Below are positions 1-44,014 of a DNA stretch of 44,014 nt, piece after piece. Where the stretch lies: positions 1 through 44,014 of IMG/VR virus record IMGVR_UViG_3300035670_000424. One strand, given 5' to 3'. Both the position numbers and the translations under genes were made by a program. Origin of the DNA: a virus. Numbering within the stretch: position 1 is the stretch's first letter; each line of letters opens with the position of its first letter. The notes below the pieces were generated by a model. That model was not told where the DNA came from, did no database searches, and saw nothing but the letters and a program-made list of their open reading frames with translations.

Positions 1-127
1 CAGCGGTGGACCTTGAAGAGGACAGGAGCCAACAGCTTGTTGAACATGCCGTCACCGAAGTTGGGTTCAACGATGATCTTGTTGACCTCGTACTTCTTGG
101 CGATGACGCTCAGCCCCTCCAGAGTGG
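1..127. repeat. 127-bp exact terminal repeat, copy 1
   Basis: These bases are identical to the last 127 bases of the window. The overlap lies inside the terminase large-subunit gene and keeps its frame. An exact 127-base overlap is typical of a circular contig from an assembler using a k-mer of 127, so this is most likely an assembly overlap and not the true phage terminal redundancy. Confidence 0.95.
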
Positions 128-1283
128 CATTATCGTAACCACCGGGAAGACCCCCTGCATCGAGGAGGAAGAGACGAGAGTGGAGGTGGGCGACAACAGC
201 ATAGGAAGTCTCATCACCACCGCGACCTGAAGGGTCAACAGCCATGACGATACCTTGGTATGCAGCCCAATCATTGGAGATGAAGAAGGGTCTGTGATAG
301 CGGTCTCCTGACATACCTACGTTGGGGATGTCACCGATAACGAGATCAGGCGAGGAACCCCATGCGAGATCGACAGGGGCCTTCCTGAGATCGGTGTCCA
401 TGACCACAAGGTCACGGAGTTTGAGTGGATAGCGATCTTCGTCACTGAGGCTGGTATCCAGCATGAACTGAAGATTGAAGCCAGAGCGGCCATAGGAAGC
501 CTCACGCTCAATCAGGTCAGCATCAGAGAACCTCAGCTTGTCAGTCGGTCCACCCTCGATGTCAGGATACTGATCCAGCATCTCAGCAATGAGGGGTGAG
601 AGGAACGAGCCATACTTCTCCCTCTGCTTCGCATTGGGGAACCTGGCGGGCCAGATGCGGACATCGAAGCCACGGTTGGGAAGCTCGTTGTAGATCGACT
701 GTTCAGTCTGAGGAGTACCGAGATAGGTGATGGTCGTGTCTTCACCCGGAGACAGAATGGCGTCGAACTCCTTGATCTGCTCCTTCAGCTTGTCTCGCTT
801 GGCCTGAGTGTCGGAGTTGTTAGGAACCTCAATGTCATCAGCGATGATGTCGTGAGCACGTGAGCCAGCAAGCTGACTTGTGATGCCGAGAGACTTGACA
901 CTAGGTGCATGTGAAGCACTGCTAGGTCCAACATCGAAGGACACCTTGGAGAAGCGTTGATCATCTTTCGGCCTCAGGTGGGACAGGATCGGCATCTCAT
1001 GGATCAGCCGAAGGGTGAAGGTGGAGAAGTCATCGGCACGTTGCTTGGACGCGGAGATGACGAGAAGCTTACGATCAGGGTTACAGTACAGACGCCAGCA
1101 CACGAAGGCTGAGGTCACCCACGACTTACCCACACCACGGAACGCCTCGATCACTCGACGGCGGGGTCCATGCTGGAGGTAGTGGGCCAGATCATACTGG
1201 ACGGGGGTGGGGTCAGGGAGGTTGAGATGCTTCCACGTTACATACAAGAAGTTGCGGAAGTCCTCCTTGAGCGGGTCACTCAT
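1..1283 (-). CDS. terL: Terminase large subunit, N-terminal part (gene crosses the window join)
   Basis: This is the ATP-driven DNA packaging motor and headful or terminus-cutting nuclease, T7 gp19 family. The ATG at 1283 overlaps the stop of the HNH gene. Reading through the circular join to 43473 gives 565 residues, close to T7 gp19 (586). The ATPase has a Walker A, FRGVGKS, at residues 48-54 and an acidic Walker B segment, DIIADDIE, at 145-152. The nuclease domain begins with VDPSGRGGDE, with D350 as a metal ligand, and its last acidic motif (KDDRID) lies in the part encoded at the other end of the window. Placement after the small terminase and the tail genes matches T7. Assignment is secure; only the split is an artefact. 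Confidence 0.96.
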   Translation of the reverse strand, partial: MSDPLKEDFRNFLYVTWKHLNLPDPTPVQYDLAHYLQHGPRRRVIEAFRGVGKSWVTSAFVCWRLYCNPDRKLLVISASKQRADDFSTFTLRLIHEMPILSHLRPKDDQRFSKVSFDVGPSSASHAPSVKSLGITSQLAGSRAHDIIADDIEVPNNSDTQAKRDKLKEQIKEFDAILSPGEDTTITYLGTPQTEQSIYNELPNRGFDVRIWPARFPNAKQREKYGSFLSPLIAEMLDQYPDIEGGPTDKLRFSDADLIEREASYGRSGFNLQFMLDTSLSDEDRYPLKLRDLVVMDTDLRKAPVDLAWGSSPDLVIGDIPNVGMSGDRYHRPFFISNDWAAYQGIVMAVDPSGRGGDETSYAVVAHLHSRLFLLDAGGLPGGYDNATLEGLSVIAKKYEVNKIIVEPNFGDGMFNKLLAPVLFKVHR

Positions 1284-1659
1284 CGATCACTGTCCGTTCG
1301 TCAGCGACAAGTGTGAGGAACTCAAGCTGTCGCCTGACCTCGTTCTTGTCCTTCATGGTTTGGATGATGGAGGTCCGCATCGAGGGACCCAGTTCTTCGA
1401 TCTCCTCGTCAGACCAATCAGGTTGCTGGAGGAGCTTCTTGTATCGGCGCTCATAGGTACCGAGAAGGTAGGCGGCGCGGGAGGGGATGGAGAAGTACAG
1501 ACGGTCACCAAGCAGCACGTTGCACTCCCCGCAGCATGGGACGGTTGTTCCCTGCTTGAAGTGCTTCTTGCTGCCTAACCTGTTCTGGTTGTAACTGGCC
1601 GGGACTACATGGTCACGGTTGTTCCCATCCCATGCACCACAGTATGTGCAGTTGGGCAT
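1276..1659 (-). CDS. HNH endonuclease-like protein next to terminase
   Basis: This 127-residue protein has a compact HNH/zinc-finger core near the N-terminus: CTYC at residues 4-7, DHVVP near 17-21, and a second CxxCN pair (CGEC followed by N) near 43-47. The remaining 80 residues are charged and helical. HNH proteins beside terminases are known in other tailed phages to help terminase cut DNA; that role here is inferred from position. It overlaps the terminase start by 8 bases, so translation is probably coupled. T7 itself has the Rz-type spanin gene 18.5 near this position. A free-standing homing-type nuclease is the alternative. Confidence 0.8.
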   Translation of the reverse strand: MPNCTYCGAWDGNNRDHVVPASYNQNRLGSKKHFKQGTTVPCCGECNVLLGDRLYFSIPSRAAYLLGTYERRYKKLLQQPDWSDEEIEELGPSMRTSIIQTMKDKNEVRRQLEFLTLVADERTVIDE

Positions 1660-1759
1660 TGTCTCTCTTGTGGGAGCGATTGGGCGTAGAAGGTCGATTG
1701 CTGGGCCTCAGAGGGGTCGCCAGCGGCAAACTATATTCGCCTTGATAGATTTCCTTCGG

Positions 1760-1801
1760 AAGGGGAGACGGGCCTCTACGGCCTTCTAATCGCCTCCCCT
1801 T
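1760..1801 (-). terminator. Nested hairpin between the 93-aa gene and the HNH gene
   Basis: The arms AAGGGGAG (1760-1767) and CTCCCCTT (1794-1801) pair perfectly and enclose a second hairpin, GGCC-TCTAC-GGCC (1771-1783). No uridine run follows in the direction of transcription, so this may be an RNA-processing or stability element instead of a true terminator. Confidence 0.5.
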
Positions 1802-1815
1802 TCCCTAGGGTTAAC

Positions 1816-2097
1816 TTAGGCCGAGATACGGACCTTGCAGGAGCCGGGGTTGGCTTCACCGGAGATCGAGCAACGGACCTGACCGTTGGCGTTGATCACA
1901 TCCGACTTGGACCCAATCTTGCCACTGTCGGTGGCCGTGAAGGTGGTCGCGGGGTCCCACCCGTTGTTCGCAGCGTTGCGAGGTTCGACCGACACAGTAC
2001 CCACGGTGAGGCCAGTGACGGTGATCTTGTAGGTCCCTGCCGGGAGAACCTTGATTACGTTCTCCTCAAGCGGGAGAATGAACGATACTTGCTTCAT
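1816..2097 (-). CDS. Unknown 93-aa beta-rich protein
   Basis: The family is not recognised. The protein is 93 residues, without a signal peptide or membrane segment. Its pattern of short hydrophobic stretches, glycine and threonine (for example AGTYKITVTG near residue 20) suggests a small beta-sandwich, as in head-decoration or tail accessory proteins. There are two cysteines near the C-terminus. The start ATG overlaps the small terminase stop by one base, so the two are co-translated. It lies between the two terminase genes, where T7 has its spanin gene, but it has no membrane anchor and so is unlikely to be one. Confidence 0.75.
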   Translation of the reverse strand: MKQVSFILPLEENVIKVLPAGTYKITVTGLTVGTVSVEPRNAANNGWDPATTFTATDSGKIGSKSDVINANGQVRCSISGEANPGSCKVRISA

Positions 2098-2348
2098 TAG
2101 TGACGGGCCTCCTTAGCCGCATCTTTGGGGAACGGGAGCTTGTCGATCAGCCTGTTCGCAGGGTTGGTCTCGACAGGGCCACCGCCCACGTTGTTGTCTT
2201 TGAGGAACTGGCGGATGACGTTGAGGGTTGCGGCGTCAGGAGACACCTTCACCACATCATCGCCAGCCACAACAGTCTTGCCCTCAGTGAGCATCTTCTC
2301 CATCTCGTCAACGAGAAGGTTGTAGATGTCCTTGAGCTTGTTAGTCAT
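2097..2348 (-). CDS. terS: Probable terminase small subunit (gp18-like)
   Basis: The small terminase recognises phage DNA and loads the large subunit. The 83-residue protein is close to T7 gp18 (89). It has an N-terminal amphipathic helix (MTNKLKDIYNLLVDEMEKML) and a central helix around SPDAATLNVIRQFLKDN, the pattern common in small terminases of T7-like phages. The chosen ATG at 2348 overlaps the previous stop in a TAATG arrangement. The call rests on size, helix pattern and position after the fibre and before the large terminase; no catalytic motif exists to confirm it. Confidence 0.72.
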   Translation of the reverse strand: MTNKLKDIYNLLVDEMEKMLTEGKTVVAGDDVVKVSPDAATLNVIRQFLKDNNVGGGPVETNPANRLIDKLPFPKDAAKEARH

Positions 2349-2620
2349 TAGGGTGTCTTCCAGTGTATGTGGGAGATGAGCCAAGATACGAAGTGAGGGA
2401 TGGCAAAACTGACTGCCATGATCACACCTCCCACATAGGCCACCTTCTTGTTCAAATCGTCTTTGAACTTGTTGAGTGTTATGATGTCTTTCCTCAACTC
2501 AACAATCTCATCAACACACTTTGGTGACTGCGGGAGATTGTTCATGTTGTTTATGAGGAACTTCTGGTTCTCTTCGATGCGGGCCACCCGCTCGATGAGT
2601 TCAACTTGCCACTGTTCCAT
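2348..2620 (-). CDS. Coiled-coil protein with one C-terminal membrane segment (holin candidate)
   Basis: This 90-residue protein has a long N-terminal coiled coil (residues 1-58, heptads of I, L and V) followed by one membrane segment around VAYVGGVIMAVSFAIPHFV and a short tail. This layout resembles XhlA-like cell-surface or holin-associated proteins. The gene sits between the fibre and the small terminase, the slot held in T7 by the class II holin gene 17.5, which supports a role in lysis. A second holin candidate lies near the endolysin at 19.1 kb, so which one acts as holin is open. Confidence 0.65.
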   Translation of the reverse strand: MEQWQVELIERVARIEENQKFLINNMNNLPQSPKCVDEIVELRKDIITLNKFKDDLNKKVAYVGGVIMAVSFAIPHFVSWLISHIHWKTP

Positions 2621-2880
2621 TACTCACCGGGAGCCTGGGGTTCAGGTTCGGCAGGAGCAACAGGATCAACAAGCTTGCTCATGGTGACCTGACCGTTAGT
2701 AAGCTCCACCATCAGGGCATCGCGCTGTTGCGTAAGCTGAGTGATCTGGGCGTTGATAGCGTTAAGCTGAGCTTCAAGGGAAGACACAGCGAATGTCATT
2801 CGTCCAGCCAGCACAATCAACTCAGGTTCGGTAACACCAAGCTGTGTCATCACAGCAAGTAGTTCTGGTTTGAGGTTCAT
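2620..2880 (-). CDS. Small coiled-coil protein, unknown
   Basis: This 86-residue protein is not a recognised family. The middle (about residues 30-60) is a regular coiled coil (LEAQLNAINAQITQLTQQRD), and the C-terminus is proline and glutamate rich (VAPAEPEPQAPGE). It overlaps the next gene by one base and follows the secreted protein with no gap, so it belongs to the tail-fibre operon. It may be a trimeric fibre accessory or chaperone-like protein, but that is only a guess from context. Confidence 0.75.
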   Translation of the reverse strand: MNLKPELLAVMTQLGVTEPELIVLAGRMTFAVSSLEAQLNAINAQITQLTQQRDALMVELTNGQVTMSKLVDPVAPAEPEPQAPGE

Positions 2881-3687
2881 TTATATAGCCCTTGAGAAAG
2901 ATGCAGCCAGCATACGGTCATCGTTGGATGAGCCGAAGTTGGCCGTGATGGTTCGTGCGGCGGCAGCAGCCGTTATATCTGAGCCAGAGCTGAACGTGTT
3001 ATTGTTACCACTCTCAAACGAGACATCGTAGTCTTCAGTAACACCTGTCCAAGTGACGCTGGTATTACCGTTAGTGTAAGCAATGGCAACATGCGCCCCG
3101 TCTGCACCGACATTCAGACTCCCTGATGGATCAGTAGAGTCGATGCTGAGCGTGTCGAGCGGTGTGATGGACGATAGTGATCCCGTCAGCGCCCATACGG
3201 ACACGGCGTTTCTCTGTGAACCGCCAGACAAGGTGATCACAATGTCAGCAGTGGTTCCAGAGGTAACAGGGGCATTTGTGATGAACAGCGCCAGATGGTT
3301 GAGCGTTGCCTGATGCACGAGGCGGGTGGTAGCTGCGCCACCCACTGTACAGGTATTGAACGTCCTGTTACCACCTTCACGACCAGCGGTGCCGACGATG
3401 ATGTACCTGTCAGCACTCGCAGTCCCGATACTCGCACCTGAGTAGGTGTAGGTTGATGAGTTGGTAGTGCTGTTGCTGTTGAACGTGTTGGTGATTGCAA
3501 GAGGGACTAGTGCGTTCTTCCTTGGTAACATCCCCATCGTCAAGGGCATCGCCAGTAGGTGTTTAGAGAACTCTATGTTCTCAGGCTTGATGATCGAAGG
3601 CTTGGGCGGGAGATATAACTCCCCCGCCTGTGCCGGAATGATCAAGCCACTTGCGACAGTAGCCGCGAGTAGAGCTTTCTTGATCAT
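2881..3687 (-). CDS. Secreted beta-rich protein after the tail fibre
   Basis: The start at 3687 overlaps the fibre stop (TAATG), giving 268 residues. The N-terminus is a classic Sec signal peptide: MIKKALLAATVASGLIIPAQA, with a basic n-region, a hydrophobic core and an AQA cleavage site near residue 22. The mature part is rich in Ser, Thr, Gly and Asn and lacks long helices, as in receptor-binding or cell-surface beta domains. It could be a virion protein, a periplasmic or surface protein changing the infected cell, or a lysogenic conversion factor. A longer reading upstream would lie inside the fibre gene and lose the signal peptide, so it is rejected. Confidence 0.8.
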   Translation of the reverse strand: MIKKALLAATVASGLIIPAQAGELYLPPKPSIIKPENIEFSKHLLAMPLTMGMLPRKNALVPLAITNTFNSNSTTNSSTYTYSGASIGTASADRYIIVGTAGREGGNRTFNTCTVGGAATTRLVHQATLNHLALFITNAPVTSGTTADIVITLSGGSQRNAVSVWALTGSLSSITPLDTLSIDSTDPSGSLNVGADGAHVAIAYTNGNTSVTWTGVTEDYDVSFESGNNNTFSSGSDITAAAAARTITANFGSSNDDRMLAASFSRAI

Positions 3688-6287
3688 TAGGTAGTAATGT
3701 CTCCGATGAGGACCCACTCGTCCGTACCAATCTTCAACAGAGTGGCACCAGAGTACTGTCCAGTGAGTTTGAGCTTTGAACCGGAAGACCGGATGGTGAC
3801 ACTAGCGCCACCCACAGTGACCTGACCAGCACCCATCTGGATGATGTCGATGCGGGTATCCAACGGGAACGCAACGGATGCGTTGGTCGGAATGGTCAGC
3901 GTGATTGCAGAGGCATTGTTAAGGCGCACTGCCTTACCAGCATCAGCAAGCACCAGCGTGTAGGTCGTACCACTCTGAGCGTTGGCCGGGACAGTACGAA
4001 CAGTGGCAGCTACATTTCCTGTAGTTGCAATCTGAGTTGTATCAGTCCAAGCAGAAGCCGTAGGAGCCGCTGGTGTTCCAGTGAACGTAGGAGATGCCAG
4101 AGGCGCACGGGAAGTGTCAGTCGGGTGAACGTGATCCTGCCGCGCAAAGCGCAGGGACGTACCAACAGCCACGGAACCATTCATCAACGGGTTGGCTGAG
4201 CCAGCCTGTGCAACAAAGAAGGCAGTTGTAGCAAGCTGGGTAGTATTGGTATCCGCTGCGGCTGTAGGAGCCGTAGGAGTACCAGTAAGGGCCGGGGATG
4301 CTAGGTTAGCCTTGGCATTCAACGCATTCTGAAGGTCTGTCTGACTCGATAGAGTACCAGTGATGGAACCCCATGATGCACCGCTCTGAACATCAGCCGA
4401 CAACACACCGCCGCTGAGCGTCAGACGCGCACCGATAGACAACCATTCGAAGTTGTTGGTGCTATCGTTCCAGTAGACAAGACGGGTAGCATTCGGGTCC
4501 GTTAGCGCCGTCAGTTCGGTCAGTACAGCGTTGGCCGCTTGCTTACCATCGAGCGTTGTCTGGAGGTTGGTTACATCGCTAATCGCATGAGTGTGCGAGG
4601 ACGCAGCCTTACCATCGAGAGCAGTCTGGAGACCAGTGACATCCGAGATAGCGTGGGAATGCGAGGTAGACGCCTTACCGTCTAACTCAGTCTGGAGGTT
4701 GGTCACATCGTTGATCGAGTGACTGTGCGTCTCGGGAGGGAACGTAGTTGGCTTCGAAGTCACACCAGACCACGGAACGCTATCGGCAGTGTCAGCCGCA
4801 GCCACCTTACCGTCATCGTTCGGGTCATAGACGGACTTCACCATGTCACCCGCACCGGAACCAGCGGCACCCACGTTACCCGTTCTGGAGAACCAAAGGT
4901 ACACGGTGTCATCGTTACCGGGGAGCGTACCAGCAATATACGCAACAGGCACCTTGCGGTAGCCCGTCATGTTCGTCACGGCACCGTTCACTTGGAACAG
5001 GATGTAGTTGTTGAAGCCAGCGGGCTTGATGTGAAGCAGACCACGGTTAGCCGTAGTCGTGCTGTCATCCAAGCTGTCCAGCCAGTTCGTCATGCTGTTG
5101 GCTTCATCATCGAGGTCATCGACGTAAAGCTCAGTCACGGACGAGATTGTGCCGCTGTTGAACCTGATCTTACCATTACCGGGATCAGCGTCAGTGGTGG
5201 TCGTGGAGAAGACGTAGCGGATACCAGCGTCTCGTCCATCAACGCCAGCGTTACCCTGCGGTCCCTGTGCTCCTGTTGCACCCTGAGGACCTGTAGCGCC
5301 CTGAGGTCCGGTCTCACCTTGGATGCCTTGGATACCCTGCGGACCAGTGAGGTTGTCCCTCAGCGTCCACGTAGTCGCATCGGTCTTCTCATAGAGATCG
5401 CCGTTGCTATCATCGATGTACCAATCGGTCGCCTTACCGAGACCAGACGCGGGAACGCCAGTGCCGGAAGTGATCACCGAGCCTTGGATACCTTGGATAC
5501 CCTGAGGCCCCTGAGGACCTTCCGGTCCCTGTTCACCCTGCGGTCCCTGATCGCCTTGAATGCCTTGGATGCCCTGTGGACCAATAGGACCCTGTGGGCC
5601 GACTTCGCCCTGCGGACCAGTGATGTTACCTACGTTCGTCCACTGATTATCATTCCAGACGTAGAGCGCACCAGCAATCAGGTAGCCGTCACCATTGGTG
5701 TTACCGGAGGAGGGTAGCGATGGAACGTCTGCAACGGAGCCAAGGATGCGGACGCTTTCACCAGCGGGACCTTGGATGCCCTGCGGACCTTGAGCGCCAG
5801 TAGCGCCCTGCGGACCCGTGGCACCAGTAGCACCAGTGGGACCGATGATCGAGCGAAGGAACGTCCAGCTAGACGGCCCCTTGCGATACAGTCCACCAGC
5901 AGTCGTATCGATGTAGAAGTCACCCTCGATGCCCACAGAGGTAGACGGAGCGCCAGAACCAGTGTGCCAAGAGGGAGACCAATCCTCGCTCTCTTCGGCC
6001 AGATAAAGGGCCTGTCGGATGGCGAGGTTGAGATCGGTAGTCTGCCACCGAGCCTTCGGAGAGAAGTCCACCAGAGGGGTCGAAGGCGTCTGACGGCGAA
6101 AGAGGATTGCCTGTCCGTTCGACGGGGCAGAGTTGAATAGAATAGTGTTCTCGTTAGTCCACACGTAAGCCGTGGACAGCACGTTATTCAGATACACCTT
6201 CACATGCGATTGCTCGATGTAAGGGAAGGGTACGCTGAATGAAGTGGTACTACCGTTCCCGGTGTACCGTTCATAGCTGTTAGCCAT
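3687..6287 (-). CDS. Tail fibre protein with gp17-like N-terminus and collagen-like repeats
   Basis: This 866-residue fibre binds the host receptor. Residues 1-100 match the T7 gp17 tail-attachment domain (MANSYERYTGNG, then NGQAILFRRQTP and ARWQTTDLNLAIRQ). Three collagen-like Gly-X-Y blocks rich in GPQG and GIQG follow near residues 150-180, 225-272 and 315-355. Next come repeats of a HSHAISDVTGLQTALDGK type near 520-600, repeated TPTAPTA-type linkers, and a beta-rich C-terminal tip. A strong ribosome site (AAGGGAC) precedes the ATG. The collagen repeats probably form a trimeric stalk. The C-terminal tip should set host range. Confidence 0.93.
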   Translation of the reverse strand: MANSYERYTGNGSTTSFSVPFPYIEQSHVKVYLNNVLSTAYVWTNENTILFNSAPSNGQAILFRRQTPSTPLVDFSPKARWQTTDLNLAIRQALYLAEESEDWSPSWHTGSGAPSTSVGIEGDFYIDTTAGGLYRKGPSSWTFLRSIIGPTGATGATGPQGATGAQGPQGIQGPAGESVRILGSVADVPSLPSSGNTNGDGYLIAGALYVWNDNQWTNVGNITGPQGEVGPQGPIGPQGIQGIQGDQGPQGEQGPEGPQGPQGIQGIQGSVITSGTGVPASGLGKATDWYIDDSNGDLYEKTDATTWTLRDNLTGPQGIQGIQGETGPQGATGPQGATGAQGPQGNAGVDGRDAGIRYVFSTTTTDADPGNGKIRFNSGTISSVTELYVDDLDDEANSMTNWLDSLDDSTTTANRGLLHIKPAGFNNYILFQVNGAVTNMTGYRKVPVAYIAGTLPGNDDTVYLWFSRTGNVGAAGSGAGDMVKSVYDPNDDGKVAAADTADSVPWSGVTSKPTTFPPETHSHSINDVTNLQTELDGKASTSHSHAISDVTGLQTALDGKAASSHTHAISDVTNLQTTLDGKQAANAVLTELTALTDPNATRLVYWNDSTNNFEWLSIGARLTLSGGVLSADVQSGASWGSITGTLSSQTDLQNALNAKANLASPALTGTPTAPTAAADTNTTQLATTAFFVAQAGSANPLMNGSVAVGTSLRFARQDHVHPTDTSRAPLASPTFTGTPAAPTASAWTDTTQIATTGNVAATVRTVPANAQSGTTYTLVLADAGKAVRLNNASAITLTIPTNASVAFPLDTRIDIIQMGAGQVTVGGASVTIRSSGSKLKLTGQYSGATLLKIGTDEWVLIGDITT

Positions 6288-6299
6288 CGATGTCCCTTG

Positions 6300-6335
6300 A
6301 TGAAAGAGAAGGGAGGCCCCAAGCGCATAGCGCCT
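6300..6335 (-). terminator. Weak terminator candidate between internal core protein and fibre
   Basis: In the transcribed direction, a GGCGC-TAT-GCGC hairpin (about 6322-6334) is followed by GGGGCCTCCC and then a pyrimidine-rich stretch CTTCTCTTTC (6300-6311). The stem is short, so any effect is probably partial. Confidence 0.35.
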
Positions 6336-6347
6336 GAAGCCACCACG

Positions 6348-9300
6348 TTAGTTGTTCCTTGGTGCTCTCTCAGGTCTATCCTGAGTGAGAGCGCCAGTGA
6401 GTGCCATGAGAGGCAACCAGTTACCGAAGAGGGTCCTGACGATAGCCTTGACCTCCTGTCGTGAAATCTCCCGGTTCTCCGTAGCAGCAGCCTTCGCAGC
6501 CTGGATACCCTTCGACATGTTATCGAAGTAGGAGAAGATCGGAGCGCCCCACAGAGCGGACACCTGATCAGACGCGCGACCTTCAAGACGCGGAGCGCCT
6601 GTCATCGCAGCACCAGTGTCGTAGATCATCGGGAAGATCGAGGTGAAACCAGACCTGTTAAGACCAGCGGTCCCGAGGTTCTTGTAGTAGTCCCACGATC
6701 CCGGCTCACCGAGACGCTTCTTCATGTAGGCTTCCGGGTTGTCCTCACCGAGCGACAGGGTCTTGACATAGAGATACCAAGTACCAGCACCAGCCATAAG
6801 CTGGAGCATCCACTGTGCGAACTGTCTGCCGTCCATGTGGTTGATACCATACATGGTCTGCTTATTGTAAGCACCGAAGACGAAGCTGCGGAACTGCAAC
6901 ATGATCTTCGCGATAGGGTGCGACATGTACCGCGAGAGCGTACCAATCTCGTTCTGCTGAATTGCCCGAGAGGCCCACCGATCCAGCGCCGTGCGGAATG
7001 CACTGAGTGTTTCGGGGTCCCACTTTTCGAGGTTCAGTTCCTTGAGACGAGTAGCCTTGTCGGTCACACCGGAGTGACGGCGGAAGCTGTTCAGTATCCT
7101 GACGAGCTTGCGATCATCGAGACCCAAGGAGCGGAGACGCTTTGCATCGGCCCGCGTGAACAGTCCGTTGATGTCCTCCATCTTGAAGGCACCGCTGTCG
7201 ATCTTCTTCCCATACTTGGAAGCAAGGTCAGCAAAGTACTGTGCAGCGTTGAGCATGGCCCAGTTCTGCAAGACGTTGTCCACGTACTCCATACCGCTGA
7301 TCTTGGTGACCACAGCCTGTGCCTTCGCAAGTCCAGCATCGAACGCGCGTCCGACAGCCGAGGAGTTGGCTTCGGTTCCAAGCTGCGCCTCGTTGAGGAG
7401 GTAGCGCCTAGAACCAATCAGGACGTTGTTACCGCGACCAAGGAGGGTCTGAAGCTCACGCATGACCACATCGATTGGCACCGACTGGCCCGCATCATTG
7501 AGCATCCGGCGATAGGCAGGGATGGCACGGAATGCCGTCCTCAAGCTCGTACCGGACACGATGTTCACGAACTCTTGCGCCTGGTTGAGACCCATGTTCT
7601 GCATGAAGTTGATGAACGCCATGATACCAAGGCGGCGTCCAATCTTGGACATACGGGGGTTATCCCCACCACCCTTCTTCAGTTCGTTGTAGACATAGTC
7701 AAGGTCCTTCATCAGGTCCTCAACCTTCGCAGCCTTGTCAGGAGACTTGGCGAGTACCGACGAAGAGATCATGTCCTTCGCCTTCGCCCAATCAGCGTCA
7801 TCACGGATACCGTCAAACAGCATCTCCTGAGTACGCGGGTTGTAGAACTTCATCTTGGCGAATGCCAGAGTACCAGACATGTCGCGATTGTATCGCATGA
7901 CTTGAGCGTGGGCATTCTTCACGAAGAAGTCGCGGACAGAGAACTCTTCACCGCCTCGACTATCACGCTTGCCCTTGTAGTCGTTCTTGTACTTGATGAA
8001 CGTCTTCGTCTTGTAGCCCTCAAGGTCGAGAGCGCGAGACTGAACACGCGGAGTAGCAGCACCACCCTGATCCTTGCGGAAGACGTTAAGCTGCATGAAC
8101 TGGTCGATCAGCTTCTCATCACGGACACCAAGGTCATCACGAATGAAGGCAAGAAGCTGGTCCTTGTCGAGACTAGCGACAACCTTCTGGAACGGGTCTT
8201 GGATGTTGAGCGCGGCTCGAGAGATGTTCTTGAGGTAGCCTTCGGACAGAGTGGTCAGAAGCTCATCACTGGCCTCAGGGAGCTTGCGCTTCCACTCGTT
8301 GAAGATCGCTGATTTGATGTCATCAAAGGCGAACTTCTCATTGATCTCCATCCACGCCTGATCATCCCTGTAGTAGGGAAGATAGTTCGGACGGGCTTCC
8401 TCAGGCATACCCTTGATGCCAGCACGGACACCTTCCTCGCGGAACGTGTTCATCACCTTAGCGGCCTTGTCACCAACGACCTTCACCTCAGGATCGAATG
8501 CAGCCTTCTTGATCGGGTCTGTCTCTTCGACGTACTCATTCACCAGCCGGAAGAACTCGTTGACCTCAGTGTCATCAACACGAAGTCTGTTCTTCACGCG
8601 AGACCATCCGCTCAGATTACGCTTCGCCCACTTCTCATACTGAGGAAACGCTGTGGTTTCCCAATCGGTACGGGTGGCGTTGTACATCTGATTGAAGCGA
8701 TCCACGACAGTGATGTCCACCGTCTCTCCATTCCTCGCACCGCGCGGATCAGGGATGATCTGACGGGTGAAGGCGAACGCTGCGCCACCAATGTCTTCCG
8801 ACTTGGTGACAGGATCAGCGATCCGGCCAAACGGCTTGGAGGTCACGTTGCCAACCTTACGGCCAAGACTTGCATCCTCAGCGCCGACCATGTCTTCGAA
8901 ATCGAAGTCAGCGTCACTGGGCAGCACGTTCTCAGCCATCGAGGTCTGCGGGTTAGCAGCGGCACCAGCACTGCCACGGCGCTCCGCGTCAGCTATGGTC
9001 TTGTTCCCCATCTCCACCAGTTCACGATTGATGGCAGCGTCCACCGGGGAGTTACCACGGGCGAAGTAACCGAGCGCACCACCAACGACCATACCAGCGC
9101 CGAGAGCGATGGCATAATCGGAGACGCCACGCTCACGCGGATCGACGGCATCTAGCGCAGCTTCAGCGGCCACGTTACCGAGACCAGCGCCGAAAGCGCC
9201 ACGGATCGTGCGGCCCACGCGGGTGGCCTTGGTTGCGAGAATGAAGGGAGCCAGAGCTTCACCGCCGAAGGCAGCGACAGCCGTGGCAGGGTCCAGCGTT

Positions 9301-10322
9301 TCGGCCACGATGGTTGCCGTGAGGCCCATCTTAGGGTTGGCCGCGATGATGGCGTCTTGCTTCATCTGGACCATGACTTGATCACGGATGAAGTCAGCCT
9401 GTTGCGGAGAACCAGCGATACCAAACTGATCCCAATACTGTTCGGGGATGCCTTGCGTTACACGCGGGAGGTCCTTCTCAATGTCGTAGCCTTCCTGCGC
9501 TTGGAAGTTATAGGTCTCTATGGCGCGGTTGAGGTTAGGAACGAACCAGCTACGTTCGAAGGCAGTCTTCCACGTATTGGAGTATGAGACCCCATCAGGA
9601 CCGACACCAGTGAGCATGGCATCGTTCTGACCGCGCACGTAGGCTTCCTCGTCACTATCGAAGTCAGGAGACTGTAGATCGGAGTAGGAGATGTCAGGAG
9701 CCTGTTGTCCCTGCGGGATCGAGGCGTAGGTTCCATCGTTCCCTTCCATCCGCTGAGGACCAGAGAACGAGTAGCCGGAATTGTCTTGTCCTGTCCTGCG
9801 GTACTCCTCCCACTGCTTCTTGGCATCGAGGTTGGCAGTAACGTAGCGATCAGGTGTCGAAGGAGGGAGTGAGTTGGTGACAGGGAGGTTATGTCCCGCC
9901 ATCAACTTCACAGCCTTCTGTCTATGCCCGTGCATCTGGTAACGGACCTTGTCAGCCACCGTGCCGGGAGCACCACCATTCTTGGCGTCCGAGCGATTGT
10001 AGAGGCCCGGAGCGCCAGCGTTGATGGTCGAGTACATGTCAAGCAAGCCCATACCAGGCTTGAAGCCTTCTCGTTGTAGATAGTCGGCAGAGGCCCCGAC
10101 AAGCTCATCAATCGACTTGCCGGGGAGGTATCCATACTGCTTACGCTGCGGCTCACCCATCTGGATGAACCCGATGTGACGGCCCCACTTGGTAGTGGGA
10201 CCCTTCTGCCACGGATCGTAAGTGCCTCCGGTTTCATACGAGATGACTGTGGCAAAATCCACCGGGTTAGCACCAATACGCTTGGCGTGTTTGGCGATAG
10301 CCAACCGGAGTTCTTCAGACAT
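6348..10322 (-). CDS. Internal virion protein with transglycosylase domain (gp16-like)
   Basis: This 1324-residue protein is almost the same length as T7 gp16 (1318), the ejected core protein that opens peptidoglycan and forms the DNA channel across the envelope. An N-terminal lytic transglycosylase-like domain is visible: SYETGGTYDPW, with E30 as the likely catalytic acid, then GFIQMGEPQRKQYGY. Further in, glycine and alanine rich hydrophobic segments (residues about 350-430, including YAIALGAGMVVGGALGYFAR) may be membrane-active. The long C-terminal half is helical. It follows the gp15-like gene by two bases with AAGGATTAAGA before the ATG. Confidence 0.95.
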   Translation of the reverse strand: MSEELRLAIAKHAKRIGANPVDFATVISYETGGTYDPWQKGPTTKWGRHIGFIQMGEPQRKQYGYLPGKSIDELVGASADYLQREGFKPGMGLLDMYSTINAGAPGLYNRSDAKNGGAPGTVADKVRYQMHGHRQKAVKLMAGHNLPVTNSLPPSTPDRYVTANLDAKKQWEEYRRTGQDNSGYSFSGPQRMEGNDGTYASIPQGQQAPDISYSDLQSPDFDSDEEAYVRGQNDAMLTGVGPDGVSYSNTWKTAFERSWFVPNLNRAIETYNFQAQEGYDIEKDLPRVTQGIPEQYWDQFGIAGSPQQADFIRDQVMVQMKQDAIIAANPKMGLTATIVAETLDPATAVAAFGGEALAPFILATKATRVGRTIRGAFGAGLGNVAAEAALDAVDPRERGVSDYAIALGAGMVVGGALGYFARGNSPVDAAINRELVEMGNKTIADAERRGSAGAAANPQTSMAENVLPSDADFDFEDMVGAEDASLGRKVGNVTSKPFGRIADPVTKSEDIGGAAFAFTRQIIPDPRGARNGETVDITVVDRFNQMYNATRTDWETTAFPQYEKWAKRNLSGWSRVKNRLRVDDTEVNEFFRLVNEYVEETDPIKKAAFDPEVKVVGDKAAKVMNTFREEGVRAGIKGMPEEARPNYLPYYRDDQAWMEINEKFAFDDIKSAIFNEWKRKLPEASDELLTTLSEGYLKNISRAALNIQDPFQKVVASLDKDQLLAFIRDDLGVRDEKLIDQFMQLNVFRKDQGGAATPRVQSRALDLEGYKTKTFIKYKNDYKGKRDSRGGEEFSVRDFFVKNAHAQVMRYNRDMSGTLAFAKMKFYNPRTQEMLFDGIRDDADWAKAKDMISSSVLAKSPDKAAKVEDLMKDLDYVYNELKKGGGDNPRMSKIGRRLGIMAFINFMQNMGLNQAQEFVNIVSGTSLRTAFRAIPAYRRMLNDAGQSVPIDVVMRELQTLLGRGNNVLIGSRRYLLNEAQLGTEANSSAVGRAFDAGLAKAQAVVTKISGMEYVDNVLQNWAMLNAAQYFADLASKYGKKIDSGAFKMEDINGLFTRADAKRLRSLGLDDRKLVRILNSFRRHSGVTDKATRLKELNLEKWDPETLSAFRTALDRWASRAIQQNEIGTLSRYMSHPIAKIMLQFRSFVFGAYNKQTMYGINHMDGRQFAQWMLQLMAGAGTWYLYVKTLSLGEDNPEAYMKKRLGEPGSWDYYKNLGTAGLNRSGFTSIFPMIYDTGAAMTGAPRLEGRASDQVSALWGAPIFSYFDNMSKGIQAAKAAATENREISRQEVKAIVRTLFGNWLPLMALTGALTQDRPERAPRNN

Positions 10323-10324
10323 TC

Positions 10325-12964
10325 TTAATCCTTATCGGGTTTAGCGTTGTTCTTCTTGAGGCGCTCGATGGCATCAAGCTCATCGACGTTCCACCGCGTC
10401 ATGGCGGCTTCGATCTGTCTCTTGGAGTAGCCAGACCTACGGCGCTCCCCAGCAACGCGATCCCTCCAGACCTTCTCAACCGACTTGTGGTTCACAAAGC
10501 CAATGTCAGGGAGTTGCTGCTTGCGTCCATACTTGTCCGTCCATCCATCCTTAGCCAGCTTGCGTAGATTGCGAAGCTGGAAGTTGGAAAGATCACCAAG
10601 CTGACTTGGAGTCTTCGCTCCATAGAACACCTCAGGGTTATCCGTGTAGCCGTTGAAGATCGAGTCCTTCTTAGGCTCATCGCTGGTGAACATGTTGGTG
10701 ATCGTATCGATCAGCGCACCACCAGCAGAACGTCCTTCGGGATCGATAGGCTTGTCAGCGTTCTCGATGAACTCACTGGTCTGCTTGACTTCAGCAGCGG
10801 CCTCACGGCGGCTGGACTCAGCCTTGTAGTTCAGTTCGTTCTGGATGTCCTCATAGGTGAAGAAGGGAAGCTTCTTACTACGTCCATCCTGTTCCCTAGC
10901 GGAGAACGCACCGAGCCATTCACCATCCTGAGTAAGCGTGAACTTACCGTCAGCGACTTCCACCACTGTTACCTGATCAGGATCGAGTGGAGGGTTGAAC
11001 TTGCTGCCATGTAGCTCGACCTGATCACGGACGAACTGAGTGACGTTCTCTCCATACTGATCGCGTTCAGCTTCGGTCATGTTCGTGGGAAGCGTAATGT
11101 AAGACGTAGGGCCAACATCGATCTTCACCATCTCACTCTCGAAATCCCTGATAGCCTTCTCAAGGGAAGCCTTACCGTTGTTCGAACCGCTAGCTCCATA
11201 GACGGCAGCGCGGCGGATGATCTTCTCAATGTAAGGACCGGGAACCTTCTCGCGGAGTTCGAACTCAGATGAGCCAGAACCGAGAGCAACTTCAGATGCC
11301 CGCTGATAAGCAGGGTTATAGTTCTCAGGTTTGGAAGCAGTGAACGCCTGTGCGAATGCAGCCTCAGGAGACTGACCTCGCCTCTCGATCAGATCGTAAG
11401 TGACAGCGAAGAAGTCATCGACCTTGTCGCCACCTTCGCCCATGTTCTTGCGACGAACGTACTCGTTCCCACGGGTGTTCTTCCAGAGGTCATAAGCCCG
11501 CTGCATGTTGGGCGGAACCTTACCCTCAAGGAGCATACTCTCGTTGGCACCAGTGAGTACGTTGGCGAAGATGTTCTCCCACTCTGTTACCTTAAGCGAG
11601 GACTGACCAGCACGACGAGCGATGTCCCTGTCTACCGCAGCAACGGCGTCAGGTCCCTGCTTCGCAGCATTCTCGTAAGCTGTCCGGATGTTCTCATCGA
11701 GATAGTCCTGCGCCCTCGACGCGGGGATACGGTGTTCCTTACCATCCGAGGTCTTGATGACGCGGTCAGTGTAGTTCTGTCCACCATTCATCTCAAGGAA
11801 GTTAGCCCACACATCGTTCTTGAACTTCACTTCCTCAGCGGTCTTCTCGTTATCCACAGTACGCTTGAGTGTAGCTTCTCTCTGCTTACCGAGCTTCTCC
11901 CGCAGCTTTGCAGCACGTTCTGACGGATCAGGCCACAGGCGCTGAGCTACTTCGGAGTTGAAGAGGTCAGTGATCTGGTTCGGGGTGCTGTTAGGATCAT
12001 CGATAGCGGCATCAACAGTGTCGATGAACGTACCACTAAGAGCGGTGTTCTGATCCTCCCAAGCAGCGTTGGCCTTAGAGAGCATCTCGTTAATGCGTCC
12101 CGAGTACTCAGGAGTATCCGCAATCGGATCGATCTCGTTCTTCTTACCGCGCCTCATGTTTGCGAGAGCTTGCACCATTTCCACATCGCCCTGATCGGCG
12201 TAGTACTGGATGGTGTTCATCAGGAGATTGTTCGCAGCCTTGCCGTCGAGCATCCGCAGAGAGATGAACTCATCGAGACGAGCCTTAGCTTTCGCAGCCT
12301 TCTCCACAGGAGTAAGCTTCTTGTTGCTAGGCTTCTCGTTTGGCTTGACGTTGTCATCGCCAGGGACAGGGGCTTCCGCCGCGTTGACGATCCCCTTGTA
12401 CATCTCCTGACTGTTGACGGCATCGTAGTTCTCCTTCTGGAGTTCTTCGAACCACGTCTTCGTCTTGTCGAGGTAGGGTGCAATAGTCTTCCCGTAAGCT
12501 GCACGGGTAAGATCATCAGGCATCCCTTCCATGTCGCCCATGACCTTACGCTGCAAGAAGGCGTCTAGCGGTTCCTTTTCAGGGTCCCACTCACCGCTCT
12601 CTCGAGCCTCAGTCACGTACTGCTGGAGGACTTTGCCCTGTTCGTGCGCGAAGTTCTCACCCCACAGGCCACGATGGGCGTCCTTGGTAACATCGAACCG
12701 GGGATCAGCCATAAGCTGTTCCGGTGTCCATCCCGCTGCAATGTCGGGGAAGAAGTCCTTCTCCTCCTTCGGCTTCGGGCGTGATGCACCAAATCGAGCC
12801 ACAGACGAAGACAGACCAGCAAGACTGTCAGCGATGCGGAGGAGGTTGGAACCAGCGCCCTCCTGATTGACCGGACGCACCATTGCCACATCGACAACGG
12901 GAGCGGGCCTGAGGGAGGGGCGAAGGTTCAGGTCGGGCGTTTGTACCCTGCCGGGAGTAGCCAT
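10325..12964 (-). CDS. Internal virion protein (gp15-like)
   Basis: This 879-residue, mainly helical and highly charged protein has the place and scale of T7 gp15 (747), which joins gp14 and gp16 in the internal core and is ejected with the DNA. There is no signal peptide. The first 60 residues are proline rich and probably flexible (RVQTPDLNLRPSLRPAP). The assignment rests mostly on synteny between the gp14-like and gp16-like genes. Start at 12964 is preceded by GAGGG in the end of the upstream gene. Confidence 0.9.
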   Translation of the reverse strand: MATPGRVQTPDLNLRPSLRPAPVVDVAMVRPVNQEGAGSNLLRIADSLAGLSSSVARFGASRPKPKEEKDFFPDIAAGWTPEQLMADPRFDVTKDAHRGLWGENFAHEQGKVLQQYVTEARESGEWDPEKEPLDAFLQRKVMGDMEGMPDDLTRAAYGKTIAPYLDKTKTWFEELQKENYDAVNSQEMYKGIVNAAEAPVPGDDNVKPNEKPSNKKLTPVEKAAKAKARLDEFISLRMLDGKAANNLLMNTIQYYADQGDVEMVQALANMRRGKKNEIDPIADTPEYSGRINEMLSKANAAWEDQNTALSGTFIDTVDAAIDDPNSTPNQITDLFNSEVAQRLWPDPSERAAKLREKLGKQREATLKRTVDNEKTAEEVKFKNDVWANFLEMNGGQNYTDRVIKTSDGKEHRIPASRAQDYLDENIRTAYENAAKQGPDAVAAVDRDIARRAGQSSLKVTEWENIFANVLTGANESMLLEGKVPPNMQRAYDLWKNTRGNEYVRRKNMGEGGDKVDDFFAVTYDLIERRGQSPEAAFAQAFTASKPENYNPAYQRASEVALGSGSSEFELREKVPGPYIEKIIRRAAVYGASGSNNGKASLEKAIRDFESEMVKIDVGPTSYITLPTNMTEAERDQYGENVTQFVRDQVELHGSKFNPPLDPDQVTVVEVADGKFTLTQDGEWLGAFSAREQDGRSKKLPFFTYEDIQNELNYKAESSRREAAAEVKQTSEFIENADKPIDPEGRSAGGALIDTITNMFTSDEPKKDSIFNGYTDNPEVFYGAKTPSQLGDLSNFQLRNLRKLAKDGWTDKYGRKQQLPDIGFVNHKSVEKVWRDRVAGERRRSGYSKRQIEAAMTRWNVDELDAIERLKKNNAKPDKD

Positions 12965-12967
12965 TCG

Positions 12968-13507
12968 TTAAGCCCTCAGTTGATTGTAAGTAGTAGCCGC
13001 CTCAAGTCCCTGTCCAGCGATACGGATAGCCGCATCGAGGAAGGAGGGACGGGTAGGACGCGGCATGGAATTGATCTGCGACTGCGCCTGATTGCGCGTC
13101 TGGTCCATAGAGGCCCACAGGTAGTCGCGGCTCATCTGATAGTTCTGATCGACCGCATCATTGAAGCGGCCCTGCTTCGCGTAGTAGGAACCGAGAAGCT
13201 GAGTGAGGGAGTTCCCCTGCACACCTCCTTCAGCGCCAGCAACAGTGGCAGTAGCCCGCGCTTCCATCGCATCGATGTTCGCGTTCTGCTTCTCCATCGA
13301 GGCTGCGCTGCGCTCCTGTAGCCAGCGGTTCTGAGTATGCGCGTACTGATCACGCGCCATCTGCTGAGCGTTCTTGACGTTCTGCTTGTACATATCCATC
13401 TGTGCCTGATACTGCTGCTGTTGGCCCATAAAACCAACGACAGTAGAGGCTGCGCCGATGGCGAGTTGCAATCCGGCAAGCGCACCAGCGCCGAGCATGA
13501 TGCACAT
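12968..13507 (-). CDS. Internal virion protein (gp14-like)
   Basis: This 179-residue protein has a hydrophobic, glycine and alanine rich N-terminus (ALAGLQLAIGAASTVVGF, residues 9-26) followed by a long glutamine-rich coiled coil. This is the layout of T7 gp14 (196 residues), the internal core protein that forms the outer-membrane part of the ejection channel. It begins MCIM, like many homologues that begin MC. The start codon overlaps the stop of the upstream gene by one base. Confidence 0.88.
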   Translation of the reverse strand: MCIMLGAGALAGLQLAIGAASTVVGFMGQQQQYQAQMDMYKQNVKNAQQMARDQYAHTQNRWLQERSAASMEKQNANIDAMEARATATVAGAEGGVQGNSLTQLLGSYYAKQGRFNDAVDQNYQMSRDYLWASMDQTRNQAQSQINSMPRPTRPSFLDAAIRIAGQGLEAATTYNQLRA

Positions 13508-13971
13508 TAGTTGCTCCTGTGAAAAAAGAGGAATGGGACACTCTTGTCGTGTCCGATGTAGTGAGGCTCCGGGTTTATAGTGAAGCCTAGGCGTTTGAGC
13601 CAGTTGATGTGAACTGTGTTTCGACTGTCCACGAAGTTATGAAGAAGTCCGTAATCAGACAATCGTCTGTCTACCCACTTCTGACCCATCTTCACTAGGG
13701 ACACAGCGAACCGTTTCGCTTCATCTGTAGCCAGCATCCAAGGGATACCAGCAGCACAATCGATGTCCTTTCCCACGCCAAAGATTGCGAGAGGAGAACC
13801 ATCAGGACGGTAAGCGAACCATACGATGTCGCTCTCGTTGAACGAGGTGAGTAAGGGGATTAACGGGGAACTCCCCGTCATCGCCTTGATCTCTGCCTTG
13901 TCTGCTTCACGAAGAAGCGGTGCGATAGCGTATACATCCTTTTCGGATGCCGCCCTGATGTTGTATGTCAT
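13507..13971 (-). CDS. gp13-like protein with an acetyltransferase-like fold (DUF2833 type)
   Basis: This 154-residue protein occupies the T7 gene 13 position (internal virion protein A), directly after tail tube protein B with a 4-base ATGA overlap. The opening MTYNIRAASEKDVYAIAPLL and the ending HINWLKRLGF look like the first and last motifs of GNAT acetyltransferase folds, as in the phage family DUF2833. The central acetyl-CoA loop (R/QxxGxG/A) is not evident, so enzymatic activity is doubtful. A role in virion assembly is inferred from position. Confidence 0.78.
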   Translation of the reverse strand: MTYNIRAASEKDVYAIAPLLREADKAEIKAMTGSSPLIPLLTSFNESDIVWFAYRPDGSPLAIFGVGKDIDCAAGIPWMLATDEAKRFAVSLVKMGQKWVDRRLSDYGLLHNFVDSRNTVHINWLKRLGFTINPEPHYIGHDKSVPFLFFHRSN

Positions 13972-16415
13972 GCTCTCCTAGTCTTGGGGTACCAAAGTGC
14001 AACCCAATCGGCACTGATGATGCCTGACGGGACTGCGCTGTTATTGAGGATGTCGATAGACACTCGCGTGTTCTCACATTTGACAGGGAATGAGTAATCA
14101 CCGTCTTCAAGGACCAAGTCTTCGGTCTTGAACATGGGATCATCCAAGGCCCACGCATTGACAGCACTGTCATAGGTGAACTTGGCCCTGTTCTCAGGCG
14201 TCACTTCCACCGTGAAGTAACCTGTCTCAGCAAACGTGAGGCGAGTGCGAAGGATTTGGGTCCTGCCTTCTGTGACTACGATAGGCGCACCTCCAGCTTC
14301 CCTGCGGACATGGAACGGAGAGAACCTGTACTGGAAGGTATAAGGGATACCAGCGTACACCTTCTCATTCCTAGTATCCCCAACGAGACGCAAGGTCGTG
14401 CTGGAGAAGCTGTTGATGAGAAGCTTGTGTCCCGGTTTGTACGTACCGGATACAGAGTAGCCCGTCCACGCCTCGATGTTCGAAGGAACAACGTAGGGCA
14501 GCGTGTAGGATGTCCTGTTATTTCCAGCATCGAAGGTACCACCGGACAGTTCAACGCGCTGGTCGAGAAGGACCATGAAGTCCATCCCTGTGTCCTTTGC
14601 GCCGACCTGGCAGGGAACCTTGAGGATACGCACATCGGTACCATCGAGGATCGTCACGTAGAGATCGGTATCGATGAAGTCACATGACAGGATAGTCTTA
14701 CCGAAGTCCCAGTAGCTCCACGAAGCTTGAGGCTTCTCTCGTCCAGACCAGTAGTACTTGTAGACGTACAGGCGGTTCTGGAACATCGAGGACACACCAA
14801 CGAGCATGTTAAGCTCGATTGAGGAAGCAAGCTTGAAGATGTTCTTTGGGACGTAGTCAGGACAGTGAGAGTTGGCTTCCAGCGGTGGCTGGATCGTGCC
14901 TGTCTCATCTAACCACAACTCACGCACCACAGCACGGTCATTGTCCTTACCGACCCAATGCATGAAGGAACCGGAAGACACAGGTCTACAGGTCACATCA
15001 GCGGCGAACTCTCCGAGCAACCTGATGGCTGCACTCTTTGGAGTGAGTAGGTCACCACCAGTGATACGGAACTGTGCGTTCTCAGCGAAGCACAGAAGAT
15101 CACCATTGAATGAGTTAGCGTGGCGAAGAATGGCTACCTTCGGGTAGCTTGAACCAATGTCAATCGGGTCATTGTCGAGGATAGCCGTCAGCGTCTTGCG
15201 CCAGAAGTTGAAGAAGTCAGCAGCACCAGACAGGATAACGTTCTCGCCAGCAACGAAACCGAGACGGTTGCGGTGAAGGAACACATCGTTGATGGTCTGT
15301 CCGATGAAGGAAGGCTCAGGAGATTTCTCCTCATCACCGACAGCCCGGTCATTCCATGTAGCCCGCTTGAAGGTGAACGTACCATTACTCTCACGGACAA
15401 GAATGTGAGGCATGGTCGCTGCATCGAAACCAAGCTTTACTCCCGGCTTCCTGCTTTCCTTCCACACCTTCCCATCAAACTTGACCCAATAGTTGTCGAA
15501 GTTGTTGGAGCTTTCACCAGTGACCTCAACAACGAAGCCGCTAGGTCCCTCAGTCGGGAGATTAGAGAACCGCTGAGTAGAACCCTTGATGGTCTTCATG
15601 GCATTACCGTTGAAGCCATCGTTGCTGCTGATTGTGAAATCGACAGAGGAATTGGAGATGTGTAGTGCCGCACCGTAGCGAACTACAGACCAAGGAGCGG
15701 AGCCTAGTGTTGTCGTTCCTTCTACGTCTGAGTTATCCCAATTGGCTCCGAAACTAGAACCTTGGTTTTCAATGTAAGCATCCACCACGTTATTCGCGGT
15801 TGTGTTAATGCTGTTCTTCAGAGCGTACTCAAGCGTCTTGGCGATGACGGTGGTATCGATAGCATTATAGTGAGCACGGTTGGAGCCGTCAGGCGTCTGA
15901 TAAGCGGCGCTTTGAGACCCGTTTACAATGATCTGATACTGTCGAGCATAGTTACCAGCCAGCACGTTGACCAACGCTTCGGCAGGACGTACAGGCTCCA
16001 CATCGTTCCTCATCGCAGCCACTACGGACCTGTTCGTGATGAACGTGAAGTCAGCGATGGTGGTGACAGCGAAGCCCGTCTTGGGATCACTGTTGTTGAG
16101 GTAGGTCTTCCCATTGGGGAAGTTCACTGTCTTGGCGTTACCAGCAAGATCGTAGACGCGGAGGTCACCGTTGGTGATGAACACCAGATAACGCTCGACG
16201 GCGTCACGGTTGATCATGTGGACGTAAGCAGACGAAGAACCGGAGACAGTACCGATGTTCTTCACAAGCTGCGAAGGGGGCCTCTTGAGGAGACCACGGG
16301 TAAGGGTGGAGTAGCCATTGACTTGCTCCTCGCCCTGAGTAACCAGCCTCAGTGTCGCAGCCTGGGTACTCACCCCGTTAAGAAGGTTGGGGATAGAGCT
16401 AGTGAACGCGGACAT
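13968..16415 (-). CDS. Tail tubular protein B (gp12-like)
   Basis: This 815-residue protein forms the nozzle of the short tail, as T7 gp12 (794 residues). The N-terminus carries the family pattern: SSIPNLLNGVSTQAATLR, then QGEEQVNGYSTLTRGLLKRPP, matching T7's GGISQQ and QVNGW..E.GLQKRPP arrangement. The rest is a large beta-propeller-like region with repeated Tyr, Trp and Gly. It overlaps the tail tube A stop by one base. Confidence 0.96.
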   Translation of the reverse strand: MSAFTSSIPNLLNGVSTQAATLRLVTQGEEQVNGYSTLTRGLLKRPPSQLVKNIGTVSGSSSAYVHMINRDAVERYLVFITNGDLRVYDLAGNAKTVNFPNGKTYLNNSDPKTGFAVTTIADFTFITNRSVVAAMRNDVEPVRPAEALVNVLAGNYARQYQIIVNGSQSAAYQTPDGSNRAHYNAIDTTVIAKTLEYALKNSINTTANNVVDAYIENQGSSFGANWDNSDVEGTTTLGSAPWSVVRYGAALHISNSSVDFTISSNDGFNGNAMKTIKGSTQRFSNLPTEGPSGFVVEVTGESSNNFDNYWVKFDGKVWKESRKPGVKLGFDAATMPHILVRESNGTFTFKRATWNDRAVGDEEKSPEPSFIGQTINDVFLHRNRLGFVAGENVILSGAADFFNFWRKTLTAILDNDPIDIGSSYPKVAILRHANSFNGDLLCFAENAQFRITGGDLLTPKSAAIRLLGEFAADVTCRPVSSGSFMHWVGKDNDRAVVRELWLDETGTIQPPLEANSHCPDYVPKNIFKLASSIELNMLVGVSSMFQNRLYVYKYYWSGREKPQASWSYWDFGKTILSCDFIDTDLYVTILDGTDVRILKVPCQVGAKDTGMDFMVLLDQRVELSGGTFDAGNNRTSYTLPYVVPSNIEAWTGYSVSGTYKPGHKLLINSFSSTTLRLVGDTRNEKVYAGIPYTFQYRFSPFHVRREAGGAPIVVTEGRTQILRTRLTFAETGYFTVEVTPENRAKFTYDSAVNAWALDDPMFKTEDLVLEDGDYSFPVKCENTRVSIDILNNSAVPSGIISADWVALWYPKTRRA

Positions 16416-17002
16416 TAAATCCTCCGGCGAAGCATCTCTCGACCGCTGTCGCTGTCATTGAACATGTTGTAGTCAGCCGCCTCAGCTTCCTCCTTGATGA
16501 GTTCAAGGAACGCCTCGTTCTTCCTCTGTTGAGTGAACGAGTGACGGACTTCGTTGGACATGTCGGTGTCCACGAACTCAAGGCCAGCACAGGCGGTAAT
16601 GTAGGCGCGGGCAGTCTGCGGGAGTTCGTCCCACGCGAGACCAGTAACCATGTCCACCTTCACGCTTTCAGTGAAGATGAACGTGTGATCCTTAGGATCG
16701 TAGAGCTTGAGGCCGCGCTGCACCCAAGGCTTCTCATGGCGATCTTCCATGACCGGATCAACTCGTAGCACGTTGGCAGGAAGGACAAGATGTCCATCAC
16801 CATTCGGAGTGATCTCGTACTCATGGTCGGTATTGAACCACCAACCGCGAGATTGAACCTTGCGGGAGTGGTCGCGAAGCAGTCGAACGCACTGTTGTAC
16901 GTCAGCGTTGCCAGTGTCGAGCGAAGACACCTGACCCTCACCGATTGCATTCAGCATCTCGTTGACGGCTTCAAGTTCAGTAGTAAGGGTGATAGCGTCC
17001 AT
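16415..17002 (-). CDS. Tail tubular protein A / adaptor (gp11-like)
   Basis: This 195-residue protein (T7 gp11: 196) forms the ring between portal and nozzle. The helical opening (LTTELEAVNEMLNAIGEGQV) and the following RGWWFNT segment are typical of the family. It is the first gene after the strong terminator downstream of the capsid gene, so it depends on read-through or on processing. Its ATG at 17002 lies only about 12 bases after the terminator's T-tract. Confidence 0.95.
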   Translation of the reverse strand: MDAITLTTELEAVNEMLNAIGEGQVSSLDTGNADVQQCVRLLRDHSRKVQSRGWWFNTDHEYEITPNGDGHLVLPANVLRVDPVMEDRHEKPWVQRGLKLYDPKDHTFIFTESVKVDMVTGLAWDELPQTARAYITACAGLEFVDTDMSNEVRHSFTQQRKNEAFLELIKEEAEAADYNMFNDSDSGREMLRRRI

Positions 17003-17014
17003 TCGGCACCACGG

Positions 17015-17051
17015 AAAAAAAAGCCGAGGTCCACCCGAAGGCAGACCCCGG
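17015..17051 (-). terminator. Strong intrinsic terminator after the major capsid gene
   Basis: In the transcribed direction a GC-rich imperfect stem (17023-17051, tip near 17037) ends in eight consecutive T residues (17015-17022 read on the minus strand). This corresponds in position to T-phi of T7, which follows gene 10 and lets the capsid gene be expressed above the downstream tail genes. Confidence 0.9.
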
Positions 17052-17087
17052 CGGGGTTAGGATGATCCCTCAGTTAGAGGGAATGGA

Positions 17088-18026
17088 TTAGGCGCTCTTG
17101 AACTCGAAAGCGCACTCAGGACGCAGGATGCCGTGGCCGCAAGCGTACTTCGCGAGAAGCAGCGTGGCCTGACGGCGCGGGTCCCAAACGCTTTCGGAGC
17201 GAACATCCATCAGCTTGACGGTGCCGACAGCCCACGGATGCCAGCCGATGGCGACAGTCGTGGAGAAGTTGGCGCGGTAGCCAGCCGGAATGTTGGAGTT
17301 CGCGGAGTCGTTGGCCTGAGGCACCTTGTTCGACTTGACGATGGTGACGCCAGCCACGGTGCCCATCTGGCCCGTAGCGTAGCTGCCCACGCCGCCCCAA
17401 TCCTTGTTGATCAGGTCGGTCTTCTGGACCATCAGGTAGTACTGAGCGGGCTTCACACCCACATAACGCTCAGTCTCAGGGAGGCCCTTCTCATCGAAGG
17501 TCTGAGCCATCGTGTAGATGCCAGCCGCAAGCAGGGCAGCATCCGTGGCGAAGTTGGCGTTCGTGGCAGAACCGCCACCGTTGCCGCCAGTGATGGTGGC
17601 AGCAGCGCGGGCCGCGAGGACCAGGTTACGGGCCACGTTGCGGTCGTACTGGTCAGCGAGGGCTTCACCCATCTGCTTCGCGTACTCACCGCGCACATCG
17701 TAGTGGGACTTCAGTTCATCGATCTCAGCGATGTACTCGTTCGCCAGCAGAACGTCATCGATGGTGATGACGCGCTCAGCCTGGAGGATCGAGTTACGGC
17801 CCACGATCTCCGTACCCGGAGTGTGGTAACCAGCAGTCGCCGTACCGATTGCGGGGAACTGGTAGGACTTACCCTGCGAGATCGACTTCACACGGTGCTT
17901 ATCACCGAAGACGTTGGCAAGGTTGAAGGAGGCGAGGACTTCGCCAGAGAACATCTTGAGGAACAGGGCTTCCACATCGTTGGCCCCGTTGACCTGACCG
18001 ATGCGGGTCAGTGTCGCGTTAGACAT
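17088..18026 (-). CDS. Major capsid protein (gp10A-like)
   Basis: This is the HK97-fold shell protein, 312 residues (T7 gp10A: 345). Typical features are the N-terminal MSNATLTRIGQ, the segment FSGEVLASFN, SISQGKSYQFPAIG (E-loop region), and the helix DVRGEYAKQMGEALADQYD (spine helix). It is flanked by a long structured leader upstream and a strong terminator downstream, so expression should be high and separately controlled. A good ribosome site (CGGAGATAACTT) precedes the ATG. Confidence 0.97.
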   Translation of the reverse strand: MSNATLTRIGQVNGANDVEALFLKMFSGEVLASFNLANVFGDKHRVKSISQGKSYQFPAIGTATAGYHTPGTEIVGRNSILQAERVITIDDVLLANEYIAEIDELKSHYDVRGEYAKQMGEALADQYDRNVARNLVLAARAAATITGGNGGGSATNANFATDAALLAAGIYTMAQTFDEKGLPETERYVGVKPAQYYLMVQKTDLINKDWGGVGSYATGQMGTVAGVTIVKSNKVPQANDSANSNIPAGYRANFSTTVAIGWHPWAVGTVKLMDVRSESVWDPRRQATLLLAKYACGHGILRPECAFEFKSA

Positions 18027-18208
18027 AAGTTATCTCCGTGTAAGGATTGAGTTGGTTTTCACCTTCTCGAAACTCACACGCTGCACAGCGAGATTGTCCT
18101 GTCCGTATCCCCTCAGGGACACAGTTGCAGGGTCAAGAGTATCGCGTAGTGGTTCTGTAGAAGTCACCGTCGAGAGGACAGTGTGACTATAGAACACGGA
18201 GAGAAAAG

Positions 18209-18315
18209 CTGATGCGGCAGGATGGTAAGCCCTATACCTCCCGGTTTCTTCGGAGGCCCACTGCCTAGATCGATGGCGCTAAGTCTGTACATCTGTTTGA
18301 CAGACGCCGCATCAG
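18209..18315 (-). ncRNA. Cloverleaf-like RNA structure upstream of the capsid gene
   Basis: A 10-bp perfect stem closes this 107-nt element: CTGATGCGGC at 18209-18218 and GCCGCATCAG at 18306-18315. Inside are a 6-bp hairpin, GTCTGT/ACAGAC (18283-18305, directly abutting the closing stem), a 5-bp hairpin CCTCC/GGAGG (18237-18256), and weaker helices GCC/GGC (18263-18277) and GGTA/TACC (18224-18238, competing with the CCTCC helix). Several helices inside one long closing stem resemble a multi-branch RNA. No known RNA family is recognised, and transcription is assumed from gene direction. Confidence 0.5.
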
Positions 18316-18322
18316 GGAACGA

Positions 18323-18389
18323 TGTGTGGAGTTTGGGCCAGATGAGGTTACCCACCACCCGGAAGGATTGTCGCCCTCCCCTCCACACA
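18323..18389 (-). ncRNA. Stem-loop directly after the HslV-like gene
   Basis: A 9-bp perfect stem (TGTGTGGAG at 18323-18331 with CTCCACACA at 18381-18389) closes a 49-nt loop that can add a GGGC/GCCC helix (18335-18338 with 18373-18376). It begins seven bases after the HslV-like stop codon and has no T-run. An RNase III-type processing site or a transcript-protecting structure is more likely than a terminator. Confidence 0.45.
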
Positions 18390-18395
18390 GGGTCA

Positions 18396-18824
18396 TTATT
18401 TGGAAATCTTGAGTGTCTTCACCGGAAGCCCGGTAGACGTATCTATCTTGGCTGCAATCTTCACAGCCTCAGTTGCAGTGGCTCCAGCGTACATCGCGGC
18501 GAGCGCATAAGGCGCACCACTGCCGATGGCAAAGAACTTAGCACCGCGAGGAACAGGCAGTACACTCCCATTCTCCATCTCTCGTACCCGACCTCGCGGG
18601 TTGATGATCAGTGCGCTGTACTCACCCTTGGGAGGAGGGTCTTCATCGTCACCACTACGCACCCAATCAATGAATGCCTGACAAGCGGCGACTGCACCAG
18701 CAGTGCCAATCAGATGGTCACCGATGCGCCTGATCTTCTGGTAGCTACCGTGGACCTTGGTGGACCCGAGAGTGACAAGACTGTCACTCGCGAGGACACC
18801 GTCCCGGTATGCGATGGTTGTCAT
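18396..18824 (-). CDS. HslV/proteasome-beta-like Ntn hydrolase
   Basis: This 142-residue protein resembles bacterial HslV, the peptidase of the HslUV complex. It begins MTTIAYRDG, so removing Met would leave Thr as the N-terminal nucleophile, as in HslV (MTTIVSVRR). The following VTLGSTKVHG and QKIRRI parallel HslV ATLGNTVMKG and KKVRRL. The catalytic Lys33 and Asp17 of HslV correspond to K30 and D14 here. Later segments with IGTAGAVAACQAF and FFAIGSGAPYALAA also fit the fold. The chosen ATG at 18824 overlaps the upstream stop (ATGA) and alone places Thr second. No HslU-type ATPase is encoded. Roles in capsid maturation or protein turnover are only inferred. Confidence 0.85.
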   Translation of the reverse strand: MTTIAYRDGVLASDSLVTLGSTKVHGSYQKIRRIGDHLIGTAGAVAACQAFIDWVRSGDDEDPPPKGEYSALIINPRGRVREMENGSVLPVPRGAKFFAIGSGAPYALAAMYAGATATEAVKIAAKIDTSTGLPVKTLKISK

Positions 18825-19081
18825 TCGCACCTGCGCTTTCTATGGTTCCACTTACCGCCACGAAGCTGGCACTTACGCCAAGCTTCTTCATCCTTAGGGT
18901 CCATCCTCTTGAGGACAGTAGCCATGACGGCTCCGACAATCAGTGGACGGAGTTCTTTGAATGCAAGCTTAGCAAAACCAACCCACGTGGCTTGACTGCG
19001 GAACAAGAGGATCGAGCCTATGACGGCACCGATCAGCGCAGCAATGACGAATGCGACGATCAGCACCGTGTCCATAGACAT
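18821..19081 (-). CDS. Small membrane protein in the lysis cluster
   Basis: This 86-residue protein has a strong N-terminal membrane segment (TVLIVAFVIAALIGAVIGSILL, near residues 5-26 read with its flanks), a weaker hydrophobic segment near LIVGAVMATVL (47-57) and a very basic C-terminus with two cysteines. It sits between the holin candidate and the HslV-like gene. A second holin, an antiholin or an inner-membrane spanin-like protein are all possible; no long periplasmic coiled coil is seen, which argues against a typical Rz. Confidence 0.68.
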   Translation of the reverse strand: MSMDTVLIVAFVIAALIGAVIGSILLFRSQATWVGFAKLAFKELRPLIVGAVMATVLKRMDPKDEEAWRKCQLRGGKWNHRKRRCE

Positions 19082-19090
19082 ATATCAGCC

Positions 19091-19267
19091 TTACTGAGAA
19101 GGAGACTTGGAAACGCCGCTGATGGCGTCACGGAGAGCGGCTACGATGCCCGTAGCAAGCAGAGCATTGATCGCCTCAGTCAGGCCGAGATCACCGACGA
19201 GGTACTGCGCGATCACCGAGATGGCCGCGACACCCGTCAGGATGTAGGTCTTATAACCCTTGAGCAT
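19091..19267 (-). CDS. Holin-like small membrane protein, 58 aa
   Basis: A short gene with an excellent ribosome site (AAGGAGTAACT before ATG). The product starts MLKGYKTYILTGVAAISVIA, with a basic start and a membrane segment, then a second hydrophobic segment (AINALLATGIVAALRDAI) and a serine-rich tail. The two-segment layout and the place right after the M15 endolysin fit a small holin that releases or permits endolysin export. Function is inferred from topology and neighbours. Confidence 0.75.
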   Translation of the reverse strand: MLKGYKTYILTGVAAISVIAQYLVGDLGLTEAINALLATGIVAALRDAISGVSKSPSQ

Positions 19268-19276
19268 AGTTACTCC

Positions 19277-19831
19277 TTACGGCAATCCAGCAAGGAGACC
19301 CTGCGACTGCCACTGTTTGAGTTTGTTCACGCTGATCTCAAAGTGCATCCCATCTTCCTTGCGGAAGTGAGCGCCCCAATACCAGCCGTGCTTATTGAAA
19401 ATCGGAGCGATGAGCGTCAGGCCATACTGAACCTTGCCATCGCCATAGTCATCGAGGTCACCATCGATCTTCAAGTCGATAGCAGTACCCCAAGAGTGAT
19501 TGCTGATAGAACGCTTGGACCCTCGCACCAATCGGCAGCACAGCATACCAGCAGAAGACAGCTTCATGTCTGGATACTTCTGTGTCACTTCCGTCATTAC
19601 ATCACGGAGTGAACGCACAGCCAGATCAAAGCCTGTCACGCGGAATGGACCGACACTTGCCAGTACCATTCTCCGCGCCAGCTTCTTGTTGGTAACAGTC
19701 CCACACTGCTGAGTGTAACGGGACGAAGGCGCTCCGAGGAGAACCTTCATCATGCCGTTAGTGGGACTTTGGAGATTACGATTGATGTCGAAGGGTACAG
19801 CGACTTCGCGCGTGTACTTCGTTACGGTCAT
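19277..19831 (-). CDS. Endolysin, M15-type peptidase (VanY-like)
   Basis: This 184-residue protein is likely the peptidoglycan hydrolase that lyses the cell. It has the zinc-site pattern of peptidase family M15: SNHSWGTAIDLK (H112, D119) and GMHFE (H163). The domain covers about residues 60-170 and nothing resembling an exporter signal precedes it, so it should need a holin. In T7 lysis uses an amidase (gp3.5) in the replication block; here the lysis enzyme is among head genes between scaffold and capsid. The start overlaps the scaffold stop by one base. Confidence 0.88.
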   Translation of the reverse strand: MTVTKYTREVAVPFDINRNLQSPTNGMMKVLLGAPSSRYTQQCGTVTNKKLARRMVLASVGPFRVTGFDLAVRSLRDVMTEVTQKYPDMKLSSAGMLCCRLVRGSKRSISNHSWGTAIDLKIDGDLDDYGDGKVQYGLTLIAPIFNKHGWYWGAHFRKEDGMHFEISVNKLKQWQSQGLLAGLP

Positions 19832-20595
19832 TACGGAAGCTTAACTCCCATCGAACGAGCCACCTTCTCCTGTACCTTGCGGCGGAAGGCGGGGTCCTTG
19901 GTGTACTCAGGCTTCTGCATGTCAGCGACCATCTCAAGATCATTCGCATAGGTGTCACCACCAACGGAACCACCACCACCCATAACGAGTGACGGGTCCT
20001 GTCCATTAGCGGAGACATACGCGGCCTTGAGCGCGGTCATAGCCATGCGCATCTGAGCCGGATCACCAGTGTTCATTGCAGCGTTGTACGCCGTAGCATC
20101 AGCGTAGTTTGCAGCGGCCCACTGGATCATCTGAGAGAAGCTCTCCTGACCACCAGCGATGTTGATCACCTCATTGCGAACACTGTCAGCTTCTCCCTGC
20201 TTGAGACGGATGAAGTCATCCACCACAGCCTTCGGGATACCAGCCTTCTCCAGTGCAGCGTAGCTTTCGTCCTTGAGCTTACCCTCAGAGAAGAACTCCT
20301 GAGACAGCTTGTCCACATCAAGACCAGCACTCTGTGCAGCCGCAGCCGCTTGCTGATCAATCGTGAGATCGCTGTTGGGAGCCTTGGGAGGTTCACCAGA
20401 CTGTGGGTTCTCCCCCTGCACAGGCGGCGTCTGCCCCTGCTTCAGCTTGGTGTACTCAGCCTGTAGAGACTGATAGGACTTGGCGAGGTCTTCGGGAGAC
20501 TTGAAGTTCTCAGGAAGCCATGCAGGACGTTCATTCGTCGGAGCCGGGGGCGGTGCCTCAGGTCCGGTCGGAGGGATCACAATCCCTTCCTGCAT
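19831..20595 (-). CDS. Capsid assembly scaffolding protein (gp9-like)
   Basis: This 254-residue acidic, alanine and glutamine rich protein lies between portal and capsid genes, as T7 gp9 (307). The N-terminus is proline rich and disordered and contains RPAWLPENFKSPEDLAKSYQ, typical of phage scaffolds. A helical coiled middle follows, and the basic C-terminal helix (FRRKVQEKVARSMGVKLP) would bind the capsid protein. It overlaps neighbouring genes by one base on both sides. Confidence 0.9.
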   Translation of the reverse strand: MQEGIVIPPTGPEAPPPAPTNERPAWLPENFKSPEDLAKSYQSLQAEYTKLKQGQTPPVQGENPQSGEPPKAPNSDLTIDQQAAAAAQSAGLDVDKLSQEFFSEGKLKDESYAALEKAGIPKAVVDDFIRLKQGEADSVRNEVINIAGGQESFSQMIQWAAANYADATAYNAAMNTGDPAQMRMAMTALKAAYVSANGQDPSLVMGGGGSVGGDTYANDLEMVADMQKPEYTKDPAFRRKVQEKVARSMGVKLP

Positions 20596-20789
20596 TAGAG
20601 GTTCTCGATCACGATCACCTGACCGGACGGCGTCTTGAACTCACGCTTTCCGACCACACGGCGTTCAGAGACATTCGGGGCAGTGGCTTCAGCGACAGGT
20701 GCAGCTTCCTGAGGAGCCGCAGCTTTCGCAGCTTCCTCAAGAGCCACCGTATCGGTGATGCCGAGTTTCGTTAGATTGGCGTTAGCCAC
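20595..20789 (-). CDS. Small protein between portal and scaffold
   Basis: The GTG start at 20789 overlaps the portal stop and has AAGGA seven bases upstream, giving 64 residues: an N-terminal NANLTKLGITDTVALEEAA, an alanine and proline rich middle, and a conserved-looking end (TPSGQVIVIENL). An ATG at 20822 would add 11 residues but has a poor ribosome site. Small proteins of this form are common before scaffold genes in T7-like phages. No function is known to me. Confidence 0.75.
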   Translation of the reverse strand: MANANLTKLGITDTVALEEAAKAAAPQEAAPVAEATAPNVSERRVVGKREFKTPSGQVIVIENL

Positions 20790-22380
20790 TAGGTGTTCCT
20801 TCTTGCGCTTGGTTTGCGACATCTTGCTTCATCATCTGACCAGCCTGATTGATGACCTGAGGACCAAGCCTGTTCATCATCTCAAGCTGCATCTGCTGTT
20901 CACGTTCGGCGGTAACCTCTTCGTCCGACCTGATTAGGTTGGAGATGTCGAGGTCGAGTGCCAGCGCACGACGAGACATGTACTCACTGACATTGAGGTA
21001 CTGCATAGCCGCAGGACCCAACGCTTGAGCCACACCCATCATAAACGCATCGAGCTTCTGTAGATCATGCCCACGGCCTAGAGCTTCCATACCAGTAACA
21101 ATCACAGGATTGACACCGGGAGGGAGAGCCGGGAGCTTGAACTCCTTGGCCTTGGGCTTCTGAAGCTCAGCCATCAGGGCGTGAGCAAACGGAAGCTGGA
21201 GGTGCTGTGAGAACTGAGCATAGGTGCCACCAAGGGCATCATCCAGTTCACCAGCCATGTATCTGATCTCCTCAGCAGTGACACGATCACCGTTTCGCTG
21301 GATGGCGGTATTGAGGAGGAATGCGAAAGCGAGACGCTGTTCCAGTGCCTTGATCATTTCAAGGGAGGGACGGAGGTCAGCCCACTTGTCGAACTGTAAC
21401 ATCGCGACATCCTCAGCGGAGCCGACGATCACATCACCTGTCTCAGCCTTGGACAAGGCGCGAGGGTTCGTAACGCCACCTGGGCGAACCATAACGACAG
21501 CCTTACCTGTGACCTTGGAGGACAGGGTGACTGACTTGGTGAGGGTCTCGAGCGACATGAGGTCGCCGTAGTACTGTTCGATGTAGGAGCGTCCGTAGTC
21601 CTCGCCATCCACGTAGGACCAGCGAAGGAAAAGGAACGGCATCTTGTCTTTCGGATAAGAGCCTTCGGAGTTAGGGACCTTCTGTCCTTCGAACTCCTGA
21701 TGGATTTTGTATTGCTCTGCCTTAGCGTCCCACTTGATCCACGTGTAGATGGCAAGCTGAGACTTGGATGCACCAGCGGCAGCGTTGTTGGCCTGTTCTG
21801 CTTTCTCACCAGCAAGCGCCCTGACATTGTCGGGCAGTGTATCGTAATCGACAGGCTCCTTGATGATTCCTTCGGTTACAAAGCCTGTGGGATCGCGGCG
21901 TACAACGTACTTCTCAAGTGAGTACATACGACCACCGAAGACAGCATCGATCTGAAGCAGCGTGTTACCGCCGACAATGAGATGCTTAAATACGGGGTCC
22001 ATGACCGGACGGATAGCCTTGGCTTCCATCCACCGCTTGAGACGGTTCTCGATCTTCATCAGACCTTCAGCGACAACTGTCCTGATAGCGTCTCCCTCCT
22101 GACCAGCTTGCGCGGCCAGTTCCTCTAGTTCAGCATCACCAAGCTGCATACGAGCGAAGGTGGTGTTCACAGGGAAGAGTGAGAGGAGAAGCTTGGAAGC
22201 CAGATTGTTCACGCCACGCGCACCGAGTGATTGATACGGGGTGTCGTAGGTTGAACTCTCGCTGGCTCCTTCAAGAGGGAAGAGATGAGGGATCGTAAGT
22301 TTCGCGCAGCTACGCGCCCTCTCCAGGTATACGTCTCTCTTGCCCGACAGTGCCGCGTAGCGACTAGCGGCAGTGGTCAT
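20782..22380 (-). CDS. Portal protein / head-tail connector (gp8-like)
   Basis: This 532-residue protein (T7 gp8: 536) forms the dodecameric DNA gate. Family patterns are visible: RDVYLERARSCAKLTIPHLF, SLGARGVNNLASKLLLSLFP, EGDAIRTVVAEGLMKIENRL, and DRVTAEEIRYMAGELDDALG near residue 375. A glutamine and methionine rich C-terminus follows. It is the first large gene of the virion block after the phage promoter copy at 22.8 kb. Confidence 0.97.
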   Translation of the reverse strand: MTTAASRYAALSGKRDVYLERARSCAKLTIPHLFPLEGASESSTYDTPYQSLGARGVNNLASKLLLSLFPVNTTFARMQLGDAELEELAAQAGQEGDAIRTVVAEGLMKIENRLKRWMEAKAIRPVMDPVFKHLIVGGNTLLQIDAVFGGRMYSLEKYVVRRDPTGFVTEGIIKEPVDYDTLPDNVRALAGEKAEQANNAAAGASKSQLAIYTWIKWDAKAEQYKIHQEFEGQKVPNSEGSYPKDKMPFLFLRWSYVDGEDYGRSYIEQYYGDLMSLETLTKSVTLSSKVTGKAVVMVRPGGVTNPRALSKAETGDVIVGSAEDVAMLQFDKWADLRPSLEMIKALEQRLAFAFLLNTAIQRNGDRVTAEEIRYMAGELDDALGGTYAQFSQHLQLPFAHALMAELQKPKAKEFKLPALPPGVNPVIVTGMEALGRGHDLQKLDAFMMGVAQALGPAAMQYLNVSEYMSRRALALDLDISNLIRSDEEVTAEREQQMQLEMMNRLGPQVINQAGQMMKQDVANQAQEGTPSG

Positions 22381-22391
22381 CAGTTATTCCT

Positions 22392-22583
22392 TTATCGACC
22401 GGGGATGTTCAATCCACCGAGTGGGATCGTGAGTGCAGAGCGGCCCTTCCGCTTCATGCTGATCTGGTCGCCTTCACCGAAGCCTTCATCGACCACCGGG
22501 GTCTGCGGCTTCTCGTCGGCAGCGGGAGCCGGGGGCGGGGCGGGAGGTGCCGGGGGCTTAACCTTCGGTGCCTTCATGCACAT
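22392..22583 (-). CDS. Proline-rich small protein before the portal gene
   Basis: This 63-residue protein starts MCMKAPKVKPPAPPAPP and has a proline and alanine rich first half, then acidic EGFGEGDQIS and RGRSALTIPLGG. Proteins beginning MCMK with this layout commonly precede portal genes in podoviruses. The ATG at 22583 has GAGG upstream inside the preceding gene, which it overlaps by 26 bases. The function is unknown; association with the connector or virion is a guess from position. Confidence 0.78.
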   Translation of the reverse strand: MCMKAPKVKPPAPPAPPPAPAADEKPQTPVVDEGFGEGDQISMKRKGRSALTIPLGGLNIPGR

Positions 22584-22797
22584 TGAGTGGGTCCTCGTTC
22601 TGTTGTTCTTCATGGATCGCCCTGAGGTGACGAATGATCGACTGCACTCCCTGTTCTCGATGCACCAAGGCAGCGATCTCATGTGGGGGAGTGTTAGCCG
22701 CACACATCAGGTGGGCGGGGGAGAAGACCTTCTCAAGATACTCGATCAGGTCTTTGGAAATCGGGGGAGGGGTGTGTACTTGCACACGTACCTTCAT
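22558..22797 (-). CDS. Unknown 79-aa protein, first gene after the late promoter
   Basis: The family is not recognised. The 79-residue protein begins MKVRVQVHTPPPISKDL and has a helical middle with ANTPPHEIAALVHREQGVQS, then an acidic end. There is no membrane segment or signal. AGGA precedes the ATG and the phage promoter motif lies 16 bases upstream, so it should be among the first late products. Confidence 0.72.
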   Translation of the reverse strand: MKVRVQVHTPPPISKDLIEYLEKVFSPAHLMCAANTPPHEIAALVHREQGVQSIIRHLRAIHEEQQNEDPLNVHEGTEG

Positions 22798-22812
22798 AGG
22801 AGTTGGTTCCTG

Positions 22813-22832
22813 TTATGGTGGCCTTAAGGGTC
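22813..22832 (-). promoter_or_regulatory. Phage RNA polymerase promoter candidate, late (virion) block
   Basis: Read on the minus strand the motif is GACCCTTAAGGCCACCATAA. It occurs three times in the window, always in a gap between gene blocks. Its 3' part, CACCATA, matches the core CACTATA of T7 promoters in six of seven positions, so the start point is probably the base after CATA. It would drive the portal-to-terminase genes. Confidence 0.8.
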
Positions 22833-22877
22833 CCCAATAGGTCAGGATTACTGTCCTAACCTATGGGGATTATTGAG

Positions 22878-23246
22878 TTATCGGGATTTCTCGACCTCTG
22901 CTTTCATCCTCTCCGCGAAGAAGATGATCTTGTTGAGGTCATAGAGGAGGTCGTTACCCTCCTTCTCCCCCAATCGGTAGCAAGCCTTGAAGATGTTTCC
23001 GAGCGAGAAGGACATCTTCTTATGCTCGATCAGGTCGATCAGGTCTGTGGCACCAGCGGGTATCTTGTAGTAGTCCGTGGAGCCACCGTCAGACTTGATC
23101 TTGGTGTCTTTCGGATAATTGACGGCTGCTGGATGAGCGTTGGCGTAGTGGATGTTGAGGTTGCTCTCATTGTAATGGACACACCCCACGTGATGGAGGT
23201 ATCCCTCCGCCACGCCGCACCCTTCGCAGTAACGGGACGGTCTCAT
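22878..23246 (-). CDS. Zinc-finger plus DUF3310-like protein (gp1.7-related)
   Basis: This 122-residue protein joins an N-terminal cysteine/histidine cluster (CEGCGVAEGYLHHVGC, residues about 7-22) to a C-terminal segment typical of DUF3310: DLIDLIEHKKMSFSLGNIFK, then GEKEGNDLLYDLNKIIFF. In T7 a related domain occurs in the gene 1.7 nucleotide kinase. Whether this shorter form has kinase activity is unclear. The ATG at 23246 overlaps the exonuclease stop (ATGA). It is the last gene of the replication block. Confidence 0.75.
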   Translation of the reverse strand: MRPSRYCEGCGVAEGYLHHVGCVHYNESNLNIHYANAHPAAVNYPKDTKIKSDGGSTDYYKIPAGATDLIDLIEHKKMSFSLGNIFKACYRLGEKEGNDLLYDLNKIIFFAERMKAEVEKSR

Positions 23247-24007
23247 GTCGAAACCGAAATCCGTTCTGTCGGTAACCAAAGTCTTACCTCCTTGTTCTTG
23301 AAGTCATAGTCTTCTGCCCGAAGGATACGCGCGCACCGGGCTTGGGTAAGGGCGTCTTCCTCCGTCAGCCCCTTCTTGATGTATGCTTCCACCACAGCTT
23401 CCCACGAAGGGTCATCCTCCAGCACCTTCTCTGCCCCCTTAGGACCACATCCGGGGAGACCGGGGTATCCGTCAGTGGCATCACCTGTGAGCGTCTGGTA
23501 CATGTGCATGTAGTCAGCCGCTTCCTGTGTGATGAACACAGGCTGGACATCCTTGTCTGGATTGAAGAAGTAGCCGGGGATCGTCTTGAAGTCCTTGTCC
23601 ACCGAGATGATGATCTTCTGTCCACGGATGATCTTCTGACTTGTCGAGAGGATACCAAGGATGTCATCACCTTCCAGACTAGGACGGACATAGGTGGTCC
23701 AGTTGTCCGTAACCCACTGCTTCACAGACTTGTAAGCAACAGGCTTTCGCTTGTCCTTACGGTTGGACTTGTAGAGAGGGTAGACATCCTTGCGGAAGTT
23801 ATGACTGTCCGAAAAAGCTACTACAACATCGGACGCATCTAACTGGGACTGCCATCCAGATAGTTGGTTGATGATGATCTCCTGCGCTTCCTCCGGGTTG
23901 GAGTGCAGCGTGTGAAGGTCCTCTTCCCAAGCGATCTCTTGCTCGACGGCAGCGGTGGCCTTGTAGACCACCACATCACCATCAATCAGTAGCGTTACTT
24001 TTTCCAT
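23243..24007 (-). CDS. 5'-3' exonuclease (gp6-like, FEN family)
   Basis: This 254-residue nuclease would remove RNA primers and degrade host DNA, as T7 gp6 (300). FEN-type acidic clusters appear in order: LLIDGDVVVY (D9, D11), a YKSNRKDKR arch segment, SLEGDDILG, SVDKDFKTI and TGDATDGYPGLPGCG followed by PKGAEKVL, the helix-hairpin-helix region. It starts inside the small gene upstream and is followed by the DUF3310-like gene with an ATGA overlap. Confidence 0.94.
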   Translation of the reverse strand: MEKVTLLIDGDVVVYKATAAVEQEIAWEEDLHTLHSNPEEAQEIIINQLSGWQSQLDASDVVVAFSDSHNFRKDVYPLYKSNRKDKRKPVAYKSVKQWVTDNWTTYVRPSLEGDDILGILSTSQKIIRGQKIIISVDKDFKTIPGYFFNPDKDVQPVFITQEAADYMHMYQTLTGDATDGYPGLPGCGPKGAEKVLEDDPSWEAVVEAYIKKGLTEEDALTQARCARILRAEDYDFKNKEVRLWLPTERISVST

Positions 24008-24165
24008 CGAGTATCCCGGTCTTGTTCATCACGTGCGAACGGCTCAGCAATCCCATACCGTTCGCGGACGTATGGAGCGTAGTCATCGAGAAAGGTCTGC
24101 TCGACGGCGTCCGGTAGGTCATCACGCCACACGCGCTTGAACCAGGTGATTATCGTTCGCAGCAT
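23995..24165 (-). CDS. Unknown 56-aa protein overlapping two neighbours
   Basis: This short gene has a near-perfect ribosome site (TAGGAGGACTAA before ATG). Its product begins MLRTIITWFKRVWRDDLP and continues with acidic and aromatic residues (FLDDYAPYVRERYG). Its first 44 bases overlap the end of the GIY-YIG-like gene in another frame and its end overlaps the exonuclease start by 13 bases. No known family is recognised; the strong start and the tight coupling support it as real. Confidence 0.72.
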   Translation of the reverse strand: MLRTIITWFKRVWRDDLPDAVEQTFLDDYAPYVRERYGIAEPFARDEQDRDTRWKK

Positions 24166-24688
24166 TTAGTCCTCCTACTTGTGGGATGGATTGAACAATA
24201 CAGTACGCTTCGTGAGCGGACATGAAGTACCACTCTCCGTTCACTGTCTTCCGTCCTTCGTGAAATGCGGCCTCAACAGTGTGTCGATCATCAACCTCGA
24301 TTGACCACTCCAACTTGAAGTCACGGAACGGGCTGTAGGTCTGATAAGCATTCAGACGCTTCTCCATAACTTCAGCCTTTCCGACCTTTATCAGATCAGG
24401 CCAAGCTGGATTGGAGATGCAATAGATGTAGCCTCTCTTCGACTTGTCATCTTCATTCTCAACAGAACCGAAGACGCCTTCGATCTTGAAGCGGCCAGGT
24501 TTCCATAGCGGGTGCTTCTGTGAGACATAGTCACCATTGACATACATCCGTCGAGCGTTGGACTTGGCATTACGCGGGACCATACAGTCCTTGCAGATGT
24601 GGTGACGCTTATCGTCGGAGTACCTATCAACAGGGAACGTATCGAGGTCCTTTAGTGTATGACAATCCGAGCAATGCTTATGAGACAT
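24122..24688 (-). CDS. Zinc-finger GIY-YIG / T5orf172-like nuclease
   Basis: This 188-residue protein has an N-terminal zinc finger (HCSDCHTLKDLDTF and HHICKDC, residues about 5-35) and a central domain with GYIYCISNPAWPDLIKVGKA, then RLNAYQTYSP, the pattern of T5orf172 and related GIY-YIG nuclease domains. The next histidine and glutamate (VEAAFHEGR and GEWYF) match later parts of the fold. It follows the DNA polymerase with a TGATG overlap, as homing nucleases do after gene 5 of T7-like phages. A selfish homing gene is the best reading. Confidence 0.82.
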   Translation of the reverse strand: MSHKHCSDCHTLKDLDTFPVDRYSDDKRHHICKDCMVPRNAKSNARRMYVNGDYVSQKHPLWKPGRFKIEGVFGSVENEDDKSKRGYIYCISNPAWPDLIKVGKAEVMEKRLNAYQTYSPFRDFKLEWSIEVDDRHTVEAAFHEGRKTVNGEWYFMSAHEAYCIVQSIPQVGGLNAANDNHLVQARVA

Positions 24689-26544
24689 CAGTGAGTTTCT
24701 TTCCAGTTATTACCAACTTCGTAGTTGCCCTTGAGAGGACACTTGAAGCCAAGCTTCTCGCCAGCCCGAGCGATGGCGTTCGCTGCGGTCTGTCCGACTT
24801 CCTCAGCCACATCAGGTCGAGCCTCGATCTGCCACTCGTCATGGACGTTAGCGACGAACTCATAGTGGACGCCGGGGATCAGCCCTGCGGCCTTGAGGTC
24901 TTCATCGAGGATCACCAGCGCCACCTTCATGGCAATCGCCCCCGCTGCTTGAAGCAACGTGTTCAATGCCGAGTGAGTGGAGCGACAGGAGAGACGGCGA
25001 CCATCGATCCCCTTCAGTCCACCAGTAGCCTTGACCTTCGTCGCCACCTTCTCAGTGAGGGTGCCGAGTGCAGGGAGGTTCTTGAGGAACTTGCGGCGAG
25101 ACTTCTGACCAGCCTTGCGGATGTCATTGTCATCACCCTTGGCACCGAGGATCAGGCCGAGCTTGTGATCACCAGCCCCGTAGATGAAGGCGTAGAACCA
25201 AGTCTTAGCCATGTCTCTGTGGGTCTTGGGATCGAAGCCGATGGCGCGGCAGTTCACCGAGTGCATGTCAGTGCCGAGTTCTTTCTTCCCGGCAAGGACA
25301 ACATCGGTATACGCACCGCCGTCATACGCGGCCATGTAGTGAGCAAGGCAGCGAAGCTCCAAGGCGTCAGCGTCACAGCCCACAAGCTTCCATCCCGCAC
25401 GTGGGAGGAAGAGCTCACGGAAACGCTCACCATAAGGGGAACGGTTGGCAGGGACCTGTGCCATGTTCGGGCGTCGATGCGTCATGCGTCCGGTCACTGC
25501 ACCGTTGGTGATCACCTCACCGTGGATGCGTCCCTTACGCTCACGCTTCATCAGTCCTTCACCGCCCTCGACCAACTGGCCTAACCGCTTCTGGATCAGG
25601 AAGTACTCCGACAATAGCTTGGCCTCAGGGTAGTCGAGAGACGCGAGAACGTCATCGTCTACCTTGGGGTCACCCTTCGCAGTGAACTCCTTAGGTTGCC
25701 ATCCGTGCTTCTCCTTGAGGACCTTAGCGATGTGCTGGCGGGAGGAGGGATTGAACTCCACCACCTGTACCTTGTAGGTCATCTGTCCCTTCACGTAGCC
25801 ACGGGTCTTGTTGTTCACCTTCGGTACGAACGGGGTCTTCACCTCCCACGGCGGGAACATCGCCATCAGTTGCTTCTCAAGCTCGATACGCTTGACCAAC
25901 AATTCTTGGTACAGTTGGGCAGCGGCCTCGACGTTGAAACCAAAGCCATTCTGTTCCTGGCGGAAGATGATCGCAGCCACAGCATGTTCAAGCTCGATGC
26001 TGTAGTCAGAGAAGGCGTGCTTCTCCTTCCGCTCAATCAGCCTGTGGTACAGCTTGGTGGTAACCTCGATGTCCTGCTCACAGTAGTCCTGCATCTCCTG
26101 CGACCACTCAGCCCATCCACCCTTGTAGTCACCCTTGTACTCACCGATGCGATAGCCGAAGGCTTCCAGCGAGTAGCGTCCGATGAACTTCTTGGGAAGC
26201 TGTCCCGTCTCAGCCATGCCGTAGTCGCTGTTGGCGATCTCCGGGTAGATGAGCCGAGCGAGGACGAGGGTGTCAATCAGACTGGCCTTAGGTTGGAACC
26301 AAGGGTACACCTTCTGTAAGGCAGGGATGTCGAACTTGAGGATGTTGTGACCGATGAGGACATCAGCACCACGGAGCAAGTCGATACCGTAGCGGAGGCT
26401 GTTGTACTTCTCACCGTCATCATCGATAGCGTCAGTGCAGGAGAACGTCTCACCTGTCTCAAGGTTCTTGATGCAGAGACAGTGGACGCGATCCAGTTCA
26501 TCGAGGAGACCATTGGTCTCAATGTCAAATACGAGTGTGGTCAA
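24688..26544 (-). CDS. DNA polymerase, family A (gp5-like)
   Basis: This 618-residue replicative polymerase has a 3'-5' exonuclease domain (FDIETNG with D7 and E9, GHNILKFDIPAL, YCEQDIEVT) and all polymerase motifs: DADALELRCLAHYM (A), HRDMAKTWFYAFIYGAG (B) and VHDEWQ (C). It is shorter than T7 gp5 (704), partly because the segment between FPPWEV and FNPSSR, which holds the thioredoxin-binding insertion in T7, is only about 35 residues. The start is TTG at 26544 with AAGGGAG upstream. A strong terminator lies just ahead of it. Confidence 0.96.
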   Translation of the reverse strand: MTTLVFDIETNGLLDELDRVHCLCIKNLETGETFSCTDAIDDDGEKYNSLRYGIDLLRGADVLIGHNILKFDIPALQKVYPWFQPKASLIDTLVLARLIYPEIANSDYGMAETGQLPKKFIGRYSLEAFGYRIGEYKGDYKGGWAEWSQEMQDYCEQDIEVTTKLYHRLIERKEKHAFSDYSIELEHAVAAIIFRQEQNGFGFNVEAAAQLYQELLVKRIELEKQLMAMFPPWEVKTPFVPKVNNKTRGYVKGQMTYKVQVVEFNPSSRQHIAKVLKEKHGWQPKEFTAKGDPKVDDDVLASLDYPEAKLLSEYFLIQKRLGQLVEGGEGLMKRERKGRIHGEVITNGAVTGRMTHRRPNMAQVPANRSPYGERFRELFLPRAGWKLVGCDADALELRCLAHYMAAYDGGAYTDVVLAGKKELGTDMHSVNCRAIGFDPKTHRDMAKTWFYAFIYGAGDHKLGLILGAKGDDNDIRKAGQKSRRKFLKNLPALGTLTEKVATKVKATGGLKGIDGRRLSCRSTHSALNTLLQAAGAIAMKVALVILDEDLKAAGLIPGVHYEFVANVHDEWQIEARPDVAEEVGQTAANAIARAGEKLGFKCPLKGNYEVGNNWKETH

Positions 26545-26559
26545 TACGATCTCCCTTAG

Positions 26560-26590
26560 AGAAAGAAAAAGGGAGAGCCGAAGCCCTCCC
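26560..26590 (-). terminator. Intrinsic terminator between ThyX and DNA polymerase
   Basis: The transcribed strand reads GGGAGGGC-TTCG-GCTCTCCC (26571-26590) and then TTTTTCTTTC. The UUCG tetraloop, the strong stem and the T-run make this a textbook factor-independent terminator in the middle of the replication block. Confidence 0.92.
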
Positions 26591-26677
26591 GATGGTTAGT
26601 TAGTTAGTGTGGCGACCCACGGTCAGATAGTAGCCTTCGCGTACCTCCTGACCTTCCCCTATTGCCTTGCGGCTGGC

Positions 26678-26803
26678 CTATCCCTTACTGCCACTGTCGC
26701 CACCAATACAGCACCCACCCCACTTACTATCGCAGGGTAGGTCTATGTACGGATGAACAAACAGCCAGCAGCTAGTCACCACAGCGACGAGCGTTGCTAG
26801 AAT
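26678..26803 (-). CDS. Possible 41-aa lipoprotein-like peptide with an ATT start
   Basis: Upstream is a strong ribosome site, AAGGAGACTAAC, but the codon at the right distance is ATT. From there 41 codons are open: a hydrophobic start (LATLVAVVTSC), then WLFVHPYIDLPC and a glycine and cysteine rich tail, to TAG at 26678. VTSC fits a lipobox, so a tiny lipoprotein is conceivable, but there is no positive n-region. GTG codons 8 and 9 are other possible starts but are too far from the ribosome site. It fills the otherwise empty gap between ThyX and polymerase. Could be chance. Confidence 0.3.
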   Translation of the reverse strand: MLATLVAVVTSCWLFVHPYIDLPCDSKWGGCCIGGDSGSKG

Positions 26804-26813
26804 GTTAGTCTCC

Positions 26814-27485
26814 TTAGTTGTTCATTAGTGCGGGCCAGGCATAGGGGAAGCACTCGGCTGCGGCGAAGGCGATACCCTTCGCTACCTCCTGTGTCTCCTT
26901 CTGTGCGTGACTGTCAGTCCTCTGCTTCACCACGCGGGCGAAGGCGTAGAGCGAACCAGACCAGTACCACTCAGTCATCATGGACTGAGGTAGCACCATG
27001 CGGGCCTGTTCGGGACAGACGCCCTTACTAATCATGTATTGGTAGAGGCCCTTGAGAACCTCAGTGTAGTCCGCCCAATCAGTAGGATCGTCACCACAAC
27101 GAAGCTCATGGTTCACTTCCATTGTATACGCTGAGCTACCCTGCTTCACGTTCTCAGCCCGCGTCCTCCATCCCTCAGGAACATAGAACTCAGGCTCACT
27201 GTCCACGTACCGCCTACTCACCTCGTTCCACGCAAGGCCCACCTGATGCTTCTGAAGCTGACGAGCGACGAAGATAGGTGCTTTGATGCGGAAGGTGAGG
27301 AAGCAGTGGGAGAAGGGTGACCAGTGACCATGCTTGGCGAGGTACTCGATCAGCTTGATGTCCTTAGCGGGGAGGCCACTACCGAAGTGATCCTCTTCAT
27401 AGCGACTCTCCTTCGCAAACGAAACGCGGGCAGCGTTAACCACCCGCAGATCGTCACCCATGTGGTCAATCAGTTCAACCTGCAT
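26814..27485 (-). CDS. thyX: FAD-dependent thymidylate synthase ThyX
   Basis: ThyX makes dTMP from dUMP using methylene-tetrahydrofolate, FAD and NADPH. The 223-residue protein carries the signature in a phage variant: ARQLQKHQVGLAWNEVSRRY, residues 74-93, with KHQ in place of the usual RHR and the conserved N87, E88, S90, R91-R92 and Y93. HWSPFSHCFLTFRIKAP (54-70) is the typical segment before it. It lies beside the ribonucleotide reductase, so together they feed dNTP synthesis. It overlaps the upstream small gene by 11 bases. Confidence 0.96.
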   Translation of the reverse strand: MQVELIDHMGDDLRVVNAARVSFAKESRYEEDHFGSGLPAKDIKLIEYLAKHGHWSPFSHCFLTFRIKAPIFVARQLQKHQVGLAWNEVSRRYVDSEPEFYVPEGWRTRAENVKQGSSAYTMEVNHELRCGDDPTDWADYTEVLKGLYQYMISKGVCPEQARMVLPQSMMTEWYWSGSLYAFARVVKQRTDSHAQKETQEVAKGIAFAAAECFPYAWPALMNN

Positions 27486-27657
27486 TCCAATACCGACAAT
27501 AGAAGTGCTTCATCTCAGTCAACTCCTTTGGGTATCCTTGCTCGATGAGCCATTCGAGAGTGCGGTGCTGGTGTTCCTTCGGGATGATCTTCGGGAACCC
27601 ATACATCCACCCTGACGGCGGATCGATCATCAGGTTGGTAGGTGATAGATCACTCAC
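27475..27657 (-). CDS. Unknown 60-aa protein between RNR and ThyX
   Basis: The GTG at 27657 overlaps the end of the reductase gene; a later ATG at 27630 has no ribosome site. The product holds LMIDPPSGWMYGFPKIIP, which looks conserved and well ordered, then a helix (HQHRTLEWLIEQGYPKELT) and an aromatic tail. No known domain is recognised. Placement between two nucleotide-synthesis genes with overlaps on both sides suggests co-expression with them. Confidence 0.72.
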   Translation of the reverse strand: MSDLSPTNLMIDPPSGWMYGFPKIIPKEHQHRTLEWLIEQGYPKELTEMKHFYCRYWNAG

Positions 27658-29344
27658 AAGTCTTCTTCCCTGTTTCTGGATCGATGAAGCAAGCGGCACC
27701 TTCACCCTCCTGAGGAGCGGCGTTGAAGATACCCATGCGCTTACCCGATGCACGGAACGTAGTGCAGCCCTTGGCTCCACCCTTCCACGCACGAACGTAC
27801 ACATCCTTGAACTCATCGAAGGTTACGTTGTCACCGACATTGCATGTCTTACTGACTGCGCTGTCAATCCACTGGCTGACCGCGATCAGCGTATCAACAT
27901 GCTCTGTGACAGAACATTGGTCAGCCGTCCGTCCTTTAACACCAAACACACGAACCCCGTAGTCATCAACTCTCTCAACGCGCGGTCCTTCATAAGTCTG
28001 GATGGTTCGATCAAATCCATAGGAGAACACTGGCTCGATACCGGATGAGACATTGTCGGCAGCGAGGGAAATAGTTCCAGTTGGAGCGATGGAGGTGAGG
28101 TGGGAGTTTCGGATACCGTAGGCAGCGATTGCATCTTGCACATCCTCATCGAGCTTCTGCACGAACTTGGAGCGGAGGTAGTGTTCCTTCACGAACAGAG
28201 GGAAGGGACCCTTCTCCAGCGCCAGCTTTGCAGAGGCCATGTAGACTTCGTTGGTGAAGCAGCGTGTCAACTCCGACAGGAACTTGATGAACGCCGGGGA
28301 GCCATACTCGTAGCCGAGGACTTCAAGTGCATTGGCAACTCCGGTGAACCCAAGGCCCATCCTCCGCTTCGCCTTTGCTTCCTCGTACTGAGCAGTCAAA
28401 GGGTACAGCGCACGGTCCACGATGTTGTCCATAGCGCGGACCACATGCGGGATGTCCTTGTCGAACTGTTCGAAGTCGAAGTACGACACACCTTCCTTGG
28501 TGAACTTGATGTACTTCACCAGATTGAAGGAGCCGAGCAGACACGCACCGTTGGGCGGGAGCGGCTGTTCAGCACAGGGGTTGGTCGCCGCGATGGTCTC
28601 GCAGTACCAGAGGTTATTCATCTCGTTGATGCGGTCGATGAACAGTACGCCTGGCTCAGCCCAATCCCAGTTGGTCCGCATGATCTCATCCCACAGTGAG
28701 CGGGCGTTGATCGTGCGGTACTTCTTACCACCCCACACAAGATCGAAGCCTTCGTTCTTCTCGACGGCTTCCATGAACTTGTCGGTGATACCAACGGAGA
28801 TGTTGAAGTTGGTCAGTTTAGTACTGTTACGCTTCGACCTGATGAACTCCTCGATGTCAGGATGGTCAACCCGCAGCACTCCCATCTGAGCGCCACGTCT
28901 GTGTCCCGCACTAGCGACAGTTCCACAGACGGCGTCGAAGATTGACATGAAGGACACGGGGCCTGACGCAGGGCTACCAGTCTTTGTAATAAGGTCTCCA
29001 CGGGGTCTGATGGTGCTGAAGTCATAACCGATGCCACCTCCAAGTCTCATTGTCTCAGCCGCTACCTTCGCCACATCCATGATCCCGTTCATGCTGTCGG
29101 GGATCGTGGGGGAGACGAAGCAGTTGTACGGTGTGACCTGACGGGCAGCACCCATTGCGGCCTGTACGCGACCAGCGGGGAGGAACCGCTGATCGAGGAG
29201 GATTTCACGGAAGGCATGGAAGTGATCTTCGTTATCCTTCAGTGCATCGGCAATGCGAGTACACTTGTCACGGTGTGTCTCGCCCTCCTGCCGATACTTC
29301 ATGGTGTCAATCTCGATGGAGATGGGGAGGGTTGGTCCCTGCAT
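27650..29344 (-). CDS. nrdJ: Ribonucleotide reductase, class II (adenosylcobalamin-dependent)
   Basis: The enzyme reduces ribonucleotides to deoxyribonucleotides using a B12-derived radical and needs no separate radical subunit; none is encoded. The 564 residues contain NCFVSP (C75) and GACLLGSFNL (C268), the redox pair, and the active-site block NPCAEQPLPPNG with N255, C257 and E259. APTGTISLAADNVSSGIEP follows near residue 420. The C-terminus ends with two cysteines 11 residues apart (C552, C563), as in enzymes that are re-reduced by thioredoxin. Class II is inferred from the single compact chain with this tail. Confidence 0.93.
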   Translation of the reverse strand: MQGPTLPISIEIDTMKYRQEGETHRDKCTRIADALKDNEDHFHAFREILLDQRFLPAGRVQAAMGAARQVTPYNCFVSPTIPDSMNGIMDVAKVAAETMRLGGGIGYDFSTIRPRGDLITKTGSPASGPVSFMSIFDAVCGTVASAGHRRGAQMGVLRVDHPDIEEFIRSKRNSTKLTNFNISVGITDKFMEAVEKNEGFDLVWGGKKYRTINARSLWDEIMRTNWDWAEPGVLFIDRINEMNNLWYCETIAATNPCAEQPLPPNGACLLGSFNLVKYIKFTKEGVSYFDFEQFDKDIPHVVRAMDNIVDRALYPLTAQYEEAKAKRRMGLGFTGVANALEVLGYEYGSPAFIKFLSELTRCFTNEVYMASAKLALEKGPFPLFVKEHYLRSKFVQKLDEDVQDAIAAYGIRNSHLTSIAPTGTISLAADNVSSGIEPVFSYGFDRTIQTYEGPRVERVDDYGVRVFGVKGRTADQCSVTEHVDTLIAVSQWIDSAVSKTCNVGDNVTFDEFKDVYVRAWKGGAKGCTTFRASGKRMGIFNAAPQEGEGAACFIDPETGKKTCE

Positions 29345-29354
29345 TCTTTTATCC

Positions 29355-29594
29355 TTAGTTGAGGGTTACTTCTTTGAGATCGGTTCTGAACATCTGAGCC
29401 AGCCAGCCATTGATGCCAGCCAGCACAGGCCCAGTGATCACGATCTTCTTGTTGAGCTTGGGGTTGGTGATCAGTATCCCCGGCTGACCATCGATCAGCA
29501 TCACACGCTTGAACGTGGTGCCAGCGGAGCCATCGATGATCAGCGTCTCGTCAGCCTTGAGGGTCTGTCGGGAGTAGACGGTATTGTCCTTCAT
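29355..29594 (-). CDS. Unknown 79-aa protein
   Basis: The ATG at 29594 overlaps the upstream stop (TGATG) and follows GAGGG; a GTG one codon earlier is also possible. The product starts MKDNTVYSRQTLKADETLII and is beta-rich (VMLIDGQPGILITNP, KKIVITGPVL), with no signal or membrane segment. It precedes the ribonucleotide reductase by 10 bases. The family is not recognised. Confidence 0.75.
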   Translation of the reverse strand: MKDNTVYSRQTLKADETLIIDGSAGTTFKRVMLIDGQPGILITNPKLNKKIVITGPVLAGINGWLAQMFRTDLKEVTLN

Positions 29595-29776
29595 CACTTT
29601 CCCTCCACTTCACGAAGCACATGAGGTCCACGTTCAAGTTCATCCATGCGGGCTTGCGCTCGATCCTCAGTGATGAACCAATCAACCATCTTCCATCCGA
29701 AGATAGGGATGAACTTCTGAACTTCGAACTGCGGATCACGTGTCGGTCCAGTACGGACCAATCTATACTTAGCCAT
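29594..29776 (-). CDS. Unknown 60-aa basic protein
   Basis: This 60-residue protein begins MAKYRLVRTGPTRDPQFEVQ and contains aromatic FIPIFGWKMVDWFITED, then a charged helix. It follows the primase-helicase with a TGATG overlap. Short aromatic proteins of this shape are common in phage replication operons. No function is suggested by sequence. Confidence 0.75.
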   Translation of the reverse strand: MAKYRLVRTGPTRDPQFEVQKFIPIFGWKMVDWFITEDRAQARMDELERGPHVLREVEGK

Positions 29777-31407
29777 CAGAAACCTTCCTGTTCAAATCCC
29801 TCTTGTGGGACGGGTTGCTCAAACGGATCATCGAGTGCCTCAGTCAAGCGGCCACTCTCAGGGTCATAGGTCAGCCAGCCAGCGATGCCTGTCTCACCAG
29901 TGTAGCGGTTCTTCAAGATGCGAAGGGTGTTCACATTCTTGAACTGTTCGTTCTGTTGGTTTCGCTCAACTCCGACAACAAGGTCAGCAAGCTGAGCAAT
30001 AGCGTGAGAGCCACGAAGCTGAGCAAGAGAAGTCTGTGCTCCTTCTTCATGTCCCTTGTCGCCACTAGGACGCTTGAGATGAGAGACGATGTGAAGGACA
30101 ATGCGGGTCTCCATTGCTACTGTCTTGAGTTTGGTCATTAGGTTATCGAGCATACGCCGCTCGTCACCATCTTCCTCGCCCGAGATCACAATCGAAATGT
30201 GATCCAGAACAACCATACTACACCCGCAAGAGACAGCGAGGTAGCGGATACGACTGATGATGTTGTCAATGTCAGTACTACCAAAGTGATCGTACAGAAA
30301 CACACGACCAGTTCCAAGCGTGAGATCATACGCAAGCTTCTTCTCCTCGCTACTCGTCTGCTTCCAGTACTTCCTCAGGCGCTTGCTGATCGCAAGTCCC
30401 ATGAGGTCACGCGCCGCCATCTTCACGCTCTCCTCAAGCCTGATGATGCCAACAGTGTCACCGTGCTGGATCATGTGCCACTCGATTTCACGGACCATCG
30501 CGGACTTGCCGATACCGGAGCCAGCGGTCCACACGATCACTTCGCCGGGGCGGAAGCCCATCGTCATCTCCTGTAGCTTCCCCCACGGATAGGGGAAGGA
30601 GAACTCTTCATCATCTTCGAAGACGATGTCCTCGATCTCCTTACCATTCACGATACCATCAGGCCGATAGGTCTTGGCGTCGAAAACGGCAGAGATCAAT
30701 TCCTTCTCCCTGTCGGCCAGCCACATTTCGTTGGCGTCCTTGAGCGGGAGGGAAACGATCTTCGCCTTACCTGGCGGGAGGATGGCAGCACACTCAGCCG
30801 CAGCCTTGCGTCCCGGCTCATCCATGTCGAAGCAAAGGACGATCTCCTCGTAGGAGGTGAGCCACTCGTATGCCTTCTTGATGTCGTTCCGTGCGCCCTG
30901 TGCGCCACTGATAAGGGACACCACAGGATAGCGATTGCCGAATGCTTGGCTCACGGTAAGGCAGTCGATCTCGCCTTCTGTCACGATCACCTTCTTACCG
31001 CCATCACGGAAGAGATGCTGACCGAAGAGCAGGGCGTTCGACTTATCACCAAACCAAGGGAACGCTTTGTCCTTGGTTCGGACATGCTGAGCCACGATGT
31101 TCCCATCAGCGTCGCGGTAGTGGGCGATCTGTACCGACTGTCCGTTCAGTTCACCAATGGTGTAGTGAAACTTCTCGCATGTCTCCTGACTGATCTTCCT
31201 CTTGGCAAGAGGCTTGTGTTCGCCCGAAGGCAACAGGTTCTTCACTCGTCTCTCCTGCTTGATTTCGATTTCGCCTTCCCCTCGCTCCCGATAGCCACAG
31301 CCGAAACACCAGCCATGACCATCGGAATAACGGGCGAGGTTATCCCTCGATCCACAAGAGGGGCAGGACTCTTTGCGTACAAAGGCGCTGCCGCTCTCGT
31401 TGTGCAT
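29776..31407 (-). CDS. DNA primase-helicase (gp4-like)
   Basis: This 543-residue bifunctional enzyme (T7 gp4: 566) primes and unwinds at the fork. A zinc-ribbon primase end has C15, C18, C34 and C37. The TOPRIM domain shows VTEGEID (E144) and CFDMDEPG (D194, D196). The helicase has Walker A GSGIGKS (296-302), VVLDHISI as Walker B, and the later AQLRGSHAIAQLAD and R/K finger region. It ends in an acidic tail with terminal Phe (EQEGF), the kind of tail used to bind polymerase. TAATG overlap with the upstream gene. Confidence 0.96.
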   Translation of the reverse strand: MHNESGSAFVRKESCPSCGSRDNLARYSDGHGWCFGCGYRERGEGEIEIKQERRVKNLLPSGEHKPLAKRKISQETCEKFHYTIGELNGQSVQIAHYRDADGNIVAQHVRTKDKAFPWFGDKSNALLFGQHLFRDGGKKVIVTEGEIDCLTVSQAFGNRYPVVSLISGAQGARNDIKKAYEWLTSYEEIVLCFDMDEPGRKAAAECAAILPPGKAKIVSLPLKDANEMWLADREKELISAVFDAKTYRPDGIVNGKEIEDIVFEDDEEFSFPYPWGKLQEMTMGFRPGEVIVWTAGSGIGKSAMVREIEWHMIQHGDTVGIIRLEESVKMAARDLMGLAISKRLRKYWKQTSSEEKKLAYDLTLGTGRVFLYDHFGSTDIDNIISRIRYLAVSCGCSMVVLDHISIVISGEEDGDERRMLDNLMTKLKTVAMETRIVLHIVSHLKRPSGDKGHEEGAQTSLAQLRGSHAIAQLADLVVGVERNQQNEQFKNVNTLRILKNRYTGETGIAGWLTYDPESGRLTEALDDPFEQPVPQEGFEQEGF

Positions 31408-31643
31408 TAGTCCACCAGACCTTCCGGCAGATCGACCTTGTAGATGTCATCGAGGGTCTGAGAGATGACCGCGTTCAGTCCCTCTCGCGGGATGTTGAGG
31501 CCACGCGCAATGATACCCGTGACAACGATGGTCGAGGTCAGCGCCTCAAGAGGGTGAGCATCAGCGGCCTTGAACAAGGCGAGGATGGTCTGAGTGTAGG
31601 ACGTTGCGTTGTCGGCAGCGTTGTCGAGCTGGTTGTTATCCAT
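31407..31643 (-). CDS. Unknown 78-aa helical protein
   Basis: The ATG at 31643 has AAGGAAC upstream and gives MDNNQLDNAADNATSYTQ, then a helix rich in small hydrophobic residues (TSTIVVTGIIARGLNIPREG) and an acidic end. The hydrophobic stretch is short for a membrane span. It is coupled to the primase-helicase by a TAATG overlap. It resembles the neighbouring 72-residue protein in composition but I see no clear duplication. Confidence 0.72.
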   Translation of the reverse strand: MDNNQLDNAADNATSYTQTILALFKAADAHPLEALTSTIVVTGIIARGLNIPREGLNAVISQTLDDIYKVDLPEGLVD

Positions 31644-31659
31644 GTGCAGTGTTCCTTGT

Positions 31660-31878
31660 TCAGTTGATGGAGAGGGGGTTGGGTTGCTTGTAGATGATCT
31701 CAGCGGTCTTATCTGCGGCTGCGCTGAACTGCTCCAGCGACATACCAGCGCCACGTGCGGCGGCAGAGTAGGCCATGCCAAGGGCAGACAGAGCGACAGC
31801 CACATCACTCGCATTGTCGAGGGCGAGAGTTACGATGGCTGAGGCGAGGTTGCGTGCTTCGTTCACACGGTCGTGCAT
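31660..31878 (-). CDS. Unknown 72-aa alanine-rich helical protein
   Basis: This 72-residue protein is almost entirely helical and alanine rich (NLASAIVTLALDNASDVAVA, then ALGMAYSAAARGAGMSLEQF). It starts in a TAATG overlap with MazG and lies 16 bases before the next gene. No domain is recognised. The alanine-rich helices suggest a small oligomer. Confidence 0.72.
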   Translation of the reverse strand: MHDRVNEARNLASAIVTLALDNASDVAVALSALGMAYSAAARGAGMSLEQFSAAADKTAEIIYKQPNPLSIN

Positions 31879-32246
31879 TAGCGATTGTCTCCTGATCCAG
31901 TGATGACCTTCCGCTTCGCACGGTCAGCCAGCTTGTCGATGTTCATCTGAGCGATGTCGGCCAGCGGTATCTCAAGCTCGTCAGCGATCATGGCCACGTA
32001 CCAGAGTACGTCACCGATCTCGGCGGCAAGCTTCTCCTTGGCGAATGGAGAGAGCTTATACAGTGGGGCATAATCCAGCGGGTGACCGCCATCATTATCC
32101 ACACGGTACTTCTCATCGCCACGGTGGAACCGCTTCATCACCCCTGCCACTTCACCCGCTTCCTCAGTAAGGCCGTGGACGAAATGGTCGAGGCTGTTAC
32201 CCATCGCGGTCTTGCGGGCCGCAGTCTGGTAGTCGTTAAGGTGCAT
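31878..32246 (-). CDS. mazG: MazG-like nucleotide pyrophosphohydrolase
   Basis: The 122-residue protein has the all-alpha NTP pyrophosphatase signature: EEAGEV (E28, E29, E32) and EIGDVLWYVAMIADEL (E76, D79), the metal-binding EExxE and ExxD. In phages MazG proteins are thought to hydrolyse noncanonical nucleotides or to lower (p)ppGpp. The ATG at 32246 overlaps the upstream stop (TGATG); longer readings start without a ribosome site. It lies in the replication block with RNR and ThyX. Confidence 0.92.
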   Translation of the reverse strand: MHLNDYQTAARKTAMGNSLDHFVHGLTEEAGEVAGVMKRFHRGDEKYRVDNDGGHPLDYAPLYKLSPFAKEKLAAEIGDVLWYVAMIADELEIPLADIAQMNIDKLADRAKRKVITGSGDNR

Positions 32247-32434
32247 CAGATTGGCTGTCCTTTCGCTACGGGGAGCATCACACAGTTGGCATCCCACTCG
32301 ATGATCTCGCCCTTGGACTTGAGTTCCTCCATAGTGGCGACGAGTTCCTCCTTGGGAGGACACTCCTCAACCTGGATGGTCTCAAGGGTAAGCTCACCAG
32401 TGGACATGATAAGAGCGAGGATGAAGATGTTCAC
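32246..32434 (-). CDS. Small secreted or membrane-anchored protein, 62 aa
   Basis: The start is GTG at 32434, with GAGGG at good spacing. The N-terminus MNIFILALIMSTGELTLETI has a short hydrophobic stretch, followed by a soluble part with two cysteines (ECPPKEE and DANCVML) that may form a disulfide outside the membrane. Short secreted proteins of this outline are common in phages of proteobacteria. Function unknown. Confidence 0.7.
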   Translation of the reverse strand: MNIFILALIMSTGELTLETIQVEECPPKEELVATMEELKSKGEIIEWDANCVMLPVAKGQPI

Positions 32435-32444
32435 CAGCGCACCC

Positions 32445-32657
32445 TCAGACCAGCACGTAGCGGGCGTACCGCTGACCAGTGGCGTCCTTCTTGAGGACAG
32501 AGGTGATGTTCCAGCCAGCTTCCTTCAGATCGCGGATGCGGCGCGGCAGGGCGCGGCAGCGATAGAGGGCCTGTGCCTCGACGTTGGTGATCGATCCCTT
32601 CTGCTGGAGGTGCGTGAGGATCAGGTGGGTCATGGGCTTACCATTGACGGTCTTCAT
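32445..32657 (-). CDS. Small winged-helix protein, 70 aa
   Basis: This 70-residue protein reads as a winged helix: THLILTHLQQKGSITNVEAQ (first helices), LYRCRALPRRIRDLKEAGW (recognition region) and a beta-wing ending (QRYARYVLV). Such proteins are common beside T7-like replication genes. It overlaps the endonuclease I stop in an ATGA arrangement. DNA binding is inferred; a target site is not evident. Confidence 0.8.
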   Translation of the reverse strand: MKTVNGKPMTHLILTHLQQKGSITNVEAQALYRCRALPRRIRDLKEAGWNITSVLKKDATGQRYARYVLV

Positions 32658-33133
32658 TCGGCATGTCCTTTCATAAGGTCCGCAAACGCGGTGCCAGTTG
32701 CTTTCTCGATTGCTTCGATGTGTGATGCGCTAGGTCGTTCCTTGATCCACTCACGCGGGATCAGCTTGGCTGCATAAGTGAAGCCGTGATCCTCGCACCA
32801 CTTGGCGTAGGTGGTCCTCGATGTCTTGCTGATGCGATTGTTAGGGTTGGAGAAGACGAAGCGTATGTCGAGGAAGGGATGTTCCCTCTTGATGTACTTG
32901 TGCTTCTGTCGATCAGCAGTGACGAACCTACCCTTGGTCTCGATGATGATCCCGTTGGGTAGGATGAAGTCGGGCTTGTACTTCCTCTCCTTGGCAGGAG
33001 GGGTGTACCTGATGGTAGCCCCTTCGTAGATGACAGGAAGGGACAGGCTGCGGAGTTGATCCGCAACCTTATCCTCTAGTCCACTACGGTAACCTTCGAT
33101 CAGACCGCGCTGATCAGAAGTCTTCTTCACCAT
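32654..33133 (-). CDS. Endonuclease I, Holliday-junction resolvase (gp3-like)
   Basis: This 159-residue enzyme (T7 gp3: 149) cuts branched DNA and helps break down host DNA. RSGLEDKVADQL aligns with T7 RSGLEDKVSKQL, YKPDFILPNGIIIETKG with YTPDFLLPNGIFVETKG, and AAKLIPREWIKE with ADKLIPAEWIKE. The catalytic residues fall at exactly the T7 numbers: E20, D55, E65 and K67. The ATG at 33133 lies inside the SSB gene, 20 bases before its stop, and gives the expected N-terminus. Confidence 0.97.
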   Translation of the reverse strand: MVKKTSDQRGLIEGYRSGLEDKVADQLRSLSLPVIYEGATIRYTPPAKERKYKPDFILPNGIIIETKGRFVTADRQKHKYIKREHPFLDIRFVFSNPNNRISKTSRTTYAKWCEDHGFTYAAKLIPREWIKERPSASHIEAIEKATGTAFADLMKGHAE

Positions 33134-33821
33134 CGTCCGAAGAAGTCTCGTTGCCGAAGCCTTCCGACTTCGCCGGGGCGTCCTCGTCGCTGTACTCGTA
33201 GCCCTCTTCCTCACCGAAGCCGTAGCTCTCAGCGTTACCACCGCCACCGGAGCGAAGCTCGATGACCTGTGCAGCACTGAGGGAGAGGCGAACACCAGCC
33301 GCAGCGGTGCCAGAGATGAAGTAAGGGACAGCTTCGAAGCTCACCTTGCCAATGGTGCCGCCCCAAATCTCAGGCGGGTTGACCATCGGCTTACCCTTGG
33401 CGTCGAACACGACAGGCTTGCGCTTCCACACCTTGCCTGTCTTCTTGCTCTTGCCGGATGCCTTCATCTTGAAGCGGAAGTAGACATCACCTGTCGGTTC
33501 CTCCGTCTCCTCGTCATAGATTTCGGAGTAGAAGGAGTTGGCCACCGGACCAGTGACGCCCTTCTTCTCAAACTCCTTCCGGGTCTTGACCGGGAGCTTA
33601 TCAAACTCGACCTGTGCATCACGCATGGCCTCGTCATGGAGGGGCTGAAGCTTCTCGATGAGAGGCTTGGCTTCCTCAGATGAGAGGATCAGATCGACCT
33701 TGTACTCACCGTCAGGCTTGGGGAACTTCTCATTGCCGAAGTCCGGTTCGGTCAGCTTGGGATAGCGGAAGGTGCCGCGAGGCGAGGTGTACTTGGGGTA
33801 GGACTTGCGCTTGTCTGTCAT
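33114..33821 (-). CDS. Single-stranded DNA-binding protein (gp2.5-like)
   Basis: This 235-residue protein (T7 gp2.5: 232) protects single strands and binds polymerase and helicase. An OB-fold-like beta region runs through residues 10-190 with GEYKVDLIL, GDVYFRFKMKAS and VSFEAVPYF. The C-terminus is long, acidic and glycine rich and ends with Phe (SSDDGEEDF), the tail that contacts partners in T7. It lies in the first part of the middle block after the RNA polymerase, as in T7. Confidence 0.93.
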   Translation of the reverse strand: MTDKRKSYPKYTSPRGTFRYPKLTEPDFGNEKFPKPDGEYKVDLILSSEEAKPLIEKLQPLHDEAMRDAQVEFDKLPVKTRKEFEKKGVTGPVANSFYSEIYDEETEEPTGDVYFRFKMKASGKSKKTGKVWKRKPVVFDAKGKPMVNPPEIWGGTIGKVSFEAVPYFISGTAAAGVRLSLSAAQVIELRSGGGGNAESYGFGEEEGYEYSDEDAPAKSEGFGNETSSDDGEEDF

Positions 33822-33844
33822 TTAAGGTCTCACTTGTGGGAGGG

Positions 33845-34108
33845 TTAGTGCGAAATGATTTCGTTCTCGATGTACATGCGGGCAGCGTTGAACTGGTCAC
33901 GCGCTACGATCTTCTCGCTGTTGATCATGTTGGAGATCGTAGTGAGAGCGGTGCCTGGATGGACACCATACACACCACACAGCATGAGGAAGAATGCGGC
34001 AGCGCCGAGTACCTGTTCCTCCGGGCGGAACCTCTGGACTGCATCGGTCACAGCCATGCAGCACCGGGAGGTTTCGAGGGATGAGGCGTTGGTGAGCTTA
34101 TCGTTCAT
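33845..34108 (-). CDS. Unknown 87-aa protein
   Basis: The ATG at 34108 overlaps the end of the preceding small gene. The product has a charged start, then one hydrophobic stretch (VLGAAAFFLMLCGVYGV, about 34-50) that could be a buried helix or one membrane span, then a helical polar end. A repressor-like or membrane protein role cannot be decided. It stands between the middle promoter and the SSB gene. Confidence 0.75.
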   Translation of the reverse strand: MNDKLTNASSLETSRCCMAVTDAVQRFRPEEQVLGAAAFFLMLCGVYGVHPGTALTTISNMINSEKIVARDQFNAARMYIENEIISH

Positions 34109-34259
34109 GGTTGAAGTACCCGTCCTTTTCGAGAGCGCCGACGATGATGCCACGGACCTTGCGATCCTCCCCCTTGGTGAGGGAGGTCCGGTCGATCTTG
34201 GTGCCATCAACCTCGACGGAGTTGTGGGCAGCGCCCATGCGGATAGTGATCCGAGCCAT
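34098..34259 (-). CDS. Unknown 53-aa protein, first gene after the middle promoter
   Basis: This short gene has CAAGGAG six bases before its ATG. The product begins MARITIRMGAAHNSVEVDGT and ends with a charged helix. It is the first gene downstream of the promoter motif at 34289-34308. The N-terminal beta hairpin and the basic nature would suit a nucleic-acid or polymerase-binding peptide, but no family is recognised. Confidence 0.75.
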   Translation of the reverse strand: MARITIRMGAAHNSVEVDGTKIDRTSLTKGEDRKVRGIIVGALEKDGYFNHER

Positions 34260-34288
34260 GTGTTCTCCTTGCGAGGGGTTGGTTGGGC

Positions 34289-34308
34289 TAATGGTGGCCT
34301 TAAGGGTC
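34289..34308 (-). promoter_or_regulatory. Phage RNA polymerase promoter candidate, middle block
   Basis: The minus strand reads GACCCTTAAGGCCACCATTA, differing from the other two copies at one base. It lies 15 bases beyond the RNA polymerase stop and 30 bases before the next start, so the polymerase would read the replication genes from here, as T7 polymerase does from phi1.1 and following promoters. Confidence 0.8.
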
Positions 34309-34323
34309 CCGCATGTGGGACCA

Positions 34324-36708
34324 TCATGCGAAAAAGAAAGGACTTTCCAGCACACCGTTGATGTCCAGCTTGCCCTTCTCAGGGACAGGCGGGAGGTTCT
34401 TCGCGATGCGGGGGCCAACAGCCTCAGCCACGCGCTGCCTCAGTTCCTCCAGCACATCGTGATCCGTGTACATGTTAACGAAGCTGGTGCGGATACAGGC
34501 ACCGAGCATGTCCATGTCACAGGCCAGCGTACCGAAGCTGTCGTGAACCACAGCGAACGAGGTGATCCCCTGATCGAGGGCCAAGTTCACCATGCCGATC
34601 AGTGCCGCAGCGTCAAGGCTGTGGACAAAGTTCGGGGGCAACCCCTGTCCCGAGCGGCGACCATCCACCGTGTCAGGCTCAGCCTCATAGGTCACGTACC
34701 GCACCCGCTTCCCGGCGAACAGGACCTTCGTGAAGCCACGCTTCATGTCGAAGTACTGCTGAAGCACAGGCCAGCCAGACGGCGTCACCCACGACACGTG
34801 TTCCTTCTTCTTGGACATGACCGAAGCCATCTTCCTGAGGAACGCCATGCCTTCCTTCGCAGCCACGACCACATCACCGATGCTGTTCCACACCAGCGTT
34901 GCGATCTCCGTCTCCCGCTCCGGTTCGAACTTGTGTCCACCATCACGGAGGGCAGCACGAACGTAGTCCTTGCAGGAAGCGATGGTCCCACCGTAGGGCA
35001 GCACCATGACGGGACGCTTGGCAACCGAGCGGGTGACGATACCCTTGAGGGTAGGGTCCTTCGCCACGGTCACGTTAGCGACACGGCCATAGATGTCCTG
35101 AGGTGTCGGCATAGGTACGAGGTTGGTCGCCTCGCCACCGATGGGATCACGGAGCATGGCGCTGTAGTGCTGAAGCCCATTACAGCTACCGTCCACCGTG
35201 ACAGGGAGGTGTGTGATGAAGTCCAAGCCATGCTCAAGGTATCCAGCCACCTCATAACAGGCAGCGAGGAACAGCCACGGCTGGTCAGCCTCAGTCCACC
35301 AACGGTTGGCGATGGGGTCCTCGACTATGGACATGATGTTGTCGAGGTTCTCAATCGTCCAGTTGATGCGCTCAGCCAACGACACCTTGTCCACACCGAA
35401 GCAGTTGGCAGTGTGGATGTAGAGCCACGCCACCCCTGCCTCACCGATGGGCTTACCCTCAGCGAACTTGATCAGCGCCTTCTGATAGTCAGTACCCTGA
35501 GGATTGGGGCCAGCACCCTGGGCATATAGGCGTCCACGGAAGTCACACTGATACACGTAGTAGATAGGGCGTCCACTGAACTCCTTCGCCACATCGATAG
35601 CCCGCTTGAGGTTCAACCTCTTCGACGCCTGACGGACACGCTGAGTGTAGACCTCAGACGCATCGCGCTTCCACTGAGCGAGGACATCAGGGTCAGTGTC
35701 GATGTCGGCAGGGCGAGGCGGAAGCTCAAGGTCCCTGATCTCAGGAAGGACGCCGAAGTCGAGGCGGTGCTCCCACAGGTGCTGCATCACCTTCAGCACA
35801 GGCTCATTAATCATCCACCCCGTGTTCTGCACGGCGTTCACTGCGCGGTAGACGGCGGGCATGTCAGCCTTCTCCAGCAGCTTCAGCCTGTCCTTCTTGT
35901 GGAAGGCGGTGAGGATGCAGTATTTCTCGCGCATCTGTTCCGAGTGATAGCCGCCGTCATAGGGTGTGGTCCACGATAGCGGCTTCTCGATGCACGGCAG
36001 GACGATGGGCTGTGTCTCCTCCATGAAGTCAGTGGTCTGGTTGATCCAATCGATGGTGACGGGGGAGATGTTGAGATGGTACTCGACGCCGCGAGAACCA
36101 TCGCGCTCGATGATGCCACCACACTCCAGCAAGCACTGGATAACAACGAACCCGACAGACACATGGACGCTGTGCTTCCACGGCTTCCACTTGTCATCCT
36201 TCTTGTTCATCGCGTTGATGGTCACGGTGCGAAGATACTCGACGTTATTGCTCCGCTGTCGCGCAGACTTCAGCATCTTGTCGAGGTACTTCTTGTGCGT
36301 CTTGGCGAAGGCACGGACCCTGCACTCATGTTCGATCCACGTACCTATGGACGCTGCCGCGCGGTGCTCAGGACACCCGCCCCTGCCCATGACCAGATCG
36401 AAGATCACTCGCAGTCCGATATAGGCCGCAAGCTCTGGCTCCACCTCCTTAAGTGGGGCATAGGCTTGAGGGTAACGACCAAGCCCGTTGGTCTCGATGT
36501 CGGTGAGCCACGCCACGATACGCTCAGCCACCGCAGGGTAGACGTAGTCGAGGACCCGTGAGGTGGCACCAGCGTTGGCCTCTTGCCCACGTGCCTTCTC
36601 CTTGGCAAGACGGGAGCGGAACCTCTCCTTGCCGAGGTCGAGCATCTTCGCCTCAAGGTCGAGTTGGTTTTCACAGGTGGGATCGATGTAGACATGGGAT
36701 GTAGTCAT
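34324..36708 (-). CDS. Single-subunit DNA-directed RNA polymerase (gp1-like)
   Basis: This 794-residue enzyme (T7: 883) transcribes phage middle and late genes. Catalytic motifs are intact: CDFRGRLYAQG (389-398), motif A VDGSCNGLQHYSAMLRD with D506, motif B RSVAKRPVMVLPYGG with R560, K564 and Y572, and motif C VHDSFGT with D723. The last residues, PFFFA, match the hydrophobic C-terminal foot of T7 polymerase. The ATG at 36708 follows GAGGG; an ATG at 36780 has no ribosome site. It is downstream of the integrase, as in P-SSP7-type cyanophages and pelagiphages. Confidence 0.97.
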   Translation of the reverse strand: MTTSHVYIDPTCENQLDLEAKMLDLGKERFRSRLAKEKARGQEANAGATSRVLDYVYPAVAERIVAWLTDIETNGLGRYPQAYAPLKEVEPELAAYIGLRVIFDLVMGRGGCPEHRAAASIGTWIEHECRVRAFAKTHKKYLDKMLKSARQRSNNVEYLRTVTINAMNKKDDKWKPWKHSVHVSVGFVVIQCLLECGGIIERDGSRGVEYHLNISPVTIDWINQTTDFMEETQPIVLPCIEKPLSWTTPYDGGYHSEQMREKYCILTAFHKKDRLKLLEKADMPAVYRAVNAVQNTGWMINEPVLKVMQHLWEHRLDFGVLPEIRDLELPPRPADIDTDPDVLAQWKRDASEVYTQRVRQASKRLNLKRAIDVAKEFSGRPIYYVYQCDFRGRLYAQGAGPNPQGTDYQKALIKFAEGKPIGEAGVAWLYIHTANCFGVDKVSLAERINWTIENLDNIMSIVEDPIANRWWTEADQPWLFLAACYEVAGYLEHGLDFITHLPVTVDGSCNGLQHYSAMLRDPIGGEATNLVPMPTPQDIYGRVANVTVAKDPTLKGIVTRSVAKRPVMVLPYGGTIASCKDYVRAALRDGGHKFEPERETEIATLVWNSIGDVVVAAKEGMAFLRKMASVMSKKKEHVSWVTPSGWPVLQQYFDMKRGFTKVLFAGKRVRYVTYEAEPDTVDGRRSGQGLPPNFVHSLDAAALIGMVNLALDQGITSFAVVHDSFGTLACDMDMLGACIRTSFVNMYTDHDVLEELRQRVAEAVGPRIAKNLPPVPEKGKLDINGVLESPFFFA

Positions 36709-36768
36709 GAGTAATAACCCTCTGTTATCAATGGGTTGTAGAGATAGGTTGGAGTTGTGGGAGGGATC

Positions 36769-36811
36769 AGCGGGATACATGATCCTAGATATGGGACCAA
36801 ATTATCCCGCT
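36769..36811. repeat. 9-bp inverted repeat between integrase and RNA polymerase
   Basis: AGCGGGATA (36769-36777) and TATCCCGCT (36803-36811) form a perfect inverted repeat around a 25-base centre. It lies in the 119-base gap between the integrase stop and the polymerase start. It may be a terminator without a T-run, an operator or part of the attachment site. Confidence 0.55.
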
Positions 36812-36827
36812 AAATCAGGGCGTTAGC

Positions 36828-37616
36828 TCAGCTTCTTCTCAGAACCTGGGCCAGCTTGTCCATACCCTTACGGGTAGCCTTCACGTACCTCTGTGTGGTG
36901 GCGAGGTCCTTATGTCCTGCCCACTTCTGGATCAGGATCACGTTATCGGTAGCCTCAGCCAGCTTGGTGATGGCCGAGTGTCTCATGGTGTAGGGGCAGA
37001 CATCCTTCAGTCCTAGTTCCACTACTGCCCTTCTGAAGTGGACCCCGTAGGTGGTGTAGGGCAGACGCTTGCCCGCCACCTTGATCTCCATCGCAGCGGC
37101 CTTCGCCTCAGGCGTGAGCGGTAGCGTCCTGTCCTCCCCATTCTTGGTATCGAACAGGGTGATCTCATCCCCATCGATGGTCCACGTACCACGCACGATC
37201 TCACTAGGGCGGATGCCAGTGTCCATCAGGAGGACAGTGAGGGAGCGGTGGAGAGGATACCTCCAAGGGTAGTTGATCAGGGCGTTGGCCTCGTCGTTGG
37301 TCAGCACACGCTGGCGAGGCTTGCCCTCCCGCTGACGGGTGATCTCAGGGCGCTGGATGCGGGGGTCATGGCGCTGCGCGATGGTGAACATCTTGCTCAG
37401 CACAGCGAGGCGGCGGTTGATGGTGCTGCCTGTCAGGCCCTCCCTTTTCCCTGCCTCGATGAACCCCATGACCTTCTGGTAGTTGATCGATCGAATGTCA
37501 GTGTCATCTCCGAAGTGGTTCAGCACATCATCCGCTCGACGCTTGGACCCCTTGAGGTCCTTGTTGTCAGCCCACTCGACGTTGACTAGCTCGTTATAGA
37601 TACGGCTCAGCTTCAT
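36828..37616 (-). CDS. int: Tyrosine integrase
   Basis: This 262-residue recombinase would insert the phage genome into the host chromosome. It has an N-terminal core-binding domain with the typical GSTINRRLAVLSKMF (63-77). Catalytic residues: R136 in TGIRPSE, K158 in the beta hairpin, R212 in YTMRH, H235 in AGHKDLATT and Y244 in RYVKA. The usual His two before the second Arg is Tyr here (Y209), a known variation. It follows the MarR-like gene after 3 bases and precedes the RNA polymerase, so the phage is probably temperate. The attachment site is not identified. Confidence 0.95.
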   Translation of the reverse strand: MKLSRIYNELVNVEWADNKDLKGSKRRADDVLNHFGDDTDIRSINYQKVMGFIEAGKREGLTGSTINRRLAVLSKMFTIAQRHDPRIQRPEITRQREGKPRQRVLTNDEANALINYPWRYPLHRSLTVLLMDTGIRPSEIVRGTWTIDGDEITLFDTKNGEDRTLPLTPEAKAAAMEIKVAGKRLPYTTYGVHFRRAVVELGLKDVCPYTMRHSAITKLAEATDNVILIQKWAGHKDLATTQRYVKATRKGMDKLAQVLRRS

Positions 37617-37619
37617 GTC

Positions 37620-37967
37620 TCAACTCTCCATGATCTTGAGGATGTCGTTAGCCAGCCTCTTGCCTTTCTCAGTGAGGCGCACACGCTTGATGCGGCTGTC
37701 TTCATTGTCTTCATAGGTATCGACCAAGCCCAAACCTGGCCGCGCTCTAGCCCTGTCACCTCGCTCCGTGAGGATCAGGATATGGCGTGACGCTGCACTC
37801 TTCGTCACCTCAGCCAGCTTCTCGATCTGCTTGATTGAACTGCCGGGATACTGCATCACGTACAGCAGGATCAGGACAGTCATGGAACTTAGCTGGTCAC
37901 TAGGGTCCAGACGCCTGATCATCTCGACAGGCAAGATGGCCTTCATAAAGCTAGGCTTTGCTCCCAT
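37620..37967 (-). CDS. MarR-like winged-helix transcription regulator
   Basis: The ATG at 37967 with AGGAG upstream gives 115 residues. The pattern is MarR-like: a helix (LILLYVMQYPGSSIKQIEKL), the recognition helix TKSAASRHILILTERG, a basic wing, then KRVRLTEKGKRLANDI. It is the usual MarR core without the long dimerisation helices at both ends. It is co-directional with, and three bases from, the integrase, so it may control lysogeny or the polymerase downstream. Palindromes at 38284-38304 upstream are candidate operators. Confidence 0.85.
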   Translation of the reverse strand: MGAKPSFMKAILPVEMIRRLDPSDQLSSMTVLILLYVMQYPGSSIKQIEKLAEVTKSAASRHILILTERGDRARARPGLGLVDTYEDNEDSRIKRVRLTEKGKRLANDILKIMES

Positions 37968-38176
37968 TGTGGTTCTCCTACGATTGACAGATGCTCCCGC
38001 AGTGTACTGACAGGCCACACCTTGTTGCCCTTGTTATCGAAGGCATGGGCCAGAGGATACCCCCGCTCTAACTCAGCCTCGACTTCCGCTATATATGAAG
38101 CGGGATCGTCCTGCAAGTCGAGGACATCCCGGTCATAGGACTGCAAAAACGCAACGACAGTCATAAGTGTGTGCAT
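37943..38176 (-). CDS. Unknown 77-aa acidic protein, first gene of the lysogeny block
   Basis: A 77-residue acidic protein with helical DLQDDPASYIAEVEAELERG and a later FDNKGNKVWPVSTLREHLS. GAGG precedes the ATG at 38176, and it overlaps the MarR-like start by 25 bases. The family is not recognised. Being first behind the candidate operator, it may have a regulatory or partner function for the MarR-like protein. Confidence 0.7.
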   Translation of the reverse strand: MHTLMTVVAFLQSYDRDVLDLQDDPASYIAEVEAELERGYPLAHAFDNKGNKVWPVSTLREHLSIVGEPQWEQSLAL

Positions 38177-38283
38177 AACAACCTCATTCTTCGGCCTGTT
38201 CTACGCCCCTATTACAGGCTCTCTGGAACAATCCTCGCTCGACCTTTAGTCAGTGTGGGCGCGAGGGTGTGTGCGGATACCAT

Positions 38284-38304
38284 GAGCAATGCTCTAGGTA
38301 CTAG
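38284..38304. promoter_or_regulatory. Two abutting palindromes, candidate operators
   Basis: GAGCA-A-TGCTC (38284-38294) is followed, sharing one base, by CTAG-GTA-CTAG (38294-38304). They stand in the 157-base gap upstream of the gene set that includes the MarR-like regulator and the integrase. MarR proteins bind such short palindromes. No clear sigma-70 hexamer pair was found next to them. Confidence 0.45.
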
Positions 38305-38316
38305 TTAAATATTCTC

Positions 38317-38337
38317 ATAATCCCCGCTCGGGATTAT
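38317..38337 (-). terminator. Hairpin at the end of the early small-gene run
   Basis: ATAATCCC (38317-38324) and GGGATTAT (38330-38337) form an 8-bp perfect stem with a 5-base loop. It overlaps the stop codon of the gene ending at 38334, and an AT-rich stretch GAGAATATTT follows in the transcribed direction. Good terminator candidate separating the early run from the lysogeny block. Confidence 0.6.
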
Positions 38338-38531
38338 TTGCTGTCGGCGTCGTCATGGCGCGCTGGAATGTTCCCGTTCGGGATCATCGCCCGTATGGCG
38401 GCGGCGATGTCATCACAGGCTGACACCCACCCGGTCTCAAACATATCATTGGTGTTGGCCCCGATTGTTTTGTCATCCGCCACCTTCGCCGCCTCTACCA
38501 CCTTATCCGGTATCATCGTCTCGTCGATCAT
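38334..38531 (-). CDS. Unknown 65-aa acidic protein
   Basis: A 65-residue acidic protein (MIDETMIPDKVVEAAKVADD, then ANTNDMFETGWVSACDDIAA). Start overlaps the upstream stop (ATGA) and AGGAGGACCGGAC precedes it. No membrane segment. Last gene of the early run of small coupled genes. No family recognised. Confidence 0.75.
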   Translation of the reverse strand: MIDETMIPDKVVEAAKVADDKTIGANTNDMFETGWVSACDDIAAAIRAMIPNGNIPARHDDADSK

Positions 38532-38749
38532 GTCCGGTCCTCCTTCAGTGCGGCGCGGGCCTGTCGTTTGACGGACAGCATCAGTTCATCAATGGATTGC
38601 ATGGCTCTGTCGTAAGCACTGCCTACGACATTGATGTTGTTAGCCATATCTGCCAACACCGCCCGCAGCCGCTCGTTCTCGGCTAAAACTTCTTTATATT
38701 TCGATAGCGGGACAGAAATGAGCGTGTCAATCTTATCTTCAATGTTCAT
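38528..38749 (-). CDS. Small coiled-coil protein, 73 aa
   Basis: A 73-residue protein with a leucine-rich coiled coil (KYKEVLAENERLRAVLADMA, about 17-36) and a helical C-terminus ending EDRT. The start overlaps the upstream stop (ATGA) and has GGAGGACCGGAC before it. The coiled coil suggests a dimer. Function is unknown; early small proteins of T7-like phages often bind host enzymes. Confidence 0.78.
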   Translation of the reverse strand: MNIEDKIDTLISVPLSKYKEVLAENERLRAVLADMANNINVVGSAYDRAMQSIDELMLSVKRQARAALKEDRT

Positions 38750-38952
38750 GTCCGGTCCTCCATCGATACACGCATCAACTGCGCGATGACCTCGCGCTGC
38801 TTCTCAGTGAAACCGAAGTGAACCATCAGTGGTTCAAGCTTCGTTATGTCATCCTCGTCCATGAATGCACATCTGGCCACGAACTGCGATACGAACGCCA
38901 GCAGCGTGATGTCACTGGTCATGGCGTGGGATGGGAATTGTTGATTGTCCAT
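38746..38952 (-). CDS. Unknown 68-aa protein
   Basis: The ATG at 38952 has GGAGG nine bases upstream. The product starts MDNQQFPSHAMTSDITLLAF and has FMDEDDITKLEPLMVHFGFT in the middle, with a helical end. It ends EDRT, identical to the end of the next gene. An earlier start at 38985 lacks a ribosome site. No family is recognised. Confidence 0.75.
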   Translation of the reverse strand: MDNQQFPSHAMTSDITLLAFVSQFVARCAFMDEDDITKLEPLMVHFGFTEKQREVIAQLMRVSMEDRT

Positions 38953-38954
38953 GT

Positions 38955-39095
38955 TTAGTATCCTCCAGTGAAAGTGATGGTCCACAATTCACCCTCTTCA
39001 TGTTGAGGGTAGACTTCAAAGATGATGCCCTGTTGGACCAAGCCAGCGATGATGTCAGCCAGCTTGGCAGTTGGGATGTTGATGATGCGGCTCAT
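38955..39095 (-). CDS. Unknown 46-aa protein
   Basis: The start overlaps the stop of the 24-residue gene (ATGA), with AAGGGAG ahead. The product MSRIINIPTAKLADIIAGLV continues with a short beta-rich part (GELWTITFTGGY). Too short for a confident fold. Kept because of the ribosome site, the coupling and the natural composition. Confidence 0.68.
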   Translation of the reverse strand: MSRIINIPTAKLADIIAGLVQQGIIFEVYPQHEEGELWTITFTGGY

Positions 39096-39166
39096 ACTGG
39101 AACTCCCTTCATTAGGAACGTGATTGACCATGCGATGACGAGTAGGAACTTAATCGGCGCTGGCAT
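39092..39166 (-). CDS. Possible 24-aa membrane peptide
   Basis: The ATG at 39166 overlaps the end of the preceding gene, has GAGGG upstream, and encodes MPAPIKFLLVIAWSITFLMK plus four residues, essentially one membrane span with basic ends. Its stop overlaps the next start, which supports translation. Such peptides can be small holins, inhibitors or translational couplers. Confidence 0.5.
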   Translation of the reverse strand: MPAPIKFLLVIAWSITFLMKGVPV

Positions 39167-39320
39167 AGCGGTGTCCCTCCACGATGTACTTGCCTTCTCT
39201 CCGCACCACACGGAGCCATGTGTCATAGGCCAGTGGGTCATAGACACAGAGGGTGCGGCACTTGAAGTCCAGTGCCTTGTCATAGGTGTTGAACTCTTGG
39301 TAGATGTGAACCTTGCTCAT
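39150..39320 (-). CDS. Unknown 56-aa protein
   Basis: A strong ribosome site (AGGAGGACAATCAC) precedes the ATG at 39320. The product MSKVHIYQEFNTYDKALDFK continues with TLCVYDPLAYDTWLRVV and a charged end. Natural composition, tyrosine rich. No family is recognised. It overlaps the tiny membrane peptide gene by 17 bases. Confidence 0.75.
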   Translation of the reverse strand: MSKVHIYQEFNTYDKALDFKCRTLCVYDPLAYDTWLRVVRREGKYIVEGHRYASAD

Positions 39321-39337
39321 GTGATTGTCCTCCTATA

Positions 39338-40096
39338 TCAGTGATTGGCTTCGAACACGGCCCGAGCGAAGCCACGTGGCGTTGCGCTGCGGATGTTCTT
39401 CGTCTTCATTGACTTGCCACCGAGCTTGCCCCACTGCGGTGAGCCTGTGGTGACTGAGCCATCCTCGCGGGTGTACGTCAGCTTGATGGGATCAACAGGC
39501 TTGTGGGGCGGCATGACGAAGCCTTCACTGGTCCACAGGCACGTGCGCTTGGTATAGGCATCACGTGCAGGGATGTACTCAGGCCAGCGAGGATGCTCAG
39601 CCTCTCCCTCAGGAATGTAGCCACCGAAATCACACGGATCGAAGCGGTGATCAGGCTTGCGCCACAGCGTTGACAGAGCACCTTGCGGGTTCTCGATCAT
39701 GTATGGTGCGTTGAGGTACTCAGCGACGAACACAACATCCAGCGCCCACGCCACAGCCCTGTTCTGGAACTCAGGGTCACGCTCACGCTTCGCCGCCCAA
39801 TGCCGCGCACCTGACGCTGCAAGGTCTGTGCATGGTGGGAAGCCGAAGACCATCGCCACCTCACGGTTACCGACGAGGCTATAGACAAGGTCCATTGTCT
39901 CACGGAAGCCCCGCGATGCGTCCCAAGGGCGGAACTCTATGAAGCCCTCATCAGGGCGACCATAGCTGTCACGCACAGGGCCTCCGTGCTGAATGTCGAA
40001 GGCATAGCACTGATAACCAGCTTGCGCCCAAGGCTCGAGGATTGTTCCAGTGAACTCAAAGAATGACAGAACGACAGGCTTGTTGTTGTAAGTCAT
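39338..40096 (-). CDS. C5-cytosine DNA methyltransferase-like protein
   Basis: This 252-residue protein resembles cytosine-C5 methyltransferases. Motif I is divergent (SFFEFTGTILEPWAQAG, then the acidic AFDIQ), motif IV is FGFPPCTDLA with C89 as the likely nucleophile, and motif VI is MIENPQG (E135, N136, P137). The QxRxR motif VIII and the target recognition region are not obvious. The C-terminus holds a conserved-looking KNIRSATPRGFARAVF. The ATG at 40096 follows AGGAAGGGA; a TTG at 40132 is less likely. Methylation could protect phage DNA from host restriction, or the protein could act on modified bases. Confidence 0.8.
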   Translation of the reverse strand: MTYNNKPVVLSFFEFTGTILEPWAQAGYQCYAFDIQHGGPVRDSYGRPDEGFIEFRPWDASRGFRETMDLVYSLVGNREVAMVFGFPPCTDLAASGARHWAAKRERDPEFQNRAVAWALDVVFVAEYLNAPYMIENPQGALSTLWRKPDHRFDPCDFGGYIPEGEAEHPRWPEYIPARDAYTKRTCLWTSEGFVMPPHKPVDPIKLTYTREDGSVTTGSPQWGKLGGKSMKTKNIRSATPRGFARAVFEANH

Positions 40097-40142
40097 AGCC
40101 AGGATTCCCTTCCTATCTAGTGGGATTGTCAATCAAGTGGGA

Positions 40143-40820
40143 TCAAGCGGCCAAAGCCTGATCCTGTTGTGCCTCAGCAAGTGCAGCCGGGAGAGCGTTA
40201 GCGTTGCCATCACTAAAGGGATCAGTCAGCACCAGATCGAAGGTGCCATCCTCACGCTTGCGAAGCATCGCGTTCTGAGCATGAAGATCACGCCCAAGGC
40301 CATGCTTGACTGCGAAGTCACGGAGCCTCGCCAGTGTCTTCTCAAAGATCGGCGCAAGCTTGTTAGTAGTGAGCCATTCCTGCCAATCCTCAGGCCGGAT
40401 CGATCCCCAATGAAAGTTAGCACTGGCCTCAGCATCGATGCCGTAGTTGAAGCGGCTCCGCACTGCTTCCCATGTGGTGATAGGCTTGGGATCACTGAAG
40501 CTCATGGCATCGCCAATGGTGCAATCCAGCTTCTCCATGACCGCGCGATACAGGCCATGCTTCTCATACCGCTTGATGCTGTAGATCACAGGCAAGTGTG
40601 GATTGTTGGCGCTCCGCTGAGCCTCACACCATGCGGCGAAGACCAGCCAGCCGTCATCCAACGGACCATACTTGATGACCACGTTTGCTTTCTTAGGGTG
40701 CTGGAACACTGCGGAGTAATACCCCGCACCCAAAAACTTGAAGCCCCAACGCTGCATCCGCCTTGTGTGGCGGTGGCGGTTCTCGATCTTGTCATGGTTG
40801 TTGAGTGGATTACAGCGCAT
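40143..40820 (-). CDS. Protein kinase-like protein (gp0.7-like)
   Basis: The 225-residue protein carries kinase motifs: a glycine loop GAGYYSAVF (31-39), the ATP-binding lysine in VVIK (K50), a catalytic loop GLGRDLHAQN (D178, N183) and TDPFS (D200) for the DFG metal site. In T7, the gp0.7 kinase phosphorylates host RNA polymerase and turns off host transcription; the same role is plausible for this early gene. It lacks the extended C-terminal shut-off part of gp0.7 (359 residues). The start overlaps the preceding gene; a nearby ATG at 40832 is also possible. Confidence 0.85.
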   Translation of the reverse strand: MRCNPLNNHDKIENRHRHTRRMQRWGFKFLGAGYYSAVFQHPKKANVVIKYGPLDDGWLVFAAWCEAQRSANNPHLPVIYSIKRYEKHGLYRAVMEKLDCTIGDAMSFSDPKPITTWEAVRSRFNYGIDAEASANFHWGSIRPEDWQEWLTTNKLAPIFEKTLARLRDFAVKHGLGRDLHAQNAMLRKREDGTFDLVLTDPFSDGNANALPAALAEAQQDQALAA

Positions 40821-40992
40821 TGTGGTACCCATCCCGATAAGCTTGCTTCTGTGCTTCATTCCAGTGTCCATGCGGAGTGCAGGACCACCCATAAGCCTTG
40901 TGTGTGGACCCCATGCGCCGACAGGCGTCTAGGCTTATTGTCCCATCATCGATATACCGCTGAAACTCAGCGTAGTTGACCTCACAGCGCAT
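40810..40992 (-). CDS. Unknown 60-aa protein
   Basis: The ATG at 40992 overlaps the preceding gene's stop; the product starts MRCEVNYAEFQRYIDDGTIS and has a His, Trp and Cys rich middle (GWSCTPHGHWNEAQ), perhaps metal binding. It overlaps the kinase start by 11 bases. The same string, ATGCGCTGT, begins this gene and the kinase gene. No family recognised. Confidence 0.7.
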   Translation of the reverse strand: MRCEVNYAEFQRYIDDGTISLDACRRMGSTHKAYGWSCTPHGHWNEAQKQAYRDGYHNAL

Positions 40993-41176
40993 GAGCGTAG
41001 CCCTCGAAACCGTTGTTGCTGTAGACCGCCACTGCGAAGCCGTAGCATGTGGGGTCATGCCGCTCCTGCTTCGTCCACACCCTCGCCCTGTAGCCCCAAC
41101 GGCGCACAGCAGAGGCGAGCTTTTCAGCGTTGCTGCGATTGATGTACAGTTCCGGCTTCTCTACGACTGAGAACAT
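40982..41176 (-). CDS. Unknown 64-aa protein
   Basis: AGGAG lies nine bases before the ATG at 41176. The 64-residue product (MFSVVEKPELYINRSNAEKL, then VRRWGYRARVWTKQE) is a mixed alpha/beta small protein without membrane parts. It starts after a double hairpin that follows the Gp88-like gene. Family unknown. Confidence 0.75.
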   Translation of the reverse strand: MFSVVEKPELYINRSNAEKLASAVRRWGYRARVWTKQERHDPTCYGFAVAVYSNNGFEGYAHAL

Positions 41177-41214
41177 TGTCCTATCTCCTAGTTTGTTGGT
41201 TGAGGCTCATCAGT

Positions 41215-41253
41215 GTCCGCATGACGGACAGACTAGGGGAACGCTCCCCTAGT
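41215..41253 (-). terminator. Two consecutive hairpins after the Gp88-like gene
   Basis: ACTAGGGGA-ACGC-TCCCCTAGT (41232-41253) is a 9-bp perfect stem with a 4-base loop. Directly downstream in transcription is GTCCG-CATGA-CGGAC (41215-41229). There is no T-run, so it may be a partial terminator, an RNase site or a leader structure for the next gene. Confidence 0.55.
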
Positions 41254-41287
41254 TTCGCCTTGTGGGATTGACACGCTAGCGGGACGC

Positions 41288-42031
41288 TTAGTCCACAACA
41301 AACCCGCTAGTGTCCTTCTTTGCCTTGCCTTTGGCGTACAGAGCGACCACGTAGCCGCCCTGCGGATCAAGGAAGCGCATATCGGTCTCGTCGCCGTCGA
41401 TCACCTTGTAGGGCTGATCGGCCAACACTTGCTCGACACGTGCGCGGCTACGATAGACCACGGCAGCGTTGGCCTTGCCAGCATGGACGCGCTTCCATAC
41501 TTCCTCGCCATACCACGTGTTAGCGCCGCTATAGCTGAGCGTCAGTGAGTAGTTGGACGGGAGCGGCTTATCAACCCGCTTAAATATCTTTGTATAATCG
41601 TAGAACTGTACCTCAGGGAACGCTTCCATGATTGAGGCAAACCGTGTACCGTTCCGCGTCACAGGATGGCCCTTCTCCCACATAATGTCGGATGTGCCGT
41701 TAGGACGAACACAAGGCTTCACTCCCTTGCGCTGGCAATAGGCCACAAACTTGACCAAATCAACCACAAGCGTAGCAAGGAAAGCTTCCCGCTCCTGCAT
41801 ATAAAGCTTCGTCTTACGAATGCGGGCTTTCTGCACGTTATTGAATGCGCCGCGCCCGGCTGTGTTAAGGCAGCCTTCCCAACAGGCCGCGATTGCCGCC
41901 ATGCTACACACATTGCCAGCACCCGCCATTGTGAAGGGAGCAAGGTACATGATAGCTGTTTCATACTCAGTCCCGTCACCCTTGACGGTCTTAGCGTTCT
42001 GGCCGGATGCAATGAGCTTACCCTTGAACAT
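41288..42031 (-). CDS. Gp88-like domain protein
   Basis: This 247-residue protein looks like the phage Gp88 family of unknown function: a cysteine cluster NVCSMAAIAACWEGCLNTAG (residues about 40-59), then GRGAFNNVQKARIRKTKLY and EREAFLATLVVDL. The middle has DIMWEKGHPVTRNGTRFAS, and the end looks beta-rich. The cysteines might bind metal. It is the first large gene of the early region, with AAGGGA before ATG at 42031. Function is not known to me. Confidence 0.75.
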   Translation of the reverse strand: MFKGKLIASGQNAKTVKGDGTEYETAIMYLAPFTMAGAGNVCSMAAIAACWEGCLNTAGRGAFNNVQKARIRKTKLYMQEREAFLATLVVDLVKFVAYCQRKGVKPCVRPNGTSDIMWEKGHPVTRNGTRFASIMEAFPEVQFYDYTKIFKRVDKPLPSNYSLTLSYSGANTWYGEEVWKRVHAGKANAAVVYRSRARVEQVLADQPYKVIDGDETDMRFLDPQGGYVVALYAKGKAKKDTSGFVVD

Positions 42032-42152
42032 GATCTATTCCCTTTGTTGCTGTGTTGTTTCGCTCCACATAGCGTCACTGGAAACCGCACCTTTCCCCTT
42101 GCCTCATTGGCCGGACACTGGACACGACGCCGCTATGGTCACTTAGGGGAAC

Positions 42153-42245
42153 CGGAAAGCCTCATAACTGCTATGGCATCTCGCAAGTTTGGCGGTCACT
42201 AGGACACTGGCGCTTGAAGCAGCGCCGCACAAAAGAGGCTTTCCG
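42153..42245. repeat. 11-bp inverted repeat ahead of the Gp88-like gene
   Basis: CGGAAAGCCTC (42153-42163) pairs perfectly with GAGGCTTTCCG (42235-42245) across 71 bases. The centre contains GGCGC-TTGAAGCA-GCGCC. Could be an RNA leader, terminator or regulatory cruciform. Confidence 0.55.
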
Positions 42246-42625
42246 TTTAGACACCTGCAATCGCCTTAGATTGCCTAGTGTTGGCGGTTCTCCCTAGCCT
42301 TTCAGCCTCACGGCTTTCTGCTTCAACTTGCGCTGTGGAGGGATTAGAACCTCATCCACCGCTAGGGCGCTTAGGTGCGGCTTTCAGTGCCGCTATGTGC
42401 AATCACCACATCGCTGTGGCTTGGCCCCTACGTATAGGACGATCCCACATGGTCAACTGTGGCAGGATGTCGCAGGTAGTAAGCCATTGGAATTGCTCAC
42501 GAAAACAACAGGTGCGACAATCTGGAAATCAGGACTAGTTAAAAAGCTTTAGGGAATTTCTGACACGTTTGCGTCCTAACCTGGGATTACAATCCTATTT
42601 TGAGGTGATGATTTGGTGGTCGATA

Positions 42626-42822
42626 GGTGGCCTAGTGTGGCCCATAGGTGGCGCATGTGGTGCGGCATGTGTCCAGTGTTGTGGGCATAAGGTGACCTAG
42701 TGTCCAGTATTGTGGACCGTATGCGGCGCATGTGGTGGCCTAGTGGTGCCGATAGGTGCGGCATGTGGTGGCCTAGTGTGTGCGTATGTGGCCGATAGGT
42801 GGCCTAGTGTGTGCGTATGTGG
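42626..42822. repeat. Field of short repeats with core GGTGGCCTAGTG
   Basis: The 12-mer GGTGGCCTAGTG (one copy GGTGACCTAGTG) occurs at 42626, 42691, 42734, 42767 and 42798. The last two belong to an exact 25-base repeat (42767-42791, 42798-42822) with a 31-base period. Between them are GCGGCATGTG and CGATAGGTG units. On the minus strand the core reads CACTAGGCCACC, sharing AGGCCACC with the phage promoter. Confidence 0.85.
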
Positions 42823-42869
42823 ACCATGTGCGGCATGGGCGGAAAACAACAGATAGAAAGACAGACAGA

Positions 42870-42937
42870 CTGAATCATCGCGAGAAAACCCAATAGATTC
42901 AGCATGATGTGGCACATTGTGTCACGGATGCCACATC
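42870..42937. repeat. Two perfect inverted repeats side by side
   Basis: CTGAATC (42870-42876) pairs with GATTCAG (42896-42902), and GATGTGGCA (42906-42914) pairs with TGCCACATC (42929-42937). A pyrimidine-rich tract (TCTGTCTGTCTTTC on the minus strand) follows the first in the transcribed direction, so it may serve as a terminator after the small early gene. Confidence 0.6.
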
Positions 42938-43069
42938 CGGCACACACCAATGAAATCAATGGCTTAGGGTAGGAATGGATGCCTTGCGATAGGACTAGAT
43001 GCCCAGGCAGGATGATTTTCCTAGGGGCCACGGGGGGTCCGCGCCGCGCTCCGATCTATCGATACCACT

Positions 43070-43288
43070 TCAGAAATCTTCAACTAACATTCGACCCCCA
43101 GGAGTTACCCCTTTATCGCATTCTCGGGATACCCTTGGGAGCCTCTTATCGGCGTCCTTCAGACGCTTCCGATCATACTTGGTCCGATCCCTGACCACTC
43201 TACTGCGATACTTAGGTGTCATAAGGTCTTCCTTAATGACATCCTTAGGTATCAATAGAGGCATCTTACGTGGCTTCTTCCTACTCAT
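43070..43288 (-). CDS. Small basic protein near the genome end
   Basis: From the ATG at 43288, with GGAGACC seven bases upstream, the product is about 72 residues, very rich in Lys and Arg (MSRKKPRKMPLLIPKDVIKE, then RSRVVRDRTKYDRKRLKDAD). An ATG at 43303 would add METTE but has a weaker ribosome site. No family is recognised. It would be the first gene to enter the cell if the genome starts near 43.4 kb. Moderate support only, because no neighbour is coupled to it. Confidence 0.5.
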   Translation of the reverse strand: MSRKKPRKMPLLIPKDVIKEDLMTPKYRSRVVRDRTKYDRKRLKDADKRLPRVSRECDKGVTPGGRMLVEDF

Positions 43289-43304
43289 CTCCGTGGTCTC
43301 CATA

Positions 43305-43381
43305 CCTAAAGTCTTCTGTAGTCTTTAGTGAGTATCTTTAGTAGGAGGGGAGTGGGGGTGCATCCTACGTGGCATCTTTAG
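43305..43381. repeat. CCTAAAG / TCTTTAG heptamer repeats
   Basis: CCTAAAG occurs at 43305-43311, and TCTTTAG at 43322-43328, 43335-43341 and 43375-43381. CCTAAAG is the heptamer repeated next to the terminal repeats of T7 DNA. Here the set lies between the terminase end and the first early gene. Confidence 0.55.
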
Positions 43382-43386
43382 ATACC

Positions 43387-43392
43387 ATTATA
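43387..43392 (-). promoter_or_regulatory. Possible host-type early promoter (-10 only)
   Basis: The minus strand reads TATAAT, a perfect sigma-70 -10 hexamer, about 95 bases before the first early gene. No TTGACA-like -35 is present at 16-18 bases; ACTACG stands there. Just upstream is the palindrome CCCAC-GTA-GTGGG (43406-43418), which could hold a regulator. Confidence 0.3.
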
Positions 43393-43440
43393 GGGTGGTC
43401 TTCATCCCACGTAGTGGGTCACTCCCTTTCCCCCTCCCGG

Positions 43441-43460
43441 TTATGGTGGCCTTAAGGGTC
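43441..43460 (-). promoter_or_regulatory. Phage RNA polymerase promoter candidate near the genome end
   Basis: Same 20-base motif as at 22.8 kb, GACCCTTAAGGCCACCATAA on the minus strand. It lies 12 bases after the terminase stop and ahead of the repeat region, in the place of phiOR/phiOL of T7, promoters linked to replication and packaging. Confidence 0.78.
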
Positions 43461-43472
43461 AGGAGAACAGGG

Positions 43473-44014
43473 TCAAATCCCCCAATTTCCCTTTGTTTGT
43501 GAGGGTTTAACTATACCCAACATCACTGCTGTCTTGGTATCGTCGAACCAACTCTCAAGTTCCTCATCGAGGAGCCTCTGCCTGTGGTCTTGTACAGCCT
43601 GTCTGGTGTCCTGTTCCAGCACTGTGTTCCAGTAGTGTACCGCTAGGGCAACAGCATCTATGCGGTCATCCTTCGCCAGTGATCCCTTGTCCTTGGTCAG
43701 GCGGGTCATCTGGTAGAACAGTCTGAACCTGTTGACCTCCTCAGGTCTCCTGTCAGTGGTGCTATCGTAGTCCCTCTTGATGAGCGCCTTGTTGACGATC
43801 AGTCGATGCTGGTTCATCACAGGCTCCAGCGTATCGATGATCCTCCGTTCCTTCTGTGTGTTAGACCTTTCTGTGTCCTCGATGGCACAGCGGTGGACCT
43901 TGAAGAGGACAGGAGCCAACAGCTTGTTGAACATGCCGTCACCGAAGTTGGGTTCAACGATGATCTTGTTGACCTCGTACTTCTTGGCGATGACGCTCAG
44001 CCCCTCCAGAGTGG
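43473..44014 (-). CDS. terL: Terminase large subunit, C-terminal part (continues from the window start)
   Basis: This is the rest of the terminase gene that begins at 1283 and crosses the circular join. The last 127 bases duplicate positions 1-127. The segment carries the end of the nuclease domain, with VEPNFGDGMF (inside the overlap), the helix ERRIIDTLEPVMNQHRLIV and the last metal motif AKDDRIDAVALAVHYW (D near residue 505 of the joined protein), then a charged tail ending at 43473. Joined length is 1698 bases, an exact multiple of three, which confirms that the join is correct. Confidence 0.95.
   Translation of the reverse strand, partial: TLEGLSVIAKKYEVNKIIVEPNFGDGMFNKLLAPVLFKVHRCAIEDTERSNTQKERRIIDTLEPVMNQHRLIVNKALIKRDYDSTTDRRPEEVNRFRLFYQMTRLTKDKGSLAKDDRIDAVALAVHYWNTVLEQDTRQAVQDHRQRLLDEELESWFDDTKTAVMLGIVKPSQTKGNWGI
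43888..44014. repeat. 127-bp exact terminal repeat, copy 2
   Basis: Identical to positions 1-127. It shows that the contig closes on itself. Joining the ends restores an uninterrupted terminase gene. Confidence 0.95.

Follow-up and report, generated by a model that had tools for sequence, protein, structure and literature searches.

A segment of about 175 nt directly ahead of the major capsid protein gene of a T7-like phage is best read as a member of an undescribed family of structured RNAs that precede the capsid gene in many Autographiviridae. This leader occupies positions 18027-18202 on the minus strand of the window, i.e., the entire analyzed record of 44,014 bp, which possesses identical ends of 127 bp, and it is composed of three parts (P1, P2 and P3). 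The leader is structured and conserved: compensatory substitutions are found in P1, P2 and P3, and the element occurs in a consistent position before the same gene, as is characteristic of structured cis-regulatory mRNA leaders. It probably controls the timing or the strength of capsid protein production. Our preferred interpretation, to which we assign a probability of roughly 60%, is that of a cis-acting element through which the Shine-Dalgarno (SD) sequence of the capsid gene would be paired in long late transcripts, while a cut in P2 would yield the capsid mRNA.

The late genes are encoded on the minus strand in the order portal, head-assembly (scaffold-type) protein, HslV-family peptidase and major capsid protein. 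The capsid gene served by the leader (17088-18026; 312 amino acids) corresponds to the PHROG 267 major head protein (E = 8e-80), and its product is 53.7% identical to the capsid protein of the Rhizobium phage Pasto. The gene for the HslV/proteasome-family peptidase (18396-18830, minus strand; PHROG 1040, E = 7e-44; Pfam Proteasome, E = 8e-8) sits between the scaffold-type and the capsid genes and is separated from the latter by a gap of 369 nt (18027-18395). The minus strand of this gap folds with an energy of -139.6 kcal/mol, as compared with -117.0 ± 5.3 kcal/mol for shuffled sequences (z = -4.2; 0/100). Since the plus strand also attains a z-score of -3.3, as is expected for perfect stems, folding energy alone cannot assign the strand. 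The gap consists of two halves, one that is conserved (from 18027 to about 18202/18208) and one that is variable among relatives (about 18203-18395). Elsewhere in the window, a tail fibre of the T7 type, in which Pfam identifies collagen triple-helix and phage tail repeats, is encoded at 3687-6287 on the minus strand, and short degenerate tandem repeats (GGTGGCCTAGTGTGGCCCATAGGTGGCGCATGTGGTG) are present near the right end of the record (42626-42813).

A previous sequence-only reading of this DNA had proposed selected RNA structure ahead of the capsid gene and had assigned it to two elements, each closed by a perfect stem. Both stems are present at the positions given there, the layout of the gap is as described, and the gap folds better than its shuffled counterparts. 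On the minus strand, the 10-bp stem is formed by CTGATGCGGC (18315-18306) and GCCGCATCAG (18218-18209); it encloses several hairpins, followed by CUUUUCUCUC, and this first element (18209-18315) folds with a z-score of -2.9 (2/200 shuffles as good). The 9-bp stem is formed by TGTGTGGAG (18389-18381) and CTCCACACA (18331-18323); together with two hairpins it makes up the second element (18323-18389, minus strand), whose fold, calculated for 18318-18394, has a z-score of -2.6 (3/200 shuffles as good). Both elements lie in the variable slot, and the two stems were absent from every fetched locus of the relatives, so that they were rejected as the conserved element; they may represent lineage-specific, tRNA-sized stable RNAs. 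The notion of selected RNA structure ahead of the capsid gene is strongly supported, but in the other half of the gap: the conservation and covariation that the two named stems lack are found in P1, P2 and P3 of the adjacent leader. The roles envisioned in the sequence-only reading, a translation control element, a processing site or an unknown phage RNA motif, are all compatible with the data when they are transferred to that leader (18033-18202).

The close relatives of the window phage (loci L002-L007 and L023), whose capsid proteins are 87-93% identical to its own, can be aligned with the window as far as the HslV-family gene extends; the alignment is then lost and resumes at about 18208, from where it continues to the capsid gene. 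The cargo of this pre-leader slot, equivalent to 18203-18395 of the window, varies among autographivirids between hairpins, tRNAs and genes, those for HNH endonucleases among them. A hairpin followed by a U-rich sequence is found in L003 and L023, a gene of 280 amino acids plus a hairpin in L006, a tRNA-Met in L011, a tRNA-Asn in phages LUZ100, RHEph01 and RHEph21, and an HNH endonuclease gene in CRP-804 and CRP-403. A tRNA is located within 700 nt upstream in 32 of the 245 loci; none was found in the slot of the window itself. Sequences resembling tRNAs, with a T-arm (GGTTCGAGTCC-type) and without a canonical cloverleaf, are situated just 5' of the capsid leader in L008-L010 (about 300-150 nt before the capsid start) and in L335 (P-SSP7; about 20630-20680), and ARAGORN made no tRNA call for those of L008-L010. 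In several relatives, the capsid gene holds group I introns (RF00028; 74-85 bits) close to its start, at about codon 52-56 (L023, 3139-3728; L229, L230 and L231, 840-1451; L284, 836-1449), and the insert in L023 also encodes an HNH-like reading frame. In L157, a match to the abiF RNA exactly at its gathering score (37 bits; 363-422) lies upstream of a tRNA-Phe and an interrupted capsid gene.

The leader can be aligned in all relatives of the window phage, with identities to the window of 71-95%, values similar to those of the flanking genes. A coding gene at this position, which the sequence-only reading had named as a finding that would speak against its proposal, is ruled out for the leader by single-base insertions and deletions between relatives across its length. 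The gap has no DNA match in annotated phages. The same leader layout precedes the capsid gene in phages of Rhizobium, Bordetella, Pseudomonas, Roseobacter, Prochlorococcus, Caulobacter and other hosts, and in metagenomic relatives.

P1 is a long-range stem in which the start of the leader is paired with the SD region of the capsid gene. Its 5' strand (TCTCCGTGT; 18194-18202, minus strand) forms a duplex with its 3' strand (ACACGGAGA; 18033-18041), and the latter holds the SD sequence GGAG (18034-18037), which is placed 7 nt ahead of the capsid start codon (ATG, 18026-18024). Judged from this pairing, the SD sequence would be masked in the window phage. P1 is kept via a compensatory change in L011 (TTCCGTGT/ACACGGAA), and the marine group possesses the SD-pairing stem CCUAG(A)/(U)CUAGG; phages such as BB8 have P1 in combination with no clear SD sequence. 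Because P3 was misplaced by MAFFT alignments between lineages with different stem lengths, P1 was assessed in an alignment-free manner by swapping partners among 38 lineage representatives, whose identity is below 80% in both regions and which are not all independent by descent. Cognate partners yielded -15.76 kcal/mol and permuted partners -10.76 ± 0.49 kcal/mol (0/5000), whereas the 5' regions of P1 gave nothing when paired with a control stretch of the leader (1229/5000).

P2 is a hairpin (AGUCA[CA]CUGUC-CUCUC-GACGG-UGACU; 18162-18188, minus strand) that is defined by covariation and by the match to a covariance model. It contains a 2-nt bulge of the YR type (C18183-A18182) directly 5' of a CUG whose U pairs with G; the C-G, U-G and G-C pairs are nearly invariant, and the bulge reads CA, UG or CG in 61 of 64 sequences. 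A version of P2 with the bulge drawn two positions off was dropped, as the position just before the CUG fitted all lineages. P3 (18092-18134, minus strand), which is derived from the MFE fold and from covariation, is built from GA/UC, an internal loop in which C18132 faces ACAA (18097-18094), the stem CCUG/CAGG (18128-18131/18098-18101), a distal stem (18116-18124/18103-18111) and a UGAG tetraloop (18112-18115). The single C of the internal loop is found in 63 of 64 sequences, the AYAA-type loop that it faces is conserved, and the short form of P3 is capped by a conserved YNMG tetraloop. In a set of 22 sequences that left out the relatives of the window phage, 95.8% of the cells of P2 and P3 are paired and 9 of the 14 pairs show double changes; for the chosen core, the covariation score is 0.515, as compared with 0.199 ± 0.022 for shuffled controls (0/500), which ignore relatedness, and with at most 0.105 for slid versions. 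Among 63 distinct sequences, in an alignment fitted to the model and against shuffled controls that likewise ignore relatedness, double changes were found in 11 of the 14 pairs, and the score is 0.508 versus 0.177 ± 0.011 (0/500). P2 was not recognized in the marine group, where a GACC/GGUC pseudoknot is a candidate.

The covariance model R1, built from 22 sequences without the cluster of the window phage, has a sole match in the 44-kb window, at 18068-18190 on the minus strand (E = 1.7e-4). With 24.9 bits, this match is modest; it was missed by a loose first-pass search and found by direct cmsearch. In 100 loci (491 kb), R1 produced 55 matches at E ≤ 0.05, all of them on the capsid strand and at the capsid start, and nearly all within about 200 nt upstream of it; the matches in L229 and L237 seem more distant only because the fetched match starts downstream of the interruption of the capsid gene. 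When whole records were searched, 19 of 24 contained a match, which was a single one in all but one record. Of 128 non-redundant upstream sequences, 67 contain a match to a strict P3 descriptor, which is always placed 61-111 nt ahead of the start codon; the controls (640 shuffled, 123 further-upstream and 128 reverse-strand sequences) contain none.

A mapped RNA end is available from the relative LUZ100, whose record carries ONT-cappable-seq features of 100 nt each. For terminator prediction, the authors took the stretch between -60 and +40 relative to every mapped 3' end (PMC10134795), and two features calibrate this convention: the T16 end falls into the U-run of its intrinsic terminator, and the T14 end precedes the first nucleotide of the tRNA-Asn by 1-2 nt, i.e., it lies at an RNase P site. 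The T15 end, whose position was reconstructed from these feature windows for one dataset and one relative, is located at about 21030 with an uncertainty of about 1-2 nt and thus coincides with the P2 bulge C21030-A21031. T15 figures among the termination sites in the authors' list; since the end lacks a U-run and is enclosed by P2, which continues beyond it, processing is the likelier explanation, and this suggests a cut at the P2 bulge in LUZ100. By analogy, we infer cleavage in the window phage at the homologous bulge (18182-18183, minus strand), as well as an agent that would bring it about. An intrinsic terminator (GC-rich hairpin plus U-run) was not found in the region 17900-19300 of the window.

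Three near-identical intergenic copies of GACCCTTAAGGCCACCATWA on the minus strand (22813-22832, 34289-34308 and 43441-43460) probably serve the phage RNA polymerase as promoters. The copy closest to the capsid gene on its upstream side (GACCCTTAAGGCCACCATAA; 22813-22832) lies ahead of the portal gene, and the motif is absent from the leader within 7 mismatches; as there is no copy near the capsid gene, this gene is probably expressed from a long message. The motif was not found in the fetched relatives and hence appears to be phage-specific. T7, SP6 and phiKMV, with 93, 79 and 52 nt before their capsid genes, respectively, are devoid of such a leader, and a promoter is annotated before the capsid gene of T7 and phiKMV; the leader and an adjacent promoter may therefore be alternative solutions. 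LUZ100 possesses both the leader and a promoter about 550 nt upstream, which the simple model does not need.

Under our main reading, formation of P1 in the long late transcript would lower the access of ribosomes to the capsid gene. The P2-P3 fold would be recognized and the RNA would probably be cut at the P2 bulge, an event that would separate the 5' strand of P1 from the capsid message, free the ribosome-binding site and thereby couple capsid translation to processing. P1 would open after the cut either through loss of the short 5' fragment or through displacement by ribosomes. The variable slot further upstream, which holds hairpins in the window phage and a tRNA, a hairpin or a gene in its relatives, might cap or insulate the upstream message. 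Several considerations weigh against this scheme. A cut in P2 alone leaves the 5' strand of P1, which could remain paired, and one would not intuitively expect the SD sequence to be hidden for the protein that is most abundant in the virion; furthermore, the LUZ100 end comes from a single dataset and a single relative in which it is listed as a termination site, phages such as BB8 have P1 without a clear SD sequence, and P2 escapes recognition in the marine group.

Cleavage would be unneeded if P2-P3 were bound by a protein, either of the virion (capsid, scaffold or other) or of the host, that stabilized P1 over the SD sequence. Such an autogenous or assembly-coupled repression is in keeping with the placement of the SD sequence within P1, with the invariable location of the element at the capsid gene, and with the unpaired C/AYAA loop, the YNMG tetraloop and the YR bulge, which resemble protein-contact features; it has no known binding partner and does not predict the 3' end at the P2 bulge of LUZ100, and we regard it as tentative. 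Just as tentative is a role in processing or stability, in which RNase III, RNase E or another host enzyme would cut P2, P1-P3 would shield the 5' end of the capsid mRNA, and the pairing of the SD sequence would be incidental. The two LUZ100 ends, one at the P2 bulge and the other where RNase P would process the neighbouring tRNA, would fit such a role, as would the tRNAs upstream of 32 of the 245 loci and the leaderless state of T7, SP6 and phiKMV, with their short pre-capsid regions (about 50-95 nt) and, in T7 and phiKMV, promoters. The specific covariation of P1 with the SD region is unexpected for incidental pairing, however, and, with about 10 bp, P2 would be a short substrate for RNase III.

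It is doubtful that the leader represents a new class of self-cleaving ribozymes, with the C/AYAA loop of P3 docking onto P2 and the RNA cutting itself at the YR bulge; if true, many T7-like phages would use a ribozyme to free the capsid mRNA from their long late transcript. Still less probable is a transcription terminator or attenuator, with the LUZ100 end as a true termination event. The listing of T15 as a termination site and the hairpin followed by U-rich sequence in the slot of some relatives speak for it, but there is no U-run at the LUZ100 end, P2 lies around and after this end rather than before it, and the leader of the window contains no terminator-like site. The idea that the entire gap represents an insertion free of selection, or the remnant of a gene, with structure due to chance, is hardly credible: the absence of the two named stems from all relatives and their folding only moderately better than chance would agree with it, but it is refuted for 18027-18202 by conservation, covariation and fixed position across many lineages, while it may hold for 18209-18389.

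A T7-like phage particle contains hundreds of capsid proteins and about twelve portal proteins, often encoded by one late transcript. T7 meets this imbalance with a promoter directly ahead of the capsid gene, and the leader is a candidate for an RNA-based solution in many other autographivirids, which reaches the relatives of phages of marine roseobacters, pelagibacters and cyanobacteria. Our model predicts a cut at a named dinucleotide that would alter access to the ribosome-binding site.

A search of Rfam 15, a check suggested by the sequence-only reading, revealed no family at the gathering threshold for the window, and only tRNAs and one group I intron, none of them corresponding to the leader, for 36 relatives; no Rfam ribozyme matched in either. 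A permissive scan of the window stretch returned one chance-level match on the plus strand (PhotoRC-I, E = 4.2). The element is not described in the literature searched, whose coverage excluded most subscription papers and preprints, so that an earlier description is possible. SD-pairing structured leaders are known as a kind, while the family, its architecture and its link to the capsid gene appear to be new.

Among known systems, the Mu-gpT-DE RNA motif, a candidate motif reportedly found upstream of the Mu-like major head gene, resembles the leader as a candidate structured RNA directly before a phage major head gene; it belongs to a different phage group, and no Rfam family reached the gathering score for the leader. 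The RNase III sites (R sites) of T7 are likewise hairpins with an internal loop or bulge in polycistronic RNA, which is cut there into separate messages. P2 is shorter than these sites, however, the leader adds an SD-pairing stem and P3, and gene 10 of T7 is preceded by a promoter at a distance of 63 nt rather than by a leader of this type. Translational riboswitches and ribosomal-protein leaders share with the leader a long-range stem over the SD sequence beside a conserved folded domain; in contrast to these, the leader has no known ligand or binding protein and no Rfam match, and it is linked to the capsid gene. HDV-like theta ribozymes, which adjoin phage tRNAs, are comparable as phage RNA elements near tRNA genes with an RNA end nearby. 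The leader, unlike them, lacks an Rfam ribozyme match and a recognizable HDV-like core, and it is tied to the capsid gene whether or not a tRNA is present.
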